NCBI RefSeq assembly: GCF_014522265.1
Contig: NZ_CP017024.1
Location: 248,001 to 312,000, forward strand
From: Pseudomonas oryzihabitans
GTDB taxonomy: Bacteria; Pseudomonadota; Gammaproteobacteria; Pseudomonadales; Pseudomonadaceae
DNA: 64,000 nt
Direction: 5' to 3'
Shown here: positions 1 to 64,000 of the stretch, in pieces
How positions within the stretch are numbered: the stretch's first letter is position 1
How the letters are laid out: each line of letters opens with the position of its first letter
Notes under the pieces: generated by a model
The model's input: the letters and a program-made list of their open reading frames with translations, nothing else
What the model was told of the DNA's origin: nothing
The model's database searches: none
Program-made: the position numbers and the translations under genes

Positions 1-274
1 GCACCGAAGCTTGCGCGCTAGCCACGACCGCGCGACGACCGGTCCCGGCTGCCGCGCCGGGAGCGGGAACATCCGCGCGGGCACCCCGGTCGTAAACTCT
101 CGCACCCCCGCCCGTCCATGAGTTCCATCGATGGGCGGCATGACGATTATCGAGACGATCGATTGGCGCCGTCGGCTCTGGCTCAGCAGGATCGGCGGTT
201 TGTCACCTGGCCAGGTCCGCCTAGCCGCGACGTTCCACCCCCCCCCCGGTTCCACCACCTAGATGAGGTATCTC
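1..274. other. Left-edge stretch without a supported gene
   Basis: No reading frame here looks like a real protein. The only structure I can point to is a perfect 12-bp palindrome ACCTGGCCAGGT at 205-216, about 60 bases upstream of the dehydrogenase start. It could be an operator, but nothing else supports that. The run of C at about 237-247 is a simple homopolymer. Confidence 0.4.
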
Positions 275-1342
275 ATGAGCCAAGCCCAAGGCTACGCTGC
301 CCAGTCCGCCGACCAGCCCCTGGCGCCCTACTCCTTCGAGCGGCGCGAACCCGGCGCCCACGACGTGCAGATCGACATCCTCTTCTGCGGCGTCTGCCAT
401 TCGGACCTGCACACCGCACGCAACGAGTGGAACAACACCCTCTTCCCCTCCGTGCCCGGCCACGAGATCGTCGGCAAGGTGACGGCGGTCGGTGCCCACG
501 TGAAGAACTTCAAGGTCGGCGACAGCGTCGGCGTCGGCTGCATGGTCGACAGCTGCCAGCACTGCGCCCCCTGCGATGCCGGCGAAGAATCCTATTGCGA
601 GAACGGCTTCACCGGCACCTACAACGGCAACCTCTACGGCGGCAGCGAGAACACCCAGGGCGGCTACTCCGACCACATCGTGGTCAACGAGAAGTTCGTG
701 CTCAAGGTGAGCCACACCGAGAACCTGGCCGCCGTGGCGCCGCTGCTGTGCGCCGGCATCACCACCTATTCGCCGCTGGCCCACTGGAAGGTCGGTCCGG
801 GCAAGAAGGTCGGCATCGTCGGCCTGGGTGGCCTGGGCCACATGGGCGTGAAGATCGCCCATGCCATGGGTGCCCACGTGGTGCTCTTCACCACCAGCGC
901 CAACAAGAAGGACGACGCCCTGCGCCTGGGCGCCGACGAGGTGGTGGTGTCGAAGAACGAAGACGAGATGGCCGCCCACGCGAACAGCTTCGACTTCATC
1001 CTCAACACCGTGGCCGCGCCGCACAACCTGGACGCCTTCCTCACCCTGCTCAAGTGGGACGGCACCATGACCCTGGTCGGCGTACCCGCCGAGCCGCACC
1101 CGGCGCCCAGCGTGTTCAACCTGGTGATGAAGCGCCGCCAGCTGGCCGGTTCGCTCATCGGTGGCATCCGCGAGACCCAGGAGATGCTGGACTTCTGCGC
1201 CAAGCACGGCATCGTCTCGGACATCGAGCAGATCGCCATCCAGGACATCAACGAAGCCTATGAGCGCATGCTCAAGAGCGATGTGAAGTACCGCTTCGTG
1301 ATCGACATGCAAAGCCTCAAGCAGGGCCAGACCGCGGCCTGA
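275..1342 (+). CDS. NAD(P)-dependent zinc alcohol dehydrogenase, YahK/CAD-like
   Basis: This is a medium-chain dehydrogenase/reductase of 355 residues that likely interconverts aldehydes and primary alcohols in the cytoplasm. The catalytic zinc ligands are Cys41 (CGVCHSD), His63/Glu64 (PGHE) and Cys159. A structural zinc lobe is formed by Cys94, Cys97, Cys100 and Cys108. A Rossmann motif GLGGLG lies at 183-188. I chose the ATG at 275 because a GAGGT ribosome site sits 6 bases upstream; an in-frame ATG at 263 would precede that site. It stands alone, with a hairpin terminator after it. The exact substrate cannot be read from the sequence; the CAD/YahK subgroup is NADP-preferring and acts on broad aldehydes. 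Confidence 0.9.
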   Translation: MSQAQGYAAQSADQPLAPYSFERREPGAHDVQIDILFCGVCHSDLHTARNEWNNTLFPSVPGHEIVGKVTAVGAHVKNFKVGDSVGVGCMVDSCQHCAPCDAGEESYCENGFTGTYNGNLYGGSENTQGGYSDHIVVNEKFVLKVSHTENLAAVAPLLCAGITTYSPLAHWKVGPGKKVGIVGLGGLGHMGVKIAHAMGAHVVLFTTSANKKDDALRLGADEVVVSKNEDEMAAHANSFDFILNTVAAPHNLDAFLTLLKWDGTMTLVGVPAEPHPAPSVFNLVMKRRQLAGSLIGGIRETQEMLDFCAKHGIVSDIEQIAIQDINEAYERMLKSDVKYRFVIDMQSLKQGQTAA

Positions 1343-1365
1343 TCCCGCGCTCCGCTCCGCCGTCA

Positions 1366-1390
1366 ACGCCCGCGCCCGTCGCGGGCGTTG
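1366..1390 (+). terminator. Hairpin downstream of the alcohol dehydrogenase
   Basis: AACGCCCGC and GCGGGCGTT form a 9-bp GC-rich stem around a 7-base loop, followed by a short T-containing stretch (GTCATTT). It probably ends dehydrogenase transcription. Confidence 0.6.
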
Positions 1391-1431
1391 TCATTTCCGG
1401 TAACGCATTTTTGGCGCGCCCTGCGGTCCTA

Positions 1432-1572
1432 GCTTCTGTCCGAAAAGTCGTCGAGCGAAGGTCAGGCGAGGCGAAAAGTCCTGAGGAAGCGGAATTTACG
1501 AGCGGTAAATGAGCATTCCGAAGGGCTTTTCAACGAAGCATCACCGAGCGCAGACACTTTTCGGGTAGAAGC
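1432..1572. repeat. MITE-like palindromic element (about 141 bp)
   Basis: The ends are inverted copies, GCTTCTGTCCGAAAAGT at 1432-1448 against the reverse complement GCTTCTACCCGAAAAGT at 1556-1572 (15 of 17 match). Inside, GAAAAGTCCT and AGGGCTTTTC form a second nested inverted pair (9 of 10). The centre holds TTTAC-GAGCG-GTAAA. The whole element can therefore fold end to end into one long imperfect hairpin. It has no coding capacity. This looks like a nonautonomous miniature element of the kind scattered in Pseudomonas genomes. The parent transposase cannot be identified from this window. Confidence 0.65.
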
Positions 1573-1603
1573 AAGCGATAACGACAATCACGAGGCGGCC
1601 GCC

Positions 1604-2464
1604 ATGCAGTGGGACAAGGGACAACGTAGCGACAACGTGCAACAGGCCAGCGGTGGACGCGGCATGAAGATCGGCGGCGGCCTCGGGCTGGGTGGCGTGG
1701 CCCTGGTGGTGGTGTTCGGCCTGCTCAGCGGCCAGAGTCCGACGCAGATCCTCGGCAACCTGATCAGCCTCAGCGGCCAGAGCGCGCCGAGCCAGCAGGA
1801 GACCACCGCGCCGGCCGACAATCGCCAGGTGGACTTCGTCCGCGTGGTGCTGGGCGAGACCGAAAACACCTGGACGCGCATCTTCCAGGCCCATGGCGAG
1901 CAGTATCAGCCGCCCAAGCTGGTGCTGTTCAACGGCCAGGTGCAGTCCGGTTGCGGTGGCGCCACCGCGGCCAGCGGTCCCTTCTATTGCCCGGTCGACA
2001 GCAAGGTCTACCTGGACCTCACCTTCTTCCAGGAACTGCAGCAGCGCTTCGGCGCCGATGGCGATTTCGCCCGTGCCTACGTGATCGCCCACGAGGTCGG
2101 CCACCATGTGCAGAACCTCACCGGCACCACCAGCAAGATGGAAGCGGCGCGCCGTCGCGGCATTCCCACCGAGGGTGCCACCGGATTGTCGGTGCGCCTG
2201 GAATTGCAAGCCGACTGCTATGCCGGGGTCTGGGCCAACGATGCCCAGAAGCGGCTGAACTGGCTGGAGCCGGGTGACCTGGAGAAGGCGCTGAACGCCG
2301 CCAACGCCATTGGCGACGACCGCCTGCAACGCCAGTCCCAGGGCCGCGTGGTACCGGATTCCTTCACCCATGGCAGCTCCGCGCAACGGGTCAAGTGGTT
2401 CCGCGCGGGCTTCGACAGTGGCAAGGTGGAGAGCTGCGACACCTTCGCCGCCAAGACGCTCTGA
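1604..2464 (+). CDS. YpfJ-type neutral zinc metallopeptidase, membrane-anchored
   Basis: A 286-residue protein of the YpfJ / putative neutral zinc metallopeptidase family. A glycine-rich N-terminus is followed by one membrane segment at about 28-42 (GLGGVALVVVFGLL) with most of the protein outside. The zinc-binding signature HEVGHH is at 163-168. A second family-typical stretch (LELQADCYAGVWA) lies about 35-45 residues further on and carries the likely third ligand. Cys117 and Cys129 may form a disulfide. The cellular substrate is unknown for the family. It is followed 19 bases later by a secreted hydrolase gene on the same strand, so the two may share a transcript. Confidence 0.85.
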   Translation: MQWDKGQRSDNVQQASGGRGMKIGGGLGLGGVALVVVFGLLSGQSPTQILGNLISLSGQSAPSQQETTAPADNRQVDFVRVVLGETENTWTRIFQAHGEQYQPPKLVLFNGQVQSGCGGATAASGPFYCPVDSKVYLDLTFFQELQQRFGADGDFARAYVIAHEVGHHVQNLTGTTSKMEAARRRGIPTEGATGLSVRLELQADCYAGVWANDAQKRLNWLEPGDLEKALNAANAIGDDRLQRQSQGRVVPDSFTHGSSAQRVKWFRAGFDSGKVESCDTFAAKTL

Positions 2465-2483
2465 CCTCTACCGGGAGCCCTCG

Positions 2484-3485
2484 ATGCGTCGCCTGCTCGC
2501 GCTGTGCCTGGCCCTGGCCTGGGGCTCCGCCCTGGCGGCGCCTCGTGAGGGGGTCGCCCGCATCGTCAGCGACCGGCTACCGATCGGCCAGGCGCAGGCT
2601 ACCCTGCAGCTGTCGGCGGACTGGAGCCAGCCCCATCCGGAAATCCGCCGCGCCCTGGTGATCGTGCATGGCCGTCTGCGCAATGCCGCGACCTATTTCC
2701 GTTCCGGCGAGACGGCCACGGCGGCGGCCGGCGCCGCGGCGGACACCCTGGTGATCGCCCCACAGTTCCTCAACGAAACGGATGTCCAGCGGCATCAGCT
2801 GCCGGACACCCTGCTGCGCTGGCAGGGCAATGCCTGGATGGGTGGCGAACCCGCCCTGGGTCCGCAGCCGCTGAGCAGCTTCGCCGTGTTCGACGCCCTG
2901 CTCGCACGGCTGGCGGAGCGCCGGTTGCTGCCCAATCTGCAGGAGGTGGTGATCGCCGGGCATTCCGGCGGTGGCCAGGTGGTGCAGCGCTATGCCGTGC
3001 TCGGTCAGGGCGAGCGCGCCCTCGCCGCCCGCGGCATCCGCCTGAGATACGTGGTGGCCAATCCGTCGTCCTATGCCTATTTCGATGCCCGCCGTCCGGA
3101 TGCCCAGGGCCAGCCCGGGCCCTTCGCCGACGCCGCCAGCTGCCCGGATTTCGACACCTGGAAATACGGCATGCAGGGCCTGCCGGCCTATGCCGAAGGA
3201 CGCCCGGCGGCGAGCCTGGAGCAGCACTATGCGGGACTCGACCTCACCTATCTGCTGGGCGCCGAGGACACCAATCCCAACCATCCGGCGCTGGACAAGG
3301 GCTGCGCCGCCGAGGCCCAGGGTCCCTATCGCCTGGCCCGCGGGCTGAATTACTACCGTTACCTGCAAGGCCGTCATCCGGGGCTGCGCCAGCGGCTGGT
3401 CGAGGTCCCCGGCGTCGGCCACAACGGCGACGCCATCTTCACCTCGCCCGCCGGACGCCGGGCGCTGTTCGGCGCCGACGACTAG
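2484..3485 (+). CDS. Secreted alpha/beta hydrolase
   Basis: A 333-residue exported protein. The first 19 residues (MRRLLALCLALAWGSALAA) make a clear signal peptide, which fixes the start at 2484 with GGGAG just upstream. The nucleophile elbow is GHSGGG at 159-164 with Ser161. The preceding oxyanion strand reads VIVHG, and a late VGHNGD motif supplies the likely catalytic His. The substrate is unknown; an esterase or lipase-like role in the periplasm or outside the cell is a reasonable guess. It converges with the histidine kinase gene, the two stop codons being 2 bases apart. Confidence 0.8.
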   Translation: MRRLLALCLALAWGSALAAPREGVARIVSDRLPIGQAQATLQLSADWSQPHPEIRRALVIVHGRLRNAATYFRSGETATAAAGAAADTLVIAPQFLNETDVQRHQLPDTLLRWQGNAWMGGEPALGPQPLSSFAVFDALLARLAERRLLPNLQEVVIAGHSGGGQVVQRYAVLGQGERALAARGIRLRYVVANPSSYAYFDARRPDAQGQPGPFADAASCPDFDTWKYGMQGLPAYAEGRPAASLEQHYAGLDLTYLLGAEDTNPNHPALDKGCAAEAQGPYRLARGLNYYRYLQGRHPGLRQRLVEVPGVGHNGDAIFTSPAGRRALFGADD

Positions 3486-3487
3486 CC

Positions 3488-5677
3488 TCAGCGCTCCAGG
3501 GCCGCAGGCGCGTCCAGCAGCTCCTGCACCTGGGCGACCAGGGCCTCCAGGGTGAAGGGTTTGCCCAGCAGCGCCATGCGCTCGCCGACCAGGGGCACGG
3601 GCGGTTCGTTGCCCGCCGCATAACCGGTGATGAAGAGAATCGGCAGGTGGGGTCTGAGGGTACGGGCCGCCCCGGCCAGCAAGCGGCCGTTCAACCCCGG
3701 CAATCCGACATCGGTGATCAGCAGGTCGAAGCCCTCGCCTTCGCGCAGCGCCGCCAGCGCCGCTTCGGCATCGACGGCGTCGCGATAACGCCAGCCGAGG
3801 TCGACGCACAGCTGCGCCAGCAACTGGCGAATGACCGCATCGTCTTCCACCAGCAGCACCCGCACATCGGGCAGCGCTCGGGCGGTCGGGGCGCTGGCCA
3901 CGGCAAGGGCGGCCTGGACGGCCAGGGCCGGATGGCGCGGCAGCAGCAGCCTCACCCGGCAGCCCTGCCCCGGCGCGCTGGTCACGCTGACCTGGCCACG
4001 GGACTGGCGGACGAAGCCATAGATCATGGACAGCCCCAGGCCCGAGCCCTGGCCCACCGGCTTGGTGGTGAAGAAGGGCTCGAAGACCCTTTCCAGAACC
4101 GATGGCGTCATGCCCACGCCATCGTCGCCCACCTCGATCAGCAGGTAGTCGCCCGCCGGCAGCGCCGGATCGGCGTCGGACTGCACCCAGTTGCGTGCGC
4201 GGATGGTCAGGTTACCCCCCGCCGGCATGGCATCGCGGCTGTTGATGGCCAGGTTGAGCAGGGCATTTTCCAGCTGGTGCGGATCGGCATCGACCAGCCA
4301 GAGTTCGGCGTCCAGTTCGAGCTGGCAGCGGATCTGCGGCCCCAGGCTGTGCCGCAGCAACTCCTGGAAATCGCCGATCAGCCGGGTGACGTCCACCGCC
4401 TGGGGATTGAGCGTCTGGCGGCGGGAAAAGGCCAGCAGCCGATGGGTCAGACTGGCGCCCCGGCCCACCGACTGGGTGGCGGTATCGAGCAGACCGCCGA
4501 CCCCGCTCAGCGCCTCCGGCGCCAGGCGGCGGCGCATGAGATCCAGGCTGGCCTGGATGCCGGCCAGCAGGTTGTTGAAGTCATGGGCGATGCCGCCGGT
4601 GAGCTGGCCCACGGCTTCCATCTTCTGCGCCTGGCGCAGCAGCTCCTCGGCCTGGGCGCGATTCTGCATCTCTTCGCGCAGCTGGCGATTGCGCTCCTCC
4701 AGTTCGGCGGTTCGTGCCCGCACCTGGAGCTCCAGGGTGGCGCGTTCGCGGCGCAGGGCTTCCTCGGCCTCGCGGCGGTCATCGATGTCTTCGCTGGTGC
4801 CATACCAGCGGATCACGGCGCCCGCTTCATCGCGCCGCGGATAGGCACGGGTGCGCAGCCAGCAGTGGCTGCCGTCCGCCACCCGTACCCGGTGCTCCCG
4901 GTCGTAGGCCTGACCGGCGCTGCGCGCGGCGTCCCAGGCCTGCCGGGTCGTCCGGCGGTCGTCCGGATGCAGCAGCGCCCAGAAGCTCTCGGCTTCCAGT
5001 ACCGGCTGGCCGGTCAGCTGCTGCCAGCGCGGCGAGAAAACCATGCGCCGACCACCGGGATCGCAGGTCCAGGTGTATTGGGGATTGAGTTCCACCAGGT
5101 GCCGATAGTGGTCTTCACTCTCGCGCAGCAGCAGATCCGCCTGATGGCGCTCGATGGCCAGGGCGGCGGTCTCGGTGACCAGGCGGAAGGCGTCGCGCTC
5201 GGCGGCCAGGGGGCGTCGCGGCTCGAGGAAATAGTTGGCGAAGGTGCCCAGCAACCGACCATCCAGGGCCAGCAGCGGCATCGACCAGCAGGCGCGCAGG
5301 CCATAGCGCAGCGCCAGGTCGCGAGCGCCAGCCCATAGCGGATCGCAGGCGATGTCCTCGACATAGACGGCTTCGCGGCGGTAGGCGGCGGTGCCACAGG
5401 AGCCCGCCAGCGGGCCGATCTCCAGGCGACCGAGATCGCGGCTGTAGGCGTCCGGCAGACTCGGCGCGATGCCGTCCTGCAGATAGCGACCATCCTCGCT
5501 GAGCAACAAAATGCAGGCATGCAGGCGGACCTGGGCCAGGGCCTCCACCCGCTGCAGCAGCGCGTGCAGCACCTGGGTCAGGGGCAGCCCGGTGGCAAGG
5601 CTTTCCAGCGTCTGGCGCTCGTACTGGCGCAGATCGCCGGAGAACGGCTGATCGCTCGAAAGCGTGTGGAGGCTCAT
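3488..5677 (-). CDS. Hybrid sensor histidine kinase (GAF-PAS-HisKA-HATPase-REC)
   Basis: A 729-residue soluble hybrid kinase. In order: GAF domain (about 25-180), PAS/PAC domain (about 190-305), a coiled coil rich in Glu and Arg (about 305-350), H-box LTGGIAHDFNNLL with phospho-His365, HATPase with N (INSRDAM), G1 (VGDDGVGM) and GSGLGL boxes, and a C-terminal receiver with the LLVEDD acidic pair and phospho-acceptor Asp in LLITDVGLPG. No membrane segment is seen, so it senses a cytoplasmic signal or acts in a phosphorelay. No response regulator gene is adjacent; an orphan hybrid of this kind must pass phosphate elsewhere. The start at 5677 is chosen from domain layout; in-frame alternatives exist at 5710 (ATG) and 5734 (TTG). 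Confidence 0.85.
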   Translation of the reverse strand: MSLHTLSSDQPFSGDLRQYERQTLESLATGLPLTQVLHALLQRVEALAQVRLHACILLLSEDGRYLQDGIAPSLPDAYSRDLGRLEIGPLAGSCGTAAYRREAVYVEDIACDPLWAGARDLALRYGLRACWSMPLLALDGRLLGTFANYFLEPRRPLAAERDAFRLVTETAALAIERHQADLLLRESEDHYRHLVELNPQYTWTCDPGGRRMVFSPRWQQLTGQPVLEAESFWALLHPDDRRTTRQAWDAARSAGQAYDREHRVRVADGSHCWLRTRAYPRRDEAGAVIRWYGTSEDIDDRREAEEALRRERATLELQVRARTAELEERNRQLREEMQNRAQAEELLRQAQKMEAVGQLTGGIAHDFNNLLAGIQASLDLMRRRLAPEALSGVGGLLDTATQSVGRGASLTHRLLAFSRRQTLNPQAVDVTRLIGDFQELLRHSLGPQIRCQLELDAELWLVDADPHQLENALLNLAINSRDAMPAGGNLTIRARNWVQSDADPALPAGDYLLIEVGDDGVGMTPSVLERVFEPFFTTKPVGQGSGLGLSMIYGFVRQSRGQVSVTSAPGQGCRVRLLLPRHPALAVQAALAVASAPTARALPDVRVLLVEDDAVIRQLLAQLCVDLGWRYRDAVDAEAALAALREGEGFDLLITDVGLPGLNGRLLAGAARTLRPHLPILFITGYAAGNEPPVPLVGERMALLGKPFTLEALVAQVQELLDAPAALER

Positions 5678-5769
5678 ACGGCTGGCACGACCTGGACCCG
5701 AAGTCGGCATCTTAGCCAGCGACCCGGTAAACAACAGACTATTTACGCCTAACGGGCAGATTTCCAGCG

Positions 5770-6357
5770 TCAGAGCGCCGCCAGTATCTCCGCGCAGGTG
5801 TCGAAGCGCTGGTCACGCGCCGCCGGCCAGGGATCGCCCGGCTGATTGACCTGCAGGGTGTGGCAGCCCACGGCCCGTCCGCACTCCAGGTCGTAGCGGT
5901 GATCGCCGACCATCACCAGGCGGGCCGGCGCCACCTGCCAGAGGTCGGCCAGCCGCAGCAGGCCACCCGGATCGGGCTTGGGCGCCGCCTCGTCGCGCCC
6001 CAGCACGGCAGGCGGATCGAAGCAGTCCTCCAGGCCGATGGCGGCCAGGGTCAGCAGCGCCAGGTCGCGGGCATTGCGGGTGAGGATGCCCAGCGGGCGA
6101 CCCTCTTCGTGCAGGCGACGGATCAGGGCCACCGCACCCGGTGCCGGGCGCGCGGCGACGGCCAGTTCGCGTTCGTGCTCGAACAGCCAGGCGTGCTTGG
6201 CCTCGCGCTCGGTGGCCGGCAGCTCGGCCAGGTGGTGGAGGATGTCGGCCTGCTCGGGAATGCCCAGGTGCCGGCGAATGGCGGCGAAGTCGTGTACCGC
6301 CAGGGTCAGGGTGCCGTCCAGGTCGAACACCCAGTGGCTGAGGTGACGCAGTGTCAT
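5770..6357 (-). CDS. HAD-superfamily phosphatase, subfamily IA
   Basis: A 195-residue haloacid dehalogenase-type hydrolase. Motif I is FDLDGTLT (nucleophile Asp12, acid Asp14), motif II is ILTRNARD, and motif III/IV is KPDPGGLL followed by MVGDHRYDL. The cap is the small helical C1 type, as in phosphoglycolate phosphatases. Start at 6357 is supported by AAAGGA eight bases upstream. It is divergent from a second HAD gene. The substrate is not predictable; a small phosphate ester in the cytoplasm is likely. Confidence 0.85.
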   Translation of the reverse strand: MTLRHLSHWVFDLDGTLTLAVHDFAAIRRHLGIPEQADILHHLAELPATEREAKHAWLFEHERELAVAARPAPGAVALIRRLHEEGRPLGILTRNARDLALLTLAAIGLEDCFDPPAVLGRDEAAPKPDPGGLLRLADLWQVAPARLVMVGDHRYDLECGRAVGCHTLQVNQPGDPWPAARDQRFDTCAEILAAL

Positions 6358-6456
6358 GCAGGGATCCTTTGGCGAGAGGTGACCTTCGGGCACTCCGGGG
6401 AACCCCGGTCATGCGTGCTCCGTCTGGTGGAGACAACCTTCCGCAGGAGTCTACCC

Positions 6457-7200
6457 ATGACGACGACCGTTCGGGCGCTACTTTTCGATGTCTTCGGCAC
6501 CGTGGTGGACTGGCGCGGCAGCCTGGTCGAGGGCCTGCAGGGGCTGTCGGCCAAGCATGGCGTCCGGGGCGACTGGGAGCGGCTGGCCGATGCCTGGCGT
6601 GCCGAAGCCTACGAGGCCATCCTGCCGCAGATCGCCGCCCGCAGCCTGCCCTGGCTGCCCCTCGACGAGGTCCATCGCCTGGCGCTGGACGAATTGCTGC
6701 CACGCCATGGGCTGGTGGGCCTGACCACCGCCGAGGTGGCCTGGATCAATCGCCTCTGGCACCAGCTGACCCCCTGGCCCGATGCCGTGCCGGGTCTCAC
6801 GCGGCTGCGCCAGGGCTATCCGGTCTGCGCCCTGTCCAATGGCAACGTCAGCCTGCTGCTGGACATGGCCCGCCATGCCGGACTGCCCTGGGACATGCTG
6901 TTTGGCGCCGATCTCTTCCAGCGCTACAAGCCGGCCGCGGAGGTCTATCTGGGCGCCTGCGCCCTGCTCGACCTGCAACCGGAACAGGTAATGCTCTGCG
7001 CTGCCCACAACGGCGACCTGCAGGCGGCCAAGGAGCTGGGGCTGGCCACCTCCTTCATCCAGCGCCCCCGGGAAAAGGGCCCGGCGGGTGGCGAGGTGTC
7101 CAGCGGCGGCTGGGATCTGGAAGCCAGTGATCTCCAGGATCTCGCCGACCAGCTGGGCCTGCCGGTGCTCGCGGGCGATCAACCCGACCCCGACGATTGA
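6457..7200 (+). CDS. Haloacid dehalogenase, type II
   Basis: A 247-residue member of the (S)-2-haloacid dehalogenase branch of the HAD superfamily. Nucleophile Asp11 sits in LLFDVFGTVVDW, where the second Asp of phosphatase HADs is absent, as usual for dehalogenases. SNGN supplies the motif II Ser/Asn, RYKPAAEVY the motif III Lys, and CAAHNGDL the family's AHNxDL motif IV. This chemistry hydrolyses the carbon-halogen bond of short 2-haloacids, although many chromosomal family members have other natural substrates. CAGGAG lies 8 bases before the ATG at 6457. Confidence 0.85.
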   Translation: MTTTVRALLFDVFGTVVDWRGSLVEGLQGLSAKHGVRGDWERLADAWRAEAYEAILPQIAARSLPWLPLDEVHRLALDELLPRHGLVGLTTAEVAWINRLWHQLTPWPDAVPGLTRLRQGYPVCALSNGNVSLLLDMARHAGLPWDMLFGADLFQRYKPAAEVYLGACALLDLQPEQVMLCAAHNGDLQAAKELGLATSFIQRPREKGPAGGEVSSGGWDLEASDLQDLADQLGLPVLAGDQPDPDD

Positions 7201-7254
7201 GCGCGGCCCGGGCGCTTCGGTATCCTGCCGGATACTTTTCGCCAGGGCATCGCC

Positions 7255-7881
7255 ATGGGTTTTCTCGACAAGCTGCGCAAGAAACGTGAACGCCAGGCCC
7301 TGGCCGCCCTGCCCCGCCTGCATCAGCGCACGGCGCGCCTGCGCCGCGAGTTGCCCGACTACGAGATCGGCGCCGGCACCTATGGTGCGCCAAAGGTGTT
7401 CGATCTCAAGGAAGGCGCCACCCTGCGCCTGGGTCGCTACACCTCCATCGCCGAGGGCGTGCGCATCCTCCTCGGCGGCCTGCACCGGCTGGACTGGGTG
7501 ACCACCTATCCCTTCCCCGCCTTCGTCGACGATCTGGCTCACATCAGGGACTACGGCGGCACCCGCGGCGACGTGGTGATCGGCAGCGACTGCTGGATCT
7601 GCACCGATGCGCTGATCCTCTCCGGCGTCACCATCGGCCATGGCGCCGTGGTGGCCGCCGGTGCCGTGGTCACCCGCGACGTACCGCCCTATGCGGTGGT
7701 GGGCGGCAATCCGGCACGCTTCATCAAGTGGCGCTTTGCCGAGGCCACCTGCCAGGCGCTGCTCGACATCGCCTGGTGGGACTGGCCCGAAGCCGAGATC
7801 CTGGCTGCCGGCGAACACCTGTGCAGCGCCGATATCGACGGCTTCATCGCCTACGCCCGAGCGCGCCACCCGGCGCCCTGA
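7255..7881 (+). CDS. Left-handed beta-helix acetyltransferase (CatB/Vat-like)
   Basis: A 208-residue hexapeptide-repeat acyltransferase. The xenobiotic acetyltransferase hallmark [14 protein letters not shown] contains the probable catalytic His. Hexapeptide turns run through [16 protein letters not shown] and [16 protein letters not shown], ending in the typical GGNPARFIK. The basic N-terminus (KLRKKRERQ) is unusual for drug-resistance enzymes. It could act on an antibiotic, but a sugar or cell-surface substrate is equally possible; the sequence does not decide. It is a probable trimer that uses acetyl-CoA. Confidence 0.8.
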
Positions 7882-7950
7882 ATCCGGCGCCCGGAACTCG
7901 GAACGCTTTCCAAGGCTCACCTTCATTAGTCATTCTTTTGAAGGTTCTCC

Positions 7951-8223
7951 ATGGAAGCGCTCGATCTGCTGCAATGGCCGGCCATGGCCATCACCCTGCT
8001 CGCCGCCTGGCTGGTGGCCTCCCAGCGCCAGGGCCGGCGCAACCTCGGCTTCTGGGTCTTCCTGCTGAGCAACGGCCTGTGGATCGCCTGGGGCCTGCAG
8101 GCCGAGGCCTATGCCCTGATCGTGCTGCAGCTGGGCCTGGCGGCGATGAATCTGCGCGGGGTGCGCCGCAACGCCGGCGAGGCGTCGGCCGCGGCGGTCG
8201 CGGAGGCTTCGGGCAGGGCATAA
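7951..8223 (+). CDS. Small integral membrane protein
   Basis: A 90-residue hydrophobic protein with three likely membrane segments at about 10-25, 33-48 and 51-66, and a charged, alanine-rich tail. AAGG precedes the ATG at 7951 by 7 bases. I do not recognise a function. The compact multi-helix layout resembles small conserved membrane proteins of pseudomonads. It lies between an acetyltransferase and trmO on the same strand. Confidence 0.6.
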   Translation: MEALDLLQWPAMAITLLAAWLVASQRQGRRNLGFWVFLLSNGLWIAWGLQAEAYALIVLQLGLAAMNLRGVRRNAGEASAAAVAEASGRA

Positions 8224-8254
8224 TGACCGGCCCTGCGTCAGACGGCCCCGCCCC

Positions 8255-8950
8255 ATGCAGTACAGCGTCACCCCCATCGGCCACGTCCGCTCCTGCTTCA
8301 AGGAGAAATTCGCCATTCCCCGGCAACCCGCGCTGGCCCCGGCCGCCCGTGGCGTGCTGGAACTGCTGCCGCCCTTCGACCGGCCCGAGGCGGTGGAGGG
8401 CCTGGCAGGCGTCAGCCATGTCTGGCTGCTGTTCCTCTTCCACCAGGCGCTGGAAAGCCAGCCGCGCCTGCGGGTGCGGCCACCGCGCCTGGGGGGCAAT
8501 CGCTACCTGGGCGTCTTCGCCACCCGCGCCACCCACAGGCCCAACGGCATCGGCCAGTCGGTAGTCCGCCTCGACGGCCTGGAACCGGGGCGGCTGCTGC
8601 TCTCGGGGATCGATCTGCTCGACGGCACCCCGGTGCTGGACATCAAGCCCTATGTCCCCTACGCCGACAGCCCGCCGGGCGCCCGCAACGCCATCGCCGA
8701 GGCGCCGCCGCCAGCCCTGGCGGTGGGCTGGGCGGATGCGGCGCGGGTCCAGGCCGAGGCCCACGGCCAGCGCCTGGGCGAGCCCCTGGCCGAGCTGATC
8801 GAGCAGTGCCTGGCCCAGGACCCCCGGCCGGCCTACCAGGTGCCGGCGCCCGAGCGCCGCTACGGGGTGCGCCTCTGGGATGTGGAGGTGCACTGGCACT
8901 ATCCGACCGCGCATCAGATCCGGGTGCTGGATGTGACCGCGGCGTCCTGA
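8255..8950 (+). CDS. trmO: tRNA (N6-threonylcarbamoyladenosine37-N6)-methyltransferase TrmO
   Basis: A 231-residue YaeB/TsaA/VirR family protein. In E. coli this family uses S-adenosylmethionine to N6-methylate t6A37 in threonine tRNAs. Matching features are an N-terminal PIGHVRSCF, the RPNGIGQSVVRL core, LDGTPVLDIKPYVPYAD, and a C-terminal domain ending WHYPTAHQIRVLDV. The full domain set is present and of normal length. It lies upstream of ppnN with about 120 bases between, so probably a separate unit. Confidence 0.92.
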   Translation: MQYSVTPIGHVRSCFKEKFAIPRQPALAPAARGVLELLPPFDRPEAVEGLAGVSHVWLLFLFHQALESQPRLRVRPPRLGGNRYLGVFATRATHRPNGIGQSVVRLDGLEPGRLLLSGIDLLDGTPVLDIKPYVPYADSPPGARNAIAEAPPPALAVGWADAARVQAEAHGQRLGEPLAELIEQCLAQDPRPAYQVPAPERRYGVRLWDVEVHWHYPTAHQIRVLDVTAAS

Positions 8951-9000
8951 CGCCGCCCGGTTTGCATTCCGGCGGCCAAGGCCCCAACAATGACATTGCC

Positions 9001-9049
9001 GGATCGCATGAGGCGATCCGCACCCGGCTACGGCCGCCGTTCGGCCGTA
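9001..9049 (+). promoter_or_regulatory. Two consecutive hairpins in the ppnN leader
   Basis: GGATCGC (9001-9007) pairs with GCGATCC (9013-9019) around ATGAG, and TACGGCCG (9029-9036) pairs with CGGCCGTA (9042-9049) around CCGTT. Both stems are perfect. Neither is followed by a T run, so they look like structured leader RNA or operators rather than a terminator. They end 21 bases before the ppnN start. Confidence 0.5.
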
Positions 9050-9069
9050 TCACCGATAGGGAAGCATCT

Positions 9070-10446
9070 ATGGCTCCAAGCAGACAGGTCATCAACGCTC
9101 AGGTCAGCCCCAAGGGCAGCCTGGAGACCCTTTCCCAGCGCGAGGTCCAGCAGCTCAGCGCCGCCGGCTCGGGCAACCTCTACCAGCTCTTTCGCCAGTG
9201 CGCCCTGGCCATCCTCAACACCGGCGCCCACAGCGACAACGCCAAGACCATCCTCGAGGCCTACCAGGACTTCGAGATCCGCATCCATCAGCAGGACCGC
9301 GGCGTACGCCTGGAACTGATCAACGCCCCGGCCGACGCCTTCGTCGACGGCGAGATGATCGCCAGCACCCGCGAGATGCTGTTCAGCGCCCTGCGCGACA
9401 TCGTCTACACCGAGAGCGAACAGAGCAGCCTGCGCATCGATCTGGAAAGCTCCGAGGGCATCACCGACTACGTCTTCCACCTGCTGCGCAACGCCCGCAC
9501 CCTGCGCGCGGGCGTCGAGCCGAAGATGGTGGTGTGCTGGGGTGGTCACTCCATCAGCACCGAGGAATACAAGTACACCAAGAAGGTCGGTCACGAACTC
9601 GGCCTGCGCAGCCTGGACATCTGCACCGGCTGCGGCCCGGGCGTGATGAAGGGGCCGATGAAGGGCGCCACCATCGCCCACGCCAAGCAGCGCCTGCAGG
9701 GCGGTCGCTACCTGGGCCTTACCGAGCCAGGCATCATCGCCGCCGAGGCGCCCAATCCCATCGTCAACGAACTGGTGATCCTGCCCGACATCGAGAAGCG
9801 CCTGGAGGCCTTCGTCCGCGCGGGCCACGGCATCATCATCTTCCCGGGCGGCGCTGGCACGGCGGAGGAGTTCCTCTACCTGCTGGGCATCCTCATGCAC
9901 CCGGACAACCAGGACATCCCCTTCCCGGTGGTGCTCACCGGGCCGCAGAGCGCCGCGCCCTACCTGGAGCAGCTGCACGCCTTCATCGGCGCCACCCTGG
10001 GCGAAGCCGCCCAGCGCCACTATCAGATCGTGGTCAACGATCCGGTCGAGGTGGCCCGGCAGATGGCCCAGGGCCTCAAGGCGGTCAAGCAATTCCGTCG
10101 CGAGCGCCACGACGCCTTCCACTTCAACTGGCTGCTGCGCATCGAGGAAAGCTTCCAGCGTCCCTTCGATCCCACCCACGAGAACATGGCCGCGCTGCAG
10201 CTGACCCATGCCGTGCCGCCCCATGAGCTGGCCGCCAACCTGCGCCGCGCCTTTTCCGGCATTGTCGCCGGCAACGTCAAGGCCAAGGGCATCCAGCTGA
10301 TCGAGGAGCGCGGGCCCTACGAGATCCATGGCGATCCCGACATCATGCGTCCGCTGGATCGGCTGCTGCAGGCCTTCGTCGAGCAGCACCGCATGAAGCT
10401 GCCGGGCGGCGCGGCCTACGAGCCCTGCTACCGGGTGGTCAGCTGA
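9070..10446 (+). CDS. ppnN: Pyrimidine/purine nucleotide 5'-monophosphate nucleosidase PpnN
   Basis: A 458-residue LOG-family enzyme, similar along its whole length to E. coli PpnN (YgdH, 454 residues). It cleaves nucleoside monophosphates to free base and ribose-5-phosphate and in E. coli is stimulated by (p)ppGpp. The N-terminal arm reads SPKGSLETLSQREVQQL, then comes the nucleotide site CWGGHSI, the GCGPGVMKGPMKG segment, and the catalytic FPGGAGTAEEFLYLLG (PGGxGTxxE). The C-terminal regulatory domain (LRRAFSGIVAGNVKAKGI) is intact. AGGGA lies upstream of the ATG at 9070. Confidence 0.95.
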   Translation: MAPSRQVINAQVSPKGSLETLSQREVQQLSAAGSGNLYQLFRQCALAILNTGAHSDNAKTILEAYQDFEIRIHQQDRGVRLELINAPADAFVDGEMIASTREMLFSALRDIVYTESEQSSLRIDLESSEGITDYVFHLLRNARTLRAGVEPKMVVCWGGHSISTEEYKYTKKVGHELGLRSLDICTGCGPGVMKGPMKGATIAHAKQRLQGGRYLGLTEPGIIAAEAPNPIVNELVILPDIEKRLEAFVRAGHGIIIFPGGAGTAEEFLYLLGILMHPDNQDIPFPVVLTGPQSAAPYLEQLHAFIGATLGEAAQRHYQIVVNDPVEVARQMAQGLKAVKQFRRERHDAFHFNWLLRIEESFQRPFDPTHENMAALQLTHAVPPHELAANLRRAFSGIVAGNVKAKGIQLIEERGPYEIHGDPDIMRPLDRLLQAFVEQHRMKLPGGAAYEPCYRVVS

Positions 10447-10797
10447 ATCCTTTCACGTCGGCCCTTTTTGGCCGGTTTCCCGCTTCCGTGACCGTTCGTC
10501 AGCACCCTGTTCGACGAACGGTCATCATGCTAGCCAGGTGATATCAAAAAGTCGCTAGCTAGCTATCCAGAGCGCTTCCCTGACCTGCGTCTGCCGGGTG
10601 GCGAAGTGACTTTTCCGCTTCAAAAACACCTCGCGCGCTAACTGCATGACGCTGGCCTCAAGCCCCTCTTCACCACGCCGATAGGGCAAGGCAAGCTAAC
10701 CTCAGAGCGCAGGTTGCCGTGGTGAAACCTACCCGGACGGAGATCCCGCCGGGCCGTCTTCATCCAGCCGCGCCAGACTTCCTGCCGAGGCCACGGA
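10447..10797. other. 351-bp intergenic with a perfect 11-bp inverted repeat
   Basis: GACCGTTCGTC (10490-10500) and GACGAACGGTC (10513-10523) are perfect inverted copies with a 12-base spacer and no T tract. This is more like an operator or a recombination/regulatory palindrome than a terminator. A GCTAGCTAGC-type palindromic run follows at about 10552-10563. Just after ppnN, GGCC-TTTTT-GGCC could be a weak terminator. No gene is seen. Confidence 0.5.
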
Positions 10798-13035
10798 ATG
10801 AACAATTGGCTGGGACTCGACTTCCTTGTCGCCCCTCTTGCCCAGGAGCAGGTGCACCTGCACGGCCAGCATGATGGCTGGCTGGTGACGCTCGCCTATC
10901 TCGTCGCGGTCAGTGCCTGCTACGTCACCCTGGTGTTCGCCGAGCGCATCGGCCAGACCCGTACCCTGGCGCGGCGGCGTGCCTGGAGTCTGATGGGCGC
11001 CCTGAGCTTTGGCTTTGGCGTCTGGGGCATGCACTTCATCGCCATGCTGGCCTTCACCGTGCCCACCCGGGTGCACTACGACCTCTTCATCACCGTGGCC
11101 TCGCTGCTGATCGTGGTGCTGGCCGGACTCATGGCCATGCCCGCCCTCAGTCAGCCCGACCTCACCCTGGGTCAGCGGCTCAAGGCCGGCACGGTGCTGA
11201 GCCTGGGCATCGTGCTCATGCACTACACCGGCATGGCCGCGGTACATACCGAGGCGGTGGTGCTCTATCGCCCGCTGCCCTTCCTGTTGTCGATCGGCAT
11301 CGCCGTAGGGGCCAGCTTCGCCGCCCTGCAACTGATCCAGATCTTTCGCCGCCACTACACCGGCATCTATCGCTGGCTGCGCATCGCCACCGCCCTGGTG
11401 ATGGGCCTGGCGATCGCCGCCATGCATTTCACCGGCATGTGGTCCATGGTGCTGATCGCCCCCGCCGAGACCGAAAGCACCCTGCAAGGCGCCAGCAATT
11501 CCTGGCAGCTCGGCGTCGGCATCGCCATCATCGCCCTGCTCCTGGGGATCGGCGGCCTTGGCGCGGCCTGGGCGGATCGCCAGCTGCAGCGCAAGGAAAA
11601 CGACCTGGAGCGGGTCAATTCCCTGGTCGGCCAGCTCGACGAAGCCCGCGCTTCGCTGCAACAGGCGGCGCACTACGATCCCCTCACCGACCTACACAAT
11701 CGCCGCGCCTTCAACCAGGCCTTCGCCGAGATCCTCGAACGCCACGCCCAGCAGGGGCGCAGCCTGGGGGTGATGTTTCTCGACATCGATCACTTCAAGC
11801 GCATCAACGACAGCCTCGGCCACGACGCTGGCGACCAGCTGCTGGTGGCCATGGCCAGGATCATTCGCGACGCGGTGCGCGAAGGCGATCTGGTGGCCCG
11901 CTTCGGCGGCGACGAATTCTGCATCCTCGCCAGCCTCGCCGGCCCCGAGGAAGCCCGGCACCTGGCCCAGCGCATCCTGGAGCGGCTGCGCAATCCGGTC
12001 ACCATCGGCAACCGCACCCTGGTGATGACCACCAGCATCGGCATCAGCCTCTATCCCCGCGACGGCGGCTGCTGCGAAGAACTGCTCAAGAGCGCGGATC
12101 TCGCGCTCTATCTGTCCAAGGGCAATGGCCGCAACACCTACAGCTTCTTCGACGAGACCCTGCGCGAGAAGATCTCGCTGCAACTGGAGCTGGAAGCCGA
12201 ATTGCGCGAGGCGCTGGTCGAGGAACGCGGCCTGCAGCTCTACTACCAACCGATCCTCGACGTCGCCAGCGGCCAGCTGGACAAGGCCGAAGCCCTGATC
12301 CGCTGGGATCATCCGCGCCTGGGCATGCTGGCGCCCAACTGCTTTCTCGGCGTGGCCGAGGCCAACGGCTTCATCGAGGAGCTGGACGCCTGGGTGCTCA
12401 AGCGCGCCTGCCAAGACCTGGCCGAGCTGAGCGCCGCCGGCCTGGCGGACCTGCGCATCGCGGTGAATTGCTCGGCGCTCAGCCTGAGCAACGACGCCCT
12501 GCCCGGGCAGATCGCCTGGCGCCTGGACGACCACCAGCTATCGCCGCGACGGCTGGAGCTGGAGGTCACCGAGAACGCCCTGGTCAAGAACGTCCAGCCC
12601 ACCGCCGAATTGCTGCAGCGCATCCGCGACCTGGGCGTGACGGTGTCCATCGACGACTTCGGCACCGGTTACTCCTCGCTGGCCTATCTCAAGCGCCTGC
12701 CGATCGACACCGTGAAGATCGATCGCTCCTTCGTCACCGGGCTGGCCGAGGGCAATGCCGATCACCAGATCGTCCAGGCCATCATCGGCATGGCCCGACC
12801 GCTCAAGCTCAAGGTCACCGCCGAGGGCGTCGAACACCTGGAGCAGCTACGGCTGCTGTGCGCCCTGGGCTGCGACTTCATCCAGGGCTACCACATCAGC
12901 CGCCCGGTGCCCCTGGCCCAGGTGCCCGAGGTGATCGCCCGCTATGCCAGCGGGGTCTGTCCGTTGCAGGCCCAGGCAGAAGCCCAGGCGGAAGCGGATG
13001 CCGACGCCCTGGCCCTGGCCAAGGCGCTCGGCTAG
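10798..13035 (+). CDS. MHYT-GGDEF-EAL membrane cyclic-di-GMP enzyme
   Basis: A 745-residue integral membrane protein. The N-terminal 240 residues carry an MHYT sensor with about seven membrane helices and the repeated metal-binding motifs GMHFI, MHYTGM and MHFTGM, thought to sense oxygen, CO or NO through copper. A GGDEF domain follows with an intact active site RFGGDEF (about 366-372). The EAL domain has an intact EALIRW (about 498) and DDFGTGYSS. Both cyclase and phosphodiesterase catalytic residues are present, so the net activity cannot be told by eye. The stop codon overlaps that of the converging reductase gene. Confidence 0.9.
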   Translation: MNNWLGLDFLVAPLAQEQVHLHGQHDGWLVTLAYLVAVSACYVTLVFAERIGQTRTLARRRAWSLMGALSFGFGVWGMHFIAMLAFTVPTRVHYDLFITVASLLIVVLAGLMAMPALSQPDLTLGQRLKAGTVLSLGIVLMHYTGMAAVHTEAVVLYRPLPFLLSIGIAVGASFAALQLIQIFRRHYTGIYRWLRIATALVMGLAIAAMHFTGMWSMVLIAPAETESTLQGASNSWQLGVGIAIIALLLGIGGLGAAWADRQLQRKENDLERVNSLVGQLDEARASLQQAAHYDPLTDLHNRRAFNQAFAEILERHAQQGRSLGVMFLDIDHFKRINDSLGHDAGDQLLVAMARIIRDAVREGDLVARFGGDEFCILASLAGPEEARHLAQRILERLRNPVTIGNRTLVMTTSIGISLYPRDGGCCEELLKSADLALYLSKGNGRNTYSFFDETLREKISLQLELEAELREALVEERGLQLYYQPILDVASGQLDKAEALIRWDHPRLGMLAPNCFLGVAEANGFIEELDAWVLKRACQDLAELSAAGLADLRIAVNCSALSLSNDALPGQIAWRLDDHQLSPRRLELEVTENALVKNVQPTAELLQRIRDLGVTVSIDDFGTGYSSLAYLKRLPIDTVKIDRSFVTGLAEGNADHQIVQAIIGMARPLKLKVTAEGVEHLEQLRLLCALGCDFIQGYHISRPVPLAQVPEVIARYASGVCPLQAQAEAQAEADADALALAKALG

Positions 13036-13718
13036 CCGCGGCGATAACGCAGCCAGACGCTGCCGTCGTCCTGGGCTTCGGCCGCGTCCAGCTTGAGGTA
13101 GAGCGGCTGTTGCCAGGCCTGCTCGGCGATCTCGAAGGAGGCCGGATGGGCACCGCGGCCATCCACCAGCGGGATGATCAGCACGCTGATCTCGTCCACC
13201 AGGCCGGCGGCGACAAAGGAGCCGCTGACGTGGGGGCCGCCCTCCACCACCAGGCGCTCGATGCCCAGTTCGGCGTTCAGCAGCTCCAGCACGGCGCTCA
13301 GATCCAGTTCGTCCTTGCCGCCGAAGACATAGGAGGCGTCGATGTTCTGCAGGTGCGTCAGGTAGTCGTCGCTGACCCCTTCGGTGAGCACTGCCACCAC
13401 ATGGGAATCCAGGGCCTCATTCTTCTTCCAGGCCACCTTGCCCTGGGGATCGATGGCGATGGCGTACTTCGCGGCGTCGCGCCGGGCGAAATGGTGGGTA
13501 CGCGGGATGGGCGCCTGGGCGACGCCGGTGGGATAGCCCTCGCCGTGGGCGATCTCTTCCATGGTCACCCGGCCACAGGCCCAGGCGTCGAATTCGAAGC
13601 GCTCGGCCAGGCGCTCGTAGGTGGCATCGGCCTGTTTCTTGACAGCGCGGTCCCAGCCGTCGGTGAGGGCGTGACCGTCGACCGACGACATCATATGGCA
13701 GATCACATAGGGCTTCAT
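13032..13718 (-). CDS. RibD C-terminal-like / dihydrofolate reductase-family protein
   Basis: A 228-residue protein of the bacterial RibD C-terminal reductase fold. The start MKPYVICHMMSSVDGHALTDGW matches the family's N-terminal strand with SVDG. VEGGPHVSGSFVAAGLVDE is the nucleotide-binding GGP motif and following helix, and LSAVLELL lies just before it. It likely reduces a pteridine or related ring with NAD(P)H, but the substrate is unknown. The ATG at 13718 has GGGAG upstream; an in-frame ATG at 13733 lacks a site. It overlaps the MHYT gene by 4 bases, tail to tail. Confidence 0.8.
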   Translation of the reverse strand: MKPYVICHMMSSVDGHALTDGWDRAVKKQADATYERLAERFEFDAWACGRVTMEEIAHGEGYPTGVAQAPIPRTHHFARRDAAKYAIAIDPQGKVAWKKNEALDSHVVAVLTEGVSDDYLTHLQNIDASYVFGGKDELDLSAVLELLNAELGIERLVVEGGPHVSGSFVAAGLVDEISVLIIPLVDGRGAHPASFEIAEQAWQQPLYLKLDAAEAQDDGSVWLRYRRG

Positions 13719-13814
13719 GGGGGCTCCCGGCAATGGCGTGTCGCCATGACACGCCTTGCAGCAACCGACCGGTCCGGCGCCGGGGGAGTTCAGCCCACCG
13801 GGCCGCGGAAACGA

Positions 13815-13838
13815 AAAACCCGCCGGAGGGCGGGTTTT
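13815..13838 (-). terminator. Rho-independent terminator of fpr
   Basis: AAAACCCGCC and GGCGGGTTTT form a perfect 10-bp stem with a 4-base loop. On the minus strand it is followed by a T run, which places it correctly just after the fpr stop at 13856. Confidence 0.85.
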
Positions 13839-13855
13839 CGGGGAGCCGGGTCGCG

Positions 13856-14635
13856 TTACTTCTCGACGAAGGCGCGCTCGATCAGGTAGTCGCCCGGATC
13901 GCCCATGCGCGGCGAGATGGTCAGGCCGAATTCGTTCAGCACGGCGCTGGTCTCGTCCAGCATGCTCGGGCTGCCGCAGATCATGGCGCGGTCGTCCTGC
14001 GGATTGATCGGCGGCAGGCCGATGTCCGCGAACAGCTTGCCGCTGCGCATCAGGTCGGTCTGACGACCCTGGTTGCGGAATTCCTCGCGGGTGACCAGGG
14101 GGTAGTAGACCAGCTTCTCGCGGACCAGGTCGCCGATGAATTCGTGCTCCGGCAGGGTCTTGGTGATGAAGTCGGCGTAGGCCAGTTCGTTCACGTAGCG
14201 CACGCCGTGGACCAGGATCACCTTCTCGAAGCGCTCGTAGGTCTCCGGATCCTGGATGGTGCTCAGGAAGGGCGCCATGCCGGTGCCGGTGCTCAGCAGG
14301 TAGAGGTGCTTGGCGGGCTTCAAGTCACTGAGGATCAGGGTGCCGGTGGGCTTGCGGCTGACCATCAGGTTGTCGCCTTCCTTGAGGTGCTGCAGGCGCG
14401 AGGTCAGGGGGCCGTCCGGTACCTTGATGCTGAAGAACTCCAGGTGCTCTTCATAGTTGGGGCTGGCGATGCTGTAGGCACGCATCAGCGGACGACCGCC
14501 TTCGGTCTCCAGGCCGATCATCACGAACTGACCGTTCTCGAAACGCAGGCCCGCATTGCGGGTGGTCTTGAAGCTGAACAGGGTTTCGTTCCAGTGATGA
14601 ACGCTCAGGACGCGCTCGGTGTACAGGTTGCTCAT
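13856..14635 (-). CDS. fpr: Ferredoxin/flavodoxin-NADP+ reductase Fpr
   Basis: A 259-residue FAD enzyme that exchanges electrons between NADPH and ferredoxin or flavodoxin in the cytoplasm. It supports Fe-S repair and oxidative-stress defence. The FAD-binding motif is RAYSIAS, the phosphate-binding stretch is GPLTSRLQHL, and the NADP pyrophosphate motif is GTGMAPF. The C-terminus ends AFVEK as in bacterial class I FNRs of Azotobacter/Pseudomonas type. It is divergent from a LysR regulator matching FinR, which in pseudomonads activates fpr under superoxide stress. Confidence 0.95.
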   Translation of the reverse strand: MSNLYTERVLSVHHWNETLFSFKTTRNAGLRFENGQFVMIGLETEGGRPLMRAYSIASPNYEEHLEFFSIKVPDGPLTSRLQHLKEGDNLMVSRKPTGTLILSDLKPAKHLYLLSTGTGMAPFLSTIQDPETYERFEKVILVHGVRYVNELAYADFITKTLPEHEFIGDLVREKLVYYPLVTREEFRNQGRQTDLMRSGKLFADIGLPPINPQDDRAMICGSPSMLDETSAVLNEFGLTISPRMGDPGDYLIERAFVEK

Positions 14636-14723
14636 CGATGACTCCAGGAAAAATCGGTACAGCCCGGGGCTGGATAGAAATTGCGCGACAGTTTATAGAG
14701 GGGGAAAATATCCGTGAAATGAA

Positions 14724-14736
14724 TAATTCGAATATA
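14724..14736. promoter_or_regulatory. LysR-type T-N11-A box in the fpr-finR intergenic region
   Basis: TAATTCGAATATA fits T-N11-A and has the perfect core ATTCGAAT. It lies in the 120-bp AT-rich gap between the divergent fpr and finR starts, where an autoregulating LysR protein would bind. This is pattern matching only. Confidence 0.45.
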
Positions 14737-14755
14737 GGTTATCCAAAAGGCAGAT

Positions 14756-15688
14756 ATGAGATTTACGTTGCGTCAACTCGAGGTCTTCGTCGCCGTGGCC
14801 CGCCAGGAAAGCGTTTCCCGGGCGGCCGAGGCGCTCAGTCTGTCGCAGTCGGCCACCAGTACCGCCCTCGGCGAACTGGAACGGCAATTCGACTGCCGGG
14901 TGTTCGACCGCGCCGGCAAGCGTTTGACACTCAACGCCCTGGGCCGCCAGTTGCTGCCCAAGGCGGTGGCCCTGCTTGATCGCAGCGCCGAGGTGGAAAA
15001 CCTGCTGCGCGGCAAGACCGGCTTCGGCTCCCTGGAGGTCGGCGCGACCCTTACCATCGGCAACTACCTGGCCACCCTGCTGCTGGGCGACTTCATGCAG
15101 CGCCATCCCGACTGCCGGGTGCGGCTGCACGTGCACAACACCGCCAGCGTGGTGCAGCGCATCGCCAACCATGACATCGACCTCGGCCTGATCGAGGGCG
15201 ACTGCCAGCATCCGGATCTGGAGGTGCAACCCTGGATCGAGGACGAACTGGTGGCGTTCTGCGCGCCCGGACACGCCCTGGCAGGCAGACAGGCCGCCCA
15301 GGCCGAGCTGGAAGCCCAGGCCTGGATCCTGCGCGAACAGGGCTCCGGCACCCGCCTGACCTTCGACCAGGCCATGCGGCACCATGCCCAGCCACTGGAC
15401 GTGCGCCTGGAACTGGAACACACCGAGGCCATCCTGCGCGCGGTGGAGTCGGGGCTGGGCATCGGCTGCCTGTCGCGGCTGGCGCTGCGCGATGCCTTCG
15501 CCCGCGGCACCCTGGTGCCCATCGCGACGCCGACCCTGGATCTGCGTCGCCAGTTCTGCTTCATCTGGCACAAGCAGAAGTACCAGACCGGGGCCATGGT
15601 CGAATTCCTCGACCTCTGTCGCCAACTGACCCTGGGCCTGAGCCGCAGCGATCAGATCGACACCGCGCGGCCCCGTCCCGGACGCTAG
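14756..15688 (+). CDS. finR: LysR-family transcriptional regulator FinR
   Basis: A 310-residue LysR activator. The N-terminal winged helix-turn-helix (LRQLEVFVAVARQESVSRAA then SQSATSTALGELE) covers residues 3-60. The ligand-binding domain fills the rest (VGATLTIGNYLA, LGLIEGDC, VESGLGIGCLSRLAL). Its position back to back with fpr is the same as FinR in P. putida and P. aeruginosa, where it is needed for fpr induction by superoxide generators. The assignment rests on this context plus family; the effector is not visible. Confidence 0.85.
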   Translation: MRFTLRQLEVFVAVARQESVSRAAEALSLSQSATSTALGELERQFDCRVFDRAGKRLTLNALGRQLLPKAVALLDRSAEVENLLRGKTGFGSLEVGATLTIGNYLATLLLGDFMQRHPDCRVRLHVHNTASVVQRIANHDIDLGLIEGDCQHPDLEVQPWIEDELVAFCAPGHALAGRQAAQAELEAQAWILREQGSGTRLTFDQAMRHHAQPLDVRLELEHTEAILRAVESGLGIGCLSRLALRDAFARGTLVPIATPTLDLRRQFCFIWHKQKYQTGAMVEFLDLCRQLTLGLSRSDQIDTARPRPGR

Positions 15689-15706
15689 CGGCTGGCGCCG
15701 GTCCGC

Positions 15707-16144
15707 CTACTGGCCCTGGTAGAGGCGGCGATTCTCCAGCTCCCGCTGCTCGTGGCGGCGGTGGGCGCGCAGCGCCAGCAGGGCCAGGATGCCGATCACC
15801 AGGCGATAGCCCTGGGAATAGAGATCCAGCTCGGCGGTGGCCGACTCGCCCAGCACGCCGCTGATCAGCCGCACCACGAACAGCGTCAGCTGCACGAAGG
15901 CCACCAGCAGCAGGCCGGCCGACAGCCATTCCGCTCGGCGAAAGGCCAGCACGGCGAACAGCGCCAGGGCGAATTGCATGCCGCCGTACCAGACCCGCGC
16001 CTCGGCCACCGACGCCGAATCCATCAGTACCATGCCGCGGGCATTGGCCATCTCGTAGGGATAGAACCAATGCGCCAGGGCGAGGCCAAACCAGACCAGG
16101 GCCTGCAGACCCAACACCAGACGTGCGAAGCGAAGCTCGGACAT
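15707..16144 (-). CDS. Four-helix membrane protein, DUF4345-like
   Basis: A 145-residue hydrophobic protein with about four membrane helices (8-26, 52-68, 73-93, 112-126) and a charged C-terminal tail. The WFYPYEMA and RVWYGGMQFALALF stretches resemble DUF4345 proteins, which have no known function. CAAGGAG lies upstream of the ATG at 16144. It converges with finR. Confidence 0.6.
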   Translation of the reverse strand: MSELRFARLVLGLQALVWFGLALAHWFYPYEMANARGMVLMDSASVAEARVWYGGMQFALALFAVLAFRRAEWLSAGLLLVAFVQLTLFVVRLISGVLGESATAELDLYSQGYRLVIGILALLALRAHRRHEQRELENRRLYQGQ

Positions 16145-16327
16145 TCCCCGTTTCTCCTTGGGGCTAGGGACGAATGACAGCCGCTCCAGTGTAGCCAGCG
16201 CCGGGAGCGATCTGCACTGCCGATGCAGACCGCCACAGGCGGGTTAGGGTTCGCCGGAAGGGCTGGGGTAAGCTGCAGGCCTCCACCCTTCCGGCTCCTG
16301 CCCGAGCCCGTCGCCCGAGAGATCGCC

Positions 16328-17221
16328 ATGCCCGCCGCCCTGCCCGCCCAGCCGCCGCTGGTGCTGTCCATCCAGTCCCATGTCGCCTACGGCCACGTCG
16401 GCAATGCCGCCGCCACCCTGCCACTGCAGCTGCTCGGCCTGCAGCCGGTGGTGGTCAACACGGTGCAATTCTCCAATCACACCGGCTACGGCGAATTCAA
16501 GGGCCAGGTCTTTCCGCCCGAGCATATCCACGACGTGCTCGACGGCCTGCGCGCCCGCGGCGTGCTGGAGCGCTGCGTGGCGGTGCTCTCCGGCTACCTG
16601 GGCGACGCCGCCATCGGCGAGGTGATCCTCGGCGTGGTGCAGGAGATCCGCCGTCAGCGCGGCGACTTGCAGTATCTCTGCGATCCGGTGATGGGCGACG
16701 TCGGCCGCGGCATCTTCGTCCGCCCCGGCATCCCCGACTTCCTGCGCCGCCGCGCCATCGAACAGGCCAGCCTGATCACTCCCAACCAGTACGAATTCGA
16801 GCTGCTGCACGGCCAGCCACTGGCCGACACCGCCGACGCCGTGAACGCCGCCCGGCTGCTGCTCGGTCGTCGCGGCCAACCGGGCCCTACGACCATCGTC
16901 ATCACCAGCCTGCGCACCCCGGACCTGCCCACCGACGTCCTCAGCACCCTGGTGGTGGAGGCGGCGGATGCCTGGCTGGTGCAGACGCCCTACCTGGACC
17001 TGCAGCCGCTGCCCAATGGCATGGGCGACGTCTTCTCCGCGGTGCTGCTGGGCCAGTTGCTCAACGGCCAGTCCACACCCGCCGCGGCGTCCCATGCGGT
17101 CAGCGCCCTCTACGCCCTGGTCGCCCGCACCGGCCCCGGCAGCCGCGACCTGCCGCTGATCGCCGCCCGCGAGCAAATCGTGCGGCCAGGCGAATTGTTC
17201 GAAGCGCAGCGGCTGGCGTAG
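16328..17221 (+). CDS. pdxY: Pyridoxal kinase PdxY
   Basis: A 297-residue ribokinase-fold kinase that phosphorylates pyridoxal to pyridoxal 5'-phosphate in the B6 salvage pathway. IQSHVAYGHVGN near the N-terminus, NTVQFSNHTGYG, CDPVMGD and the late NGMGDVFSAVLLGQLL (anion hole with catalytic Asp) all match E. coli PdxY (287 residues). The ATG at 16328 is chosen because the frame before it has no family similarity. Many PLP enzymes lie in this window (two NifS-like proteins and an aminotransferase), but no operon link is seen. Confidence 0.93.
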   Translation: MPAALPAQPPLVLSIQSHVAYGHVGNAAATLPLQLLGLQPVVVNTVQFSNHTGYGEFKGQVFPPEHIHDVLDGLRARGVLERCVAVLSGYLGDAAIGEVILGVVQEIRRQRGDLQYLCDPVMGDVGRGIFVRPGIPDFLRRRAIEQASLITPNQYEFELLHGQPLADTADAVNAARLLLGRRGQPGPTTIVITSLRTPDLPTDVLSTLVVEAADAWLVQTPYLDLQPLPNGMGDVFSAVLLGQLLNGQSTPAAASHAVSALYALVARTGPGSRDLPLIAAREQIVRPGELFEAQRLA

Positions 17222-17790
17222 GTTGGGTTGGTCGCCAGCGAAGCCCAACGGGGCCAGGCGCTGTTGGGCTTCGACGATGGGGCTGTTTCAACCCAACCTA
17301 CGGGTTCGCTTTGCCTCTTCTCCCCCTGGGAGAGGGCTGGGGTGAGGGTAACCCCTGAACGCGTGGAAAACGCTGCGCGGTTTTCCACCCTACCCGCCTG
17401 TTGGGCTTCGACGGTGGAGCTGTCTCAACCCAACCTACGGGTGCGCTTTGCCCCTCTCCCCCTGGGAGAGGGCTGGGGTGAGGGTAACCCTGAACGCGTG
17501 GCAAACGCTGCGCGGTTTTCCACCCTACCCGCCTGTTGGGCTTTGACGATGGAGCTGTCTCAACCCAACCTACGGGTGCGCTTTGCCTCTTCTCCCCCTG
17601 GGAGAGGGCTGGGGTGAGGGAAAGCCGTCATGCCTGAGCCATTGAACGCGTGGAAAACGCTGCGCGGTTTTCCACCCTACCCGCCTGTTGGGCTTCGACG
17701 GTGGAGCTGTCTCAGCCCAACCTACGGGTCCGCTTCGCCCCCTCTCCCCCTGGGAGAGGGTTGGGGTGAGGGAAAGCCCGGCTACCGCCC
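17222..17790. repeat. Cluster of four mosaic hairpin repeats
   Basis: About 570 bp without a gene. A 133-150 bp composite unit recurs four times. Module A is GTGGAAAAC/GTTTTCCAC (for example 17363-17389). Module B is CCCTGGGAGAGGG followed by GGTGAGGG (near 17322, 17455, 17592 and 17742). Module C is TGTTGGGCTTCGAC with CCCAACCTACGGG. The frames that stay open across it simply reflect the repeat. It sits between converging pdxY and dksA2 and may work as a bidirectional transcription barrier. The same modules recur at four other places in the window. Confidence 0.8.
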
Positions 17791-17791
17791 C

Positions 17792-18196
17792 TCACGACGA
17801 CTGCAGATGCCGCTCGCGCTGCTCCTGGCGCTCCTTGGCTTCCACGCTGAGGGTCGCGGTGGGTCTCAGCAGCAGGCGGGCAAGGCCTATGGGTTCGCCG
17901 CTCTCCTCGCACCAGCCGTAGTCGTCGCGGGCCAGGCGCTCCAGGGCTTCGTCGATCTTGTCCAGCAGCTTCTTTTCCCGTTCCAGCTGGCGCAGTTGCC
18001 ACTGGCGTTCCCGCTCGGCATTGCCGACATCGGCCGGATCGCCGTGGGTGTCCAGGCCGCGCAGGTCCTCCACCTGCTCGTCGATCAGGCGTTGCAGGTC
18101 GCCACGCTGGGTCAGCAGCAGTCGACGAAAGAATTCCCGCTGGACCTCGCTCATATAGTCCTCGGCAGGTTGTGCCAGGAGTTCTTCAGGGGTCAT
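17792..18196 (-). CDS. dksA2: RNA polymerase-binding DksA2 (zinc-independent DksA paralogue)
   Basis: A 134-residue DksA/TraR protein. The coiled-coil tip carries DPAD (53-56), the acidic pair needed to act in the RNA polymerase secondary channel with ppGpp. The zinc finger is degenerate: the four cysteines of DksA are replaced so that only Cys96 remains (WCEES... then LSVEA where LCIDC is usual). That pattern matches P. aeruginosa DksA2, which replaces DksA when zinc is short. GGAGG lies upstream of the ATG at 18196; an ATG at 18211 lacks a site. A perfect Zur-type palindrome overlaps its promoter, which supports zinc-repressed control. Confidence 0.93.
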   Translation of the reverse strand: MTPEELLAQPAEDYMSEVQREFFRRLLLTQRGDLQRLIDEQVEDLRGLDTHGDPADVGNAERERQWQLRQLEREKKLLDKIDEALERLARDDYGWCEESGEPIGLARLLLRPTATLSVEAKERQEQRERHLQSS

Positions 18197-18218
18197 GAGG
18201 CAGCCCTCCATCCGTAAA

Positions 18219-18233
18219 TGTTATATTATAACA
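18219..18233 (-). promoter_or_regulatory. Zur box overlapping the dksA2 -10 element
   Basis: TGTTATATTATAACA is a perfect palindrome with 7-bp arms around one base and matches the Zur-box core of gammaproteobacteria. On the minus strand it contains TATAAT at 18225-18230, placed as the dksA2 -10. Zinc-loaded Zur bound here would block RNA polymerase; zinc starvation would release it. Confidence 0.85.
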
Positions 18234-18388
18234 CTTATTAATGGCTCTAGCCTGCATCTGCCAGCCGTAGAACCCATCACAAAAATTCCGTAGTGCCTCC
18301 GTCAAAACCACTACACAACGGCAAAAGCCTGTGCGAAAGTAGCGTCACAACCTGTATGACAACCTTACAACCACATAAGCAGGTCTCC

Positions 18389-19093
18389 ATGTTCGCCAAG
18401 GTTCCCGCCAATGTGCTGAGCGACAGCGTCGCTCAGCAGCTGCTGGACAAGATCGAAGCCGGCGTCTTCGCCCCCGGCAGCAAGATTCCCAGCGAAGCCC
18501 TGCTCTCCGAAGCCTTCGGCGTCAGCCGCACCGTGGTGCGCGAGGCCATCTCGCGGCTGAAGAACGAAGGCGTGCTGCAGCCCCAGCAGGGGCGCGGCAT
18601 CTTCGTCACGGCCCACGCCAGCATCCGCCCGCTGCGCATCGACGCCGACGAAGCCAGCCTGCCCGGCAGCGTCTTCCACCTGCTGGACCTGCGGCGCGCC
18701 ATCGAGGCCGAGATCGCCTCAGAAGCCGCCATCAACCGCAGCGAGACCGATCTGGTGGCCATCGACGAGGCCCTGGCCGCCATCGACGAAGAGGTCGCCG
18801 ACGGCCATGACGGGGTCCGGGCCGACGTGGCCTTCCATCGCACCATCGCCCAGGCCACCGGCAATCCCTACTTCATCAGGACCCTGGAATTCGTCAGCCA
18901 GTACCTGGAGACGGCCACGCGCATCACCCGCACCAACGAGGCGCGGCGCGAGGACTTCTCCCGCCAGGTGCACGAAGAACACCAGGCCATCGTCGCCGCC
19001 ATTCGCCTCGGCGATCCCCTGGCCGCCGCCAACGCCGCCCGCCAGCACATCTACAACGCCGCCCGCCGCCTGCGGCAGGCCGGCTTCGCCTGA
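18389..19093 (+). CDS. FadR-subfamily GntR regulator of the threonate/erythronate operon
   Basis: A 234-residue GntR protein. The N-terminal winged helix (LLDKIEAGVFAPGSKIPSEALLSEAFGVSRTVVREAISRL, then GRGIFV) covers residues 10-75. An all-helical FCD effector domain follows, with the metal-binding His and Asp pattern (ADVAFHRTIAQATGNPYF and HEEHQAIVAAI). It is encoded 22 bases before ltnD on the same strand, so it is almost certainly the local sugar-acid-responsive regulator, probably a repressor relieved by a tetronate. The start at 18389 follows CAGGT; an upstream in-frame ATG at 18356 is possible. Confidence 0.88.
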   Translation: MFAKVPANVLSDSVAQQLLDKIEAGVFAPGSKIPSEALLSEAFGVSRTVVREAISRLKNEGVLQPQQGRGIFVTAHASIRPLRIDADEASLPGSVFHLLDLRRAIEAEIASEAAINRSETDLVAIDEALAAIDEEVADGHDGVRADVAFHRTIAQATGNPYFIRTLEFVSQYLETATRITRTNEARREDFSRQVHEEHQAIVAAIRLGDPLAAANAARQHIYNAARRLRQAGFA

Positions 19094-19115
19094 CCTTTTT
19101 ACGGAGAACAACAAG

Positions 19116-20009
19116 ATGCAAGACAACGTCGGTGTCATCGGCCTCGGGGCCATGGGTCTGGGCGTCGCCCGTTCGCTGCTGCGGGCCGGCTTCGCCGTGC
19201 ATGCCTGTGACGTGCGCGCCAGCGTGCTGGAAAGCTTCGCCAGCGAAGGCGGCGTAGCCTGCACCTCGCCTGCGGCCCTGGCCGACAGCTGCGACATCCT
19301 CATCACCGTGGTGGTCAATGCCGAGCAGACCGAAGCCGTGCTGTTCGGTGAAGGCGCCGCCGCCTCTGCCCTGCGGCCGGGCAGCCTGGTGATCGCCTGC
19401 GCCACCGTGGCCCCGGCCTACGCCGTCGAGCTGGGCGAGCGCCTGGCCCAGCGCGGCATCCTGCTGCTGGACGCCCCGCTCTCCGGGGGCGCCGCCAAGG
19501 CCGCCAGTGGCGAGATGACCATGATGACCTCCGGCACCGCGGAAGCCTATGCCAAGGGCGAGGCGGTACTGGCCGCCATGGCCGGCAAGGTCTATCGCCT
19601 GGGCGATGCGCCCGGCCAGGGTTCCAAGGTCAAGATCATCAACCAGCTCTTGGCCGGGGTGCATATCGCCGCCTCCGCCGAGGCCATGGCCCTGGGCCTG
19701 CGCGAAGGCGTCGATCCGGACGCCCTCTACGAGGTCATCACCCACAGCGCCGGCAACTCCTGGATGTTCGAGAATCGCGTACCGCACATCCTCAAGGCCG
19801 ACTACACCCCGTTGTCCGCCGTGGACATCTTCGTCAAGGACCTGGGCCTGGTGCTGGATACCGCGCGCACCTCGAAATTCCCGCTGCCGCTGTCGGCCAC
19901 CGCCCACCAGATGTTCATGCAGGCCTCCACCGCCGGCTACGGTCGTGAAGACGACTCGGCGGTGATCAAGATCTTCCCGGGCATCGAGCTGCCCAAGGCC
20001 GCGGAGTGA
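19116..20009 (+). CDS. ltnD: L-threonate dehydrogenase LtnD
   Basis: A 297-residue beta-hydroxyacid dehydrogenase that oxidises L-threonate at C2 to 2-oxo-tetronate using NAD. The Rossmann motif GLGAMGLGVARSLL is at 7-20. The substrate-binding SGGAAKAASGEM and the catalytic Lys in GQGSKVKIINQLL match the 3-hydroxyisobutyrate dehydrogenase superfamily. The assignment to LtnD rather than another hydroxyacid dehydrogenase rests on the operon: OtnK, OtnC, permease and OtnI follow immediately. The ACGGAG site upstream is clear. Confidence 0.9.
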   Translation: MQDNVGVIGLGAMGLGVARSLLRAGFAVHACDVRASVLESFASEGGVACTSPAALADSCDILITVVVNAEQTEAVLFGEGAAASALRPGSLVIACATVAPAYAVELGERLAQRGILLLDAPLSGGAAKAASGEMTMMTSGTAEAYAKGEAVLAAMAGKVYRLGDAPGQGSKVKIINQLLAGVHIAASAEAMALGLREGVDPDALYEVITHSAGNSWMFENRVPHILKADYTPLSAVDIFVKDLGLVLDTARTSKFPLPLSATAHQMFMQASTAGYGREDDSAVIKIFPGIELPKAAE

Positions 20010-20014
20010 ACCCC

Positions 20015-21307
20015 ATGAGCCAGACCGAGACCCGCCCGCTGCTGGGCTGCATCGCCGACGACTTCACCGGCGCCACCGATCTCGCCAACATGCTGGTGCG
20101 TGGCGGCATGCGCACCGTGCAGGTGATCGGCGTGCCCGCGGCCGACGCCGAACTGGACGCCGCCGACGCCGTGGTAGTGGCGCTGAAATCCCGCACCACG
20201 CCGGCGGCCGAGGCGGTGAACGAATCCCTGGCCGCCCTCGCCTGGCTGCGCCAGCGCGGCTGCCGGCAATTCTTCTTCAAGTACTGCTCGACCTTCGATT
20301 CCACTGCCGCAGGCAACATCGGCCCGGTAGCCGAGGCCCTGCAGGAGGCACTGGACTGCGATTTCACCCTGGCCTGCCCGGCCTTCCCGGAAACCGGGCG
20401 CACCCTGTTCCGCGGCCACCTGTTCGTGCAGGACCAGCTGCTCAGCGAGTCCGGCATGCAGCACCACCCGCTGACGCCCATGGGCGACGCCAACCTGGTG
20501 CGGGTGCTGCAGGCGCAGAGCCGCGGCAAGGTAGGGCTGCTGCGCTACGATCAGGTCGCCAGGGGCCCCGAGGCCGTGCGCGCAGCCATCGCCGAATTGC
20601 GTACTTCGGGTCATCGCCTGGCCATCGCCGATGCCCTGTCCGACGCCGATCTGCACACCCTGGGCGCGGCCTGTGCCGAGCTGCCCCTGGTCACCGGTGG
20701 CTCGGGCATCGCCCAGGGCCTGCCGGAGAATTTCCGCCGCGCCGGCCTGCTCCAGGCCCATGACGCTGCCGCCCTGGCGCTGCCCGCCGGTGGCGAAGCC
20801 GTGCTGGCCGGCAGCGCTTCCCAGGCCACCAATGGCCAGGTCGCCGCCTGGCTGGAAGCCGGTCGCCCGGCTCTGCGCCTGGACCCGCTGGCCCTGGCCC
20901 GGGGTGACGACTCCATCGACGCCGCCCTTGCCTGGGCGCGTGAGCAGGGCCAGGCCGTACTGATCTATGCCACCAGTCCCGCCGACGAGGTCAAGGCCAT
21001 CCAGCGCGAGCTGGGCGTTGCGCGCGCCGGTGAACTGGTGGAACGCGCCCTCGGCCTGATCGCCCGCGGCCTGTTCGACAGCGGCGTACGCCGTCTGGTG
21101 GTGGCCGGTGGCGAAACCTCCGGCGCCGTGGTCCAGGCCCTGGGCGTACAGGCCCTGCGCATCGGCGCCCAGATCGATCCGGGCGTGCCGGCCACCCTCG
21201 GCCAGGTGCAGGGCGAACCCCTGGCCCTGGCGCTCAAGTCCGGCAACTTCGGCAGCCGCGACTTCTTCGCCAAGGCGTTGCGCCAGCTGGCAGGAGAGCA
21301 GGCATGA
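20015..21307 (+). CDS. otnK: 3-oxo-tetronate kinase OtnK
   Basis: A 430-residue four-carbon acid sugar kinase (formerly DUF1537). It phosphorylates 3-oxo-tetronate to its 4-phosphate with ATP. The N-terminal acid-sugar site GCIADDFTGATDLANMLVRGGM and FFKYCSTFDSTAAGNIGPV are diagnostic. The C-terminal nucleotide domain reads VAGGETSGAVVQALGVQALRIG and ends in ALKSGNFGSRDFF. I take the ATG at 20015, eight bases after GGAG; a GTG at 20006 overlapping the ltnD stop is less likely. It overlaps otnC by 4 bases (ATGA), indicating translational coupling. Confidence 0.93.
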   Translation: MSQTETRPLLGCIADDFTGATDLANMLVRGGMRTVQVIGVPAADAELDAADAVVVALKSRTTPAAEAVNESLAALAWLRQRGCRQFFFKYCSTFDSTAAGNIGPVAEALQEALDCDFTLACPAFPETGRTLFRGHLFVQDQLLSESGMQHHPLTPMGDANLVRVLQAQSRGKVGLLRYDQVARGPEAVRAAIAELRTSGHRLAIADALSDADLHTLGAACAELPLVTGGSGIAQGLPENFRRAGLLQAHDAAALALPAGGEAVLAGSASQATNGQVAAWLEAGRPALRLDPLALARGDDSIDAALAWAREQGQAVLIYATSPADEVKAIQRELGVARAGELVERALGLIARGLFDSGVRRLVVAGGETSGAVVQALGVQALRIGAQIDPGVPATLGQVQGEPLALALKSGNFGSRDFFAKALRQLAGEQA

Positions 21308-21942
21308 GCGTCGAAGCCCGTCTGCGCGAAGAGATCTGCACTGTCGGCGCCAGCCTCTATGCCCGCGGCTACACCGTGGGCAGCGCCGGCAACATCAGCG
21401 CCCGCCTGGAAGACGGCTGGCTGATCACCCCCACCGATGCCTGCCTCGGTCGCCTCGATCCGGCGGCCATCGCCAAGGTCGGCCTGGAAGGCGACTGGGT
21501 CTCCGGCGACAAGCCGTCCAAGACCCTGGCCCTGCATCGCCAGGTCTACGACCGCAATCCCGGCGTGGGCGGCGTGGTGCATACCCACTCCACCCACCTG
21601 GTGGCCCTGACCCTGGCCGGCGTCTGGCGCCCGGACGACATCCTGCCACCCATCACCCCCTACCAGGTGATGAAGGTCGGCCATATCCCGCTGATTCCCT
21701 ATGCCCGCCCCGGCGCCGCCAGCGTCGCCGAGCAGGTGGCGCAACTGGCCAACCGGGTAAGGGGCGTGATGCTCGAACGCCTCGGTCCGGTGGTCTGGGA
21801 AAGCAGCGTGAGCAAGGCCAGCTTCGCCCTGGAGGAGCTGGAAGAAACCGCGCGGCTGTGGCTGCTCAGCGAGCCGCGCCCGGCGCCGCTCGATGCCGCC
21901 GCCCTGGCCGAACTGGCGGAGACCTTCGGCGCCGTCTGGTGA
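21304..21942 (+). CDS. otnC: 3-oxo-tetronate 4-phosphate decarboxylase OtnC
   Basis: A 212-residue class II aldolase/adducin-fold enzyme. In this pathway it decarboxylates 3-oxo-tetronate 4-phosphate to dihydroxyacetone phosphate and CO2. The GSAGNIS phosphate-binding loop, the zinc-binding VVHTHSTHLVALTL, and the acid-base segment MLERLGPVVWESSVSKASFALEELEE are all present. Family members such as fuculose-phosphate aldolase share these motifs, so the call depends on its place directly behind otnK. Confidence 0.9.
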   Translation: MSVEARLREEICTVGASLYARGYTVGSAGNISARLEDGWLITPTDACLGRLDPAAIAKVGLEGDWVSGDKPSKTLALHRQVYDRNPGVGGVVHTHSTHLVALTLAGVWRPDDILPPITPYQVMKVGHIPLIPYARPGAASVAEQVAQLANRVRGVMLERLGPVVWESSVSKASFALEELEETARLWLLSEPRPAPLDAAALAELAETFGAVW

Positions 21943-22081
21943 CCTGAAGCCCGCGCTACCGCAACACCCCCACGATGGCCCTCGCCGGCCGTCGCGGGAT
22001 CGGCTTGCCCTGGAAAAACAACAATAGCGAGGAAAGTGCCATGTCCCCCGTCGTCAGCCCTACCCGCCCGGAGTCCCGCTC

Positions 22082-23542
22082 ATGAGTCCGTTGCTGCTGG
22101 TCCTCATCGCCGCGGCGGGCATCGCCCTGCTGCTGTTCCTGGTTCTCAAGTACAAATTCCAGCCCTTCGTGGCGCTGATGCTGGTGAGCATCCTGGTGGC
22201 CCTGGCCGCTGGCGTGGAACCGTCCAAGCTGGTCGCCACCATCGAAGGCGGCATGGGCAAGATCCTCGGCCACATCGCCATCATCATCGCCCTGGGCGCC
22301 ATGATCGGCCGCATCATCGAACTCTCCGGCGGCGCCGAGGCCCTGGCCAAGACGCTGATCGAGCGCTTCGGCAACAGACGTACACCGCTGGCCCTGACCC
22401 TGGCCGGCTTCCTGGTCGGCATCCCGGTGTTCTTCGAAGTCGGCGTGATCGTGCTGATGCCGTTGGCCTATGGCATCGCCCGCACCGCGCGCAAGCCGCT
22501 GATCGTCTTCGCCCTGCCGATGTGCGCCACCATGCTCACGGTGCACGCCATGCTGCCGCCCCACCCGGGCGCCGTGGCCGCCGCCGGCCAGCTGGGCGCC
22601 GATCTGGGTCGGGTGCTGCTGTTCGGCCTGCCGATCACCGCCGTGCTGGCCCTGATCGGCTGGTGGGTGGCCGGGCGCATGACCCGTCGTCACTACCCCA
22701 TGACCGACGACATCCGCAGCGACGTCTATGGTCCGCAGATCACCGACACCCACCTGCAGCAATGGGGCCGCGGCCAGGACATGGCCCCCGGCCTGCCCAG
22801 CCTCGGCGCCGCCGCGGTCAAGGTCGACGAGACCCCGGCCGGCCTCGCCGCCGGCCTGCCGCCCGCCCCGGCCCCCGGCTTCGGCCTGGTGGTGACCCTG
22901 ATCCTGCTGCCCATCGTGCTGATCCTGCTGGGCACCCTGGCCACCAGCTGGCTACCGGCCGGCAACCTGCTGCGCGACATCTTCACCGTGATTGGCGCGC
23001 CCCTGGTGGCGCTGCTGATCGACACCCTGCTGTGCGCCTATGTGCTGGGTTTCCGCCGCGGCTGGTCGCGCGAACAGGTCTCGGACGTCATCGGCTCGGC
23101 GCTGCCCGGCGTGGCCATGGTCATCCTCATCGCCGGTGCCGGCGGCGTCTTCGGCAAGGTGCTGGTGGACACCGGTATCGGCGCGGTGGTCTCGGAGCTG
23201 CTGCGCGCCACCGGCCTGCCGGTGCTGGCGCTGGGCTTCGTGCTGACCCTGCTGCTGCGCGCGGTCCAGGGTTCCACCACCGTGGCCCTGGTCACCACCG
23301 CCGGCATCCTCGGCCCGCTGATCGCCACCCTGGACCTCTCGGCCAACCACATGGCCCTGCTCTGCCTGGCCATGGGCGCCGGTGGTCTGGCCGTGTCGCA
23401 CATCAACGACGCCGGCTACTGGATCTTCACCAAGCTGGTCGGCCTGAGCGTCGCCGACGGCTTGCGTACCTGGACCGTCCTGACCACCCTGCTGGGGTGC
23501 CTGGGCTTCGCCATCACCCTGCTGCTCTGGCCCTTCGTCTGA
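22082..23542 (+). CDS. GntP-family permease, probable tetronate importer
   Basis: A 486-residue inner-membrane transporter with about 12-14 helices. It resembles gluconate:H+ symporters (GntP/Gnt family), with GFLVGIPVFFEVGVIVLMPLAYGIAR and MLPPHPGAVAAAGQLGADLG as strong signatures. The C-terminal half carries LRAVQGSTTVALVTTAGI and GAGGLAVSHINDAGYWI. A cytoplasmic loop of about 40 residues rich in Ala and Pro separates the halves. Being inside the operon, it most likely imports L-threonate and/or D-erythronate. It follows otnC by 139 bases. Confidence 0.9.
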   Translation: MSPLLLVLIAAAGIALLLFLVLKYKFQPFVALMLVSILVALAAGVEPSKLVATIEGGMGKILGHIAIIIALGAMIGRIIELSGGAEALAKTLIERFGNRRTPLALTLAGFLVGIPVFFEVGVIVLMPLAYGIARTARKPLIVFALPMCATMLTVHAMLPPHPGAVAAAGQLGADLGRVLLFGLPITAVLALIGWWVAGRMTRRHYPMTDDIRSDVYGPQITDTHLQQWGRGQDMAPGLPSLGAAAVKVDETPAGLAAGLPPAPAPGFGLVVTLILLPIVLILLGTLATSWLPAGNLLRDIFTVIGAPLVALLIDTLLCAYVLGFRRGWSREQVSDVIGSALPGVAMVILIAGAGGVFGKVLVDTGIGAVVSELLRATGLPVLALGFVLTLLLRAVQGSTTVALVTTAGILGPLIATLDLSANHMALLCLAMGAGGLAVSHINDAGYWIFTKLVGLSVADGLRTWTVLTTLLGCLGFAITLLLWPFV

Positions 23543-23557
23543 TCTGGGAGACAAGCC

Positions 23558-24337
23558 ATGCCCCGTTTCGCCGCCAACCTCAGCATGCTCTACCCCGAGC
23601 ATGCCTTCCTCGACCGCTTCGCCGCCGCCGCGGCGGATGGCTTCCAGGCCGTGGAATACCTCTTTCCTTATGAGCACACCGCCGCCGAGATCAAGACACG
23701 CCTGGACGCCGCGGGCCTGACCCAGGTGCTGTTCAACGCCCCGCCCGGTGACTGGGCCGCGGGTGAACGTGGCCTGGCCGCCCTGCCCGGTCGCGAAGCC
23801 GAATGCCGCGCCGGCATCGACCGCGCCCTGGACTACGCCGCCGTGCTGGGCAATCGTCTGGTGCATGTGATGGCCGGCCTGCTGCCCGCCGGAGTCGACC
23901 GGGCCCGCGCCCGCGACACCTACCTGGGCAACCTGGCCCATGCCGCCGAACAGGCGGCCAAGGCCGGGGTGACGATTCTCATCGAGCCGATCAACCCGCG
24001 CGACATGCCCGGCTATTTCCTCAATCGCCAGGACGACGCCCAGGCCATCCGCCAGACCATAGGCGCTGACAATCTGAAGGTGCAGTTCGACTGCTACCAC
24101 TGCCAGATCGTCGAGGGCGACGTCAGCAAGACCTTCGAGCGCGACTTCGCCGGCATCGGCCACGTGCAGATCGCCGGGGTACCCGATCGCCACGAACCGG
24201 ATCTGGGCGAGCTGCACTATCCCTATCTGTTCGAGCGCTTCGACGCCCTCGGCTACGACGGCTGGATCGGCTGCGAATACCGTCCGCGGGGCGATACCTC
24301 GGCGGGGTTGGAGTGGTTGCGCAAGCTCAGGGCCTGA
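23558..24337 (+). CDS. otnI: 2-oxo-tetronate isomerase OtnI
   Basis: A 259-residue TIM-barrel isomerase of the hydroxypyruvate isomerase (Hyi) family. It converts 2-oxo-tetronate to 3-oxo-tetronate, supplying the OtnK substrate. [12 protein letters not shown] starts the barrel. The two metal-binding Glu residues lie in [15 protein letters not shown] and in [11 protein letters not shown], with [10 protein letters not shown] between. GGGAG is 9 bases before the ATG, and only 15 bases separate it from the permease, so it closes the operon. On sequence alone hydroxypyruvate isomerase is the alternative; context favours OtnI. Confidence 0.9.
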
Positions 24338-24471
24338 GTCCCTGTTGGGCTTCGACGATAGAGCCGTCTCAGCCCAACCTACGATCAGGTTTGTAGGGTG
24401 GACAACGGCGCAGCCTTGTCCACCGTCAGGCACCTAGGCCCGGTGGAAAACGCTGTGCGGTTGTCCACCCT
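24338..24471. repeat. Hairpin repeats at the otnI 3' end, interrupted by the IS110 element
   Basis: Module C (TGTTGGGCTTCGAC with CCCAACCTACG) comes first. Then two module A hairpins: GGTGGACAA/TTGTCCACC at 24398-24425, and GGTGGAAAAC/GTTGTCCACC at 24442-24469. The second copy lost its right-hand CTAC end to the element: CCACC-CT is followed by IS sequence, and the missing ACGGGG reappears at 25681. Joined, they rebuild the intact repeat end. Confidence 0.8.
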
Positions 24472-24479
24472 TGTATCTC

Positions 24480-24660
24480 GACGACAGCCTCCTCAGGGGG
24501 CATAGTCCCCGGCTGATCATCGGGGAGGATGGCAGGCCGTGTCCACCCTTAAGCCTTTGAGCTTGCAACGTAGATAGGCTGCCTCCTCCACACCCATCCC
24601 CGAGTCCGAACGGTATCTAGAGCCTCCAGAGCTCGTATTGCACAAGGTTGGACGGGATGA
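24480..24660 (+). ncRNA. Predicted bridge RNA of the IS110 element
   Basis: Three foldable parts occur in order. A 5' hairpin is CCCCG (24507-24511)/CGGGG (24521-24525). A target loop has outer stem GGCAG (24531)/CTGCC (24579) and inner stem AAGC (24551)/GCTT (24561). Its left strand TGTCCACCCT (24540-24549) is identical to the target 24462-24471, and its right strand CGTAG (24569-24573) is complementary to CTACG across the right junction. A donor loop has outer stem GTCC (24604)/GGAC (24650) and inner stem GAGC (24620)/GCTC (24631). Its left strand ACGGTATCT (24610-24618) is identical to the right end 25672-25680, and ACAAG (24642-24646) is complementary to CTTGT at the left junction. Size and order match the IS621 bridge RNA. 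Confidence 0.85.
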
Positions 24661-24693
24661 CGTGATCGTGTCGCATCTGAAGGAGGAGACATC

Positions 24694-25662
24694 ATGGCCG
24701 TAATCGGTGTTGATATCGCCAAGCGCAGCTTCGATCTGGCGGTCCTGCAATCCAATGGCAAGCACCGGACCAAGGGCAAGCTGAGCAATGATCCGTCAGG
24801 CTTCGCGGTCTTTGCCGACTGGCTGCAACAGCATGCCGAGCCAGGCGCTTGGATCGTGATGGAGGCCACGGGCACCTATCACGAAGCGCTCGCCGAGCAT
24901 TTCCATGCGCTGGGCTACCGAATCGCCGTGCTCAATCCGGCACAGATCGCTCGCTATGCGCAAAGCCAGTTGCAGCGCAGCAAGACGGACAAACTCGACG
25001 CCAAGCTGATCGCCACCTATGGCCAGCGGCATGAAGACAGCCTGCGGGCCTGGCACCCCGAGCCTGTGTCCATCCGCACGCTTCGCGCGCTGACCCGGCG
25101 CCTGGAGGATCTCCAATCGCTACGGCAGATGGAACTCAATCGGCTCGAGGTCAGCCCGGAAAAAGTCCAAAACTCGATCCAGGCGGTCGTGCAGCGGCTC
25201 GATGAGCAGATCGCCTGGACGCTCGAACAGATCAAACGGCATATCGACGATGACCCGGACCTGAGCGGCAAACGTGATCTGCTGGTGAGCATAGACGGCA
25301 TCGCCGACAAGACCGCCGCCCTGATCCTGGCGGAGCTCGGCGATATCGGTCGCTTCGCCGATGCCCGCGCCGTGACCGCCTTTGCCGGTTTGAACCCACG
25401 CCTACAGGAATCAGGTCTTTACCGCGGCCATACCGGCATCTCGCGCATGGGATCGGTCCGCTTACGAAGTGCGCTATACCTACCCGCCGTCGTGGCGCTG
25501 ACCTACAACCCGGCTATCAAGGCGCAAGCCGAGCGTCTGAAAACCAGGGGGAAGAAAGGTAAACAAACCGTCTGCGCCGCCATGCGCAAGCTGCTGACCA
25601 TCGCCTATGGCGTGCTCAAATCAGGCAAGCCTTTCGACCCTGCTTTAGCGATTGCACACTGA
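24694..25662 (+). CDS. IS110-family transposase (bridge-RNA-guided recombinase)
   Basis: A 322-residue DEDD recombinase. The N-terminal RuvC-like domain begins VIGVDIAKRSFDLAVL (first Asp), followed by EATGTYHEAL (Glu) and SKTDKLDAKLIA (two Asp), giving the full catalytic tetrad. A coiled-coil linker covers roughly 115-185. The C-terminal Transposase_20 domain has the helix-hairpin-helix ISIDGI-like segment, FAGLNPRLQESG and HTGISRMGSVRLRSALY, which holds the nucleophilic Ser. GGAGGAG lies 8 bases before the ATG. Length and motifs are normal, so I see no sign of decay. Confidence 0.95.
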   Translation: MAVIGVDIAKRSFDLAVLQSNGKHRTKGKLSNDPSGFAVFADWLQQHAEPGAWIVMEATGTYHEALAEHFHALGYRIAVLNPAQIARYAQSQLQRSKTDKLDAKLIATYGQRHEDSLRAWHPEPVSIRTLRALTRRLEDLQSLRQMELNRLEVSPEKVQNSIQAVVQRLDEQIAWTLEQIKRHIDDDPDLSGKRDLLVSIDGIADKTAALILAELGDIGRFADARAVTAFAGLNPRLQESGLYRGHTGISRMGSVRLRSALYLPAVVALTYNPAIKAQAERLKTRGKKGKQTVCAAMRKLLTIAYGVLKSGKPFDPALAIAH

Positions 25663-25680
25663 GGGGCGAAGACGGTATCT
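25652..25680 (+). promoter_or_regulatory. Half-promoter at the IS right end, completed on circularisation
   Basis: TTGCAC at 25652-25657 is a good -35. The -10 TATCTT would be made from TAT (right end), the CT core and the first T of the left end, with an 18-base spacer. It would exist only in the excised circle and would drive the bridge RNA and transposase. IS621 is known to build its promoter this way; here it is inferred. Confidence 0.5.
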
Positions 25681-25728
25681 ACGGGGCTATCGCGGACCGC
25701 CATGGCCGCGCTAAAAACGCTCGCCCCT
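25681..25728. repeat. REP-like hairpin flanking the IS right end
   Basis: The stretch starts ACGGGGC and ends CGCTCGCCCCT. Inside, GCGG-CC and GG-CCGC pair around GCCAT. It is the right-hand remainder of the target region and runs into the stop codon of the next gene. Confidence 0.5.
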
Positions 25729-26278
25729 ACACCTCCACCACCGCCAACGGCTGCCCCAGGCGTCGGCGGAATTCCTCCAGGAAGGCCGGGGCGAAGGCCC
25801 GCGCCGGCCAGTGGTTGAAGATGAAGCCCAGGTCGGAAAAGGCGCAGGGCTGGGGGAAATCGAAGCCGTTGATGTCGTCTTCGTGAGCGCATTCCGGGCA
25901 GGCGAAGTTGTCGCTTTCCGCCGGCATCCAGACTTCCAGGTGCTCGAACAGCGCCTCGCCAATCTCGCGGCGGCAGGCGGGGCAGCGGGCGCGACCCTCG
26001 AAGCCGGCCAGCGGGGTGAAGATGCAGCGTTCGGTGACGATCTCCAGGCCGCCGTCGGCGAAGTCGCGCGGATCGTCCATGCCTGGCGCCAGGCGCAGCA
26101 CCTCGGTCAGTCGCGGCCCCGGCGCATGGCCACGCCGGCCGCGACTGGGCAGGCAGGGCGAGGCCTCGGCCCTGACCACGCCGCTGGCGGCGAGCCAGCC
26201 AAGAATCTCCACGGCGGTGCGCTCCACCCGCGGATGGCTGGAAATGCGGGGAGCGAGGATGGTCTGGCGCAGGGTCAT
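25727..26278 (-). CDS. Conserved hypothetical protein with two CxxC zinc knuckles
   Basis: A 183-residue soluble protein. CPAC (about 98-101) and CPEC (about 126-129) form a likely zinc ribbon. The surrounding region (RCIFTPLAGFEGRARCPACRREIGEALFEHLEVW) and the ending (FSDLGFIFNHWPARAFAPAFLEEFRRRLG) look conserved, but I do not recognise a characterised family. It lies between the IS element and xseA, divergent from xseA. Its role is unknown. Confidence 0.7.
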   Translation of the reverse strand: MTLRQTILAPRISSHPRVERTAVEILGWLAASGVVRAEASPCLPSRGRRGHAPGPRLTEVLRLAPGMDDPRDFADGGLEIVTERCIFTPLAGFEGRARCPACRREIGEALFEHLEVWMPAESDNFACPECAHEDDINGFDFPQPCAFSDLGFIFNHWPARAFAPAFLEEFRRRLGQPLAVVEV

Positions 26279-26380
26279 GGAACACGCGTCTCGAAGGAAG
26301 GGGCGCGCAGCTTAATGGGCTGCTCGCCGCGCGCCCAGAGCTGCTAAGGTGAGGCCGACGAAAGCCACAGAAAGCGCCCC

Positions 26381-27760
26381 ATGTTCAAGGATCCCTTCGC
26401 CCGCCTCGGTCTCGATCGCGAGGTGCTCAGCGTCAGCCAGCTCAACAGCCGCGCCCGGGTGCTGCTGGAAGATGTCTTCGCCCAGGTCTGGGTCGAGGGC
26501 GAGATCTCCAACCTGGCCAAGCCCGCCTCGGGCCACCTCTATTTCACCTTGAAGGACGGCCAGGCCCAGGTGCGTTGCGCGCTGTTCCGCCAGCACGCCA
26601 GCCGGGTGCGCCAGGCGCTACGCGACGGCCTGGCGGTCAAGGTGCGCGGCAAGGTCTCGCTGTTCGAAGGCCGCGGTGACTACCAGCTGATTCTCGACAG
26701 CGTCGAGCCGGCCGGCGACGGCGCCCTGCGCCTGGCCTTCGAGGCGCTCAAGGAGCGCCTCGCCGCCGAAGGACTGTTCGCCGCCGAACGCAAGCGCGCA
26801 CTGCCCGCCCATCCGCAGCGCATCGGCATCGTCTCCTCGCCCACCGGCGCGGTGATCCGCGACATCGTCAGCGTGTTCAAGCGACGGGCGCCCCAGGTCG
26901 AACTGACGCTGATCCCCACCGCGGTGCAGGGCCGCGAGGCCACCGCCCAGATCGTCCGCGCCCTGCAACTGGCCGATCGCCAGGGCTTCGATGCGCTGAT
27001 ACTGGCGCGCGGCGGCGGCTCCCTGGAAGACCTCTGGTGCTTCAACGAAGAACCCGTGGCCCGCGCCCTGGCCGCCTGCCAGACCCCGGTAGTGAGCGCC
27101 GTGGGGCACGAGACCGATGTCTCCATCGCCGACTTCGTCGCCGATGTCCGCGCCCCTACCCCGTCGGCGGCGGCGGAATTGCTCGCCCCCCACAGCGCCG
27201 ACCTGCGCCAGCGCCTGGACGGCGTGCATCGCCAACTGCTCTTGCGCATGCGCGAACGGCTGGCCCGCGAACGGCTGCGCCTGGACGCCTGCAGCCGGCG
27301 CCTGCGGCATCCAGGCGAGCGCCTGCGCCAGCAGGCCCAACGGCTGGACGATCTGGATCTACGCCTGCGCCGCGCCTATGTCATCGCCCAGAATCGCCGT
27401 CGCGATCGCCTGGCGCACCTGGACACCCGGCTGGCCGGCCAGCATCCCGGGCGCCAGCTGGCCCTGCTGCGCCAACGGCTGGAGCAACTGGCCGAACGCC
27501 TGCCGCGGGTCATGCAGCGGCAGCTGAAGGAGCGTCAGCAGCGCCTGGCCGGTACCGTCCAGACCCTGCAGATCGTCAGCCCCCTGGCCACCCTGGGTCG
27601 CGGCTACAGCATCCTGCTCGACGAACGCGGTCACGCCGTGCGTGCCGCCGCCGAGGTCGCCAATGGGCAGAAGCTCACTGCCCGGCTCGCCGAGGGTGAA
27701 TTGGCGGTGCGGGTACTGGACAATCACCAGGAACCCACCACTCTGTCTCTGTTGGACTAA
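26381..27760 (+). CDS. xseA: Exodeoxyribonuclease VII large subunit
   Basis: A 459-residue nuclease subunit. With XseB it degrades single-stranded DNA in both directions to acid-soluble oligonucleotides. The N-terminal OB-fold contains VWVEGEISNLAKPASGHLYFTLKD. The catalytic domain carries GIVSSPTGAVIRDI, ARGGGSLEDLWCFNEE, SAVGHETDVSIADFVADVRAPTPSAAAE. A long Arg- and Gln-rich coiled coil spans about 265-395, and the C-terminus contains LGRGYSIL. All family landmarks are in place. The small subunit gene is not in the window. Confidence 0.97.
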   Translation: MFKDPFARLGLDREVLSVSQLNSRARVLLEDVFAQVWVEGEISNLAKPASGHLYFTLKDGQAQVRCALFRQHASRVRQALRDGLAVKVRGKVSLFEGRGDYQLILDSVEPAGDGALRLAFEALKERLAAEGLFAAERKRALPAHPQRIGIVSSPTGAVIRDIVSVFKRRAPQVELTLIPTAVQGREATAQIVRALQLADRQGFDALILARGGGSLEDLWCFNEEPVARALAACQTPVVSAVGHETDVSIADFVADVRAPTPSAAAELLAPHSADLRQRLDGVHRQLLLRMRERLARERLRLDACSRRLRHPGERLRQQAQRLDDLDLRLRRAYVIAQNRRRDRLAHLDTRLAGQHPGRQLALLRQRLEQLAERLPRVMQRQLKERQQRLAGTVQTLQIVSPLATLGRGYSILLDERGHAVRAAAEVANGQKLTARLAEGELAVRVLDNHQEPTTLSLLD

Positions 27761-27833
27761 TCGGTCCAACCCGGACCGATGGTGGCATGCATCTTGAACC
27801 CTCGGTCAGGATTTCCCCCTACCGAGGCCCTCC

Positions 27834-28871
27834 ATGCATTCCCTTCTGCGCGCTTCCCTGCTCCCCCTCACCACCGCCCTGCTGGCCGGCGCGGCCCAGG
27901 CCACGACCCCGCCCGCCGCGCCGCTGCAACCCAAGGTCATGCTCGTGGCGATGTTCGCCCCCGAGGCCCAGACCTGGATCGATCGCCTCAAGCTCACCCA
28001 CAAGGTCGCCGTCGACGGGCTGTCCGCCGACTATCCCGATGTGCTCTGCAATGAGGCACGGGTGTGCCTGATGACCACTGGAATGGGGCATGCCAACGCC
28101 GCCGCCTCGACCCTGGCGCTGACCCTGTCGCCCAAATTCGACCTCAAGCACACCTACTTCCTGGTCGCCGGTATCGCCGGGATCAGTCCCAAGGAAGGCA
28201 CCCTGGGCACCACCGCCTGGGCGCGCTATCTGGTCGACTTCGGCATCCAGTGGGAGCTCGATCCCCGTGACGTGCCCAAGGACTGGCCCACTGGTTACCT
28301 GGGCATCAATACCCGCGGGCCTGGCGAGAAACCGCCGCTCGACTACAAGACCGAGGTGTTCGAACTCAATGTGCGGCTGAGAGACAAGGCCTATGCCCTG
28401 TCCCGCCAGGCCGAGCTGACGGAAAGTACGGAATCCAAGGCCTGGCGCCAGACCTACGACTACGCCCCGGCCAACCAGCCGCCGGTGGTGACCCGTTGCG
28501 ACACCCTGGCCGGCGATACCTGGTATTCCGGCACCCGCCTCTCCGAACGGGCCGAGGAATGGACCCGCCTGGTCACCGACGGCCAGGGCCGCTACTGCAC
28601 CACCCAGCAGGAAGACAACGCCACCTACGAAGCGCTGCTGCGCGCTAGCCGCCTGGGCAAGGTCGACCTGCAACGGCTGGCGGTGGTCCGCGCCGGCTCC
28701 GACTTCGACCGTCCGGCCAAGGGCGCCTCCGAGGTGGCCAATCTGCTCGACTACGCCAAGCAGGGCGGTTTCGCCCCGGCTTTGGAAAATCTCTATCGCA
28801 CCGGCAATCCGCTGGTGCAGGAGATCGTCGAGCACTGGGACGTCTGGGAAAAGGGCGTGCCGGCGAGCTGA
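27834..28871 (+). CDS. Periplasmic purine nucleoside permease-like protein (NUP family)
   Basis: A 345-residue exported protein. A signal peptide ends near AAQA (about residues 1-23). The mature part resembles the NUP family typified by fungal purine nucleoside permease: MLVAMFAPEAQTWID, CLMTTGMGHANAAAS, FLVAGIAGISPKEGTLGTTAWARYLVDFGIQWELD and AVVRAGSDFDRP. The family is built like a nucleoside phosphorylase and has no membrane segments, so a nucleoside-binding or -cleaving role in the periplasm is plausible; transport by itself is doubtful. It stands alone, followed tail to tail by a small lipoprotein gene. Confidence 0.82.
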   Translation: MHSLLRASLLPLTTALLAGAAQATTPPAAPLQPKVMLVAMFAPEAQTWIDRLKLTHKVAVDGLSADYPDVLCNEARVCLMTTGMGHANAAASTLALTLSPKFDLKHTYFLVAGIAGISPKEGTLGTTAWARYLVDFGIQWELDPRDVPKDWPTGYLGINTRGPGEKPPLDYKTEVFELNVRLRDKAYALSRQAELTESTESKAWRQTYDYAPANQPPVVTRCDTLAGDTWYSGTRLSERAEEWTRLVTDGQGRYCTTQQEDNATYEALLRASRLGKVDLQRLAVVRAGSDFDRPAKGASEVANLLDYAKQGGFAPALENLYRTGNPLVQEIVEHWDVWEKGVPAS

Positions 28872-28882
28872 GACTCCGAGCG

Positions 28883-29062
28883 CTACCGGCGGGGCTGCTC
28901 CATGGTCCGCTCGGGTGACTGGGCGGCCGGATCGCTACCCGGTGCGCTCTTCTGTACCACCTCGCTGCGCTGGGATGGCGGCCTTTCCGGTGACTTGTCG
29001 CAACCGGCGAGCAGAGCGCCGAGGGTCAGCAACGCCAGGCTACTGGTGATCAGACGAGGCAT
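28883..29062 (-). CDS. Small lipoprotein
   Basis: A 59-residue protein with a lipoprotein signal. MPRLITSSLALLTLGALLAG is followed by Cys20 (lipobox LAGC). The mature 40 residues are polar, rich in Pro, Ser, Glu and Gln, with no domain. AAGGAG sits 7 bases before the ATG at 29062. Asp follows the lipid-modified Cys, which normally means retention in the inner membrane. Function unknown. Confidence 0.7.
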   Translation of the reverse strand: MPRLITSSLALLTLGALLAGCDKSPERPPSQRSEVVQKSAPGSDPAAQSPERTMEQPRR

Positions 29063-29219
29063 GGTCTTCTCCTTGGGGTTTGAAGGAGGCCCCGGGATTT
29101 CCCCAGACGTTCCCGCGCAGGCCAAGGCCGGCCGGCTGTCGGCCCTGGCGATCTTCCAGGTGGATGGCGCAGTCGTACCTGCAGGACCGGCCTCTCCGGT
29201 CACCTATCAGGAATCCGCC

Positions 29220-30326
29220 ATGCCCAGACCTGCCCTCTCCCGCCTCGCCCTGGCCACCCTGCTGAGCGCCCTGCCCCTGGCACCCTTCGCCCTGGCCGCC
29301 GAATCCGGCGCCAAACTGGAAAAGGTCGCCAGCTTCGATCACCAGGTCACCGGCGTGACCGTCAGCGAGAGCGGACGGATCTTCGTCAACTTCCCGCGCT
29401 GGACCGAAGACAGCGAGGTCTCGGTGGCCGAACTCAAGCCCGACGGCAGCCTGGTGCCCTATCCGGACCCGGCCTGGAACGGCTGGCGCAATGCCAAGCG
29501 CGACGAGCTGACCCCGGGCAATCACTGGGTCTGCGTGCAATCCGTGGTGGCCGACGGTCGTGGCAGTCTCTGGGTGATCGACCCGGGCGCCCCGGCCCAG
29601 GCGCTGGTGGTGCCCGGCGCACCCAAGCTGGTCAAGATCGACCTGGCCAGCAATCAGGTGAGCAAGGTCTATGCGCTGGACGAGAGCGTGGCACCCCAGG
29701 GCAGCTACCTCAATGACGTCAGATTCAGTCCGGATGGCCGCCACGCCTATATCACCGACTCCGGTGCCCGCGGCGCCCTGGTGGTGCTGGATCTGGAGAG
29801 CGGCAAGGCCCGCCGCGCCCTAGATGGCGATCCGAGCACCCAGGCCGAGAAGGGCGTCAAGGTCAAGGCCGATGGCGATCCGCTGGTGCGGCCGGACGGC
29901 CGTGGCGTGGAATTCTCCGCCGACGGCATCGCCCTCTCCCCGACCGGCGACTACCTCTACTGGCAGGCGGTCAAGGGCAATACCCTCTACCGCATTCCTA
30001 CCGCGGCGCTGCAGGGTGACGAACTTGCCAGCCTGCCGGCCAAGGTGGAAAAGGTCGGCGAGAACGGTCCGGCCGATGGCCTGCTGATGGACCCGCAAGG
30101 GCGCCTCTATGTCAGCTCGGTGGAAGAGCATGCGGTGAAGATCCGCGAGAACGGCCAGCTCACCACCCTGGTGCAGGACAAGAAACTGGTCTGGCCGGAC
30201 ACCTTCGGTCGCGGCCCGGATGGCACCGTCTATGTCACAGATTCGCGCATCCCCGAGATGAGCTTCTTTGATCCCAAGCAGAAGCCGGCCTTGGAAACAG
30301 TGCTCTACAAGATCGTCCCCAACTGA
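29220..30326 (+). CDS. Secreted SMP-30/major royal jelly protein-like beta-propeller
   Basis: A 368-residue exported protein. The signal peptide runs through LPLAPFALAA. The mature part repeats propeller-like strands such as VTGVTVSESGRIFVNFPRW, SLWVIDPG, YLNDVRFSPDGRHAYITDSG, VEFSADGIALSPTGDYLYWQ and DGLLMDPQGRLYVSS, fitting the yellow/MRJP and gluconolactonase superfamily. Some relatives hydrolyse lactones with a bound metal; activity here is unknown. It lies between a divergent lipoprotein and an M23 peptidase gene. Confidence 0.78.
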   Translation: MPRPALSRLALATLLSALPLAPFALAAESGAKLEKVASFDHQVTGVTVSESGRIFVNFPRWTEDSEVSVAELKPDGSLVPYPDPAWNGWRNAKRDELTPGNHWVCVQSVVADGRGSLWVIDPGAPAQALVVPGAPKLVKIDLASNQVSKVYALDESVAPQGSYLNDVRFSPDGRHAYITDSGARGALVVLDLESGKARRALDGDPSTQAEKGVKVKADGDPLVRPDGRGVEFSADGIALSPTGDYLYWQAVKGNTLYRIPTAALQGDELASLPAKVEKVGENGPADGLLMDPQGRLYVSSVEEHAVKIRENGQLTTLVQDKKLVWPDTFGRGPDGTVYVTDSRIPEMSFFDPKQKPALETVLYKIVPN

Positions 30327-30402
30327 CCAAGGGGGCCTGGGGCGCCTTGCCCTGCGGCCCTCGCCTGCCCCAGCATGGGCGTTTTCGCCACCGGATGCGC
30401 CC

Positions 30403-31224
30403 ATGCCCCGCCTGTTCGCCCTGCTCTGCTGCCTGCTGCTGACCCTTCCCGCCCATGCGGGCACCTACCTGCAACGCCTGCTGGACAAGCCCGTGCCGGG
30501 CGGCGTCGCCGTGGTCCCCATTCCGGGTGACGCCGCGCCGCGGGTGCGCTACCAGGGCAAGCCGGTGCTGGTGGTCAAGGATGGCAACGGCTGGGTGGCC
30601 ATCGTCGGCATCCCCCTGGGCACCGCCGCGGGTCGCCAGCCGCTGGAGGTCGCCGGCGCCGCGCCCCAGGCCTTCACGGTCGGCAGCCGGCACTACGCCG
30701 AGCAGCGCATCACCCTGAAGAACCAGCGCCAGGTCACGCCCAACCCGGAGGACCTCAAGCGCTTCGAGCGCGAACTGGCCGAACAGCAGGCCGCCTACCG
30801 GCTGTTCTCGCCGAACCAGCCCAGCAACCTGCTGCTGGACAAGCCGGTGGAGGGTCCGCTCTCCAGCCCCTTCGGCCTGCGCCGCTTCTTCAACGGCCAG
30901 GAACGCAACCCGCATTCAGGGCTGGACTTCGCCGTGCCCGCCGGCACGCCGGTCAAGGCCCCGGCCGCTGGCAAGGTGGTACTGGTGGGTGACTACTTCT
31001 TCAATGGCAAGACGGTGTTCGTCGATCACGGCCAGGGCCTGATCAGCATGTTCTGCCACCTCTCGCGCATCGATGTCCAGGTCGGCCAGGAGGTCCCGCG
31101 CGGCGGCGTGGTCGGCCGCGTCGGCAGCACCGGCCGCGCCACGGGTCCGCATCTGCACTGGAACGTCAGTCTCAATGACGTGCGGGTCGACCCGAGCATC
31201 TTCATCGGCGCCTTCAAGCCCTGA
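30403..31224 (+). CDS. M23 (LytM) family metallopeptidase, exported
   Basis: A 273-residue exported peptidase-like protein. The signal peptide is MPRLFALLCCLLLTLPAHA, which sets the start at 30403. An N-terminal domain of about 120 residues with beta-rich sequence precedes the LytM domain. The metal ligands are visible as HSGLDFAVPAG (His and Asp), a further His in MFCHLSRI and HLHW near the end. All catalytic residues are kept, so it should be an active murein endopeptidase rather than an EnvC-type activator. Confidence 0.88.
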   Translation: MPRLFALLCCLLLTLPAHAGTYLQRLLDKPVPGGVAVVPIPGDAAPRVRYQGKPVLVVKDGNGWVAIVGIPLGTAAGRQPLEVAGAAPQAFTVGSRHYAEQRITLKNQRQVTPNPEDLKRFERELAEQQAAYRLFSPNQPSNLLLDKPVEGPLSSPFGLRRFFNGQERNPHSGLDFAVPAGTPVKAPAAGKVVLVGDYFFNGKTVFVDHGQGLISMFCHLSRIDVQVGQEVPRGGVVGRVGSTGRATGPHLHWNVSLNDVRVDPSIFIGAFKP

Positions 31225-31321
31225 CCGGCAGCAAACAATTGGTTGCAGTCGGGGCATTGCCAGGCGTCCGGCGCTGGCTTAAAAGGGACGCCCTCCTCTG
31301 GCCCGACCTGGAACCGCCGCC

Positions 31322-31528
31322 ATGACCCCAAGACCTCGCTTCGGCAGCGCCCTCGGCAGCATCCTGCTGGTCACCGCGGCCTGCTACCTGCTGGTAGGCT
31401 TCTCCCAGGGCTTCGTGCTGTCGGCCTGGTCCTGGCGCACCTGGGTGGTGTTCGCCGTCATGGTGACGATCTATCCGGTCGGCCTGTTCGCCGGCTGGTG
31501 GAAGAAGCGCGAGCCGGTGGAGCGCTAG
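31322..31528 (+). CDS. Small two-helix membrane protein
   Basis: A 68-residue protein with two membrane helices (about 10-28 and 38-58) and a basic tail (WWKKREPVER). No family is recognised. The coding frame, compact hydrophobic design and isolated location support a real gene, but this is not certain. Confidence 0.55.
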   Translation: MTPRPRFGSALGSILLVTAACYLLVGFSQGFVLSAWSWRTWVVFAVMVTIYPVGLFAGWWKKREPVER

Positions 31529-31602
31529 GCCGCTCGCAGGCAAGACGGATCGCCGGCCACAACCGGATTCCGGGCTGTGCGAGCTGGTCAGCCCTGCGCC
31601 AC

Positions 31603-31992
31603 TCAGCGCACGGGATCGAGGCGATACAGGCCGCCGATGGGGCACTCCATCCGGCTGCCCCGGGCATCGGTGGACACCAGGAAGTCGCCCGGACGCAGGC
31701 CGGCGGCGCGCGAGCGATAGCCGAGGCGATTGCCGGCGGCCAGGTTGCGACAGGGCACGGCGAAGTCCACCAGGTAAGCGCGGCCCAATCCCGTCCCCAG
31801 CGCCAGGTGCCGGGTATCCAGGTAGTGCCAGCCGGAGAGGTCGAAGCCCAGAATGGTGTCCATGGCGGCGCCCTGCCGATAGTCGAGTTCGGCCAGGCGA
31901 TCGTCCAGGGTCGGCGGTCCGAAGGGACGCCCGGCGCAACCGGCGAGCAGCAGCACGGCGACGAGGGTAAAAAAGGCAGGGAGGACGCGCAT
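31603..31992 (-). CDS. Lipoprotein, DUF6491-like
   Basis: A 129-residue lipoprotein. The signal peptide MRVLPAFFTLVAVLLLAG leads to Cys19 in LAGC. The mature domain LDDRLAELDYRQGAAMDTILGFDLSGWHYLDTRHL, with two later cysteines (VPCRNL and MECPIGGLYRL), resembles DUF6491 proteins, whose function is unknown. AGGA precedes the ATG at 31992. It is divergent from the mechanosensitive channel gene. Confidence 0.7.
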   Translation of the reverse strand: MRVLPAFFTLVAVLLLAGCAGRPFGPPTLDDRLAELDYRQGAAMDTILGFDLSGWHYLDTRHLALGTGLGRAYLVDFAVPCRNLAAGNRLGYRSRAAGLRPGDFLVSTDARGSRMECPIGGLYRLDPVR

Positions 31993-32104
31993 GGAAATTT
32001 TCCTGGAAGGGCTGAACCTTGGACCGACCCCGGGCGCCGAATACGGCAAGCGGGGCGCAGCTTTGCTAACGTGGCGTCCGTAGTATCCCGTCAAGAGACC
32101 CCCT

Positions 32105-33385
32105 ATGCCCACGGCCCTGACCCGACTGATCGACGACCTCGAAAAACACCCGCAACTGCTCACCCTGGTCGCCTGCCTCGGCCTGTTGCTGGCGGCCTGG
32201 GTGCTCAACTGGATCGTCAAGCGCATCCTGGTGCGCGGCTTCTATCGCCTGCTGCGCAGCACCTCCTTCGGCCAGGATCACGAACTCAATCACCATCGCG
32301 TCATCGGTCGGCTGGCCAATATCGTCCCGGCCCTAGTGCTGTCGATCGGCATCGAACTGGTGCCCGGGCGTCCCGAGGCCCTGGTCACCGTGGTGCAGAA
32401 CGTCTGCAGCGCCTTCATCGTGCTGACCATCGCCCTGGCCCTGGGCAGCGCCCTGAACGTGGTCAACGTGCTCTATTCGCGCCGGCCCTCGGCGCGGCTC
32501 AAGCCGATCAAGGGCTATGTCCAGGTCAGCAAGATCGTCATCTACGCCATCGCGGTCATCCTGATGATCGCCACCCTGATCGATCGCTCGCCGCTGATCC
32601 TGCTCTCCGGCCTCGGCGCCATGGCCGCGGTGCTGCTGCTGATCTTCCAGGACACCCTGCTCTCCCTGGTGGCCAGCGTGCAGATCTCCAGCAACGACAT
32701 CATCCGCGTCGGCGACTGGATCGAGATGCCCCAGCTCAACGCCGATGGCGACGTCATCGACATCGCCCTGCACACGGTCAAGGTGCAGAACTTCGACAAG
32801 ACCATCACCACCATCCCCACCAAGAGATTCATCACCGACTCCTTCCGCAACTACCGCGGCATGCAGGAAGCCGGTGGCCGCCGGATTAAGCGCGCGCTCA
32901 ACATCGACCAGAACAGCGTGCACTTCCTCAGCGACGCCGAGCGCGAGCACCTGCACCGCTTCAACCTGCTGGACGACTACCTCACCGCCAAGGAGCAGGA
33001 ACTGGCGGACTGGAATCGCAAGCTGGAAAAGCGCGGCCAGGAGCCGGTCAACACCCGCCGGGTCACCAACCTGGGGACCTTTCGCGCCTATGTCGAACGC
33101 TACCTGCGCGCCCATCCCGGGGTGCATCAAGGCATGACCCTGCTGGTCCGCCAGATGCCGCTCTCCGGCGAGGGTCTGCCGGTGGAGATCTACTGCTTCA
33201 CCAACACCACGGTGTGGGCGCAATATGAGGGCATCCAGGGGGACATCTTCGATCACCTGCTCTCCATCCTCCCGGAATTCGGCCTTCATGTGTTCCAGCA
33301 CCCGAGCGGACGCGACTTCCGCGGGCGGCTGGAACCGCGCGAGGCCATGACCTCCCTCGGCGAACCGGGCACCCCGGCGCCCTGA
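32105..33385 (+). CDS. MscS-family mechanosensitive channel (YbdG-like)
   Basis: A 426-residue inner-membrane channel protein. Five hydrophobic segments occupy the first 175 residues, the last (LSGLGAMAAVLLLIFQDTLLSLVASVQI) being the pore-lining TM3. The beta domain follows (DIIRVGDWIEMPQLNADGDVIDIALHTVKVQNFDKTITTIPTKRFI). A long extra insertion at about 265-335 and the LLVRQMPLSGEGLPVEIYCFT segment are typical of the YbdG/MscM subtype, which relieves mild osmotic stress. It is transcribed alone or with the following GST gene. Confidence 0.9.
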   Translation: MPTALTRLIDDLEKHPQLLTLVACLGLLLAAWVLNWIVKRILVRGFYRLLRSTSFGQDHELNHHRVIGRLANIVPALVLSIGIELVPGRPEALVTVVQNVCSAFIVLTIALALGSALNVVNVLYSRRPSARLKPIKGYVQVSKIVIYAIAVILMIATLIDRSPLILLSGLGAMAAVLLLIFQDTLLSLVASVQISSNDIIRVGDWIEMPQLNADGDVIDIALHTVKVQNFDKTITTIPTKRFITDSFRNYRGMQEAGGRRIKRALNIDQNSVHFLSDAEREHLHRFNLLDDYLTAKEQELADWNRKLEKRGQEPVNTRRVTNLGTFRAYVERYLRAHPGVHQGMTLLVRQMPLSGEGLPVEIYCFTNTTVWAQYEGIQGDIFDHLLSILPEFGLHVFQHPSGRDFRGRLEPREAMTSLGEPGTPAP

Positions 33386-33412
33386 TCGCCCGCCCCGGCC
33401 TAAGGAAAGACC

Positions 33413-34081
33413 ATGATCGTCGTCCACCACCTGAACAACTCCCGCTCCCAGCGGGTGCTCTGGCTGCTCGAAGAACTCGGCATCGAGTATCGGGTGCAAC
33501 GCTACGAGCGAGCGGCGGGCGGCCTGTTCGCCCCGCCGGAGTTGCGCAAGGTGCATCCGCTGGGCAAGTCGCCGGTGATCGTCGACGGTGAGCTGACCCT
33601 GGCCGAATCCGGCGCCATCGTCGACTACCTGGCACGGCGCTACGGGCCGCAACTGCTGCCCGCCCAGGACAGTCCGGAGTTCGTGCGCTACACCTACTGG
33701 CTGCACTACGCCGAAGGCTCGGCCATGACGCCGCTGCTGCTCAAGCTGGTGTTCGACCGCATCGCCACCTCGCCCATGCCCTTCTTCGCCAGGCCCATCG
33801 CCAAGGGCATCGCCGCCAAGGCCACCGCGAGCTTCATCCAGCCGCAACTGGACCTGCACCTGGACTACCTGGAAAGCCAGCTGGGCGCCAGCGGCTGGTT
33901 CGTCGGCGACCGCTTCACCGCGGCCGACATCCAGCTCAGCTTCCCGCTGGAAGCCGCCGCCAGCCGGGCCGGCCTGGACAACGGCAAGCGCCCCAAGCTG
34001 GTGGACTTCCTCAAGCGCATCCATGCCCGTCCGGCCTACCAGCGCGCGCTGGAACAGGGAGGGCCCTACGTCTACGCCTGA
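33413..34081 (+). CDS. Glutathione S-transferase
   Basis: A 222-residue GST-fold protein. The thioredoxin-like N-terminal domain starts IVVHHLNNSRSQRVLWLLEELGIEY, has the cis-proline region LGKSPVIVDG and the glutathione gamma-Glu site LAESGAIVDYL. The helical C-terminal domain includes WFVGDRFTAADIQLSFPLEA with the conserved N-capping box. The Ser/Asn near position 9-10 suggests a bacterial beta/theta-like type. AAGGAAAG lies upstream. The substrate is unknown. Confidence 0.9.
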   Translation: MIVVHHLNNSRSQRVLWLLEELGIEYRVQRYERAAGGLFAPPELRKVHPLGKSPVIVDGELTLAESGAIVDYLARRYGPQLLPAQDSPEFVRYTYWLHYAEGSAMTPLLLKLVFDRIATSPMPFFARPIAKGIAAKATASFIQPQLDLHLDYLESQLGASGWFVGDRFTAADIQLSFPLEAAASRAGLDNGKRPKLVDFLKRIHARPAYQRALEQGGPYVYA

Positions 34082-34330
34082 AGCTGGGCCTGTTGGGCCG
34101 CGCTAAACGCTCAACCCAACCTAGGGTCCTGCGCCTCATCTCCCTCGGGGAAAGGCTGGGGTGAGGGGAAACTCCAGCCCCGTAGCGTGGAAAACCGCGC
34201 CAGCGTTTTCCACTGACGGCCCGGTGCCTTAGCCGCGTGGACAAGGCTGCGCCGTTGTCCACCCTACACGGCGTCCGGCTGGTCTCGGAAAACCCCCTCT
34301 CCCCCGGGAGAGGGCTGGGGTGAGGGTCCT
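34082..34330. repeat. Hairpin repeat cluster with an intact IS110 target site
   Basis: Modules follow in the order C (TGTTGGG... CCCAACCTA), a degenerate B (CTGGGGTGAGGGG), A (GTGGAAAAC... GTTTTCCAC), A again (GTGGACAAGG... CGTTGTCCAC) and a clean B (CCCCGGGAGAGGG with GGTGAGGG). TTGTCCACCCTACA at 34255-34268 equals the left target plus core and first two right bases of the site occupied at 24470. It lies between the convergent GST and DUF4174 genes. Confidence 0.75.
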
Positions 34331-34333
34331 GCC

Positions 34334-34765
34334 CTACCGCCGCATCGGCATCCGGTCGACCGTGCCGAACAGCGCCTTGAGCGACCACCCCTGCTGCTCT
34401 CGCACCTTGACCCCGCCGTCCTTGCCGACCAGATAGAGCGTCGCCGGCTGGCCGGTACGGGCGTCCAGCGCCTTGAGCAGGGCCCGGGTCTGCTCCGGCC
34501 GCAGCGGCTCGTCGTTGCGACTACCAGCGTCGCCCACCACCGTATAGAGCACCATCTCGCGCTCGACGAAGGCTTCGCGGTTGGCCGGCTGCGCCAGTTC
34601 CTCGCGGAGCTTCGCGACCTGGGGATCATTGGCCGTCGGCGCGACCAGGATCAGTGGTCGCGTCTTCCAGCGTTCCGCCTCCAGAGGGTTGTCGGCCGCC
34701 TGGGCCGTCGAGGCCAGACCGGCGACCAGGGTGGTCGCCAGGCCTACCAGTGCGAGAGTCTTCAT
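34334..34765 (-). CDS. Exported DUF4174-like protein
   Basis: A 143-residue secreted protein. The signal peptide ends at AQAA (about residue 24). The mature domain has a thioredoxin-like pattern: RPLILVAPTANDPQVAKLREEL, VLYTVVGDAG, then TLYLVGKDGGVKVREQQGW. This fits DUF4174 proteins, which lack the CxxC of thioredoxins; none is present here. AAGGAAGG is upstream of the ATG at 34765. Role unknown; a stress-related periplasmic function is sometimes assumed. Confidence 0.75.
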   Translation of the reverse strand: MKTLALVGLATTLVAGLASTAQAADNPLEAERWKTRPLILVAPTANDPQVAKLREELAQPANREAFVEREMVLYTVVGDAGSRNDEPLRPEQTRALLKALDARTGQPATLYLVGKDGGVKVREQQGWSLKALFGTVDRMPMRR

Positions 34766-34965
34766 GGACGCCTTCCTTTCGTTCGGTTGCCGGGAATCGT
34801 CCAGCATTGACCCCGGCCCGGCGCCAGGGGTCGCTTCGGCGATCTCGGGTTACACAAAAAACACCTCTCCTCCCATTTATAAATCACCAATACACAGCCA
34901 CAACCGGCAATAAATCTCCACTAAAACCCCTTATGCGAACATTCCTGCCAATTTTAAAAAGAACA

Positions 34966-34995
34966 TTGCGAGACCTGCCCTGGGCGGACTAACGT
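34966..34995 (+). promoter_or_regulatory. Possible leuA leader promoter
   Basis: TTGCGA at 34966-34971 and TAACGT at 34990-34995 are spaced 18 bases, in an AT-rich stretch (34850-34965) that stands out from the GC-rich surroundings. Transcription would begin a few bases before the leader peptide ATG. The -10 is weak. Confidence 0.35.
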
Positions 34996-35002
34996 TAGCG
35001 CC

Positions 35003-35098
35003 ATGCACAACGCCCATACCCTCATCCTCCTCCGGCAGCACCGCTGCCTGCGACTGGTCAGTCCACGACTGCGAAGCTCGACCGCGTTCGCTTCGTAA
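35003..35098 (+). CDS. leuA leader peptide (31 residues)
   Basis: A short frame begins [15 protein letters not shown] and ends at a TAA 30 bases before leuA. Six of 31 residues are Leu, with THR-LEU-ILE-LEU-LEU near the start and three further Leu in an Arg-rich tail. The tail region CGAAGC/GCTTCG can form a stem just before the stop. A Leu-rich leader directly before leuA is the classic layout for control by leucyl-tRNA supply. I see no strong T-tailed terminator, so control may act through translation or RNA folding rather than simple attenuation. Confidence 0.6.
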
Positions 35099-36798
<1,700 letters not shown>

Positions 36799-36820
36799 CG
36801 CTGACGTTGGTCAAGCCCAA

Positions 36821-36849
36821 GGGAATACCGACCGGTATTCCCTTTTTTT
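36821..36849 (+). terminator. Rho-independent terminator of leuA
   Basis: GGGAATACC and GGTATTCCC form a perfect 9-bp stem around GACC, followed by seven T. It is a textbook intrinsic terminator, 22 bases after the leuA stop. Confidence 0.95.
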
Positions 36850-36938
36850 ATGGCCAACCAGCGGAGATACTCCCCGCTTCCTCGGGATCGTCTCGTCTGC
36901 CCGGCACCTGCCGGCCGAGCAGTGTGTCTGGATAGGCA

Positions 36939-39900
36939 ATGACTTCCACTCTGTCGCGAAATACCTCTCCGCTGCGTGACGCCACCGCGCTGGCACTGCT
37001 GTTCCTGCTCAGCTCGGTCCTGTGCATCCTCTTCACCCGCCAGGCGTCCACCACCGTGGCCACCCTCTGGCTGCCCAATGGCCTGGCGATCGCCTGGCTG
37101 CTGCGCTCGGCGCCCCGCCGCTGGCCGCTGCAACTGCTGGCGATCTGGCTGGCCGGCACCCTGGCCGAGCTGCCCTTCAGTGGCCAGCCGGCCATCGGCG
37201 CGCTCTATTCCCTACCCAATCTGGCCGAGATCCTGTTCGGCACCTGGCTGCTGCACGATCGCATCCTCCATCCCGAACGCAATGTCGCGGCCATGGGCCG
37301 CCTGCTGTTCTACGGGGTACTGGTGACACCCCTGGCCGGCACCGCCCTGGGAACGCTGATCGCCGCCCAGCAGGGCAATCCCGAGCTGCTGCGGGTCGCC
37401 TTGCACTGGTACCTCGGCGACGCCCTCGGCCTGCTGGTGGTGATGCCCCTGGCCTTTCTCCGCCGTCCGCTGCAGTGGCAGCAGTTCAGCCGCCAGGGCG
37501 CCCGCGAATTCGTCGTCCTGCTGCTGATCAGCCCCGGGCTGGTGCTCGCCCTGCTGGCCTACGTGCCCTATCCCTTCGTCTACGTCTCCACCCTGCTGCT
37601 GCTGATGACCCTGAGGCTCAGCGCCGCGGGTACCGCGGTGGTGGGCGGCCTGAACATCCTGATCTTCACCTACCTGGTGGCCCACGGTTATCTGCTCGGT
37701 GTCCACGGCGCCTCCCTGGTACAGGAAGCCCTGACCTACATTCCCGTGGCCCTGATGCAGATTCCACCGCTGCTGCTGGCCGCCGCAGTGCAGCAGAGCC
37801 GTCATCACAACCAGCGCCTGGCGCGCAACGAGGCGCGCTTTCGCCATGCCCTGAGCGCCGCGCCCTATGGCATGGCGCTGCTGTCGGTGGAGGGCCGCCT
37901 GAGCCAGGTGAACCTGGCCCTGGAGGCCATGCTCGGCTATCCGCGCCACAGTCTCGACGGCCGCTGGCTCAAGGAGTTGATCGCCGACGCCGAAGAGTCC
38001 CTGACGATCGAGGAAGGCGAACAGACCCGCCGTCTGCTGCACCGCGACGGCCAGGGGCTGTGGATGCAACTGGCACTGTCGCCCGACCATGACGACGGCG
38101 ACCTGCTCACCGGCTATCTGCTGCAGGCCCGCGACATCGACGCCCAGCGCCGCGCAGAGGCGACCAACGCCAGGCTGCGCGAGCGGCTGCAACTGGCCAT
38201 CCGTGCCAGCAACGTGGGGATCTGGGAATGGGACACCCGCAGTCCGGGCTTCAATGCCGACGCCCGGCTGCGCGATCTCTATGGCATCGCCCCCGACAAT
38301 CTCAGCCGGGACATGGACTTCTGGCTCACCTTCATCCACCCGGACGACAAGGCGCGCTCGCTGGAGGTGTTCGAGAAGGTCGTCAGCGAGTCGATGTTCT
38401 ACACCTTCAACTTCCGCATCAACCGTGGCGGTCCCGGCGGCGAGGTCCGCCATATCCGTTCCGAGTTGATCTCGGTGGTCGAGGCCGACGGTCATGTACG
38501 CCTGGTCGGCAGCAACCGCGACGTCACCGAGCACCACCAGCTGACCACGGCGCTCTACGAGGAAAAGGAACGGCTGCAGGTCACCCTGGCCTCCATCGCC
38601 GACGCCGTGCTGACCACCGACATGGACGGCCGCATCCTCTTTCTCAATCCGGTCGCCGAACAGCTGACCGGCTGGTCGCTGGCGGATGCCCAGGGTCGAC
38701 CCCACGAAGAGGTCTTCCGTATCCACGACAGCCAGAGCGACGAGGTGCTGCCCAGTCCGGTGACCCGCTGCCTGCGCGAGCAGACCATCACCTCCCTGGA
38801 CGAAGGCGCGGTGCTGCTCAGCCGCCAGGGCGAAAGACACGAGGTGCAGGACTCCGCCGCACCGGTACGCACGGTGGATGGCCACATCATCGGCGCGGTG
38901 CTGGTGTTCCAGAACGTCACCCATGCCCGCAACCTGCAGCGCGAGCTGAGCTACAACGCCTCCCACGACGCCCTTACCGGTCTCTACAACCGCCTGAAGT
39001 TCGAGCAGGAGCTGGACGCCGCCTGGCAGCAGGCCCAGGCCGGCACCACCCAGCATGCCCTGTGCTTCATCGACCTGGACCGCTTCAAGGTGGTCAATGA
39101 CTCCGCCGGCCATGCCGCCGGCGACCTGCTGCTGCGCGAACTGGGCACCCTGCTGCGCGATTCCCTGCGTGGCTCGGACGCGGTGGCGCGCATCGGTGGC
39201 GACGAATTCGCGCTGCTGCTGCGCGACTGCGACCTGGTACAGGCCGAGGCCGTCGCCGAAAAACTCATCGCCAGCATAGGTGCCGTGCGCTTCAACTGGC
39301 AGAACCGGATCTACGACGTCGGCGCCAGTGCCGGCATCGTCGCCATCACCGCCGAGACCCGCAGCCCGGCCGAATTGATGAGCCAGGCCGACGTGGCCTG
39401 CTACACCGCCAAGCACGCCGGGCGCAATCGCGCGGCGCTCTATCGCGCCGGCAGCGAGGACGTGGAGCGCCAGCACCGCGAGATCCTCATGGCCAGCGGC
39501 CTGCGCGAGGCCCTGGAGCAGCACCGCTTCGAGCTCCACGCCCAGACCATCGTCCCCACTCGCGCCACCGGCAGCACCGCGCAGCACGTCGAGCTGCTGC
39601 TGCGCCTGCGCGATGTCCAGGGTCAGCTGATCTCGCCGGCCACCTTCATCCCGGCCGCCGAGCGCTTCGGCCTGATGAGCAGCATCGACCGCTGGGTGGT
39701 GCGTCAGGTGCTGGTCGAGCTGGTGCCCTGGCTGCAGGAACGACCCGAGCTGCACGTGGGCATCAACCTCTCGGGCAACAGCCTGAGCGATCCCGACTTT
39801 CTGCCCGAATTGCTGGAGCTGATCGCCGCCTCGCCGCTGGATCCGCAGCGCCTGCTCTTCGAGCTGACCGAGACCGCGGTGATCAACAAGCTCTCGGTGG

Positions 39901-40295
39901 CCTCCGCGCTCATCAGCCAGGTCCGCGAACGCGGCTGCCGCATCGCCCTGGACGACTTCGGCGCCGGCCTCAGCTCCTTCGCCTACCTCAAGCACTTCCG
40001 CGTCGACTACGTGAAGATCGACGGCAGCTTCATCCGCACCCTCGATCAGGATCCGCTGGATCGCGCCATCGTCGAGTCCATCAACCAGGTCGCCCATCAC
40101 CTGGGCGCCGAGACCATCGCCGAATTCGTCGAATCCCAGGCCACCTTCGAATTGCTCGGCACCATCGGCGTCGACTACGCCCAGGGCTACGCCCTCGGCA
40201 AACCCCTCCCCTGCGGGAGTGGCCGGGGTCATCACGCCTCGAACCTTGAGCCGCGGCCATCGGTCGTAACCTGCATGACGCCCCCAACCGGATGA
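36939..40295 (+). CDS. MASE1-PAS-GGDEF-EAL cyclic-di-GMP signalling protein (DgcE/PA1181-like)
   Basis: An 1118-residue membrane protein. The MASE1 sensor of about eight helices fills residues 15-285 (TVATLWLPNGLAIAWLL is characteristic). Three PAS/PAC modules follow at about 300-400, 410-530 and 535-665. The GGDEF domain has an intact RIGGDEF (about 750-756). The EAL domain keeps DDFGAGLSSF and VDYVKIDGSFI, but the signature reads ELL (VELLLRLRD, about 883) instead of EAL. The Glu is retained, so activity is possible but uncertain. The layout and length resemble E. coli DgcE (YegE), whose EAL part is degenerate. Net diguanylate cyclase activity is my guess. Confidence 0.88.
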   Translation: MTSTLSRNTSPLRDATALALLFLLSSVLCILFTRQASTTVATLWLPNGLAIAWLLRSAPRRWPLQLLAIWLAGTLAELPFSGQPAIGALYSLPNLAEILFGTWLLHDRILHPERNVAAMGRLLFYGVLVTPLAGTALGTLIAAQQGNPELLRVALHWYLGDALGLLVVMPLAFLRRPLQWQQFSRQGAREFVVLLLISPGLVLALLAYVPYPFVYVSTLLLLMTLRLSAAGTAVVGGLNILIFTYLVAHGYLLGVHGASLVQEALTYIPVALMQIPPLLLAAAVQQSRHHNQRLARNEARFRHALSAAPYGMALLSVEGRLSQVNLALEAMLGYPRHSLDGRWLKELIADAEESLTIEEGEQTRRLLHRDGQGLWMQLALSPDHDDGDLLTGYLLQARDIDAQRRAEATNARLRERLQLAIRASNVGIWEWDTRSPGFNADARLRDLYGIAPDNLSRDMDFWLTFIHPDDKARSLEVFEKVVSESMFYTFNFRINRGGPGGEVRHIRSELISVVEADGHVRLVGSNRDVTEHHQLTTALYEEKERLQVTLASIADAVLTTDMDGRILFLNPVAEQLTGWSLADAQGRPHEEVFRIHDSQSDEVLPSPVTRCLREQTITSLDEGAVLLSRQGERHEVQDSAAPVRTVDGHIIGAVLVFQNVTHARNLQRELSYNASHDALTGLYNRLKFEQELDAAWQQAQAGTTQHALCFIDLDRFKVVNDSAGHAAGDLLLRELGTLLRDSLRGSDAVARIGGDEFALLLRDCDLVQAEAVAEKLIASIGAVRFNWQNRIYDVGASAGIVAITAETRSPAELMSQADVACYTAKHAGRNRAALYRAGSEDVERQHREILMASGLREALEQHRFELHAQTIVPTRATGSTAQHVELLLRLRDVQGQLISPATFIPAAERFGLMSSIDRWVVRQVLVELVPWLQERPELHVGINLSGNSLSDPDFLPELLELIAASPLDPQRLLFELTETAVINKLSVASALISQVRERGCRIALDDFGAGLSSFAYLKHFRVDYVKIDGSFIRTLDQDPLDRAIVESINQVAHHLGAETIAEFVESQATFELLGTIGVDYAQGYALGKPLPCGSGRGHHASNLEPRPSVVTCMTPPTG

Positions 40296-40302
40296 GGATT
40301 CC

Positions 40303-41253
40303 ATGCACACACGTACCCTTGGCCACTCAGACCTCCAGGTGCCGCCACTCTGCTTCGGTGGCAACGTCTTCGGCTGGACGCTGGACGAAGCCCAGTCCTT
40401 TCGCATGCTGGACGCCCTGCTCGAGGCAGGCCTGACCTTCATCGACACCGCCGACGTCTATTCGCGCTGGGCACCGGGCAACAGCGGTGGCGAATCCGAG
40501 ACCCTGCTGGGCAAATGGTTCGCCCGCAGCGGCAAGCGCGACCAGGTGATCCTGGCCACCAAGTTGGGCATGGACATGGGCGAAGGCCGCAAGGGCCTCA
40601 AGGCCAGCTATGTGCAGCAGGCGGTGGAGGCTTCGCTCAAGCGCCTGCAGACCGATCGCATCGATCTCTATCAGGCGCATTGCGATGACGAGGATACCCC
40701 GCTGGAGGAAACCCTGGGCGCCTTCGCCCGGCTGGTGGAGCAAGGCAAGGTACGGGTGATCGGCGCCTCCAACTACAGCAGCCAGCGCCTGCGCGAAGCG
40801 ACCAGGATCGCCGAACGCCTGGGCGTGCCGGCGTACCAGAGCCTGCAGCCCCACTACAACCTGCATGCGCGCCAGGATTACGAGACCGACCTGGAACCGG
40901 TAGTCGAGGAACTCGGTCTGGGCGTGATCAGCTACTTCTCCCTGGCCAGCGGCTTCCTGACCGGCAAGTACCGCACCAAGGACGATCTGCAGGGTTCACG
41001 CGCGGAGATGGTCAAGCGCTACCTGGACGAACGCGGCATGGCCATCCTGGCCGGCCTCGACGAAATCGCCGAAAAGCACGACGCCACCCCGGCCCAGGTC
41101 GCCCTGGCCTGGCTGATCGCCCGCCCCAGCATCACCGCGCCCATCGCCAGCGCCACCTCCCAGGCCCAACTCGACGACCTGGTGGCCGCCACCCGGCTGC
41201 AGCTACCGGCCGATGACATCACCCTGCTGAATCAGGTCAGCGCCTATCGCTGA
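40303..41253 (+). CDS. Aldo/keto reductase
   Basis: A 316-residue TIM-barrel NADPH oxidoreductase of the YajO/Tas-like branch. TLGHSDLQVPPLCFGGNVFGW starts the barrel. The catalytic tetrad can be placed as Asp and Tyr in FIDTADVYSRW, Lys in ILATKLG, and His in YQAHCDDED. NADPH-binding elements ISYFSLASGFLTGKY and IASATSQAQLDDL are near the C-terminus. GAGG is 8 bases before the ATG, and the gene begins 7 bases after the MASE1 gene, suggesting cotranscription. The substrate is unknown. Confidence 0.92.
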   Translation: MHTRTLGHSDLQVPPLCFGGNVFGWTLDEAQSFRMLDALLEAGLTFIDTADVYSRWAPGNSGGESETLLGKWFARSGKRDQVILATKLGMDMGEGRKGLKASYVQQAVEASLKRLQTDRIDLYQAHCDDEDTPLEETLGAFARLVEQGKVRVIGASNYSSQRLREATRIAERLGVPAYQSLQPHYNLHARQDYETDLEPVVEELGLGVISYFSLASGFLTGKYRTKDDLQGSRAEMVKRYLDERGMAILAGLDEIAEKHDATPAQVALAWLIARPSITAPIASATSQAQLDDLVAATRLQLPADDITLLNQVSAYR

Positions 41254-41284
41254 GGTGTCGCGACCACGGACGTGCACCGAGCAG

Positions 41285-42170
41285 CCCCCTCTCCCTTTGG
41301 GAGAGGGTTGGGGTGAGGGAGATCCCACGCAGCCGATATCAAGAGTGGAAAAGGCTGCGCCGTTTTCCACGCTACGCATCAGCCACCTCTGCAGCTGCTT
41401 GATTATCTACCTGGCCGCCAAAACCCAGTGCCCGCTCGGACAACCCCCTCTCTCTCCGGGAGAGGGCTGGGATGAGGGTGATCCCACGCAGCCGATATCA
41501 AGAGTGGAAAAGGCTGCGCCGTTTTCCACTCTACGCATCAGTCACCTCTGCAGCCGCTGATGATCTACCTGGCCGCCAAAGCCCAGCGCCCGCTCGGACA
41601 ACCCCCTCTCCCTCCGGGAGAGGGCTGGGGTGAGGGTGATCCCACGCAGCCGATATCAAGAGTGGAAAAGGCTGCGCCGTTTTCCACGCTACGCATCAGC
41701 CACCTCTGCAGCTGCTTGATTATCTACCTGGCCGCCAAAACCCAGTGCCCGCTCGGACAACCCCCTCTCTCTCCGGGAGAGGGCTGGGATGAGGGTGATC
41801 CCACGCAGCCGATATCAAGAGTGGAAAAGGCTGCGCCGTTTTCCACGCTACGCATCAGTCACCTCTGCAGCCGCTGATGATCTACCTGGCCGCCAAAGCC
41901 CAGCGCCCGCTCGGACAACCCCCTCTCCCTCCGGGAGAGGGCTGGGGTGAGGGTGATCCCACGCAGCCGATATCAAGAGTGGAAAAGGCTGGGCCATTTT
42001 CCACGCTACGCATCAGTCACTTCTGCAGCTGCTTGATCATCTACCTGCCCGCCAAAACCCAGCGCCCGCTCGGACAACCCCCTCTCCCTCCGGGAGAGGG
42101 CTGGGGTGAGGGTGATCCCACGCAGCCAATGTCCCTGTGGAAAAGGCTGCGCGGTTTTCCACGCTACGGC
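41285..42170. repeat. Tandem array, five and a half 158/159-bp units in 317-bp dimers
   Basis: Unit starts (CCCCCTCTC) are at about 41285, 41444, 41602, 41761, 41919 and 42078, giving spacings of 159, 158, 159, 158 and 159. Each unit holds a module B hairpin (CCCTCTCCC/GGGAGAGGG then GGTGAGGG) and a module A hairpin (GTGGAAAAGG/CGTTTTCCAC), joined by a spacer with CGCAGCCGATATCAAGAG and CTGGCCGCCAAA. Alternate units differ at shared positions (CTTGATTATC versus CTGATGATC), so a dimer was duplicated. Open frames with repeated peptides across the array are side effects, not genes. It fills the whole gap between converging aldo/keto reductase and Lrp-type genes. Confidence 0.92.
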
Positions 42171-42176
42171 CCTGCC

Positions 42177-42638
42177 CTACCGCACATAATCCAGTGGCAA
42201 GGCCGTGCTGTACTTGATCTGCTCCATGGCGAAGCTGGAGCTGACGTCCAGTAATCCCGGCACCTGGATCAGGCGCTTGTAGACGCCATCGTAGGCAGCG
42301 ATGTCCGGGACCACGATACGCATCAGGTAGTCGGTGTCGCCGGCCATGCGATAGAGCTCGACCACCTCCGGAATGGCCGCCACCGCCTCGTGGAAGCGCT
42401 GCAGCCAGTCCATGGCGTGCTGGTTGGTGCGCACCGAGACGAACACCGTCACCCCCACGTTGAGCTGCCGGGGATCGAGCAGCGCCACCCGGGCGCGGAT
42501 GACCCCCTGCTCCTCCAGCTTCTGGATCCGCCGCCAACAGGCGGTGGTGCCCAGGCCGATGCGCTCGGCGATATCGGCCACCGGTCGGGTGCTGTCCTGC
42601 TGCAAGATCTCGAGGATGGCGCGATCGAAGCGATCCAT
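42177..42638 (-). CDS. Lrp/AsnC-family transcriptional regulator
   Basis: A 153-residue Lrp-type regulator. The N-terminal helix-turn-helix (FDRAILEILQQDSTRPVADIAERIGLGTTACWRRIQKLEEQGVI) is followed by the RAM ligand domain (VFVSVRTNQHAMDWLQ, VVELYRMAGDTDYLMRIVVPD). It is divergent from a NifS-like gene, and two identical-phase operator-like repeats lie between them, so it probably regulates that gene and itself. The effector is probably an amino acid; cysteine would make sense with a desulfurase-like target, but that is a guess. Confidence 0.9.
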   Translation of the reverse strand: MDRFDRAILEILQQDSTRPVADIAERIGLGTTACWRRIQKLEEQGVIRARVALLDPRQLNVGVTVFVSVRTNQHAMDWLQRFHEAVAAIPEVVELYRMAGDTDYLMRIVVPDIAAYDGVYKRLIQVPGLLDVSSSFAMEQIKYSTALPLDYVR

Positions 42639-42647
42639 GAAATGGCT

Positions 42648-42690
42648 TTCTCCAGAAAAGCTATTTAAGAGAATTCTATTCTCCTGAAAA
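42648..42690. promoter_or_regulatory. Lrp-type operator: two direct repeats 31 bp apart
   Basis: TTCTCCAGAAAA (42648-42659) and TTCTCCTGAAAA (42679-42690) match at 11 of 12 positions and start exactly 31 bases apart, three helical turns. The first is nearly palindromic (GCTTTCT/AGAAAAGC). Between them GAGAAT-TCT-ATTCTC (42669-42683) is a perfect palindrome. The whole set lies just upstream of the lrp-like start in the divergent promoter region. Confidence 0.6.
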
Positions 42691-42769
42691 GGCCAATAAG
42701 AGATAAAAAAGCAAATTTCTTCACGAGCGTGAGCGTTAGCCTAGTTTCACTCAAACGCGCGAGGCCGCC

Positions 42770-43918
42770 ATGGACGCTTATCCCCTGTATTTCGATTACG
42801 CCGCCACCACCCCTGTCGACGATGTCGTCATCGAAGCCATGCTGGGTTGCCTGGGTCGGCAGGGCGTCTTCGGCAATCCCGCCTCTCGCGGCCATGCCTT
42901 CGGCAACGACGCCCAGCGCGCCGTTGACACCGCTCGCCAGCAGGTGGCCGATCTGGTCGGCGCCCGGCCCGAGCAGCTGGTCTGGACCTCCGGTGCCACC
43001 GAGTCCAACAACCTCGCGCTGCTCGGCGTGGCTCGCCGTCGCGGGCGCGGCCATCTGATCACCAGTTGCCTGGAACACCGGGCGGTGCTCGATACCGCGG
43101 CCCAACTGGAAGCCGAGGGCTTCACCGTCACCTACCTGACGCCTGATGCGGCAGGTCTGATCACCCCCGCCGCCGTCGAGCAGGCCTGGCGGGCGGACAC
43201 CTGCCTGGTCTCGCTGATGGTGGTGAACAACGAACTGGGCACCCTGACCGACATCGACGCCATCGGCCGGCTGGTCCGCGCCCGTGGCGCCCTCTTCCAC
43301 GTGGACGCCGCCCAGGCCACCGGCAAGGTCGCCCTCGACCTGACCGGCCTGGAAGTCGATCTGATGTCCTTTTCCGCGCACAAGACCTATGGGCCCAAGG
43401 GCATCGGCGCCCTCTATGTGGGTCCGCGTGCCGAGGGTGCCCTGCAGGCGCAGATCCATGGCGGCGGCCACGAGCGCGGGCTGCGTTCCGGCACCCTGGC
43501 CACCCATCAGATCGTCGGCATGGGTACCGCCTTCGCCCTCGCCGGCCAGGCCATGGCGCGGGAGAACGAGCGACTCGGCCAGCTGCGCGAGCGGTTCCTG
43601 ACCGGGGTGCAGACGCTGCCCGGCATGCAGCTCAATGGCTGTGCCCGTCAGCGCATTCCCCATACCCTGAATCTGACCTTCGCCACGCCGCTGGACACCG
43701 CGTCATTGCAGCGCCAGCTGGCCTTCTCGACCACCTCGGCCTGCAGTTCGGCCAAGGCGGCGCCCTCCCATGTACTGCTGGGTCTGGGGCTCACCCCTGA
43801 ACAGGCCGCACGCAGTTACAGATTCAGCCTGGGCCGCTACACCACCGCGGCGGACGTGGACCGGGCCGTCACCCTGATCCACCAGCACGCCGCCCAGCCA
43901 GCGCCCTTCTGGGCCTGA
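42770..43918 (+). CDS. Cysteine desulfurase-like class V aminotransferase (NifS/IscS paralogue)
   Basis: A 382-residue PLP enzyme. YFDYAATTPVDDVV opens the fold, TSGATESNNLALLG binds PLP phosphate, FHVDAAQATGK holds the Asp, and [18 protein letters not shown] has the Schiff-base Lys. The catalytic-loop Cys is present in TSACSSAKAAPSHVLLGLG, matching the SGSACTSA loop of the IscS encoded at 59379-60593. A second desulfurase outside the isc operon could supply sulfur for another acceptor, or act in cysteine breakdown. It is divergent from an Lrp-type regulator that probably controls it. Confidence 0.85.
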   Translation: MDAYPLYFDYAATTPVDDVVIEAMLGCLGRQGVFGNPASRGHAFGNDAQRAVDTARQQVADLVGARPEQLVWTSGATESNNLALLGVARRRGRGHLITSCLEHRAVLDTAAQLEAEGFTVTYLTPDAAGLITPAAVEQAWRADTCLVSLMVVNNELGTLTDIDAIGRLVRARGALFHVDAAQATGKVALDLTGLEVDLMSFSAHKTYGPKGIGALYVGPRAEGALQAQIHGGGHERGLRSGTLATHQIVGMGTAFALAGQAMARENERLGQLRERFLTGVQTLPGMQLNGCARQRIPHTLNLTFATPLDTASLQRQLAFSTTSACSSAKAAPSHVLLGLGLTPEQAARSYRFSLGRYTTAADVDRAVTLIHQHAAQPAPFWA

Positions 43919-44710
43919 TCAGTCCAGGCGGAAGGCATCGGCATCGCGCTGCGCCGGAAAGCGCTCGCGATAGGCTGTGAGGGCGGCAGCCGAGAGCGTC
44001 GTGTGGAAGATGCCGGCTTCCGCGCCGGCCTCGATCAGGGGTTCACCCTGGAAGTCCAGCACCTGGCTGTCGCCCGCATAGGGATGGCCATTGCCGTCGC
44101 TGCCGAGGCGATTCACCGCGGCGACATAGCAGAGGTTCTCGATGGCCCGCGCCGGCAGCAGGCGATTCCAGTGCCCGCGCCGCGGCGCCGGCCAGTTGGC
44201 GACATAGAGCAGCAGGTCGGTATCGTCCTGGGCGCGACTCCACACCGGGAATCTCAGGTCGTAGCAGATCAGCGGGCGGATTCGCCAACCCTTGAGGGTC
44301 ACCCGCAGCCGCTGCTCGCCCGGGGCATAGTGCTCGTGCTCGCCGGCCATGCGAAACAGATGGCGCTTGTCATAGTGCTGCAACTCGCCATCCGGCGTCG
44401 CCCACAGCAGGCGATTGCGGTGCTGCCCATCCGCGTCCCGCACGATCAGGCTGCCGGTGACCACCGCGCCGAGACGCTGCGCCTGTTCTCGCATCCAGAC
44501 CGCTGTCGGCCCATCCGCGGGCTCGGCAAGGGCTGCCGATCCCATGGAAAAGCCGGTGGTGAACATCTCCGGCAGGATGATCAGATCGGTCTCGCCGACT
44601 TCCGTCAGCAGCGCCTCGAAATGGGCACGGTTGGCGGCCGGGTCGTGCCAGGCCAGTTCGCTCTGCACCAGCGCCAGGCGCAGGTCCCGGGTGGGTGTCA
44701 GATCGCGCAT
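43919..44710 (-). CDS. Omega-amidase / nitrilase-family C-N hydrolase (YafV-like)
   Basis: A 263-residue carbon-nitrogen hydrolase. The Glu-Lys-Cys triad is visible: Glu in LIILPEMFTTGF, Lys in YDKRHLF, Cys in LICYDLRFPVWSR. This branch (YafV/Nit2) hydrolyses alpha-keto acid omega-amides such as 2-oxoglutaramate and 2-oxosuccinamate. Its start at 44710 lies inside the 3' end of the upstream aminotransferase gene (13-base overlap), so the two are coupled. Together they form a glutamine transaminase plus omega-amidase route that pulls transamination forward. It converges with the NifS-like gene, the stops being adjacent. Confidence 0.9.
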   Translation of the reverse strand: MRDLTPTRDLRLALVQSELAWHDPAANRAHFEALLTEVGETDLIILPEMFTTGFSMGSAALAEPADGPTAVWMREQAQRLGAVVTGSLIVRDADGQHRNRLLWATPDGELQHYDKRHLFRMAGEHEHYAPGEQRLRVTLKGWRIRPLICYDLRFPVWSRAQDDTDLLLYVANWPAPRRGHWNRLLPARAIENLCYVAAVNRLGSDGNGHPYAGDSQVLDFQGEPLIEAGAEAGIFHTTLSAAALTAYRERFPAQRDADAFRLD

Positions 44711-45846
44711 AGCCGCTCCGCTGCCTGCCGCAGGGTGTCTTCGCGCTTGGCGAAGCAGAAGCGCACCAGACGCAGGTCCGCAGGCGCCGTCTGATAGAAC
44801 ACCGACAGCGGAATGGCGGCGACGCCATGCTCGCGGGTCAACCACTCGGCCATGGCCACGTCGTCCAGATCCGGGCGAATGGCGGAATAGTCGACCACCT
44901 GGAAATAGGTGCCGGCGGCGCGCTGGAAGCTGAAGCGCGAGTTACCCAGCAGATCGCAGAAGAGATCGCGCTTGGCCTGATAGAAGGCCGGCAGCTCGCT
45001 GAGGTGTTCGGGATGGGCGGCCATGAAATCAGCCAGGGCGCCCTGGATCGGCGTCACCCCGCAAAAGCTCACGTACTGGTGCACCTTGCGCAACTCGGCC
45101 GACAGCGCCGGCGGCGCCACCACGTAGCCGGTCTTCCAGCCGGTGACGTGATAGGTCTTGCCGAAGGAGCTGACCACGAAGGCGCGGGCATAGAGTTCGT
45201 CGTGGGCGATGACGCTGGCATGGCGCTCGCCGTCATAGACCAGGTGCTCGTAGACCTCATCACTGACCAGGTAGAGATCGCGCCCGCGGATCAGCGCGGC
45301 CAGGCGGTCCAGGTCGGCGGCGCTGACCAGGGCCCCGCTGGGATTGTGCGGAGTATTGAGCACGATGGCGCGGGTGCGCGGACTCAGGGCGGCTTCCAGT
45401 GCCGTCCAGTCGATACCGAAGCCTGGCAGCGCCAGGGGCACGTGCACGCAGCGCCCGCCCGCCAGTTGCACCGAGGGTTCGTAGCTGTCGTAGCAGGGAT
45501 CGAAGACGATCACCTCGTCGCCTGGTCGCACCAGGGTCTGGAGAGCGCAGAACAGGCCCTGGGTAGCCCCGGGCACGATGGTGACCTCGGCCTCGGCATC
45601 CACCGCTCGACCATAGAAGCGGGCGACCTTCGCCGCCACCTGCTGGCGCAGCGCCGGCAGTCCGGTCATGGGTGCGTACTGGTTGTGACCAGCCGCGACA
45701 TGGCGACCGACCGCCGCGAGCAGCTCGGCCGGGCCGTCGAAATCGGGAAAGCCCTGGGACAGATTCAGCGCACCGGTCTGGGCGGCGAGCTGGGACATGC
45801 GGGTAAAGATGGTGACGGCGAGGTCGGGAAGCTTGCTCTGGATCAT
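44698..45846 (-). CDS. Methionine/glutamine-type PLP aminotransferase (YbdL-like)
   Basis: A 382-residue fold-type I aminotransferase. LNLSQGFPDFDGP binds substrate carboxylate, YAPMTGLPALRQQVA is family-typical, and LNTPHNPSG and VSDEVYEHLVYDG place Asn and Asp on PLP. The internal aldimine Lys is in SFGKTYHVTGWKTGYVVAP. This subgroup (E. coli YbdL, mammalian KAT/GTK) transaminates methionine, glutamine and aromatic amino acids with keto acids, serving methionine salvage. The partner omega-amidase gene overlaps its 3' end. The ribosome site before the ATG at 45846 is weak. Confidence 0.9.
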   Translation of the reverse strand: MIQSKLPDLAVTIFTRMSQLAAQTGALNLSQGFPDFDGPAELLAAVGRHVAAGHNQYAPMTGLPALRQQVAAKVARFYGRAVDAEAEVTIVPGATQGLFCALQTLVRPGDEVIVFDPCYDSYEPSVQLAGGRCVHVPLALPGFGIDWTALEAALSPRTRAIVLNTPHNPSGALVSAADLDRLAALIRGRDLYLVSDEVYEHLVYDGERHASVIAHDELYARAFVVSSFGKTYHVTGWKTGYVVAPPALSAELRKVHQYVSFCGVTPIQGALADFMAAHPEHLSELPAFYQAKRDLFCDLLGNSRFSFQRAAGTYFQVVDYSAIRPDLDDVAMAEWLTREHGVAAIPLSVFYQTAPADLRLVRFCFAKREDTLRQAAERLCAI

Positions 45847-46247
45847 CGCGCGGGCATGGGTCTGGCTGGAAGGAGATCGGCAGACTGCGATTTTTTGCGC
45901 GAGAGGGCAAGTCTTGCCGGGCCAACGCCTGGGCGCAGCGGTCAATTCAGGCATCCCCTCGCCCTTGGGGAGAGCGCCAGGGTGAGGGCAAGCGCGTGGC
46001 CTTTTCCTTGAAGCGCCGGCGCGGGGCAGGCCCTCACCCCAACCCTCTCCCAGAGGGAGAGGGGGTCGGCCAGTGCCCAAGGAGGCCGCCGCGCCAAGCC
46101 GGGAGGCTACCCCGTAGCGTGGAAAACGGCGCAGCCTTTTCCACTGATGAATCCGCGGGGACGCCCTCACCCCAACCCTCTCCCAGAGGGAGAGGGGGCA
46201 GTTCGGTGCGCGAGGGGCACCTTCACCCCAACCCTCTACCAAAGAAA
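45847..46247. repeat. Hairpin repeat cluster between der and the aminotransferase
   Basis: About 400 bp without a supported gene. Module B appears as CCCTCACCCCAACCC then CTCTCCCAGAGGGAGAGGG near 46031, again near 46170, and in decayed form near 46220. A degenerate copy (CCTCGCCCTTGGGGAGAG) is near 45957. One module A copy (GTGGAAAACGG/CCTTTTCCAC) is near 46120. The first 100 bases upstream of the aminotransferase should hold its promoter, but I cannot identify it. Confidence 0.7.
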
Positions 46248-46273
46248 AAAGGGGGCTCCCCTGAGCCCCCTTT
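46248..46273 (-). terminator. Rho-independent terminator of der
   Basis: AAAGGGGGCTC and GAGCCCCCTTT form a perfect 11-bp stem with a 4-base loop. On the minus strand it ends in a run of T, 23 bases after the der stop. It closes the long leftward housekeeping series. Confidence 0.9.
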
Positions 46274-46295
46274 CCCTGCGCAACGTCCTGCCGGT

Positions 46296-47783
46296 CTACC
46301 GGCGCTTGTCCTTGCGCTTCTTCTCGGCCTTCTTGTGGTGGCTCATCAACCGGCGCTTCTTGTTGACCTGGCGCTCGGTCAGGGTGTTCTTCTTGCCCTC
46401 GAAGGGGTTCTCGCCACCGCGGTACTCGATACGGATCGGCGTACCCACCAGCTTGAGCACCCGGCGATAGGTCTTTTCCAGATAGCGGGTATAGGACTTG
46501 GGCACCGCATCGGTCTGGTTGCCGTGGATGACGATCAGCGGCGGGTTGGCACCGCCCAGGTGGGCATAGCGCAACTTGATGCGCCGGCCACTGACCATTG
46601 GCGGCTGGTGCTCCTGCACCGCGTCCTCGAGGATCTGGGTCAGGCGGCTGGTCGGCCAGCGGGTGGTGGCCGAGGCGAAGGACTGCTGCACCGACTTGTA
46701 CAGATGGCCCACGCCGGTGCCATGCAGCGCCGAGATGAAGTGGATGTCGGCGAAGTCGACGAACAGCAGCCGGCGTTCCAGTTCGGTCTTGACGTAGTCG
46801 CGCTCGCCGGACTCCATGCCGTCCCATTTGTTGAGGGCGATCACCAGGGCACGCCCGGTCTCCAGCACGAAGCCGAGCAGGTTGAGGTCGTGCTCGACCA
46901 CGCCTTCGCGGGCGTCCATGACGAAGATCACCACATTGGCGTCCTGGATCGCCTGCAGCGTCTTGACCACCGAGAACTTCTCGACCGCTTCGAAGACCTT
47001 GCCGCGGCGGCGCACGCCGGCGGTGTCGATCAGGGTGTAGCGTTCTTCGTTGCGCTCGAAGGGGATATAGATGCTGTCGCGCGTGGTGCCGGCCTGGTCA
47101 TAGACGATCACCCGCTCTTCGCCGAGCATGCGGTTGACCAGCGTCGACTTGCCGACGTTGGGCCGGCCGATCACGGCGATCTTGATGCCGGTGGTCTCGT
47201 CGATGCCCTGCACGCGACGGAAGACGTCACCGCCCTCCTCCGCGGCCGCGCGCACCTGCTCCTCGGTGAGCTCCTCGACCTCGACCTCATCCTTGGGAAA
47301 GACGCCCAGGGCGTCTTCCAGCAGGTTGTTCACGCCGCGCCCGTGGGCCGCCGCGATGGGATAGGCGTCACCGATGGCCAGCGGGCTGAATTCCGCCCGG
47401 GCGATATCCGGGTCGACGGTATCGACCTTGTTGGCCACCAGGAAGGTGCGCTTGTTTCGCTTGCGCAGGTGCTCGGCGATCATCTGATCGGCGACGGTCA
47501 TGCCTTCGCGGGAGTCCACCAGGAACAGCACCGCATCGGATTCTTCGATGGCCTGCAGCGACTGCTCGGCCATCTTCAGGTCGATACCTTCCTCGTCACC
47601 GGAGATACCGCCGGTGTCGACCACGATGTAGGTGCGTCCCTGCCACTTGGCTTCGCCGTACTTGCGATCGCGGGTCAGGCCGGCAAAGTCGGCGACGATG
47701 GCGTCCCGGGTCTTGGTCAGGCGGTTGAAAAGCGTGGATTTGCCGACGTTCGGCCGCCCCACCAGGGCAATTACGGGAACCAT
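46296..47783 (-). CDS. der: Ribosome biogenesis GTPase Der (EngA)
   Basis: A 495-residue essential GTPase acting in late 50S subunit assembly. It has two tandem Ras-like domains. The first carries [12 protein letters not shown] (P-loop), VDTGG and NKVD; the second [17 protein letters not shown] and NKWD. An acidic linker ([14 protein letters not shown]) lies between them. The C-terminal KH-like domain ([24 protein letters not shown]) and a very basic tail ([21 protein letters not shown]) complete it. Normal length. A strong hairpin separates it from bamB upstream. Confidence 0.98.
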
Positions 47784-47808
47784 GCGGCTCTCCCAGAGCA
47801 GAAAACAC

Positions 47809-47843
47809 GATGGCCGCTACCGAACTTCACGGTAGCGGCCATC
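47809..47843 (-). terminator. 14-bp perfect hairpin between bamB and der
   Basis: GATGGCCGCTACCG (47809-47822) and CGGTAGCGGCCATC (47830-47843) pair perfectly around seven bases. On the minus strand it is followed by GTGTTTTC. It lies between the bamB stop (47862) and the der start (47783), so it can act as a partial terminator that lowers der relative to the upstream genes, or as a processing signal. Confidence 0.75.
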
Positions 47844-47861
47844 GGTTGAGGATAATAGTTT

Positions 47862-49004
47862 CTAGCGCAGACGATAGGCGACGAGTTTACCGCCATTGCC
47901 GTAAACATAGAGCATGTCGCCGACGACCAGTGGCCGTACCCGGACGCCGTCACCGTCGACCTTGGTGCGACCGACGAAACGCCCATCGACCTGGCTCAGC
48001 AGGTGGATGTAGCCGGCGTAGTCGCCCACCACCACGTTGCTCGACCAGACCACCGGGCCGGTGAGCTGGCGACGGGCCAGATCGGCATTGGTCCAGAGCG
48101 AAGAAGTCGAGGATTCCTCGACGGCTTCCACGGTGCCGTTGTCCAGGCTCAGGTAGACGTTGCCGAAGCCTTCGGCCACGCCGTCGTAGCTGGAGGCGTC
48201 CCGCTGCCAGAGGATCTGGCCGTTGGCCGGATTGAGCGCGGCCACGCGGCCGTTGTAGCTGACCACATAGAGGGTGTCGCCCGACAGCGACAGACCACCG
48301 TCCACGTCAACGATCCGCTCCAGTTCGGAACGGCCCTTGGGCACGGCGATCTGCTGTTCCCACAGCGGCAGGCCGCGCTGCACGTCCAAGGCGACCACCT
48401 TGCCGCTGGCGAAACCGGCCATGACCACCTGGTTGGTGACCAGGGGCGCACCGGTACCGCGCAGACTCAGCACCGGCTGGGTGTCTTCGTAGATCCAGCG
48501 ACGGGTACCACTGCCCAGCTCGAAGGCCTGCAGCTTGTCATCCTGGGACTGCACCACCACCACGTCGTTGTTGACCACCGGGGCGGACAGCACTTCGCTG
48601 GACGCCTGGGCGCGCCACTTCTCGTCGCCACTGGCACTGTCGAGGGCGATCACCTGGCCACGCAGGGTGCCGACCAGCACCAGGCCGGAGCCGACCCCCA
48701 CCCCACCGGACACCGGCAGGTCCAGGTCCTTCTTCCACAGCACCTGGCCGGTCTCGCGATTCATCGCCATGACCCGGCCATCGGCATCGGCGGCGAAGAT
48801 CGTCTGGCCGTCCACAGCCGGCACCAGGCGGTTGTATTCCTTGCCCTGGCCGTCGCCCACCGAGCGACTCCAGACTTCATCCAGCCGGACTTCGGCCTTG
48901 ATGTCCTTCAGCTCGGCCGGCGGCAATTCCTTCTTGCCGGTGCTGCTGCACCCGACGACCGCAAGGGCGAGACCCAGTACCGCGATAGGCTTCCAGCGCA
49001 ACAT
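47862..49004 (-). CDS. bamB: Outer membrane assembly lipoprotein BamB
   Basis: A 380-residue lipoprotein subunit of the BAM complex, which inserts beta-barrel proteins into the outer membrane. The signal peptide ends at VVGC with lipidated Cys19. Eight PQQ-like propeller blades follow (repeats such as GQVLWKKDLDLPVSGGVGVGSGLVLVG and NGQILWQRDASSYDG). SerSer after the Cys allows sorting to the outer membrane. Its ATG overlaps the yfgM stop codon by one base, giving tight coupling. Confidence 0.96.
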   Translation of the reverse strand: MLRWKPIAVLGLALAVVGCSSTGKKELPPAELKDIKAEVRLDEVWSRSVGDGQGKEYNRLVPAVDGQTIFAADADGRVMAMNRETGQVLWKKDLDLPVSGGVGVGSGLVLVGTLRGQVIALDSASGDEKWRAQASSEVLSAPVVNNDVVVVQSQDDKLQAFELGSGTRRWIYEDTQPVLSLRGTGAPLVTNQVVMAGFASGKVVALDVQRGLPLWEQQIAVPKGRSELERIVDVDGGLSLSGDTLYVVSYNGRVAALNPANGQILWQRDASSYDGVAEGFGNVYLSLDNGTVEAVEESSTSSLWTNADLARRQLTGPVVWSSNVVVGDYAGYIHLLSQVDGRFVGRTKVDGDGVRVRPLVVGDMLYVYGNGGKLVAYRLR

Positions 49005-49645
49005 CAGGCGTCTCCTTTGGCGAGATCATCGAGTTTCATCTGCAGCACGCCTTCGGCTGCATCGTTGGGCAGCGCGGCGCGGGCTTTTTCATAGGCGGCG
49101 CGGGCCTCGGTCGGCTTCTTCAGCGCCACCAGCAGGTCGCCACGCAATTCTTCACGATTGGCGACATAGGCCTTGGGTGCCTCGCCATCCAGCAGCTTGA
49201 GGCCTTCTTCGGCCTTGCCCTGGGCCGCCAGCACCCGGGCCAGACGCTGACGCGCCAGCTCGCCGAGTTCGGCGTCGTGGGGCTTGTCCACCACGGCCTT
49301 GAGCTCGGCGGCGGCGTCGTCCAGGCGATTGTTCTCCACCGCCACCTTGGCGACGAAGAGACTGCCGTACTGGGCGTAGGCGGTACCGGAATAATCCTGC
49401 TTGAGCTTGCCGTAGGTATCGGTCACCCGTGCGGTGTCGACCTTGCCGCCGGGCGCCAGAGCGGCTTCCACCAGCTGCTGATAGAGCACCGAGGCGCCTT
49501 GCGCCTGGTTGTTCTGATAGCGCTGCCAGCCCTGCCAGCCCAGTACCGCCACCAGGGCGATGACGCCACCGGCCAGCAGCGGCTTGCCATTACGCTGCCA
49601 CCAGGCCTTGGCGACCACCAGATTGTCGTCGTCGATGGAACTCAA
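49004..49645 (-). CDS. YfgM-like inner-membrane TPR protein
   Basis: A 213-residue protein with one N-terminal membrane anchor (about 20-38, PLLAGGVIALVAVLGWQGW) and a periplasmic TPR-like domain. In E. coli YfgM works beside SecYEG and PpiD as a chaperone network component and moderates the Rcs response. I choose a TTG start at 49645 (MSSIDDDNLVVAKAWWQRNG) because GAGGAG lies 9 bases before it; the longer frame from the TTG at 49660 would begin inside that site and overlap the hisS stop. Confidence 0.88.
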   Translation of the reverse strand: MSSIDDDNLVVAKAWWQRNGKPLLAGGVIALVAVLGWQGWQRYQNNQAQGASVLYQQLVEAALAPGGKVDTARVTDTYGKLKQDYSGTAYAQYGSLFVAKVAVENNRLDDAAAELKAVVDKPHDAELGELARQRLARVLAAQGKAEEGLKLLDGEAPKAYVANREELRGDLLVALKKPTEARAAYEKARAALPNDAAEGVLQMKLDDLAKGDA

Positions 49646-49656
49646 ATCCGTTCTCC

Positions 49657-50964
49657 TCAATTCCCGCGACCGGAACCGGCCGGGGGCAAAATCTCGTCCA
49701 GACGGGCGGCCAGGGCCGCGAAGTCGACCTTTTCCTGGGGCGCGTCGCCACGCAGCGGCTTGAGTGCCACCTGTTGCGTAGCCAATTCGTCGTCGCCCAG
49801 GATCATCGCCCAGAGCGCGCCGCTCTTGTCGGCCTTCTTGAACTGGCTCTTGAAACTGCCGGCGCCGGCGTTGACCAGCAGCCGCAGGTCGGGACGGGCG
49901 TCGCGCAGCTGCTCGGCCAGCTTGAGGCCGGCCAGTTCGGCCGCCTCGCCAAAGGCGCAGAGATAGAGATCGGCCGGGCGCTGCAGATCACCGGGCAGCC
50001 GCTCCAGGGTTTCCAGCAGCAGCACCAGGCGCTCGACGCCCATGGCGAAGCCGACCCCCGGGGTGGGCTTGCCACCGAACTGGGTGATCAGGCCGTCGTA
50101 GCGGCCACCGGCGCAGACGGTGCCTTGGGCACCCAGCTTGTCGGTGACCCACTCGAAGACGGTACGGCCGTAGTAGTCCAGGCCACGTACCAGCTTGGGA
50201 TTGATCTGGTAGCGGATGCCGGCGGCGTCCAGGCGGGCTTTCAGGCCGTCGAAGTGGGCGCGGGATTCGTCGTTCAGATAATCCGCCAGGGTCGGGGCGT
50301 CCTGCAGCAGCGCCTGGGTCTGGGCGTTCTTGCTGTCGAGGATGCGCAGCGGATTGGTGGTCAGGCGGCGCTGGCTGTCTTCGTCGAGCTGCTCGTAGCG
50401 GTCCTGCAGATAGGCCACCAGGGCTTCGCGATAGCGCACGCGATCGGCACTGGAACCCAGGCTGTTGAGCTGCAGGGTGACGGCGTCGGTCAGACCCAGG
50501 CGCTGCCAGAGGCGCGCAGTGAGCACGATCAGCTCGGCGTCGATGTCCGGACCGGGCAGGTTGAAGACCTCGACGCCGATCTGGTGGAACTGGCGATAGC
50601 GGCCCTTCTGCGGCTTCTCGTAGCGGAACATCGGCCCGGCGTACCAGAGCTTCTGCACCTGGCCACCGCCGGTCATGCCGTGTTCGAGCACGGCCCGCAC
50701 GCAACCCGCGGTGCCTTCCGGCCTCAGGGTCAGGGACTCCTCGTTGCGGTCGAGGAAGGTGTACATCTCCTTGTCGACCACGTCGGTGCCCTCGCCAATG
50801 CCGCGGGCGAAGAGTTCGGTGAACTCCATGATGGGCAGACGAATCTCGTGGTAGCCATAGCCGTCGAGCAGCGTCGCGAAGGTACGTTCCAGGTAGCGCC
50901 AGGCCGGAGTCTGCTCCGGCAGGATATCGTTCATGCCACGGATGGCTTGCAGGGACTTGCTCAC
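49657..50964 (-). CDS. hisS: Histidyl-tRNA synthetase
   Basis: A 435-residue class II aminoacyl-tRNA synthetase charging tRNA-His. The start [23 protein letters not shown], motif 2 region [19 protein letters not shown] with [19 protein letters not shown], the histidine-specific [21 protein letters not shown] and motif 3 [12 protein letters not shown] are all visible. The anticodon-binding domain closes the protein. Normal length. It sits between ispG and yfgM in the conserved housekeeping string. Confidence 0.98.
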
Positions 50965-50988
50965 GAAAGGGCCTTATTCCTTGATCTT

Positions 50989-52101
50989 TCAGCTGCGCGC
51001 GATGAGTGCGGCATCCGCTTCGGCCTTTTCGGCCGCCTTGCGGCGGATGAGCCCTTCCAGCTCGTCCACCAGATTGTCGTTGTTCAGCTTGGAAGCCGGC
51101 TTGCCGTCGATGTACACCAGGTTGTTCGGCGACCCCCCGGTCAGGCCGACATGCGCCTCCTTGGCTTCGCCGGGGCCGTTGACCACGCAGCCAATCACCG
51201 CGACGTCCAGGGGGACCAGCAGGTCCTCCAGGCGCCCTTCCAGCTCGTTCATGGTCTTGACCACATCGAAGTTCTGCCGCGAGCAGCTCGGGCAGGCGAT
51301 GAAGTTGATGCCCCGCGAACGCAGGCGGAGGGATTTCAGGATGTCGAAACCGACCTTGATCTCCTCGACCGGATCGGCCGCGAGCGAGATGCGGATGGTG
51401 TCGCCGATGCCTTCGGCCAAGAGCATGCCCAGACCCACGGCGGACTTCACCGTACCCGAGCGCAGGCCACCGGCTTCGGTGATGCCCAGGTGCAGCGGCT
51501 GCTCGATGCGGGTGGCCAGCTGGCGATAGGCGGCCACGGCCATGAAGACGTCACTGGCCTTCACGCTCACCTTGAAGTCCGGATAGTCCAGCTTCTCCAG
51601 GTGGTCGACGTGGCGCATGGCCGACTCCACCAGGGCTTCCGGGGTGGGCTCGCCGTACTTCTTCTGCAGGTCCTTTTCCAGCGAACCGGCGTTGACGCCG
51701 ATGCGGATCGGGATGCCGCGCTCGCGGGCCGCGTCGACCACCGCCCTGACCCGGTCTTCGCGACCGATGTTGCCCGGGTTGATGCGCAGGCAGTCCACAC
51801 CCAGCTCGGCGACGCGCAGGGCGATCTTGTAGTCGAAGTGGATGTCGGCCACCAGCGGCAGGCTGACCCGCTGCTTGATGCGACCGAAGGCTTCGGCGGC
51901 GTCCATGTCGGGCACCGAGATGCGCACGATGTCGGCACCGGCGTCCTGCAGGCGCTGGACCTGGGCCACGGTGGCATCGACGTCGCAGGTTTCGGTGTTG
52001 GTCATGCTCTGCACGGCGATGGGGGCATCGCCGCCGACCGGCACCGAGCCGACCCAGATCTTGCGGGACAACCGACGTTTGATGGGCGATTCGCTATGCA
52101 T
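50989..52101 (-). CDS. ispG: 4-hydroxy-3-methylbut-2-enyl diphosphate synthase (flavodoxin) IspG
   Basis: A 370-residue enzyme of the MEP isoprenoid pathway. It reductively opens MEcPP to HMBPP using a [4Fe-4S] cluster. The N-terminal TIM barrel begins with [17 protein letters not shown] and [10 protein letters not shown]-type sequence. The cluster ligands are the two Cys of [10 protein letters not shown] and the Cys of [12 protein letters not shown], plus the nearby Glu. It depends on Fe-S assembly by the isc genes in the same series and on flavodoxin reduced by Fpr. Confidence 0.98.
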
Positions 52102-52128
52102 GCTGGTTTCCCATGGGGTCGCCGGACG

Positions 52129-53106
52129 TCATTGTCCGGCCTGACCGAGTTTGATGCGGGCGGTCTCGCCCTTGGTGTAGGGCGCGAGGTCGACGACCTG
52201 GCCGTTGTAGGAGATCTGGGCACCGCGGGCGAAACCGAGACGGATGTTCACCGGTGCCTTGATCGAGGCGTAATCCAGGCTCTCGCCGCCCTTCTTCACG
52301 CCACTGAAGAGGATCTTGCCGGTACCGTCGCTGACCTGCGTCCAGCAACTGGCGGTGAACCGGATGTTCAGGCTGTCGCTGCCGGCGACGGGCGCCGCGG
52401 CAGGCGCGCTGGCCGGCGCGGCAGGGGCCGCAGCGGTGGGCGCCGTGGGAGCAGGCGTGGTCGAACCCGTTACCGGGGCCGGGGTGGGCGCTGCGGTAGG
52501 TGCCGTCATGGCGGCGACGGCATTGGCATCCGGCATCGGCGTGCCCACCGGGGAAGGCACGGTGGTCGCCGGCTGCTGGGCGGCGACCGGGGGCTGTTCT
52601 TCCGGCTCGTCGATGGGATGGATCTCGGTCTTGCCGTCGGCGCCCTCGACCTCGACATGCTCCATGCTCACGGCACTGGCGCTGGAGGCCTGGCGACTGC
52701 GCTCCTGCCACCAGAACAGGCCCATGGCGATGATCAGCACCACCAGGATGAAACTGACGAACCTCAGGACATTGCGCGACAGCCGCACCGGCTCGTCGAG
52801 ACGCCCCAGGCTGTGCACGGTGCTGCCCTTGGCATCGGTGCCGGTATAGCCGTCGAAGGTACGCACCAGCTCGATCTGGTCCAGGCCGAGCAGCTTGCCA
52901 TAGGCCTTGGTGTAGCCGCGGGCAAAGGTGTGCCCCGGCATCTGCTGATAGTTGCCGGACTCGAGCTGCTCGATGATGCGCTCGCTGAGATTGAGATTCT
53001 GAGCGACCTGGGCCTGGCTCCAGCCAAGCTCCAGCCGCTTCTGACGCAAGATCTCACCGGGATTGCCCCGTCCGGCGTGTACCGCTTCGGATTGCACTGC
53101 GGTCAT
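52129..53106 (-). CDS. rodZ: Cytoskeletal protein RodZ
   Basis: A 325-residue morphology protein that links MreB filaments to the cell-wall elongation machinery. The N-terminal helix-turn-helix (LGWSQAQVAQNLNLSERIIEQLE, about 33-60) is the MreB-binding domain. One membrane segment lies near 113-130 (LRFVSFILVVLIIAMGLFWW). A long Pro/Ala/Thr-rich linker follows, then a periplasmic beta-rich domain (FTASCWTQVSDGTGKILFSGVKKGG). Its start overlaps the pilF stop by 4 bases. Confidence 0.95.
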   Translation of the reverse strand: MTAVQSEAVHAGRGNPGEILRQKRLELGWSQAQVAQNLNLSERIIEQLESGNYQQMPGHTFARGYTKAYGKLLGLDQIELVRTFDGYTGTDAKGSTVHSLGRLDEPVRLSRNVLRFVSFILVVLIIAMGLFWWQERSRQASSASAVSMEHVEVEGADGKTEIHPIDEPEEQPPVAAQQPATTVPSPVGTPMPDANAVAAMTAPTAAPTPAPVTGSTTPAPTAPTAAAPAAPASAPAAAPVAGSDSLNIRFTASCWTQVSDGTGKILFSGVKKGGESLDYASIKAPVNIRLGFARGAQISYNGQVVDLAPYTKGETARIKLGQAGQ

Positions 53107-53873
53107 TTCTGCTCCGACTGAAGTTGACGATATTCAGGTGAGTTCGGGTAGAGGCGCTTCAGCTGCAGGGCGTAACTCGCGGCGGTGTTGCGATCATTGA
53201 ACACCTCGGCAAGACGGATCCCGAGCAGCAGGCTGCGGGCATCCTGGGGGCTTAGCTGGCTGAAGGCCTGGTAATAGCTCCGGGACGGCACGTAATCGCG
53301 CGTCTGGTAGGCCAATTGAGCCAATTCGAACAGGGCCCTGGGCTGATTGCGATCCAGCCGCAGGGATTTTTCCAGATTTTCCTTGCCCAAGTCGACCTGA
53401 TTGAGTCGCAGGGCGGTCAGGCCGAGATTCTCGAACACCCGGGCGCGCTCCGGATAGAGGCTGTCCTCGGCGGCCTGGGTAAAGCGTTCGTAGGCATCCT
53501 TGTAGCGCCCCTGCTCATAGAGGAAGCTGCCGTAGTTGTTGAGGATGCGGGCATCGTGGGGCCGCTCGCGCAGGGCCAGGCGGTATTCCTGATCGGCCAG
53601 GTCGGTTTCGCCCTGGGCCTGGAACACCAGTCCGAGCGCGGCATGGGCGTCGGCGCTGGACGAATCCAGCTCCAGGGCCTTCTTCAGCGGCACCTTGGCC
53701 TGTTCGGTATTGCCCTGCTGGACATAGCCGAGGCCGAGCTGGATATAGGCATCACGGGCCTGCATCCGTCCCTGGCGGGTATCCATGGGGTTGCGATCAC
53801 CCTCGGTCACGCAGCCGGCGAGGCCACCGACCAGCAGGGCGAGCGCGACAGCCGCAAAGCGCGTGATCGCCAT
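53103..53873 (-). CDS. pilF: Type IV pilus pilotin PilF
   Basis: A 256-residue outer-membrane lipoprotein needed for localisation and assembly of the PilQ secretin in Pseudomonas. The lipobox is LAGC (Cys21) at the end of the signal peptide. Six TPR units follow (AYIQLGLGYVQQGNTEQAKVPLKKALEL, ADAHAALGLVFQAQGETDLA, ARILNNYGSFLYEQGRYKDA and others). No other pilus gene is nearby; this placement between rlmN and rodZ is normal for the genus. Confidence 0.95.
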   Translation of the reverse strand: MAITRFAAVALALLVGGLAGCVTEGDRNPMDTRQGRMQARDAYIQLGLGYVQQGNTEQAKVPLKKALELDSSSADAHAALGLVFQAQGETDLADQEYRLALRERPHDARILNNYGSFLYEQGRYKDAYERFTQAAEDSLYPERARVFENLGLTALRLNQVDLGKENLEKSLRLDRNQPRALFELAQLAYQTRDYVPSRSYYQAFSQLSPQDARSLLLGIRLAEVFNDRNTAASYALQLKRLYPNSPEYRQLQSEQK

Positions 53874-53883
53874 GGTCGCGCCC

Positions 53884-55022
53884 TCAGCCCTGGAGCGGCG
53901 TTACGGTTTCGGCACCGTCGAGCTGGCGAACGGCGATATAGCGCTGGCTGCGGCGGGTGCGGTCCATGACCTGCCCCACCAGCTGGCCGCAGGCGGCATC
54001 GATGTCGTCACCGCGGGTGGTCCGCACCGTGACGTTGAAACCGGCCTGCACCAGCAGCTCCTGGAACCGGCGGGTGGCGTTCTTGCTCGGCCGCTCGTAC
54101 CCGGAGTGCGGGAAGGGATTGAAGGGAATCAGGTTGATCTTGCAGGGCACGTTGCGCAGCAGCTCGATCATCTGCAGCGCGTGCTCGGGCAGGTCGTTGA
54201 CGTCCTTGAGCAGGGTGTACTCGATGGTCAGGACGCGCTTCTCGCCCAGTTGCCGGATGTATCTCTGGCAGGCGTCGAGCAGCATGGCCAGCGGATACTT
54301 GCGGTTGATCGGCACCAGCTCGTTGCGCAACTCGTCGTTGGGCGCGTGCAGCGACAGCGCCAGGGAGACGTCGATGTGCTTGGCCAGCTCTTCGATCATC
54401 GGCACCACGCCCGAGGTCGACAGGGTGACCTTGCGCTTGGAGATGCCGTAGCCGAGGTCGTCCATCATGATGCGCATGGCGGCGACGACATTGTCGAAGT
54501 TCAGCAGCGGCTCGCCCATGCCCATCATCACCACGTTGGTGATGGCGCGGTCGATCTTGGCCGGTACGCTGCCAAAGGACTTGTTGGCGATCCACACCTG
54601 ACCGATCACCTCGGCGGCGGTGAGGTTGCTGTTGAACCCCTGCTTGCCGGTGGAGCAGAAGCTGCAGTCCAGCGCGCAACCGGCCTGGGACGACACGCAC
54701 AGGGTGCCGCGGCCATTCTGCGGGATGTAGACGGTCTCGACGCAGCTGCCGGAGGCGACGCGGATCACCCACTTGCGGGTGCCGTCGCGGGAGATGTCCT
54801 CGCTGACGATCTCGGGGCCACGGATTTCCGCGGCAGCCTTGAGCTTTTCCTTGAGCGCCTTGCCCAGGTTGCTCATGGCGTCGAAATCGTCGATGCCGAA
54901 GTGATGGATCCACTTCATGACCTGGCCGGCGCGAAAGCGCTTCTCCCGATGGACTCGAAGAACGACTCGAGTTGCGGCTGGGTCAGGCCCAGCAGATTGA
55001 CCTTATCGGTGGCTGTGGTCAT
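53884..55022 (-). CDS. rlmN: RlmN 23S rRNA/tRNA adenine-C2 methyltransferase, frameshifted near the N-terminus
   Basis: A radical SAM enzyme that methylates A2503 of 23S rRNA and A37 of some tRNAs. The main frame (53884-54918, 344 residues) has the cluster motif [14 protein letters not shown] and both catalytic-Cys regions. Family members have about 35 more residues at the N-terminus. These exist upstream in another frame, starting at an ATG at 55022 with GAGGTGATC before it ([26 protein letters not shown]). One base is missing near 54945: ATCGG-GAGAAG where ATCGGCGAGAAG is expected. As with leuA, an assembly indel is the likeliest cause; a shortened protein from the internal ATG at 54918 is the alternative. 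Confidence 0.92.
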
Positions 55023-55115
55023 GGGATCACCTCGACGAAATCTGTTTGAAACCCGCGCAAGGCGCGGGCGGTGCCAGGAAGGCGGGCTGGCCGCTTCCCT
55101 GGCCGGCGCTCATCC

Positions 55116-55547
55116 TTAGCGGACGCGCTCGCAGACTTCGGTGGCTGCGAAGAAGTAGGAGATCTCGCGAGCGGCGGACGCTTCGGAGTCCGAACCGTGG
55201 ACGGCGTTCTCGTCGATGGAGACGGCGAAGTCGGCGCGGATGGTACCGGCGTCGGCCTTCTTGGGATCGGTGGCGCCCATCAGCTCACGGTTCTTGACGA
55301 TGGCGTTGTCGCCTTCCAGCACCTGGACCACGACCGGACCGGAGGTCATGAAGGAGACCAGATCCTTGAAGAAGGGACGCTCTTTGTGTTCGGCGTAGAA
55401 GCCACCGGCTTCGCGCTCGGACAGCTGGACCATCTTGGCAGCGACGACGCGCAGGCCAGCCTTCTCGAAGCGGGTGACGATCTCACCGACGACATTCTTG
55501 GCTACGGCATCGGGCTTGATGATCGACAGGGTACGTTGAACAGACAT
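55116..55547 (-). CDS. ndk: Nucleoside diphosphate kinase
   Basis: A 143-residue housekeeping kinase that balances nucleoside triphosphates by phospho-His transfer. [14 protein letters not shown] starts the fold, the catalytic His lies in [16 protein letters not shown], and the Kpn loop region ([18 protein letters not shown]) is complete. It follows iscX with a hairpin between them, so it may have its own promoter. Confidence 0.98.
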
Positions 55548-55582
55548 GTGAACTCCGAATGTGGGAATAGAGCAAAAACGAA

Positions 55583-55603
55583 ACCCGCGGATTATACGCG
55601 GGT
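55583..55603 (-). promoter_or_regulatory. Hairpin between iscX and ndk with TATAAT in the loop region
   Basis: ACCCGCG and CGCGGGT pair around seven bases. On the minus strand the hairpin is followed by GTTTTTGC, so it resembles a weak terminator after iscX. The same strand reads CGCG-TATAAT-CCGCGG through the loop, which could be the -10 of an ndk promoter. Terminator and promoter functions would compete at one site. Confidence 0.5.
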
Positions 55604-55638
55604 CCCGGTGAAAAGCGTAGCGCGGTACGGGCGATGCG

Positions 55639-55839
55639 TCAGGCGGACTCTTCGATCCAGGCGGCCTGGATGGCCTCCAGCACCTTCTCGCCACCCCGCT
55701 GGGGATCGTCGTCGAACTCCGGCAGCTCCACGACCCAGTTGCGCAACTTGACGAAATTCACGTAGCGCGGATCCACGTCGGGATGGGTGTCGTTGAGTTC
55801 GATGGCGATATCCAGCACATCGGTCCATTTCAGTGCCAT
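55639..55839 (-). CDS. iscX: Fe-S cluster assembly protein IscX
   Basis: A 66-residue acidic protein ([32 protein letters not shown]...). It matches IscX/YfhJ end to end, including DTHPDVDP and the RFTDL-equivalent KLRNWV segment. It binds IscS and iron and modulates cluster assembly speed. It is the last gene of the isc operon, 11 bases after fdx. Confidence 0.96.
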
Positions 55840-55850
55840 GACAGCTGTCC

Positions 55851-56189
55851 TCAGTGACCTTCGGAAACCTGGTTGATGGTGTAGCGTGGAATCTCCACCA
55901 CCAGGTCTTCGCTGCCTACTACCGCCTGGCAGGACAGGCGCGAACGCATCTCCAGACCCCAGGCCTTGTCCAGCATGTCGTCTTCGAGCTCATCGGAGGG
56001 CGCGAGGGAATCGAAGCCTTCCTGGACGACCACGTGGCAGGTGGTGCAGGCACAGGACATCTCGCAGGCGTGCTCGATGTCGATGCCGTTGCGCATGGCC
56101 GCGGCGATGATGGTTTCGCCTTCGCTGGCTTCGAAGACCGCCCCCTCGGGGCAGTGCTCGGCGTGGGGCAGCAGGGTGATCTGCGGCAT
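55851..56189 (-). CDS. fdx: ISC-system [2Fe-2S] ferredoxin
   Basis: A 112-residue adrenodoxin-type ferredoxin that supplies electrons to IscS/IscU cluster assembly. The ligands are Cys in CEMSCACTTCHVVV (three Cys, Cx5Cx2C) and a distant fourth Cys in RLSCQAVV. The C-terminal EIPRYTINQ is typical of ISC ferredoxins. It lies 7 bases after hscA. Confidence 0.97.
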   Translation of the reverse strand: MPQITLLPHAEHCPEGAVFEASEGETIIAAAMRNGIDIEHACEMSCACTTCHVVVQEGFDSLAPSDELEDDMLDKAWGLEMRSRLSCQAVVGSEDLVVEIPRYTINQVSEGH

Positions 56190-56196
56190 GATGGAA

Positions 56197-58056
56197 CTAC
56201 TCCTCGATATCGTTGAGACGACGACCCGCCAGGGCCGCCTTGACCGAGGCGTTCATCCGCCGGGCGGCGAAGGCATCGGTTACGTGAGAAAGACGCTTGG
56301 TCTGGTCTTCGAGCGCCTGGAGGTCGGTGGCGTCCAGCAGCTCGGCCAACTGACCGATTTCCAGCTCGATCACCTGACGCTCCTCGGCGTCCAGCAGACG
56401 CTCGCCGTCGGCGGCCAGCGCGGCGGTGACCGCCTCGATCAGCCGCCGGGCCTCGACCTGCTGCTCGCGCAGCGCGCGGGCCTGCATGTCGTCACCGGCA
56501 TGACGGAAGGAGTCCTGCAGCATGTTGGCGATCTCGCCATCGGTCAGGCCGTAGGACGGCTTGACCTGGACACTGGCTTCCACGCCACTGGACAGCTCGC
56601 GGGCGCTGACGCCGAGCAGGCCGTCGGCATCGACCTGGAAGGTGACGCGGATCTTGGCGGCACCGGCGACCATGGGCGGGAAACCGCGCAATTCGAAACG
56701 GGCCAGGGAGCGGGCGTCCTTGACCAGTTCGCGCTCGCCCTGCAGCACATGCACCAGCATGGCGGTCTGGCCGTCGCGATAGGTGGTGAAGTCCTGGCCC
56801 CGCGCCACCGGAATGGTGGTGTTGCGCGGAATGATCTTCTCCATCAGGCCGCCCATGGTCTCGAGTCCCAGGGACAGCGGGATGACGTCCAGCAGCAGCA
56901 ATTCTTCGCCAGCGCGGTTGCCGGCCAGGGAATCGGCCTGCAGGGCGGCCCCGATGGCGACCACGCGATCCGGATCGATGTCGGTGAGCGGGGTGCAGTC
57001 GAACAGCTCGCCCACGGCTTCACGGACATAGGGCACGCGGGTGGAACCGCCGACCATGACCACGGCGGCGATGTCCGCCGGTTCCACTTCCGCATCGCGC
57101 AGGGCGCGGCGACAGGCCTTGAGGCTGCGCGCGACCAGCGGCGCGATGAGTTCCTGGAAGGTGCTGCGTTCCAGCACGCCCGACCAGTCGCCATGACCGA
57201 CCTCGACGCGCTCGGCAGCGGACAGGGCTTCCTTGGCGGCGCAGGCACTCTGCAGCAGGCGCCGCTGGGTGCCCGGATCCAGATCGCTGGACAGCCCGGC
57301 CTGCTGGACGATCCAGCTGGCGATGGCGTGATCGAAGTCGTCACCGCCCAGGGCGCTGTCGCCACCGGTGGCCATGACCTCGAAGACACCGCGGGTCAGG
57401 CGCAGGATGGAGATATCGAAGGTACCGCCGCCCAGGTCGTAGATGGCGACCACGCCCTCCTCGCCCCGGTCCAGACCATAGGCCACGGCGGCCGCGGTAG
57501 GCTCGTTGAGCAGGCGCAGGACATTCAGGCCGGCAAAGCGGGCGGCGTCCTTGGTGGCCTGGCGCTGGGCATCGTCGAAATAGGCCGGCACGGTGATGAC
57601 CGCACCGACCAGTTCGCCACCCAGGGTCGCCTCGGCCCGCTCGCGCAGCACCCGCAGGATGTCGGCGGAGACCTCCACCGGACTCTTGCGCCCGGCAGCG
57701 GTATCGATGAAGGGCATTTCCGATTCACCGGCGACGAAGCGATAGGGCAACTGCTCGCCCAGTTGCTTGACGTCGGCGATGCCACGCCCCATGAGGCGCT
57801 TGACGGAAAGGATAGTGTTGAAGGGATCCTGGGCGGCAGCGGCCTTGGCGCCCGCCCCCACTTCCACGCCAGCGGCGGTGTAGCGCACGGCGGACGGCAG
57901 GATCACCTCGCCCTGCAGATCGGGCAGGGTCTCGGCCACGCCACTGCGGACGGCGGCCACGAGGGAATTGGTGGTGCCCAGATCGATACCCACCGCCAGC
58001 TTGCGCTGGTGCGGCTTGGGCGCCATTCCGGGTTCGGCTATCTGCAATAGAGCCAT
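56197..58056 (-). CDS. hscA: Fe-S cluster assembly chaperone HscA
   Basis: A 619-residue Hsp70 dedicated to IscU. The nucleotide-binding domain opens [14 protein letters not shown] and contains [13 protein letters not shown] and [15 protein letters not shown]. The substrate-binding domain recognises the LPPVK motif, which is present in the IscU of this operon. The length matches HscA rather than DnaK. hscB lies 45 bases upstream and fdx 7 bases downstream. Confidence 0.98.
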
Positions 58057-58101
58057 TGGCTAGTCGGCTTATGGTTGTCGGTGCCTGAGCGACACCTGTG
58101 A

Positions 58102-58623
58102 TTAATCGTCCAGACGCTCTTCGAGCTGGCGGATTTCGCTGGCCAGCTTGTCGAGAAACTGCATGCGACGGACCAGGCGCTCGGCAGGCTCACGCTGGGC
58201 GGGGTCCTGCCAGATCGCGGCGAAGGCCTGTTCGATGTCGCGCTGCGCATCCTTGAGCCGCTGGCGAAAGGCGGGGATGCCCGCGCTGTCGCCCGCGTCC
58301 TGCAGGTCCTCCAGTTCCTCGCGCCACTGCAATTGCTGCATGAGGAAGTCGGTGTCCTGGATGGTCGCTTCGAGCGGCATCTCGTGCCCTTCGAGCTCCA
58401 GCAGATAGCGCGCGCGGCGCGACGGGGCGCGCAGCACATGATAGGCCTCGTTGAGCTCGGCCGAGCGCTCCAGCGCCTGGCGACGCTCACGCTCCGGCGC
58501 ATCGGCGAACCGATCCGGATGGACCGTGCGCGCCAGATCGCGGTAACGCGAGGCCAGGCCCGCCTGGTCGATCTCGAAGGCGGGCCTGATCTCGAACAGC
58601 GCGAAGTGACAGGGCTTACCCAT
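58102..58623 (-). CDS. hscB: Co-chaperone HscB
   Basis: A 173-residue J-protein that delivers IscU to HscA and stimulates its ATPase. The J-domain has the HPD motif in [17 protein letters not shown]. The C-terminal helical bundle ([17 protein letters not shown] onwards) binds IscU. The ATG at 58623 begins [14 protein letters not shown] and is preferred to an upstream start that would overlap iscA. It starts 8 bases after the iscA stop. Confidence 0.97.
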
Positions 58624-58631
58624 GGCCGGCC

Positions 58632-58955
58632 TCAGATGTTGAAGCTTTCGCCGCAGCCACACTCGCCACGCACGTTGGGATTGTTGAACTTGAAGCCCTC
58701 GTTGAGGCCTTCACGCACGAAATCCAGCTCGGTGCCGTCCAGGTAGACCAGGCTCTTGGGGTCGATGATGACCTTGACGCCATGGCTCTCGAACACCTGG
58801 TCCTCGTGCGCGAATTCATCGACGAATTCGAGCACGTAGGCCAGTCCCGAGCAGCCCGTGGTACGAACGCCCAGGCGGATGCCCTCCCCCTTGCCGCGCC
58901 CCTCGAGGGAACGCTGCACGTGGCGGGCGGCGGACTCGGTCATGCTGATCGCCAT
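58632..58955 (-). CDS. iscA: A-type Fe-S carrier IscA
   Basis: A 107-residue A-type carrier that passes clusters to [4Fe-4S] targets. The three cluster ligands are Cys in [13 protein letters not shown] and two Cys in [10 protein letters not shown] at the C-terminus. Full length and in the expected operon position 9 bases after iscU. Confidence 0.98.
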
Positions 58956-58964
58956 GGTTCCTCC

Positions 58965-59351
58965 TTAGAGCAGGCCTTTCTTCTGCTTGTAGTCGCTGAC
59001 CGCCGCCTTGATGGCGTCTTCGGCGAGTACCGAGCAGTGGATCTTCACCGGCGGCAGAGCCAGTTCTTCGGCGATCATGCTGTTCTTGATCGACGCCGCT
59101 TCCTCGATGCTCTTGCCCTTCATCCACTCGGTGGCCAGGGAGCTGGACGCGATGGCGGAGCCACAGCCATAGGTCTTGAACTTGGCGTCTTCGATGATGC
59201 CCTGCTCGTTGACCTTGATCTGCAAGCGCATCACGTCGCCGCAGGCCGGGGCGCCGACCATGCCGGTGCCGACATCGGGATCGGCCGCGTCGAACTTGCC
59301 GACGTTGCGCGGATTTTCGTAGTGGTCGATGACCTTTTCACTGTATGCCAT
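58965..59351 (-). CDS. iscU: Fe-S scaffold protein IscU
   Basis: A 128-residue scaffold. The ligand Cys residues are in GAPACGDVM, TYGCGSAIASSS and IHCSVLAEDAI, with Asp in PACGD stabilising the cluster. The HscA-recognition motif LPPVK is intact just before the third Cys. MAYSEKVIDHYENPRNVG is the canonical N-terminus. It lies 27 bases after iscS. Confidence 0.98.
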   Translation of the reverse strand: MAYSEKVIDHYENPRNVGKFDAADPDVGTGMVGAPACGDVMRLQIKVNEQGIIEDAKFKTYGCGSAIASSSLATEWMKGKSIEEAASIKNSMIAEELALPPVKIHCSVLAEDAIKAAVSDYKQKKGLL

Positions 59352-59378
59352 GGTTCAATCCTCGCTTATCAGGGTGGG

Positions 59379-60593
59379 TCAGTGGGCTTGCCACTCGACC
59401 TGACTCAGGTCTACGCCTTCTTTGAACATGTCCCACAGCGGAGACAATTCGCGCAACTTGTTGACGGCTTCGGTGACCTTGCTAGCGGCGTAGTCAACGT
59501 CTTCTTCGGTGGTGAAGCGACCGAAGGTGAAGCGAATGGAGCTGTGCGCCAGCTCGTCGTTGCGGCCCAGGGCGCGCAGGACGTAGGACGGCTCCAGGGA
59601 CGCCGAGGTACAGGCCGAACCGGACGAGACCGCCAGATCCTTGAGCGCCATGATCAGCGACTCGCCTTCGACGTAGTTGAAGCTCAGGTTCAGGTTGTGC
59701 GGCACACGATGGATCAGGCTGCCGTTCAGGTAGACCTCTTCCAGGCCTTCGAACTGCCGGTAGAAGCGATCGCTCAGGGCCTTGATGCGGGTATTTTCCT
59801 GGACCATCTCTTCCTTGGCGATGCGGAAGGCTTCGCCCATGCCGACGATCTGGTGGGTCGCCAGGGTGCCCGAACGCATGCCACGCTCATGGCCGCCACC
59901 GTGGGTCTGGGCCTCGATACGCACGCGCGGCTTGCGACGGACGTAGAGAGCGCCAATGCCCTTGGGACCATAGGTCTTGTGCGCCGAGAAGGACATCATG
60001 TCGACCTTGAGCTTTTCCAGATCGATCTCGACCTTGCCGGTGGACTGGGCCGCGTCGACGTGGAAGAGCACGCCACGGGAGCGGGTCAGCTCGCCGATGG
60101 CGGCGATGTCGTTGACGGTACCGATCTCGTTGTTGACGTGCATGATGGACACCAGGGTGGTGTCGTTACGCAGGGCCGCCTCGACCATGGCGGGGGTGAT
60201 CAGGCCGTCTTCGCCCGGCTCGAGATAGGTGACCTCGAAGCCTTCGCGCTCGAGCTGGCGGGTGGTGTCCAACACCGCCTTGTGCTCGATCTTGGAGGTG
60301 ATCAGGTGCTTGCCCTTGTTCTGGTAGAAGTGCGCGGCGCCCTTGATGGCGAGGTTGTCGGACTCGGTGGCACCGGAGGTCCAGACGATCTCGCGCGGGT
60401 CGGCGTTGACCAGTTCGGCCACCTGACGACGGGCGTTTTCCACGGCTTCCTCGGCCTTCCAGCCGAACAGGTGGGAGCGCGATGCGGGGTTGCCAAAGTT
60501 GCCGTCCACCAGCAGGCACTCGCTCATCTTCTGAGCGACGCGCGGATCGACGGGCGTGGTGGCGGAATAGTCTAGGTAGATCGGCAATTTCAT
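59379..60593 (-). CDS. iscS: Cysteine desulfurase IscS
   Basis: A 404-residue PLP enzyme that takes sulfur from cysteine for Fe-S clusters and tRNA thiolation. [45 protein letters not shown] and the Schiff-base Lys in [17 protein letters not shown] are present. The catalytic Cys loop reads [17 protein letters not shown]. The C-terminal tail ([18 protein letters not shown]) that docks IscU is complete. Confidence 0.98.
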
Positions 60594-60624
60594 CGGTTAC
60601 TCCTAATCAGACGGGCGTCTCTGC

Positions 60625-61122
60625 TCAGTCGATGGTGGACGCTTCGATTTTTTCGACCGCTAAGGGCGATTGTTTGCTGGCACAGGCCTTGGTGTCCTGA
60701 CGCTTGGCCACCTGCTGGATCTCGTTGCGGGCGACCAGGTCGGCCAGGGTGATACCACTCAAAAAGGTGTGGATCTGATCGCTCAGGTCGCACCAGAGGT
60801 GGTGGGTTAGGCAGGTATCACCCTGGTGACAGCCCCCACCGCCCTGGCAGCGGGTGGCATCCACGGATTCGTTGACGGCATCGATCACCTGGGCCACATG
60901 GATACCGCCCATGTCGCGCGCCAGCTGATAGCCGCCGCCGGGGCCGCGTACGCTATTGACCAGCGCACCGCGGCGCAGCCGGGCAAACAGCTGCTCCAGA
61001 TAGGACAGCGAAATGCCCTGCCGCTCGGAAATGTCGGCCAGCGACACCGGGCCCCGCTGGGCGTGCAGCGCCAGGTCGAGCATGGCGGTTACGGCATAGC
61101 GGCCTTTGGTGGTCAGTCTCAT
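60625..61122 (-). CDS. iscR: Fe-S responsive regulator IscR
   Basis: A 165-residue Rrf2-family repressor/activator. The winged helix covers residues 1-75 ([20 protein letters not shown]... [30 protein letters not shown]). The [2Fe-2S] ligands are three Cys and a His in [22 protein letters not shown]. Holo-IscR represses its own operon through a type-1 site, and such a site is visible over its promoter. It leads the isc operon; start at 61122 with GAG upstream. Confidence 0.98.
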
Positions 61123-61156
61123 GACGAACTCGAGCGGGTTGCATCGGATGACTTCG

Positions 61157-61189
61157 ATTATCGGATTCCCGACAAAAAAGGTCAACTAT
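61157..61189 (-). promoter_or_regulatory. iscR promoter with overlapping type-1 IscR site
   Basis: On the minus strand TTGACC (61180-61185) and GATAAT (61157-61162) are spaced by exactly 17 bases. A 25-base type-1 IscR pattern occupies 61165-61189: ATAGTTGACC, a T run, then GTCGGGAAT, matching the consensus ATASYYGACT-N-AGTCRRSTAT closely. Bound holo-IscR would cover the -35 and spacer. Confidence 0.88.
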
Positions 61190-61206
61190 AAAACCAACCA
61201 AATCAC

Positions 61207-61995
61207 TCAGGCATTATCTATCGGCGGGATAGTCCGCGGGTGGGATTCGCCGCGGGCCGCCTTCTGGGTTTCGGTCAGGATGCCACGCAGGATGTTCATC
61301 TCCAGCTTGCTGATGCCGGCCCGGCCATAGAGGCGCCGCAAGCGACTCATCAGGTGGCGCGGCTTGGCCGGATCGAGGAAGCCGATCTCCACCAGGGTCT
61401 GCTCCAGGTGCTCGTAATAGAGCTCCAGCTCTTCCACCGTCACCGGCTGGGTGTTGAGCATGGCGGTGGCCTCGACCTTGTTCATCTTGGTCGGCTGGTT
61501 CTGCGCCGCCAGCCAGGCCATGCGCACCTCGTACACCAGCACCTGGACCGCCGCAGCGAGATTGAGGGAGCCGAACGCCGGATCGGAGGGGATGTGCACG
61601 TGGTAGTGGCAGCGCTGCAACTCTTCGTTGGTCAGGCCGGCATACTCGCGCCCGAATACCAGGGCCACCTCGCCGCCCCGCTCCACCTGGGCCAGGGAGG
61701 TGGTCGCGCATTCCCGCGGATCGAGCAGCGGCCAGGGGATGCGGCGGTCGCGGGCACTGGTGCCCAGCACCAGGCTGCAGCCGGTCAGGGCTTCTTCCAG
61801 GGTGTCGACCACAATGGCGGCGTCGAGCACGTCATTGGCCCCGGAGGCGCGGGCATTGGCCTCGCCACTGGGAAAGTCCTCGGGATCGACCAGATAGAGG
61901 CGCGACAGGCCCATGTTCTTCATTGCCCGGGCGGCACCGCCGATGTTGCCGGGATGGCTGGTATTGACCAGAACGACGCGGATGTTATTCAGCAC
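61207..61995 (-). CDS. trmJ: tRNA (cytidine/uridine-2'-O-)-methyltransferase TrmJ
   Basis: A 262-residue SPOUT methyltransferase that 2'-O-methylates position 32 of several tRNAs; in P. aeruginosa it affects oxidative-stress sensitivity. NIRVVLVNTSHPGNIGGAARAMKNMGL opens the fold. ALVFGREYAGLTNEEL and IPSDPAFGSLNLAAAVQVLVYE form the knotted SAM site. The start is a GTG at 61995 with GAGGAT 8 bases upstream, matching the family N-terminus. It lies directly before iscR; the cysE gene found between them in P. aeruginosa is absent here. Confidence 0.96.
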   Translation of the reverse strand: MLNNIRVVLVNTSHPGNIGGAARAMKNMGLSRLYLVDPEDFPSGEANARASGANDVLDAAIVVDTLEEALTGCSLVLGTSARDRRIPWPLLDPRECATTSLAQVERGGEVALVFGREYAGLTNEELQRCHYHVHIPSDPAFGSLNLAAAVQVLVYEVRMAWLAAQNQPTKMNKVEATAMLNTQPVTVEELELYYEHLEQTLVEIGFLDPAKPRHLMSRLRRLYGRAGISKLEMNILRGILTETQKAARGESHPRTIPPIDNA

Positions 61996-62135
61996 GTGGC
62001 TATCCTCGAGCGGACGCGGGAAATCGGCGCCGTATACTACGCCCACACGCGCCCGCTGGCCACGAATACCCCTTCCAGCGCCGCGAAGTCTGCTATCATT
62101 GCCGGCTTTCCTTATACAACCCAGGTGATTTATCC

Positions 62136-62951
62136 ATGCAGCCCATGCTGAACATCGCACTGCGCGCGGCCCGCAGCGCCGGTGAACTGATTTTCCGTTC
62201 GATTGAGCGCCTGGACGTGATCGCCGTCGATGAAAAAGGCGCCAACGACTTCGTCTCCGAAGTCGACCGAGCCGCCGAGCAGACCATCCTCGCCACCCTG
62301 CGCAAGGCCTACCCCACCCATGGTTTCTACGGTGAGGAATCCGGCTACCTGGCGGGCGAAGGCGAAGGCGCCGACTACGTCTGGGTCGTCGATCCGCTGG
62401 ATGGCACCACCAACTTCCTCCGTGGCGTCCCGCACTTCTCGGTAAGCATCGCCTGCAAGTACAAGGGCCGCCTGGAACACGCCGTGGTGCTGGATCCGGT
62501 GCGCCAGGAAGAATTCACCGCCAGCCGTGGCCGCGGCGCCGCCCTGAACGGCCGGCGCATCCGTGTCACCAATCGACGCAGCCTGGAAGGCGCCCTGCTG
62601 GGTACCGGCTTCCCCTTCCGCGCCAATGACGTCGACCACCTGGACAACTACCTGGGCATGTTCCGCAGCCTGATCGGCCAGACCGCCGGCATCCGCCGCG
62701 CCGGTTCCGCCGCGCTGGACCTGGCCTATGTCGCCGCCGGTCGTTTCGACGCCTTCTGGGAAATGGGACTGTCGGAATGGGACATGGCCGCAGGCGCTCT
62801 GCTGGTCCAGGAAGCCGGTGGCCTGATCGGTGACTTCAATGGCGGCCACGACTTCCTCGAGAAGGGCCACATCGTCGCCGGCAACCCCAAGTGCTTCCGT
62901 GGCCTGCTGACGCAGATCCAGCCGCACCTGCCGGCCTCGCTCAAGCGCTGA
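62136..62951 (+). CDS. suhB: Inositol-1-monophosphatase SuhB
   Basis: A 271-residue Mg-dependent phosphatase that also acts in rRNA transcription antitermination with NusA in E. coli, and affects virulence regulation in P. aeruginosa. FYGEESGY gives the first metal-binding Glu, WVVDPLDGTTNFLRG the Asp pair, and SEWDMAAGALLVQEAGG the third Asp. Length and motifs are normal. It is divergent from trmJ with a 140-bp gap; TATCAT near 62092 may be its -10. Confidence 0.96.
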   Translation: MQPMLNIALRAARSAGELIFRSIERLDVIAVDEKGANDFVSEVDRAAEQTILATLRKAYPTHGFYGEESGYLAGEGEGADYVWVVDPLDGTTNFLRGVPHFSVSIACKYKGRLEHAVVLDPVRQEEFTASRGRGAALNGRRIRVTNRRSLEGALLGTGFPFRANDVDHLDNYLGMFRSLIGQTAGIRRAGSAALDLAYVAAGRFDAFWEMGLSEWDMAAGALLVQEAGGLIGDFNGGHDFLEKGHIVAGNPKCFRGLLTQIQPHLPASLKR

Positions 62952-62967
62952 GTTCACCTGGCTTACG

Positions 62968-63004
62968 AAAAAGCCCCTGCCGGCAGCGCCGACAGGGGCT
63001 TTTT
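62968..63004. terminator. Bidirectional terminator between suhB and sspB
   Basis: AAAAAGCCCCTG (62968-62979) and CAGGGGCTTTTT (62993-63004) form a perfect 12-bp stem with a 13-base loop and T runs on both strands. It serves both suhB and the converging sspB. Confidence 0.95.
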
Positions 63005-63045
63005 CCTGCCTGCCGCAGCGAGACTCCGCGGCAGGCCGTCAGGGC

Positions 63046-63450
63046 TCACTTGACCACTTTCAGACTCGGCCGCGCCGGTGCCGGCTTGGGTGCCTCGGGC
63101 TTGCTGCCGCCGCTGTCGGGACCCTGGTCATCCGGCGGGGTGGGCTCGCTGTCGAAGACCATGCCCTGGCCGTTCTCGCGGGCATAGATAGCCAGGATGG
63201 CGCCGATCGGGACATAGAGGTTGTAGGCCACGCCGCCGAAGCGACCGTTGAAGCTCACGGCTTCGTTGTCCATGTGCAGGTCACGCACGGCACTGGGCGA
63301 GGCGTTCAGCACGATCTGGCCGTCGTTGGCATAGCCCGGCGGCACGCGCACCTCGGCGTAGTCGGCATTGACCAGCAGATGGGGCGTGCAGTCGTTGTCC
63401 ACGATCCACTCGTAGAGCGCGCGGACCAGGTAGGGGCGACTGGAATTCAT
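63046..63450 (-). CDS. sspB: ClpXP protease specificity-enhancing factor SspB
   Basis: A 134-residue adaptor that tethers ssrA-tagged proteins to ClpXP. The folded substrate-binding domain spans about 1-100 (RPYLVRALYEWIVDNDCTPHLLVNA, VSFNGRFGGVAYNLYVPIGAILAIYARENGQGMVF). A flexible Pro/Glu-rich linker leads to the C-terminal ClpX-binding tail PSLKVVK. It lies 11 bases after sspA, forming the usual sspAB pair. Confidence 0.97.
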   Translation of the reverse strand: MNSSRPYLVRALYEWIVDNDCTPHLLVNADYAEVRVPPGYANDGQIVLNASPSAVRDLHMDNEAVSFNGRFGGVAYNLYVPIGAILAIYARENGQGMVFDSEPTPPDDQGPDSGGSKPEAPKPAPARPSLKVVK

Positions 63451-63461
63451 GGGGTTCTCCT

Positions 63462-64000
63462 CTAGCGCATCTCACGCTCGGTGACCGAAAGACTGGATCG
63501 GAAACTGTCGCGCGCGAACATGCGATCCATGTAGTCCTGCAGCGGCTTGGCGGCCCGGGGCAATTCGATGCCCAGGCGCGGCAGTCGCCACAGGAGGGGG
63601 AGCAGGCAACAGTCCACCAGGGAAAAGTCGTCGCTCAGGAAAAAGGGTTTTTCCGCGAAGATCGGCGCCACGCCGGTCAGGCTCTCGCGCAATTCCTTGC
63701 GCGCGGCTGCGAGGTCGGCGCCCGGCGCCGCCTGCAGGATGGCGTCCACCAGGGTGCACCAGTCGCGCCCGATGCGGTGCATCAGCAGCCGCGACTGACC
63801 GCGGGTGACCGGATAGGCCGGCAACAGCGGCGGGTGCGGATAGCGCTCCTCGAGATACTCCATGAGCACCTCGGTACCATAGAGCACCAGGTCGCGATCC
63901 ATCAGCGTCGGCACGGTGCCATAGGGATTGTGCTCGGCCAGCTGCCGCGGGCATTCGCCACGACGTACGGCGATCAGCTCGCACTCGACGTTCTTTTCCG
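63462..64000 (-). CDS. sspA: Stringent starvation protein A SspA (5' end outside the window)
   Basis: The C-terminal 178 or so residues of SspA, an RNA polymerase-associated GST-fold protein that in E. coli helps stationary-phase and acid survival. The visible N-terminal part reads [20 protein letters not shown] then [47 protein letters not shown] and the ending TEREMR match the family. The frame is open through the right edge of the window, so the true start lies beyond 64000. Confidence 0.95.

What the first reader, a model, noticed from the sequence alone, without database searches (positions are those of the whole stretch)
24480..24660. A readable bridge RNA: both guide loops match the actual IS110 junctions
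Seen: upstream of the transposase the RNA folds into a target loop and a donor loop. The target loop holds TGTCCACCCT (24540-24549), identical to the left target plus core (24462-24471), and CGTAG (24569-24573), complementary to CTACG across the right core. The donor loop holds ACGGTATCT (24610-24618), identical to the right end plus core (25672-25680), and ACAAG (24642-24646), complementary to CTTGT at the left core. Each guide sits in an internal loop bounded by outer and inner stems. Known: IS621-type bridge RNAs have exactly this layout. Inferred: this is a working guide with target TGTCCACC-CT-AC.
Basis: partly seen in the sequence, partly recalled or inferred. Interest (0 to 1): 0.92.

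Follow-up and report, generated by a model that had tools for sequence, protein, structure and literature searches.

The report
IS621-type bridge RNA targeting REPs
A small bacterial jumping gene carries an RNA whose two loops spell out the genome address it jumps to and its own ends; it is a well-preserved member of the recently described IS621 bridge-RNA family, and comparing its relatives shows the address in the RNA changing together with the landing site.

Summary
All four guide matches lie at the stated coordinates; 0 of 20,000 shuffles of the left end reproduced them in order. The element (24472-25680) encodes an IS110-group recombinase whose only solved relatives found are IS621 and ISCro4. 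A covariance model built from the window and 26 relatives finds the IS621 bridge RNA, which was not in its training (E 3e-9).

The strongest evidence is evolutionary. In 107 insertions from 28 clusters of related elements, the 9-nt left target guide equals the left flank in 88 and has at most 3 mismatches in the rest. Permuting flanks between clusters never reaches the observed fit (0 of 100,000). Empty alleles in sister genomes show scarless insertion at the CT core. Compensatory changes support 25 of 41 pairs of the fold.

This is a new member of a known kind. Extras: a conserved hairpin before the target loop that IS621 lacks; two elements in one genome with the same left guide but different right guides that use different sites; a natural off-target insertion; and a window site that differs from all 8 sister alleles read at two bases, both matching the guide. 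Transcription and activity are untested.

The parts
24463..24471 (+). Left target (7 nt) plus CT core, GTCCACCCT, in the right arm of a REP-like palindrome (24442-24471)
   Evidence: identical to LTG; 8 sister genomes' empty alleles read TTTTCCACGCT here
24472..25680 (+). IS110-group insertion sequence, 1209 bp, ending with the second CT core
   Evidence: 4 copies in own genome; boundaries fixed by empty alleles of other copies in sister genomes
24472..24693 (+). Left non-coding end that holds the bridge RNA
   Evidence: covariance-model match 24510-24670 (the window is one of the 27 training rows)
24487..24501 (+). 5' stem-loop of the RNA
   Evidence: helix 1 (7 of 9 pairs with change on both sides)
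24507..24525 (+). Second 5' hairpin, loop CUGAUCA; present in relatives, not found in IS621
   Evidence: helix 2 (98.8% of cells paired, 2 pairs with change on both sides)
24524..24589 (+). Target-binding loop (outer stem, LTG, inner stem-loop, RTG)
24541..24549 (+). Left target guide (LTG) GTCCACCCT; T at 24540 also matches
24570..24573 (+). Right target guide (RTG) GTAG; C at 24569 extends it to 5 nt
24574..24575 (+). Target-loop handshake bases AU, complementary to donor positions 7-6 (T, A)
   Evidence: mapped on IS621 numbering
24595..24659 (+). Donor-binding loop
24610..24618 (+). Left donor guide (LDG) ACGGTATC plus T, identical to the right end plus core
24637..24646 (+). Right donor guide (RDG) ATTGCACAAG, one nucleotide longer than in 25 of 27 aligned elements
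24647..24648 (+). Donor-loop handshake bases GU; G pairs with target position 7 (C), U faces C at position 6
   Evidence: mapped on IS621 numbering
24694..25662 (+). IS110-group recombinase, 322 aa; D7, E57, D99, D102, S240 align with the IS621 catalytic residues
25672..25680 (+). Left donor plus core at the right end of the element (ACGGTATCT)
25681..25683 (+). Right target ACG
24393..24423 (-). Neighbouring inverted REP-like unit that holds an intact, unoccupied target GTCCACCCTAC (24393-24403, minus strand)
34257..34267 (+). Second intact, unoccupied target GTCCACCCTAC in the window

Best explanation
This is an IS110-group (IS621-like) insertion sequence with an open recombinase gene and a complete bridge RNA in its left end. 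Inferred mechanism, from IS621: the excised circle joins right and left ends, the RNA is transcribed from the left end and binds the recombinase; its target loop pairs with both strands of GTCCACC-CT-AC at the foot of a REP-like palindrome, its donor loop pairs with ACGGTAT-CT-TGTAT at the circle junction, and the recombinase exchanges strands at the CT core, leaving a scarless insertion. Shown here: anatomy, family membership of the protein, RNA homology to the IS621 bridge RNA, guide-target covariation, scarless empty and occupied alleles. Not shown: transcription, RNA ends, binding, recombination.
For: Protein: Pfam DEDD_Tnp_IS110 and Transposase_20, NCBIfam 'IS110 family RNA-guided transposase', PDB IS621 E 3e-68 and ISCro4 E 6e-67; catalytic residues aligned. 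Guides: 0 of 20,000 shuffles. Covariation: LTG against left flank 9/9 in 88 of 107 insertions, 8 in 12, 7 in 4, 6 in 3; six variable positions of 28 cluster representatives match at 162 of 168 against 85 +/- 8 when flanks are permuted (0 of 100,000); matching falls to 23% at position 10. Donor: LDG equals the right end at 8 of 8 positions in 26 of 26 elements checked, including one with the same changed base on both sides, L135. Fold: 25 of 41 pairs with change on both sides, 125 such cells against 38 +/- 7 shuffled; slid controls 5-12 pairs. CM: loci not in training: IS621 E 3e-9, Xanthomonas 7e-27, Fukatsuia 6e-16; one place only in the window. Selectivity: 4 of 9 exact 11-mer sites of the own genome occupied, 0 of 71 one-mismatch sites (p 8e-5); the backward control finds 43 places, so many of the 71 are chance sites. 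Empty alleles: e.g. L228 TTGTCCACCCTACGACGG against occupied TTGTCCACCCT|IS|ACGACGG.
Against: No expression data. The junction promoter is inconclusive: a TTGC stands 17 nt (24 of 26 elements) or 18 nt (window, L006) before TATCTT across the circle junction, but the window's score is reached by 10% of shuffles and the TTGC lies in the last codons of the gene. Rfam gave no match at the thresholds used. The window's site differs from the 8 sister alleles read at two guide-matching positions, so its pre-insertion state is not seen directly. Insertions with 3 guide mismatches exist (L017, L144, L173), and one with 5 in ungapped register (L274), so pairing is not strict.
Confidence: 0.95

Rival explanations
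1. The matches are short homologies without function: the IS carries fragments of REP sequence and of its own end by chance or by past capture, and the protein alone chooses the target.
For: REPs are abundant around the element; insertion sequences of other families also choose REPs (passages of PMC1525189).
Against: Chance is excluded. Guide and flank change together across 28 clusters, over nine positions only; the structure around the guides is kept by compensatory changes.
Confidence: 0.02
2. The leader is chiefly a regulatory 5' UTR that hides the ribosome-binding site, as reported for ISPpu9, and the guide matches are secondary.
For: The fold of the whole window leader pairs its 5' part with the ribosome-binding region; ISPpu9 in P. 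putida is regulated by its 5' UTR fold and two small RNAs (abstract of PMC8450116).
Against: In the consensus of 27 elements the 5' part forms a local hairpin instead (helix 1). Regulation would not explain covariation with flanking DNA. The two roles are not exclusive.
Confidence: 0.03
3. The element is a bridge-RNA IS but this copy is a relic that no longer moves, its left flank having been homogenised with other copies after insertion.
For: 8 sister alleles read TTTTCCACGCT, the window GTTGTCCACCCT; both differences match the guide. 2 of 4 own-genome copies have a stop in the transposase.
Against: The window copy's frame is open and its guides are complete. Copies L002, L003, L023 and the off-target copy L017 have the same target sequence as empty alleles in sister genomes, so flanks are not generally rewritten. 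A change before insertion, by conversion from the inverted REP 40-80 bp upstream, explains it as well.
Confidence: 0.15

Closest known systems
IS621 (E. coli) and its 177-nt bridge RNA
   Same: Recombinase family and catalytic residues; CT core; donor ACxGTAT-CT-TGTAT; LTG/RTG/LDG/RDG order, RTG GUAG, AU and GU handshake bases; REP target ending CTAC; RNA found by the model
   Different: About 45% protein identity; guide reads GTCCACCCT instead of ATCGGGCCT; an extra hairpin with loop CUGAUCA before the target loop; RDG one nucleotide longer
ISCro4 recombinase (PDB 9t56)
   Same: Homologous recombinase
   Different: Its RNA was not compared here
ISPpu9 and ISPpu10 (P. putida, IS110 family, in REPs)
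   Same: IS110 family, REP targets, 2-bp repeat at the insertion point (PMC1525189 passages)
   Different: Sequences not compared here; ISPpu9 was studied for regulatory small RNAs (PMC8450116 abstract)
seekRNA of IS1111 elements (ISPa11 and others)
   Same: RNA-guided target choice; ISPa11 targets REPs (PMC11187229 passages)
   Different: IS1111 elements carry the RNA in the right end, downstream of the transposase (PMC11208160 section 12); here it is upstream

Membership tests
IS110-group bridge-RNA insertion sequence (IS621 type) | DEDD RuvC-like domain plus Transposase_20 domain with serine | tested here: met
IS110-group bridge-RNA insertion sequence (IS621 type) | Long left non-coding end with the structured RNA upstream of the recombinase gene | tested here: met
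   222-nt left end; fold with compensatory changes
IS110-group bridge-RNA insertion sequence (IS621 type) | Target-loop guides match left target+core and right target+core | tested here: met
IS110-group bridge-RNA insertion sequence (IS621 type) | Donor-loop guides match right-end and left-end junction sequences | tested here: met
IS110-group bridge-RNA insertion sequence (IS621 type) | Homology of the RNA to the IS621 bridge RNA | tested here: met
   L179:221-392, 48.1 bits, E 3e-9, not in training (E-values of the model are rough)
IS110-group bridge-RNA insertion sequence (IS621 type) | Scarless insertion at a dinucleotide core | tested here: met
   empty and occupied alleles of other copies
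IS110-group bridge-RNA insertion sequence (IS621 type) | Promoter reconstituted at the circle junction | tested here: inconclusive
IS110-group bridge-RNA insertion sequence (IS621 type) | RNA is transcribed, binds the recombinase and is needed for recombination | not testable with these tools
   needs experiment
IS1111 group | RNA in the right end, downstream of the transposase | tested here: not met
   the RNA lies upstream; from stop codon to right end is 18 nt

The most novel reading that the evidence does not exclude
In this Pseudomonas-centred branch the bridge RNA has a fourth, conserved domain: a hairpin between the 5' stem-loop and the target loop with loop CUGAUCA, whose UGAUCA core is self-complementary. 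It could let two RNAs, one serving target and one donor, kiss in the synaptic complex, or be a recombinase contact. In the same branch, left and right target guides trade off in nature: with the same left guide, an element with a 7-nt right guide settles at sites with a poor left match.
Probability: 0.2. Interest if true: 0.55.

Novelty: new member of a known kind. Interest (0 to 1): 0.38.

Why it matters
It gives a clean, readable natural case of guide-target co-change among close relatives, with empty alleles, off-target insertions and a same-genome comparison of two right guides. That is natural data for questions asked of bridge recombinases in the laboratory: how much mismatch is tolerated, and how far a longer right guide moves specificity. 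The extra hairpin marks a branch of bridge RNAs that may use a part that IS621 lacks.

Tried and rejected
Rfam, at gathering scores over the whole window and at E up to 1 over 24400-24720: no match. Plasmid search by DNA gave 2 distant records, one of them (Xanthomonas sacchari) useful. Viral contigs gave one relative.

Idea that the target REP is that of the resident REP-associated transposase: the one Y1_Tnp gene found in the own genome is flanked by a different REP (GTAGGAGCGGCC...), and no site within 2 mismatches of the target was found in its 3.3-kb locus; dropped. The weaker statement stays: the target is the foot (CTAC, reverse complement of GTAG) of a REP-like palindrome, and the published REPs that I saw in passages of a table begin with GTAG or GTGG, some after one extra base (PMC2817692).

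Guide-directed rewriting of the flank as the cause of the window's odd site: rejected as a general process because other copies keep the target sequence of empty alleles, even the off-target one. A pseudoknot between the second hairpin loop (GATCATC) and the GATGATC common after the donor loop was considered; the parts vary too little to test, and the window lacks the full match. Junction promoter: inconclusive.

Rows dropped and weaknesses of the counts: of 108 rows one truncated tandem row without an RTG was left out, leaving 107. Up to five of the 107 may be second sights of one insertion: four short-flank rows from contig starts (L034, L035, L039, L040) and L084, whose left flank equals that of L052; without them 83 of 102 match at 9 of 9. 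The permutation test uses one row a cluster and is not touched by this. Two clusters (14 and 16) mix elements with different LTGs, so they are clusters of left-end likeness, not of guides. The anchors demanded a CT core and the second-hairpin motif, so the set leans towards both. 9 of 132 loci with at least 50% protein identity were not used; of these, L109, L110, L112/L175 and L180 were read by eye: they match their flanks at 8 or 9 of 9 and show the second hairpin, in L109 with a changed loop. L018, a truncated copy, was left out of the RNA alignment. Relatives below 50% identity were tested only with the CM. The output was cut in the middle, so sister alleles for copy L004 were seen in part only; the L004 rows that I saw (L234, L237) hold the exact 11-mer but differ in the right flank.

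Full report
WHAT IS THERE. The window carries a 1209-bp insertion sequence (24472-25680) between a gene for a xylose-isomerase-like protein (23558-24337) and a minus-strand open frame without a Pfam match (25727-26278). Its gene (24694-25662, 322 aa) matches DEDD_Tnp_IS110 and Transposase_20 and NCBI's 'IS110 family RNA-guided transposase'. The only two solved sequences found at E up to 0.001 are IS621 (E 3e-68) and ISCro4 (E 6e-67). D7, E57, D99, D102 and S240 (positions) align with the IS621 catalytic residues D11, E60, D102, D105 and S241 named in PMC11208158 (passages); the PDB chain is numbered two higher.

THE OBSERVATION. In 20,000 dinucleotide-preserving shuffles of the left end the four guides never occurred in order. 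I took an IS621 copy from an E. coli plasmid record. Counted from its LTG, its other guides fall at the nucleotide numbers printed in the structural paper: RTG 77-80, LDG 123-130, RDG 157-165, handshake 81-82 and 166-167. The window has the same series: GTCCACCCT, GTAG, ACGGTATC, ATTGCACAAG, AT, GT. The target-loop handshake bases AU pair with donor positions 7-6 (T, A). In the donor loop G pairs with target position 7 (C), while U faces C at position 6, which is not a pair.

GUIDE AND FLANK CHANGE TOGETHER. From the loci held, 108 rows with both anchors were found and 107 kept. They fall into 28 clusters by left-end similarity; the 28 representatives carry 18 different LTGs. LTG and left flank agree at 9 of 9 positions in 88, 8 in 12, 7 in 4 and 6 in 3. 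Up to five rows may be second sights of one insertion; without them it is 83 of 102. Across different clusters only 2.7% of pairings agree at all nine. With one insertion per cluster, the six variable positions match at 162 of 168; permuting flanks among clusters gives 85 +/- 8 and never 162 in 100,000 trials. Matching is 89-100% at the nine positions and 23% or less beyond. The right guide GUAG is nearly constant; the next base agrees in 66% of 98 insertions, against 38% across clusters. The donor guide equals the right end at 8 of 8 positions in 26 of 26 elements; in L135 both sides carry the same changed base.

EMPTY SITES. Sister genomes show unoccupied alleles. For copy L003, G002 reads CGCCGTTGTCCACCCTACGACGGTGG where the own genome has ...GTTGTCCACCCT|IS|ACGACGGTGG. 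Corresponding empty sites were seen for L002 (L229) and for G006 copy L023 (L205). The insertion is scarless apart from the second copy of CT. In the own genome the 11-mer GTCCACCCTAC is empty at 5 places and occupied at 4; 71 places with one mismatch are all empty (p 8e-5). The backward control pattern finds 43 places, so many of the 71 are chance sites. Counting by hand only the 24 that read TTCCACCCTAC or ATCCACCCTAC, 4 of 9 against 0 of 24 gives p = 126/40920, about 0.003.

THE RNA. In 27 aligned elements, the window and 26 relatives, the consensus has 44 pairs. Leaving out three pairs between the two donor guides, 41 pairs were counted: 94.3% of cells pair, 25 pairs have changes on both sides, and 125 cells do so, against 38 +/- 7 in shuffles; sliding the partners by 1-3 columns gives 5-12 pairs. 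A covariance model from the TBL-DBL part of the same 27 finds one place in the window, 24510-24670, as it must, since the window is a training row. The real test is 26 loci outside the training set: 9 matches at E up to 1, among them IS621 itself (48 bits, E 3e-9), Xanthomonas sacchari (E 7e-27) and Fukatsuia (E 6e-16). This is homology, not only likeness. Rfam gave no match.

WHAT DIFFERS FROM IS621. (a) A second hairpin stands between the 5' stem-loop and the target loop. The loop motif CTGATCA is exact in 25 of 28 clusters and changed in the others. It is also in the Xanthomonas and Fukatsuia copies, and in the loci that the anchors had missed and that I read by eye; it was not found in the stretches looked at in IS621, L182, L060, L061 and L072. 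The anchor search asked for this motif, so its frequency in the set is biased; the missed loci are the fairer check. Its stem has two pairs with change on both sides. Whether it is in the mature RNA is unknown. The IS621 text describes a 5' stem-loop and two further stem-loops (PMC11208160 section 6); its figures were not available, so I do not claim that the hairpin is unpublished. (b) The right donor guide is 10 nt long in the window and L006, 9 in the other 25 aligned elements.

TARGET BIOLOGY. The target is the foot of a REP-like palindrome: CTAC is the reverse complement of GTAG, with which many published REPs begin (table passages of PMC2817692). IS621 and several Pseudomonas IS110-family elements are known to enter REPs (PMC1525189 passages; PMC11208160 section 9). 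The one REP-associated transposase gene found in the own genome is flanked by another REP type.

A NATURAL COMPARISON OF RIGHT GUIDES. Genome G147 holds two related elements with the window's LTG (GTGTCCACCCT). Type A has RTG ...CCCGUAG: 9 copies, 0 with a perfect left match (1-3 mismatches), 8 with seven matched right positions (CTACGGG). Type B has RTG ...AACGUAG: 10 copies, 7 with a perfect left match, 2 with one mismatch, 1 with five (L274), and 0 with seven right positions. Fisher p is 0.003 for the left match and 0.0001 for the right. In G130 13 copies with the same LTG have 0 or 1 left mismatch; 12 of them share one RTG (CTACGTCGC as target) and L284 has another. The elements also differ elsewhere, so the right guide is the likely but not the proven cause. 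That longer right guides occur and raise specificity in the laboratory is known (PMC11208160 section 9). Mismatched natural insertions include L017, into a different repeat (CCCAACCT) with a like empty allele in G007 (L251), and L274, whose flank fits the guide if one extra base is allowed.

THE WINDOW'S OWN SITE. Both flanking genes were found together in 9 of 12 sister genomes. In 8 of the 9 the site reads TTTTCCACGCTA(C/A)G; the ninth (L189) has no such REP; three more distant genomes were not resolved. The window reads TTGTCCACCCT|IS|ACGGGG: two changes, both towards the guide. Copies L002, L003, L023 and L017 keep the target sequence of empty alleles, so general rewriting is unlikely. Conversion from the inverted REP just upstream, which holds the exact target, before insertion is my preferred account. 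It is inference.

LIMITS. No transcript, binding or recombination data. The junction promoter is unproven. Two of four own-genome copies have a stop in the transposase; none was altered here. Papers: PMC11208160, outline, sections 5, 6, 7, 9, 12 and passages; PMC11208158, PMC2817692, PMC1525189 and PMC11187229, passages; PMC8450116, abstract and outline. Searches for related work were made, listings only beyond these papers.

VERDICT. An ordinary, very well preserved member of the IS621 kind, correctly read by the first stage, with natural data on guide specificity that add some interest.

Noticed in passing
24442-24471 with 25681-25690: 8 sister genomes have TTTTCCACGCTA(C/A)G at the orthologous empty site; the window has two changes that both match the guide.
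   Followed up: partly
L090, L144-L147, L263-L276 (genome G147): Two related elements in one genome share the left guide but differ in the right guide and use different sites.
   Followed up: yes
24507-24525: Conserved hairpin with self-complementary loop core UGAUCA before the target loop, not found in IS621.
   Followed up: partly
L017 (G006:C1:4300597-4301809): Natural off-target insertion of the same element into a different repeat (AACCCAACCT|AC), with a like empty allele in G007.
   Followed up: yes
17383-17393, 17518-17528, 17670-17680: Three near-target REP feet (TTCCACCCTAC) in a row, all unoccupied.
   Followed up: no
L034-L040, L043, L044 (Pseudomonas sp. BN417): Contigs begin or end a few bases outside the IS: copies of this IS break the assembly.
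   Followed up: no
L182 (Pantoea sp. SS70 plasmid): A stretch with the left end and first RNA part appears twice in tandem upstream of the transposase.
   Followed up: no
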